The notes below the pieces were generated by a model that was not told the DNA's origin, did no database searches, and worked only from the letters and a program-made list of their open reading frames with translations. Shown piece after piece: positions 1 through 7,072 of a stretch of 7,072 nucleotides of DNA; position 1 is the stretch's first letter; each line of letters begins with the position of its first letter. A program made the position numbers and the translations under genes. The stretch lies in contig JAIVFU010000235.1 in NCBI GenBank assembly GCA_020829485.1, positions 1 to 7,072 of the forward strand. The letters run 5' to 3'. The DNA is from Nostoc sp. CHAB 5834. Its GTDB lineage: Bacteria; Cyanobacteriota; Cyanobacteriia; Cyanobacteriales; Nostocaceae.

Positions 1-2
1 GC

Positions 3-122
3 CAACGCAAACATCGCCTTCACCATGATCCAATTACCGCAATACAAGGTTTGGTCAATCAACATACAGAAATTCTCTCTGTGCTTGAGTCTCAAGCCCT
101 AAAATACCAATTAGATAGCTAG
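3..122 (+). CDS. C-terminal end of an unidentified protein (partial at window edge)
   Basis: An open frame enters from the left edge and stops at TAG 120-122, giving 39 residues rich in Gln, His and Leu with no low-complexity run (it includes HHDPITAIQGLVNQ and ends KYQLDS). Of the three plus frames here, frame 2 stops early and frame 1 gives a less convincing peptide, so this frame is preferred. The likely reading is the tail of a longer plus-strand gene that starts outside the window. It overlaps the 3' end of the convergent response regulator by a few bases. I do not recognise the family, and no domain can be named from so short a tail. The call rests on frame openness and residue composition alone. 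Confidence 0.38.
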   Translation, partial: QRKHRLHHDPITAIQGLVNQHTEILSVLESQALKYQLDS

Positions 123-541
123 GGGTTGCGATCGCTCAATTGAGAGTATCCCCAAACAGGATCACCAAAATTGGACAAGACCCTTAATCCTGGCTGAAGC
201 GTAATTATAGTTGCAGTTAATCCTGGTTTGAAAATGTCTTGATTGCAGGTTTGAGCGATTAGTATTGCAGTGTCGTTACACTTAGTAGCCTTAGCAGTCA
301 GAAAAATGAAAGGGATCATAGCTGTGGTAGGATCTTGGCGCAGAGTCGAGAGAACGCCGTAACCATCTAGTTCTGGCATCATAATGTCGCAAAGCACTAA
401 ATCTGGTAGATTTTCTAGCGCCTTCTGCACACCAACAAGACCATTTTTTGCACCGATGGCTTCAAAACCTTCTGCCTCTAGGCTATCCACAAAGATATCT
501 CTGGTTTCGGTCTGATCTTCAATTACCAAAACTTTTGTCAT
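119..541 (-). CDS. Response regulator receiver protein with replaced C-terminus (probably non-functional)
   Basis: Residues 1-87 are the front two thirds of a CheY-like receiver: acidic pair E8-D9, phospho-acceptor D52 in CDIMMPELDG, and conserved T82 in FLTAK. After about residue 87 homology stops. The expected helix 4, strand 5 and the conserved Lys of a KP motif are missing. Instead there are about 53 residues (from CNDTAILIAQ) that match no receiver. Over residues 1-84 it is about 71 % identical (60/84, counted by eye) to the intact regulator just upstream, so the pair is a tandem duplication. Without strand 5 and its Lys the domain should not fold or switch normally, so I regard it as a disabled copy although the frame is open. 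No strong Shine-Dalgarno sequence precedes the ATG. It lies 77 bases downstream of its paralogue and may be co-transcribed with it. The stop overlaps the end of the convergent plus-strand frame. Confidence 0.75.
   Translation of the reverse strand: MTKVLVIEDQTETRDIFVDSLEAEGFEAIGAKNGLVGVQKALENLPDLVLCDIMMPELDGYGVLSTLRQDPTTAMIPFIFLTAKATKCNDTAILIAQTCNQDIFKPGLTATIITLQPGLRVLSNFGDPVWGYSQLSDRNP
184..226. repeat. Short direct repeat TTAATCCTGG inside the altered response-regulator tail
   Basis: The 10-mer TTAATCCTGG occurs at 184-193 and again at 217-226, 33 bases apart (a multiple of three). In the minus-strand protein this reads as two PGL-containing segments. It lies wholly within the non-receiver tail, consistent with that tail coming from another source. 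Confidence 0.5.
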
Positions 542-618
542 AGTTGGCTCTGATGTTAACTGATGAATTATTAGTCAATCAAAAGCACAAAAATTATACA
601 CAAAAATCATTTCATAGA

Positions 619-1008
619 TCATATTGATTTGACCGCCGTGCAAAGTTTACAAACTTTAGCGATCGCTGCTAGCAAACCCTCGACTGTACAAGGCTTAGTA
701 ACATAGGCATTTGCTCCTAGATCCATGCCATAGTACCGTTCCACATCGCTAGTCTTAGCAGTCAAAAAAATTAACGGAATCTTGGCTGTCAAAAAGTTCT
801 GACGCAGCGTAGTCAGAACGCCGTAACCATCTAGTTCTGGCATCAGAATGTCGCAAATCACTAAGTCAGGCAAGTACTCTTGTGCTTTATTGACACCAAC
901 ACGACCATTTTCTGCACAAATGGTATCAAAACCTTCTGCCTGCAAGCTTTCTACTAATATGTCTCGCGTTTGCGCCTCATCTTCAATTACTAAGATTTTT
1001 TTCATCAT
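619..1008 (-). CDS. Single-domain response regulator (CheY-like receiver)
   Basis: This 129-residue protein is essentially one receiver domain, the usual length for a stand-alone regulator. All switch residues are visible: acidic pair E9-D10, phospho-acceptor D53 (ICDILMPELDG), T83 in FLTAK, and K105 in the VTKP motif. It should accept phosphate from a histidine kinase and signal through protein contacts, since there is no DNA-binding or enzymatic output domain. Two adjacent ATG codons (1008-1006 and 1005-1003) could start it. The second gives MKKILVIED, the commoner family start. The upstream frame's TGA abuts the first ATG exactly (TGAATG), so translation may be coupled to the PAS fragment. 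Its damaged paralogue lies 77 bases downstream. In cyanobacteria such regulators usually sit beside a hybrid kinase; here only a PAS stump remains, so its cognate kinase is probably elsewhere or lost. Confidence 0.93.
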   Translation of the reverse strand: MMKKILVIEDEAQTRDILVESLQAEGFDTICAENGRVGVNKAQEYLPDLVICDILMPELDGYGVLTTLRQNFLTAKIPLIFLTAKTSDVERYYGMDLGANAYVTKPCTVEGLLAAIAKVCKLCTAVKSI

Positions 1009-1206
1009 TCACCAGTCTACTGGAACCTGCCACATTTGAGCAAACTTCCGATTTGAGCTAATAATATCTCCGTCACATCCAATAGCAATAACTCCGCAAT
1101 CGATAGATTCTAGAGTTGCTTGAAGTAAGGAAAGGGAATTCTCCAGTTTTGCTTTTACCCACTTGCACTCAGCCCTTTCACGATATAATAGCTGGTTGAC
1201 GAGCAA
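1009..1206 (-). pseudogene. PAS-domain fragment of a sensor histidine kinase (truncated at both ends)
   Basis: The 65-codon frame holds a charged helix (RERAECKWVKAKLENS) followed by the first half of a PAS domain: SLLQATLESIDCGVIAIG, then DGDIISSNRKFAQMW. This is the standard linker-plus-PAS opening of cyanobacterial multi-sensor kinases. It ends at TGA right after MWQVPVDW, where a PAS domain normally still has its second half to come. The HisKA and ATPase domains are absent. The only possible start is a TTG at 1206, and an in-frame stop lies eight codons upstream (1230-1228). Near 1205 the sequence changes to the end of a Uma2-type gene, so the 5' end looks like a rearrangement junction. 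The stop abuts the ATG of the intact response regulator. I read it as the relic of a kinase once paired with that regulator. A functional mini-PAS protein is possible but unlikely. Confidence 0.6.
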
Positions 1207-1362
1207 TTCTGGCTTCTGCGTAGATTTCTAACTTTGTTGTTTGGTTGTAATTTAGGGTTGAGTCCGAAATTTCAATCACTAAAAAATATCTTCAGGATAG
1301 GGATGATGGGGAAGATAGTCAGTTTCATTTCCTCGTGCGATCGCTCCTTCCGGGCAAATCAT
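1178..1362 (-). pseudogene. Uma2/DUF820-family nuclease-like gene remnant, frameshifted
   Basis: Reading from ATG 1362-1360 gives residues ending NETDYLPHHPYPEDIF, then a stop. Adding one T to the T6 run near 1281-1286 lets the frame continue as LVIEISDSTLNY, then KLEIYAEARIA. HPYPEDIF, LIEISDSTL and YAEARI are hallmark core motifs of the cyanobacterial Uma2 (DUF820) family, which has a PD-(D/E)XK nuclease-like fold. Family members normally run to about 180-200 residues. Here the N-terminal third is missing, and after ARIA the expected DYW(I/V)VNL motif is replaced by sequence belonging to the PAS fragment, with a stop at 1180-1178. The gene therefore shows a one-base deletion in a homopolymer plus loss of both ends. 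A sequencing error could explain the frameshift but not the missing termini. Family membership rests on remembered motif patterns, not a search. Confidence 0.6.
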
Positions 1363-1367
1363 TGTAA

Positions 1368-1376
1368 CTCTCTCCT
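1368..1376 (-). promoter_or_regulatory. Shine-Dalgarno sequence of the Uma2-like remnant
   Basis: AGGAGAGAG on the minus strand lies five bases before ATG 1362-1360. It is one of the best ribosome-binding sites in the window, although it now precedes a broken reading frame. It suggests that this ATG was, or became, a genuine start. Confidence 0.45.
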
Positions 1377-1385
1377 GGTAAGCTT

Positions 1386-1442
1386 TTATGATTCGCGGAT
1401 GCGTCTAATAGTAACATTGGTTGTATTTTCGGTGTCTGGCAT
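1386..1442 (-). pseudogene. Possible N-terminal scrap of a GNAT acetyltransferase
   Basis: A minus-strand frame from ATG 1442 encodes 18 residues, MPDTENTTNVTIRRIRES, then TAA at 1388-1386. 'VTIRRIRES' resembles the first beta strand of GNAT N-acetyltransferases (pattern hTIRxhxxxD), cut off at the point where the domain should begin. It sits just before the Uma2-like remnant in the same orientation. The match is short and could be chance. No strong ribosome-binding site was seen. Confidence 0.2.
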
Positions 1443-1906
1443 TTCGCGCAAGGATACCCAGTAACCACAAAGTTATGAACCTGTGGTTTACCGCTATCTA
1501 ATGGATCTTAAGTTCTAAAACTATGAGTTGAACTTAATTAGCTTATCAAGTTTGGTTTCATTTCTCTTGCTAGTTTCTAACAATATTAGGTTAACTTTAA
1601 TATATAACCGTAAAGGAATGGTACAATAACAGTGACTATTTAATCTTACATAAAGTTTAGATTGCCGCAGCACTAAAGTTACTAAATATACCACAATTTC
1701 TTAATACACAAAATAAAAAGTTAAAAATAACACTTAAACCAATCATGTTTAACTGAGAACAATGCAATGAGAGGATATTAGCGGAAGATGCTTTAAATAA
1801 ATCATTAGCATTTAAAAATAACTCAAATAGTTTCTAAGTAGTTCCAAAACTGTATGTTGCAATAATGCCAAATTGAAGAATTCTTATTTGATGTGTGTAA
1901 GCTCCT
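1443..1906. other. AT-rich spacer upstream of the NACHT gene, no gene seen
   Basis: About 460 bases of AT-rich DNA without a credible coding frame, tRNA or conserved RNA shape that I can recognise. Two structures stand out: the inverted repeat at 1508-1537 and the perfect palindrome AAGAATTCTT at 1876-1885, which ends 21 bases before the NACHT start codon and could be an operator. No convincing -35/-10 pair was found, and no good Shine-Dalgarno sequence precedes ATG 1907. An in-frame TAA at 1898-1900 rules out an earlier start. Confidence 0.5.
1508..1537. repeat. 8-bp perfect inverted repeat TTAAGTTC/GAACTTAA
   Basis: TTAAGTTC at 1508-1515 is mirrored by GAACTTAA at 1530-1537, with a 14-base gap. 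It may be a regulator site or chance in AT-rich sequence. It has no U-run typical of a terminator. Confidence 0.35.
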
Positions 1907-4219
1907 ATGGTCAAGCGATCGCTCGAAGCATCAGTTACCGGAATTCAACAAGCTAAAAAAGCGTTTGCTCATAAGGGGTGGACACAAGAAAATTTGGCTT
2001 TTGAAGTCAACTTAAAGACTCGCCAACCAATTTGGCGGTTTTTTAGTGGGCGTTCGGTTGAGCGTCATATCTTTATAGAAATTTGTTCTGTGTTGTCGTT
2101 GAATTGGCGGGAGATTGCGGCTAATCCTCCAGAAGAATTCCCTGAATCAAAAGAACTTGGTGCTGCTGAATTTTTAGATATTGATGCTCTAGTACAACAA
2201 GTGCGATCGCAACGCTTTGACAAAATTCAAGACCAGTGTGGCACTTTGCAGTTATTAGATGTTAGTCGCCCCGTTAGAATCGACGACATTTACATAGATG
2301 TCAACATTTTGGAGGAGATTGCAAGCCTTCAGTGGTTAGAGTTTTCTGACTTGCAAAAGTTTACATCAAAAGAATTTGATCACTTTGGTTTAGGTGAAGT
2401 ATCCCAAACACAAATGGCGGGGATCACGGCAGTTCAAACTTACTCAAAGCTACGGGTGTTGGGTAAACCGGGAGCAGGTAAAACCACTTTTTTACAACAT
2501 CTGGCGATTCAATGCAACCGAGGGAGATTTGCTGCAAATCGGGTTGCCATTTTTGTCACCTTAAGAGATTTTGCCGACGAAACGAGAGTTGCAGGAGAGT
2601 TCAATTTACTCAACTATATTTGCAAAGAATTCCTCACCTGTGGAATTTCAGATCCATCTGTGCTTGAAACTTTGTTGTTGTCAGGCAGAGTGTTGCTGTT
2701 GCTGGATGGATTAGATGAAGTGCTTCATCAACAGAGCATTGGTGTCGCCAATGAGATTCGCAGATTCTCTGAAAAGTATCAAAAGAATATATTTGTCGTC
2801 ACCTGCCGCACGGCGGCTAAAGCTTTCAACCTCAGACGCTTTACAGATGTTGAAATTGCCCCATTTAGTCAAGACCAAATTGTTGCTTTTGCTCAGAAAT
2901 GGTTTACAGCACTTACAAAAACGAACATCCAGAATAAACAAGAACAGGCAATTGAGTTTATTAAGAAACTAGATTTAACCGAAAACTTACAATTCCGTAG
3001 ACTTGCCGTCTCCCCCTTGTTTTTACATCTTGTCTGCTGGGTTTTTCATCACCAGAACAAATTCCCAAACCAAAAAATTGCGTTTTATAAGCAATGTTTA
3101 GACCTTCTCCTGGGCAAATGGGATGAAAGTAAAGCAATTGAGCGGGATGAAGTGTACGAAGGTTTCTTAGTATCACAAAATCTGAAGTTGCTGAGTCAGC
3201 TTGCTAGCGCGACATTTGACCAGGGTAATTACTTTTTTGAACAACGCATTGTTGAACAATACATTAGCGATTATATCTGTGATTTACCGAATGCTTCGAC
3301 GGAACCAGAGGAATTGCAATTAGATAGTGAAGGGGTACTTCAGGCGATAGAGTTACAACATGGATTACTAGCAGAACGAGTGCGGGGAATTTTCTCCTTC
3401 TCTTATTTGACGTTTCAAGAATATCTGACTGCTCGAAAAATCGTTGCCAGTTATAATTTACAACCATTAGAACGACCGTTAGAACGTCTGGTGAGTCATA
3501 TTACTGAACCCAGGTGGCGTGAAATCTTTTTGTTAACTGCTGCCATGCTGCGGAGTGCAGATTTCTTAGTACTGTTGATAAAGCAAGAAGTTGATGCGCT
3601 AGTGGCTGAAGATCCATATTTGCAAAAATTTTTAACTTGGGCAAGTCAGCCCCAACCCTTGGGGACGCTGCACCAATGGGGAAGTCAAAAGTCTCTTGCC
3701 GCTCCTGTGCCTGCTGCAATTCGGGCGTTTTATCTTGCTCTGGCTAGGACTCCTCACCTTACCCCGTACTTTGCCCTTGTCTGCATCTTCGATCAAGATA
3801 TTTTTTTGGATGCGGCATTAGATAACCTAGTAATGGAATGCAAATCTAATTTTGCCGATGCCCATGCCTGCGACGATGCTTTGAGTTATGCTTTAGCGAT
3901 CGCTCAAGATGCTGGCTTACATCAAGCTTTACAACAACTTAAAGACCTACTGCCCGATCCAGAACAAAGTAGAGAAAGCATTCAGACATGGTGGCAAACA
4001 AGTTATCCTGCTTGGATAGAACAGTTAAAAACTGCGATCGCCAAGCATCGAAACATTGAGCATCACTGGTACTTCAGCCCACAGCAACAGCAAGTATTGC
4101 AACAATATTACGATGCCAATCAGTTGCTTATCGATTGCCTTAATAGCAACTGTGAGATCACAGACGTTGTGCGGCAGGAGATTGAAGCTAGTTTGTTGTT
4201 GCCGAGTCAGCACTCCTAA
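1907..4219 (+). CDS. HTH-NACHT STAND ATPase, bacterial NLR-like (probable anti-phage defence)
   Basis: A 770-residue protein. Residues 3-72 form a helix-turn-helix-like domain typical of cyanobacterial NACHT proteins (KRSLEAS, GWTQENLA, TRQPIWRFFSGRSV, then FIEICSVLSLNW). Residues about 180-375 are the NACHT ATPase: Walker A GKPGAGKTT at 186-194, Walker B with LLLLDGLDE at 263-271 (D267, D270, E271), an arginine in the VVTCR sensor motif at 301, and the P370-containing VSPLFLHL helix. The winged-helix-like part ends with FSFSYLTFQEYLTAR at 496-510, a classic NACHT signature. Residues about 520-770 are helical and probably sense the trigger. Experimentally studied bacterial NACHT proteins protect against phages; that role is inferred here. 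No nuclease, TIR or protease effector is fused, so the HTH-like domain may be the output. The family start MVKRSL is kept. The ribosome site is weak. A HIP1 site overlaps codons 3-6. No partner gene is adjacent, and cruF converges downstream. Confidence 0.93.
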   Translation: MVKRSLEASVTGIQQAKKAFAHKGWTQENLAFEVNLKTRQPIWRFFSGRSVERHIFIEICSVLSLNWREIAANPPEEFPESKELGAAEFLDIDALVQQVRSQRFDKIQDQCGTLQLLDVSRPVRIDDIYIDVNILEEIASLQWLEFSDLQKFTSKEFDHFGLGEVSQTQMAGITAVQTYSKLRVLGKPGAGKTTFLQHLAIQCNRGRFAANRVAIFVTLRDFADETRVAGEFNLLNYICKEFLTCGISDPSVLETLLLSGRVLLLLDGLDEVLHQQSIGVANEIRRFSEKYQKNIFVVTCRTAAKAFNLRRFTDVEIAPFSQDQIVAFAQKWFTALTKTNIQNKQEQAIEFIKKLDLTENLQFRRLAVSPLFLHLVCWVFHHQNKFPNQKIAFYKQCLDLLLGKWDESKAIERDEVYEGFLVSQNLKLLSQLASATFDQGNYFFEQRIVEQYISDYICDLPNASTEPEELQLDSEGVLQAIELQHGLLAERVRGIFSFSYLTFQEYLTARKIVASYNLQPLERPLERLVSHITEPRWREIFLLTAAMLRSADFLVLLIKQEVDALVAEDPYLQKFLTWASQPQPLGTLHQWGSQKSLAAPVPAAIRAFYLALARTPHLTPYFALVCIFDQDIFLDAALDNLVMECKSNFADAHACDDALSYALAIAQDAGLHQALQQLKDLLPDPEQSRESIQTWWQTSYPAWIEQLKTAIAKHRNIEHHWYFSPQQQQVLQQYYDANQLLIDCLNSNCEITDVVRQEIEASLLLPSQHS

Positions 4220-4321
4220 TGCCCAATGCCCCTTCATTTCGCTGTAACTTTGAGCCTAGCTACAGAGATTTCTGGTGGTTCAATAGACCTCTTAGCATAA
4301 GTCGAATAGACCCCCCTTAAT

Positions 4322-4340
4322 CCCCCCTTATAAAGGGGGG
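4322..4340. terminator. GC hairpin CCCCCCTT/AAGGGGGG inside the 126-bp MITE
   Basis: A perfect 8-bp stem (4322-4329 with 4333-4340) and a 3-base loop. On the plus strand it follows the NACHT gene by about 100 bases, but only a few T's follow the stem, so termination is possible rather than clear. It is symmetrical enough to act on both converging transcripts. Confidence 0.4.
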
Positions 4341-4356
4341 AAATTTGAAATCTTGC

Positions 4357-4381
4357 CCCCTCCCCTTCACAAGGGGAGGGG
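4357..4381. terminator. GC hairpin CCCCTCCCCTT/AAGGGGAGGGG holding the cruF stop codon
   Basis: A perfect 11-bp stem (4357-4367 with 4371-4381) around a CAC loop. On the minus strand the cruF TGA (4369-4367) falls at the loop and stem edge, so the ribosome terminates inside a very stable hairpin. There is no T-run directly after it on the minus strand. Its main effect may be mRNA 3' stability or blocking read-through from the NACHT gene. Confidence 0.4.
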
Positions 4382-5263
4382 TGATTCAACGATTTTTGCA
4401 AGAGGTCTAATGGGAACTTGGACAGGTGTAGATGAGCCTTTCAACCACAGCAGTACTGCGGGAGTGACACCCAGCAACAAGCCTAGCAACACGGGTACAA
4501 AGAATCCAGCGGTTAAGCTCATGACTGTAGCGAAACCAAAATTACTTAAATAAACTGCAAAAGGTATATTAAGTTGCGATCGCTCCCAGTTAATTGGATT
4601 ATTTCTCCACAACAGTGCAGTCACAGCCATAAATACTGAGCTAGTACCCAGCCACCCCGCAAAGTTTTGGTAAGGCATTCCAAAGAAGGGGCCTGGTTGT
4701 TGCCAATACCAAAAGGGCAGGGAAGTTTGGCTCATTGCCGGATCGAGAACAAAATCCCAGGAGGTTAGTAATAAAGCACCCAAAGCGATCGCACTTATAT
4801 GCCGCCACAAGTTGGGTTTTTTGTCCACTTCTAAACCTGCGCGTGCCAGCAAGTAAGAAACAAATCCCAAATAAAACCACGACAAGGGAATTGTAAATGG
4901 GACTAAACCCGCAATCTTATAACCTAAACCGCTTAGGTAACTATAATGACCAAATGGAAAACCAGTACTGGTTCCTAGTAATTCACTTCCTAGAGAAATA
5001 AATACTGATGGCAACAGAAATGCTAAGGCGCGACTTAAACCCAAAATCCGCGTGGCATACAAGAAAACACCTGCCGCGCCTAAAATCATATAAACTACAC
5101 CGCCTCCTGCCATACTCCATTGGATGGCAGTTTTTCCAACCTCGGATAAGTTAAAAATTACTTGGGCATTAGGTACAACCAGTAGTATTCCTACCAATCC
5201 AAATACTGTTGACACGATATGACCAATGAGGCTTACGCGTTCAGCAATAACAAGTTGTCTCAT
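4367..5263 (-). CDS. cruF: Carotenoid 1',2'-hydratase (gamma-carotene hydratase) CruF
   Basis: A 298-residue integral membrane protein of the DUF422 carotenoid family. The best marks are GSELLGTSTGFPFGHYSY (92-109), SWDFVLDPAM (168-177) and PGPFFGMPYQNFAGW (190-204), set among about seven hydrophobic segments (roughly 11-31, 50-70, 76-96, 116-140, 153-168, 206-218 and 236-274). CruF adds water to the psi end of gamma-carotene, giving the 1'-hydroxyl that precedes 2'-O-glycosylation in myxoxanthophyll (myxol glycoside) synthesis in cyanobacterial membranes. The glycosyltransferase cruG, often a neighbour, is not in the window. The start ATG has AAAAAGG seven bases upstream, a good site. The ending is odd: residues 286-298 (RPLAKIVESPLPL) and the stop come from the MITE at 4284-4409, so the native tail has been replaced after a Pro-rich segment. 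All family motifs precede this point, so activity is probably kept. A second MITE lies 66 bases upstream. Confidence 0.93.
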   Translation of the reverse strand: MRQLVIAERVSLIGHIVSTVFGLVGILLVVPNAQVIFNLSEVGKTAIQWSMAGGGVVYMILGAAGVFLYATRILGLSRALAFLLPSVFISLGSELLGTSTGFPFGHYSYLSGLGYKIAGLVPFTIPLSWFYLGFVSYLLARAGLEVDKKPNLWRHISAIALGALLLTSWDFVLDPAMSQTSLPFWYWQQPGPFFGMPYQNFAGWLGTSSVFMAVTALLWRNNPINWERSQLNIPFAVYLSNFGFATVMSLTAGFFVPVLLGLLLGVTPAVLLWLKGSSTPVQVPIRPLAKIVESPLPL

Positions 5264-5329
5264 AGTAATTCCTTTTTACTCACTGCTAATGAAGCGCTAT
5301 TCATCTAGCCATTGGTTAAAAATCTCCTA

Positions 5330-5338
5330 GCATTTATT
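5330..5338. repeat. Left target-site duplication of the 320-bp MITE (GCATTTATT)
   Basis: This 9-mer abuts the left end of the element at 5339 and is repeated exactly at 5659-5667, just outside the right end. A perfect 9-bp duplication marks a transposition event and fits IS4-family chemistry. Confidence 0.8.
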
Positions 5339-5387
5339 CTGACTTTTCACGTTATGTGGAAAAGCCAGGAAAAACCTAACCCCCTAA

Positions 5388-5412
5388 CCCCCTTCCCTAC
5401 CAGGGAAGGGGG
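5388..5412. repeat. Hairpin CCCCCTTCCCT/AGGGAAGGGGG in the outer MITE
   Basis: A perfect 11-bp stem (5388-5398 with 5402-5412) and an ACC loop. It is similar in design, though not in sequence, to the hairpins of the other two miniature elements here. Confidence 0.6.
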
Positions 5413-5437
5413 AAAATTCAAAGTCTCTCTCCTAAAA

Positions 5438-5606
5438 GGCTACGGTGTACACACAAGTCTTTAAGAGTTGCGCCACAGGCTTTTGATCCCCCCAACCCCC
5501 CTTTTTAAGGGGGGCAAAAACCTCTCAAAGTCCCCCTTTTTAAGGGGGATTTAGGGGGATCTAGGATGATTTTGGTTTTCTAGAAAAATGTGTGTACACC
5601 GTAGCC
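5438..5606. mobile_element. 169-bp MITE with 18-bp perfect ends, nested in the outer MITE (inner element)
   Basis: GGCTACGGTGTACACACA at 5438-5455 is exactly inverted at 5589-5606. TAAAA flanks both ends (5433-5437 and 5607-5611), the likely 5-bp target duplication. Removing the element and one TAAAA restores TCTCTCTCC-TAAAA-GGAGAGAGA in the outer element, a perfect 9-bp stem with a 5-base loop, so the insertion went into a hairpin loop. There is no coding frame. The transposase family that uses these ends is not identified from sequence alone. Confidence 0.82.
5496..5548. repeat. Two C-rich/G-rich hairpins in the inner MITE
   Basis: CCCCCCTT/AAGGGGGG (5496-5503 with 5507-5514) and CCCCCTT/AAGGGGG (5532-5538 with 5542-5548), each with a TTT loop. 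The first stem is identical to the stem at 4322-4340 in the 126-bp element, which suggests that this hairpin module is shared between unrelated miniature elements. Confidence 0.6.
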
Positions 5607-5658
5607 TAAAAGGAGAGAGAAATAGAAGTGAGGTTTTCCAGATACCGTGAAAACTCAG

Positions 5659-5667
5659 GCATTTATT
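5659..5667. repeat. Right target-site duplication of the 320-bp MITE (GCATTTATT)
   Basis: An exact copy of 5330-5338, adjoining the right end of the outer element at 5658. Confidence 0.8.
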
Positions 5668-5715
5668 AGGGACTGGTACTTAATTTATAATCAGCTAAAA
5701 TGAGCATTAATGATA

Positions 5716-5819
5716 TTGAAGTCTTGCTCTAATTGTTTGTCCAAATTGGATTTTTGGATAACTTCATCTCAGGAGTAACTATAAGTTTTGAAGTCTTTGA
5801 TTTGTTTGACTAAATTAGA
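5716..5819. repeat. Imperfect direct repeat beginning TTGAAGTCTT
   Basis: Units at 5716-5750 and 5788-5819 share TTGAAGTCTT, TGTTTG and AAATT blocks, with a 3-base gap in the second. On the minus strand both units read as similar short peptides (NLxKQxxxDF) that end at stops, but no start codon supports a gene. Nothing else is seen between 5668 and 5844. Confidence 0.4.
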
Positions 5820-5844
5820 GTTGTCTTGCTGCTTGAAGCTTCCC

Positions 5845-6030
5845 CTACTGTTCTGCTAGTACTTTGATTTCATAAAGTTCTCGCTGAACGAAATCGGATG
5901 TAAACATCAAGCGCTTACCACTACTGTTTACAAAGAAGAATCTCTGATTACGAGATTGATGGCTAAATTTGATTTGTTCCCCTCGGCAAGAGTAGATTTT
6001 ACCCCGAATTAAATCGGTAGATTTAAACAT
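5845..6030 (-). CDS. Small conserved-looking hypothetical protein (61 aa)
   Basis: Begins MFKSTDLIRGKIYS and ends EIKVLAEQ. ATG 6030-6028 is chosen because AAGGTGG lies four bases upstream. The longer frame would need a TTG start with no ribosome site. The protein is basic, with alternating hydrophobic strands (GKIYSC, QIKFSH, RFFFVNSSG, RLMFTSDF) of the kind seen in compact SH3-like or beta-barrel proteins. It has one Cys, no signal peptide and no membrane segment. I do not recognise the family. It lies 100 bases downstream of another small gene on the same strand, so the two may form one transcript. Composition and a good ribosome site favour a real gene. Confidence 0.6.
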   Translation of the reverse strand: MFKSTDLIRGKIYSCRGEQIKFSHQSRNQRFFFVNSSGKRLMFTSDFVQRELYEIKVLAEQ

Positions 6031-6130
6031 TTTCCACCTTCTCATCCTCTTTATCAAAAACCTACTTACAGCAGAATTCAGAAGTCAGAATTAGCTACAC
6101 CCCACTGCGCTAACAGAAGTAAAACAGCCT

Positions 6131-6394
6131 TCACGCCGGGGTTTGAGACTTAGATTGTTTACAACACCCAGCTTGAAATTCGCTGTATGTCGTAAGTAAA
6201 TCTGCCTCGGTAAGGAGTATCATCGTTTCTGCACCAACTCTGCCAAAGTCAGGCTCTAGCCCTAATGCCATCTCAATGACATACATCCATCTGCCATATT
6301 CAGGTGTGTAGCTGCGTACAATCCCTTCTCCACCAACAAAGCTCACCAATTGGGCATTGCGAAACTTAGGCCTCCTCATGAAGGTTGCAGTCAT
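6131..6394 (-). CDS. Small hypothetical protein with SH3-like pattern (87 aa)
   Basis: The core runs KFRNAQLVSFVGGEGIV, RSYTPEYGRWMYVIEM, then GRVGAETMILLTEADL. The pattern of a glycine turn, aromatic strand and short closing strand resembles the small SH3-like/KOW-like proteins found in many cyanobacteria that have no assigned role. The start ATG 6394-6392 has GAGGAG eight bases upstream, better than the internal Met6. The last 15 residues (QAGCCKQSKSQTPA) are polar and probably disordered, with two adjacent Cys. There is no signal peptide or membrane segment. The EMALGxEPDFGRVGAET stretch has the look of a strongly conserved family, but this is from memory. It probably precedes the 61-residue gene in one operon. 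The AT-rich spacer upstream should hold the promoter. Confidence 0.72.
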   Translation of the reverse strand: MTATFMRRPKFRNAQLVSFVGGEGIVRSYTPEYGRWMYVIEMALGLEPDFGRVGAETMILLTEADLLTTYSEFQAGCCKQSKSQTPA

Positions 6395-6588
6395 GCGTAA
6401 GACTCCTCTAATTAATAGTTGATACTTTCTGTTTTATTAAAAAAAATCAAATATATTATGTATCTTTTTAAGTAAAAATGTAAGATATAACCTGTATCTT
6501 TGGAATGTTTTAGGTGGAGACTATACAATTTATACGTAATTCAAACATTTATTCAAACATTTGATATAGCACTCCTAAATCATTCGTG
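6395..6588. other. AT-rich spacer with probable promoter of the two small genes
   Basis: About 190 bases, strongly AT-rich, with no coding frame. The minus strand should carry the promoter of the 87- and 61-residue genes, but several AT-rich hexamers could serve as -10 and none has a clear -35 partner, so no exact site is called. A tandem 12-bp repeat lies at 6539-6562. Confidence 0.4.
6539..6562. repeat. Perfect 2 x 12-bp tandem repeat ATTCAAACATTT
   Basis: Two exact adjacent copies, 6539-6550 and 6551-6562. This could be a slippage product or a pair of regulator half-sites upstream of the small-gene pair. Confidence 0.6.
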
Positions 6589-6628
6589 AAAAATTAGATC
6601 CTCGACTTCTCAAATAAGTCGAGGATCT
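6589..6628 (-). terminator. Strong hairpin terminator downstream of the transposase remnant
   Basis: A perfect 13-bp stem, AGATCCTCGACTT (6596-6608) with AAGTCGAGGATCT (6616-6628), and a 7-base loop. On the minus strand it is followed by AATTTTT, making a good intrinsic terminator 42 bases after the transposase stop. The stem resembles the AGATCCCCGACTT-type palindromes I recall as dispersed repeats in Nostoc genomes, so it may be a repeat serving as a terminator. Confidence 0.7.
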
Positions 6629-6670
6629 GGACACAGCCATCGGTGAGAGGTTAGAGTGATTGCACTTTTG

Positions 6671-6961
6671 TCAAGAGGGTGCAGGAAAAGGGGATAAATC
6701 CAGCTTGGAGACTGGTTTTCGCAGCGCTTTAACAACTCCTAAATCTTGATTCTCTTTTGCAGCGAAGTACTTAATAGGGTCATCCGCCTTACCTTTGTCA
6801 TAGGCAACACTAAAATGGTACAAACCACGAAATATCATCTCCAAAGAAATGCGGTCAAATGGTAAAGCTAATTCATCAGCTACCGCGTCCCCCAAATCAA
6901 CTAAAACAGCATAAAATAACCAAGTTGCCCAGACTTGTAGCTTGACACCAGCAATTCTCAT
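6671..6961 (-). pseudogene. C-terminal remnant of an IS4-type transposase
   Basis: The 96-codon frame contains VKLQVWATWLFYAVLVDLGD, then ADELALPFDRISLEMIFRGL and ADDPIKYFAAKENQDLG. From memory this matches the region after the catalytic Glu of cyanobacterial IS4-family transposases, which are normally around 400 residues. The DDE catalytic core and N-terminus are missing. The frame begins MRIAGVKLQ, where full-length relatives have an NGVKLQ-like segment continuing upstream, so the break is near 6950. DNA beyond it (6962-7072) does not continue the transposase in any frame I can recognise. It cannot be active. A strong terminator follows it. It shows that IS4-type elements have been here, which fits the IS4-like ends of the 320-bp MITE, although the two need not belong to the same subfamily. 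Confidence 0.72.
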
Positions 6962-7072
6962 TTTGAAAAAAATCAGAGAAAATTCTGTTATTTAAATAGA
7001 GAACTTGTGTCGAAGCATCATTTGTTGACAGATAATTATCATCCAACTTTGGAGATAGACAGATTTTAAGAA
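6962..7072. other. Right-edge AT-rich segment, no gene seen
   Basis: No coding frame is supported. On the plus strand TTGACA occurs at 7025-7030, followed by the perfect palindrome GATAATTATC (7031-7040). This could be a promoter or operator for a gene beyond the window, but no clear -10 is visible. Confidence 0.3.

Follow-up and report, generated by a model that had tools for sequence, protein, structure and literature searches.

A miniature element of a Tn5-like family nested at the hairpin axis of an older one in Nostoc, and a preference of the family for palindrome centres

The window, by which we mean the whole stretch of 7,072 nucleotides of Nostoc sp. CHAB 5834 DNA analysed here, contains two nested miniature elements. 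Very probably, a CTGA-ended element inserted first and a second element entered later at the axis of a hairpin carried by the first, the family of this second element preferring the centres of palindromes. Comparison with the genomes of relatives demonstrated the separability of the two units, their order, their target duplications, their parent insertion sequences (ISs) and the palindrome-centred insertion.

The outer element is bounded by an exact 9-bp duplication, GCATTTATT, read directly at 5330..5338 and 5659..5667. Within it lie 25-nt arms, the left at 5339..5363 (plus strand, beginning CTGACTTTTCACG) and the right at 5634..5658 (minus strand), with a complementarity of 88%; to this extent the letters are as a preliminary description of the window had given them. 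The insertion begins 66 bp upstream of the start of a minus-strand gene (4367..5263) for a carotenoid biosynthesis protein (Pfam Caroten_synth). The nearest relatives of this protein come from Nostoc records, with identities of up to 99% (80 loci returned), and the site was compared in the seven nearest Nostoc loci of the 80 (L001-L006 and L068). Nostoc sp. FACHB-973 (L001) has no insertion and one copy of GCATTTATT against two in the window, and so provides the clean empty site that the preliminary description had proposed to look for. The alignments of L003, L004 and L005 to the window end at about 5274 and are uninformative on the insertion.

Some other features of the locus were noted. The bases around GCATTTATT have received three different insertions, namely that of the window, another, distinct miniature element within the same short run of bases in L002 and L068 with an apparent flanking TA duplication, and a third, unrelated insertion in L006, also upstream of the carotenoid gene. 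Just downstream of that gene (4310-4385) another C/G-rich hairpin-like repeat pair was seen by eye, and positions 1907-4219 encode a 770-aa protein with NACHT and NCH2 domains. A search of the window against Rfam at gathering thresholds gave no match.

The outer element also occurs on its own. In Nostoc sp. UHCC 0926 a plasmid carries a copy without the inner unit (L081), and 22 of the 29 outer-family end pairs in the fetched loci belong to solos 124-147 bp long; many of these loci were fetched for their resemblance to the UHCC 0926 copy. Using a shorter end pattern, we found 54 pairs, with exact target duplications of 10 bp in 21 and of 9 bp in 9, a duplication with one mismatch in 7 and none in 17 (some of these pairs being mis-joined ends). 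Solo copies carry the same hairpin that surrounds the inner unit in the window, uninterrupted, albeit with some loop and arm changes. Together with the empty site, they establish that there are two separable mobile units and that the outer came first and the inner second, both as originally proposed. The absence of any other copies, or of relatives in which the units come apart, had been named as fatal to that proposal; copies and an empty site both exist.

The interior of the outer element consists of a two-hairpin repeat, GACCTAACCCC...GAGAGAGGT, some 87 bp long. In the window this core ((G/A)ACCTAACCCC...GAGGT, 5373..5634, plus strand) is split by the inner element, and its second hairpin, CCCCCTTCCCT / AGGGAAGGGGG, lies at 5388..5412 (plus strand). 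Among 20 hand-picked core-only matches, the core was associated with at least two kinds of ends besides CTGA. Under such other ends (L272-L291, L068 and L196), it was seen with AGCG..TTCT and TATA flanks, and with AGCCATTTTCAAT... ends; one CTACGG element contains it as well. A search of 53 genomes with one exact pattern for a core-less, TA-flanked host element gave none. In a further locus (L106, 1425-1731), a CTGA element has a different insertion near the second hairpin; this insertion is bounded by GGGCGTGTTTTCAAA ends and contains the GATCCCCCC repeat.

For the inner unit the preliminary description had recognised 18-nt perfect arms (5438-5455 and 5589-5606) and had taken TAAAA (5433-5437 and 5607-5611) as the target duplication. 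These letters are present, but comparison of copies moves the boundaries. In 26 copies with an exact duplication abutting CTACGG, the preceding letters are other than GG in 10, and GG before plus CC after is found in only 9. Since GG is not constant before CTACGG, GG/CC must belong to the target; the inner ends are therefore 16 bp here and the duplication is the 9-bp CCTAAAAGG, not TAAAA. The element is thus a non-autonomous unit of 165 bp with Tn5-like IS ends (5440..5604, plus strand). Its left end, CTACGGTGTACACACA (5440..5455, plus strand), is followed by AGT as in the IS, its right end is at 5589..5604 (minus strand), and the two copies of CCTAAAAGG lie at 5431..5439, on the axis of the host hairpin, and at 5605..5613. 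Across the same 26 copies the duplications measure 9 bp in 9, 10 bp in 6 and 11 bp in 11.

The symmetry of the inner arms extends past TAAAA as TCTCTCTCC / GGAGAGAGA, giving arms of 39 nt (5417-5455 and 5589-5627) that are 85% complementary, because the target of the insertion was itself a hairpin. The inner unit of the window lies within this TCTCTCTCC-TAAAA-GGAGAGAGA hairpin, whose left arm is at 5424..5432 and right arm at 5612..5620 (both plus strand). The preliminary description had omitted the host hairpin, and its presence at the target explains the position of the inner insertion.

The inner end was found in all seven related genomes searched (a reversed-pattern control gave 0 in each), and end-to-end or near-complete matches to the outer element were found in the same seven, which argues that neither element is a chance pattern. 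In a sample of 148 genomes from the order, 15 contain the exact 19-mer of the inner end; a 20-mer from this end had no exact match in viral contigs. The top relatives of the inner element in the seven genomes are 91-93% identical to it and, given also the 88% complementarity of the outer arms, the earlier suggestion of fairly recent activity is weak. Within the inner element, a GATCCCCCC...GGGGGATC repeat (5485..5561, plus strand) has many partial matches in relatives that are confined to those positions. By eye, the interiors of CTACGG-ended miniature elements are of no fewer than six kinds, among them arrays of tandem repeats of about 21 bp.

The preliminary description had proposed a search for full-length ISs sharing each end. 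For the inner element, ISs of about 1487 bp share 19-bp ends, CTACGGTGTACACACAAGT, and the spacing of full-length pairs is 1486-1508 bp in 12 of 13 cases and 1683 bp in the remaining one. The family was placed from intact IS copies. One of these (L245) encodes an intact 480-aa protein, and the IS4-family model NF033590 scored 376.5 bits with L245 and 383.5 bits with L242 (cut-off 160). Comparison with Tn5 transposase chains gave 1.6e-37 over residues 38-469 of the 480, with the catalytic region aligned, and Pfam DDE_Tnp_1 was borderline on the inner parents (23.6 and 22.0 against a cut-off of 23); two open frames of a broken IS copy (L142) had no Pfam match. By eye, the L245 protein has the Y-(2)-R-(3)-E-(6)-K motif as YTWRWRIEQLFATLK, which is the IS4-family signature according to PMC2266710. 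The same source describes the IS50 subgroup by an end consensus, CW------Y---CA-A--W-, a length of 1350-1550 bp and target duplications of 8-9 bp. CTACGGTGTACACACAAGT matches all fixed positions of this consensus (by eye) and the length of 1486-1508 bp fits the range, but the duplications, of 9-11 bp, run longer than 8-9 bp, and we therefore file the family as Tn5-like within IS4 and not in the IS50 subgroup.

The likely parent of the outer element, judged from its sequence, is an IS of 2096 bp (L230) with 26-bp ends, a 10-bp target duplication and an intact 486-aa transposase. Its ends are nearly shared, differing from the left outer end of the window at two positions. The transposase model (NF033590, 331 bits), the YREK motif (by eye, YTYRWRIEEYHKILK) and the duplication of about 10 bp all place L230 in the IS4 family, bearing out the IS4-type transposition that had been suggested for the outer unit; the family in fact covers the inner unit too. 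Against the IS50 consensus, the outer ends have GT, not CA, at positions 13-14 (CTGACTTTTCACGTTATGTG). Both elements of the window resemble Tn5-like IS4-family ISs, with 27% identity between the transposases of the two parents. Both are also short, without a transposase gene, and present in many copies with target duplications and terminal inverted repeats (TIRs) matching those of ISs, nearly rather than exactly for the outer unit, as expected of MITEs. A search of 53 genomes with a parent transposase fragment gave any match in 27 and a strong one (E < 1e-25) in 9, and no match in four close relatives of the window (G001, G002, G004 and G007). In two loci (L240 and L214), full-length CTACGG/CTACCG ISs lie inside or beside further ends of the same kind.

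The nested arrangement has arisen repeatedly. In six CTGA elements (those of the window, L084, L119, L133, L194 and L203) the same hairpin is occupied by a CTACGG element, although in L194 the two flanking duplication copies do not match exactly. The inner interiors among the six are of three kinds, indicating at least three separate insertions. A single composite spreading as a unit is therefore ruled out for the six as a set; three of the cases have the same interior type and could be partly related. Three or four layers are visible in all, with demonstrated duplications only in the outer and inner ones.

How general is insertion at a hairpin centre? The fetched loci contain 74 distinct inner end pairs. 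We excluded 39 that have no exact duplication of at least 8 bp, some of them mis-joined or mutated and 7 of them among the 13 full-length-spaced pairs, and asked of each remaining copy for a stem with a score of at least 7 centred no more than 2 bases from the middle of the duplication. Such a stem was found on the duplication in 22 of the 35 copies, whereas positions drawn at random from those flanks gave one in 0.57% of 2800 trials. The outer family, whose transposase is related and whose copies come largely from the same genomes, served as a control, and there only 2 of 29 copies reached the threshold (0.69% of 1600 random positions). Likewise, composition-preserving shuffles of the arms were beaten (p<=0.05, with a milder mismatch penalty) by 25/35 inner but 2/29 outer copies. 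When left and right flanks of different copies were combined, 16.5% of 1056 reached 7, because a few stem families recur; in a stricter, deduplicated test against such swapped flanks, 17 of 33 were observed to do so. The 33 are clusters of the 35 copies after merging alike distal flanks, two being pairs of orthologous loci. As loci were chosen by similarity to the window or by their paired ends, the sample is not a random one.

The full-length copies behave similarly. Exact duplications flank 6 of the 13 full-length-spaced pairs, and stems scoring at least 9 are present in 5 of these 6, the exception being L142, which is among the 13 of 35 inner sites below the threshold. All five have stem sequences other than that of the window. 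Indeed, the target stems include CTCTCTCC, CCCTCCCCTT, CCCCCCTT, CTCTCCCAAG and CCCCCGGCTT, and the inner 7-mer of the left arm takes nine different forms among the qualifying sites, the left arms being mostly pyrimidine and the right arms mostly purine. Statistically, therefore, the inner family favours the centres of palindromes in which pyrimidines prevail in the left arm and purines in the right. We infer that the choice lies with the transposase itself, which would read either a duplex of two-fold symmetry or an extruded hairpin. In one locus (L093, 1503-1793), a CTACGG element contains a hairpin of the CCCCCCTTAAAAAGG type at whose centre lies an element with CAATACGGTTCAGTTAAGG ends. 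These ends resemble those of IS4 itself, and from this single case a second family may share the hairpin-centre preference.

Several other explanations could be considered. The entire unit folds as one long hairpin (z -9.6), and the inner arms continue past TAAAA at 85% over 39 nt, as if the whole 320 bp were one element with long imperfect inverted repeats and TAAAA/TAAAA merely a mismatch in its arms. This is almost certainly wrong, since solo outer copies retain the hairpin without the inner unit (the ground on which we rejected it), the inner unit is found in other stems and other hosts, and its ends are common to full-length ISs. Alternatively, the nesting could be real and the hairpin context incidental, a product of hairpin-rich Nostoc intergenic DNA or of a spread of the inner unit by recombination among hairpin repeats that resemble one another. 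Both of the most frequent target types do occur as uninterrupted hairpins in the fetched loci (not deduplicated), a CTCTCTCC or CCCTCCCC stem is common to many targets, and the rate in swapped flanks is appreciable. Nevertheless, the rarity of stems at random nearby positions and in the outer family, the coincidence of the axis with the centre of the duplication and the five full-length copies in stems unlike that of the window make such an origin improbable.

A different question is what the transposase would recognise. There is about an even chance that it reads a linear, two-fold symmetric duplex consensus (a pyrimidine tract, a CCTnnnAGG-like centre and a purine tract) with no hairpin or cruciform, which would be one mechanism within our best explanation and not its denial. 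Of the 15 positions in each arm, 10 in the left have a pyrimidine frequency of 0.80 to 1.00 and 8 in the right one of 0.00 to 0.14, and a 9-bp target that is preferred by Tn5, and is best among similar sites, is described in PMC1525189. The excess of complementarity over composition-matched shuffles and the variety of left-arm 7-mers tell against a simple consensus, yet both are compatible with recognition of a symmetric duplex. A bolder and distinctly less probable idea, which we put forward tentatively, is that the enzyme reads DNA shape, namely the centre of extruded hairpins or cruciforms in almost any pyrimidine/purine palindrome. Were this so, hairpin-bearing miniature elements would become landing pads for later elements, giving nested dolls whose cores and ends recombine freely, in line with the occurrence of one core under different ends and of one kind of end around different cores.

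Our preferred history, with the outer element first and the inner at its hairpin axis, runs as follows. A CTGA-ended miniature element entered upstream of the carotenoid gene, duplicating GCATTTATT, as the empty site attests; its mobilisation by a Tn5-like IS4-family transposase is suggested by the near identity of its ends to those of the parent IS. Afterwards, a CTACGGTGTACACACA-ended element, which probably stems from another Tn5-like IS, about 1487 bp long, landed at the axis of the CTCTCTCC-TAAAA-GGAGAGAG hairpin and duplicated its 9-bp centre, CCTAAAAGG. As Nostoc miniature elements carry hairpins, the hairpin-centre rule would steer new insertions into old ones, producing nested elements in dispensable DNA.

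Tn5 transposase is widely used and has a loose target choice. A relative that chooses palindrome centres would illustrate the way in which target selectivity arises in an IS4-family enzyme, and the inner family supplies dozens of natural insertion sites, with the outer family, lacking the preference, as a built-in control. The same preference could account for the nesting of Nostoc intergenic repeats. In Nostoc punctiforme, Elhai et al. reportedly described in 2008 small dispersed repeats that are nested, some within Nostoc miniature transposons, with units of 21-27 nt and no known enzymes; for the elements described here, TIRs, target duplications and parent ISs are identified.

Among the systems that come closest is ISRm22 (IS4 family, IS4Sa subgroup), which inserts at the palindromy axis of REPs in Sinorhizobium meliloti (PMC1525189, PMC2266710). 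Its copies likewise lie on the axis of extragenic palindromes, but it has 6-bp repeats and one REP consensus, whereas the inner family has a Tn5-like transposase, 9-11 bp repeats, several hairpin sequences in place of a single conserved REP, and mostly miniature copies. Strongly conserved target arms are also noted for some IS4-subgroup elements (PMC2266710, section 7). IS50/Tn5 (IS4 family, IS50 subgroup) is alike in its homologous transposase, in ends that fit the consensus and in a length (1487 bp within 1350-1550), and differs in that the inner family has duplications of 9-11 rather than 8-9 bp, a palindrome-axis preference and a cyanobacterial host (PMC2266710). IS1397, ISKpn1, IS621 and ISPpu9/10, which we set beside the inner family by description, also insert into repeated extragenic palindromes (REP/PU) and are specific to the REPs of their hosts (PMC1525189). 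In Coxiella burnetii, IS1111 integrates in the palindrome of a miniature element, QMITE2, much as in the window, although that case concerns IS1111 at two sites and the present one an IS4-family miniature element whose hosts are of several kinds (PMC10969869). PMC2246112 has no mention of palindrome, hairpin or Nostoc, and among the matches listed in a search of the open-licence literature, no title or abstract opening reported a Tn5-like cyanobacterial family at palindrome axes. Insertion of ISs at the axes of REP palindromes is thus already known; what is new is a Tn5-like family that does so across many hairpin sequences.
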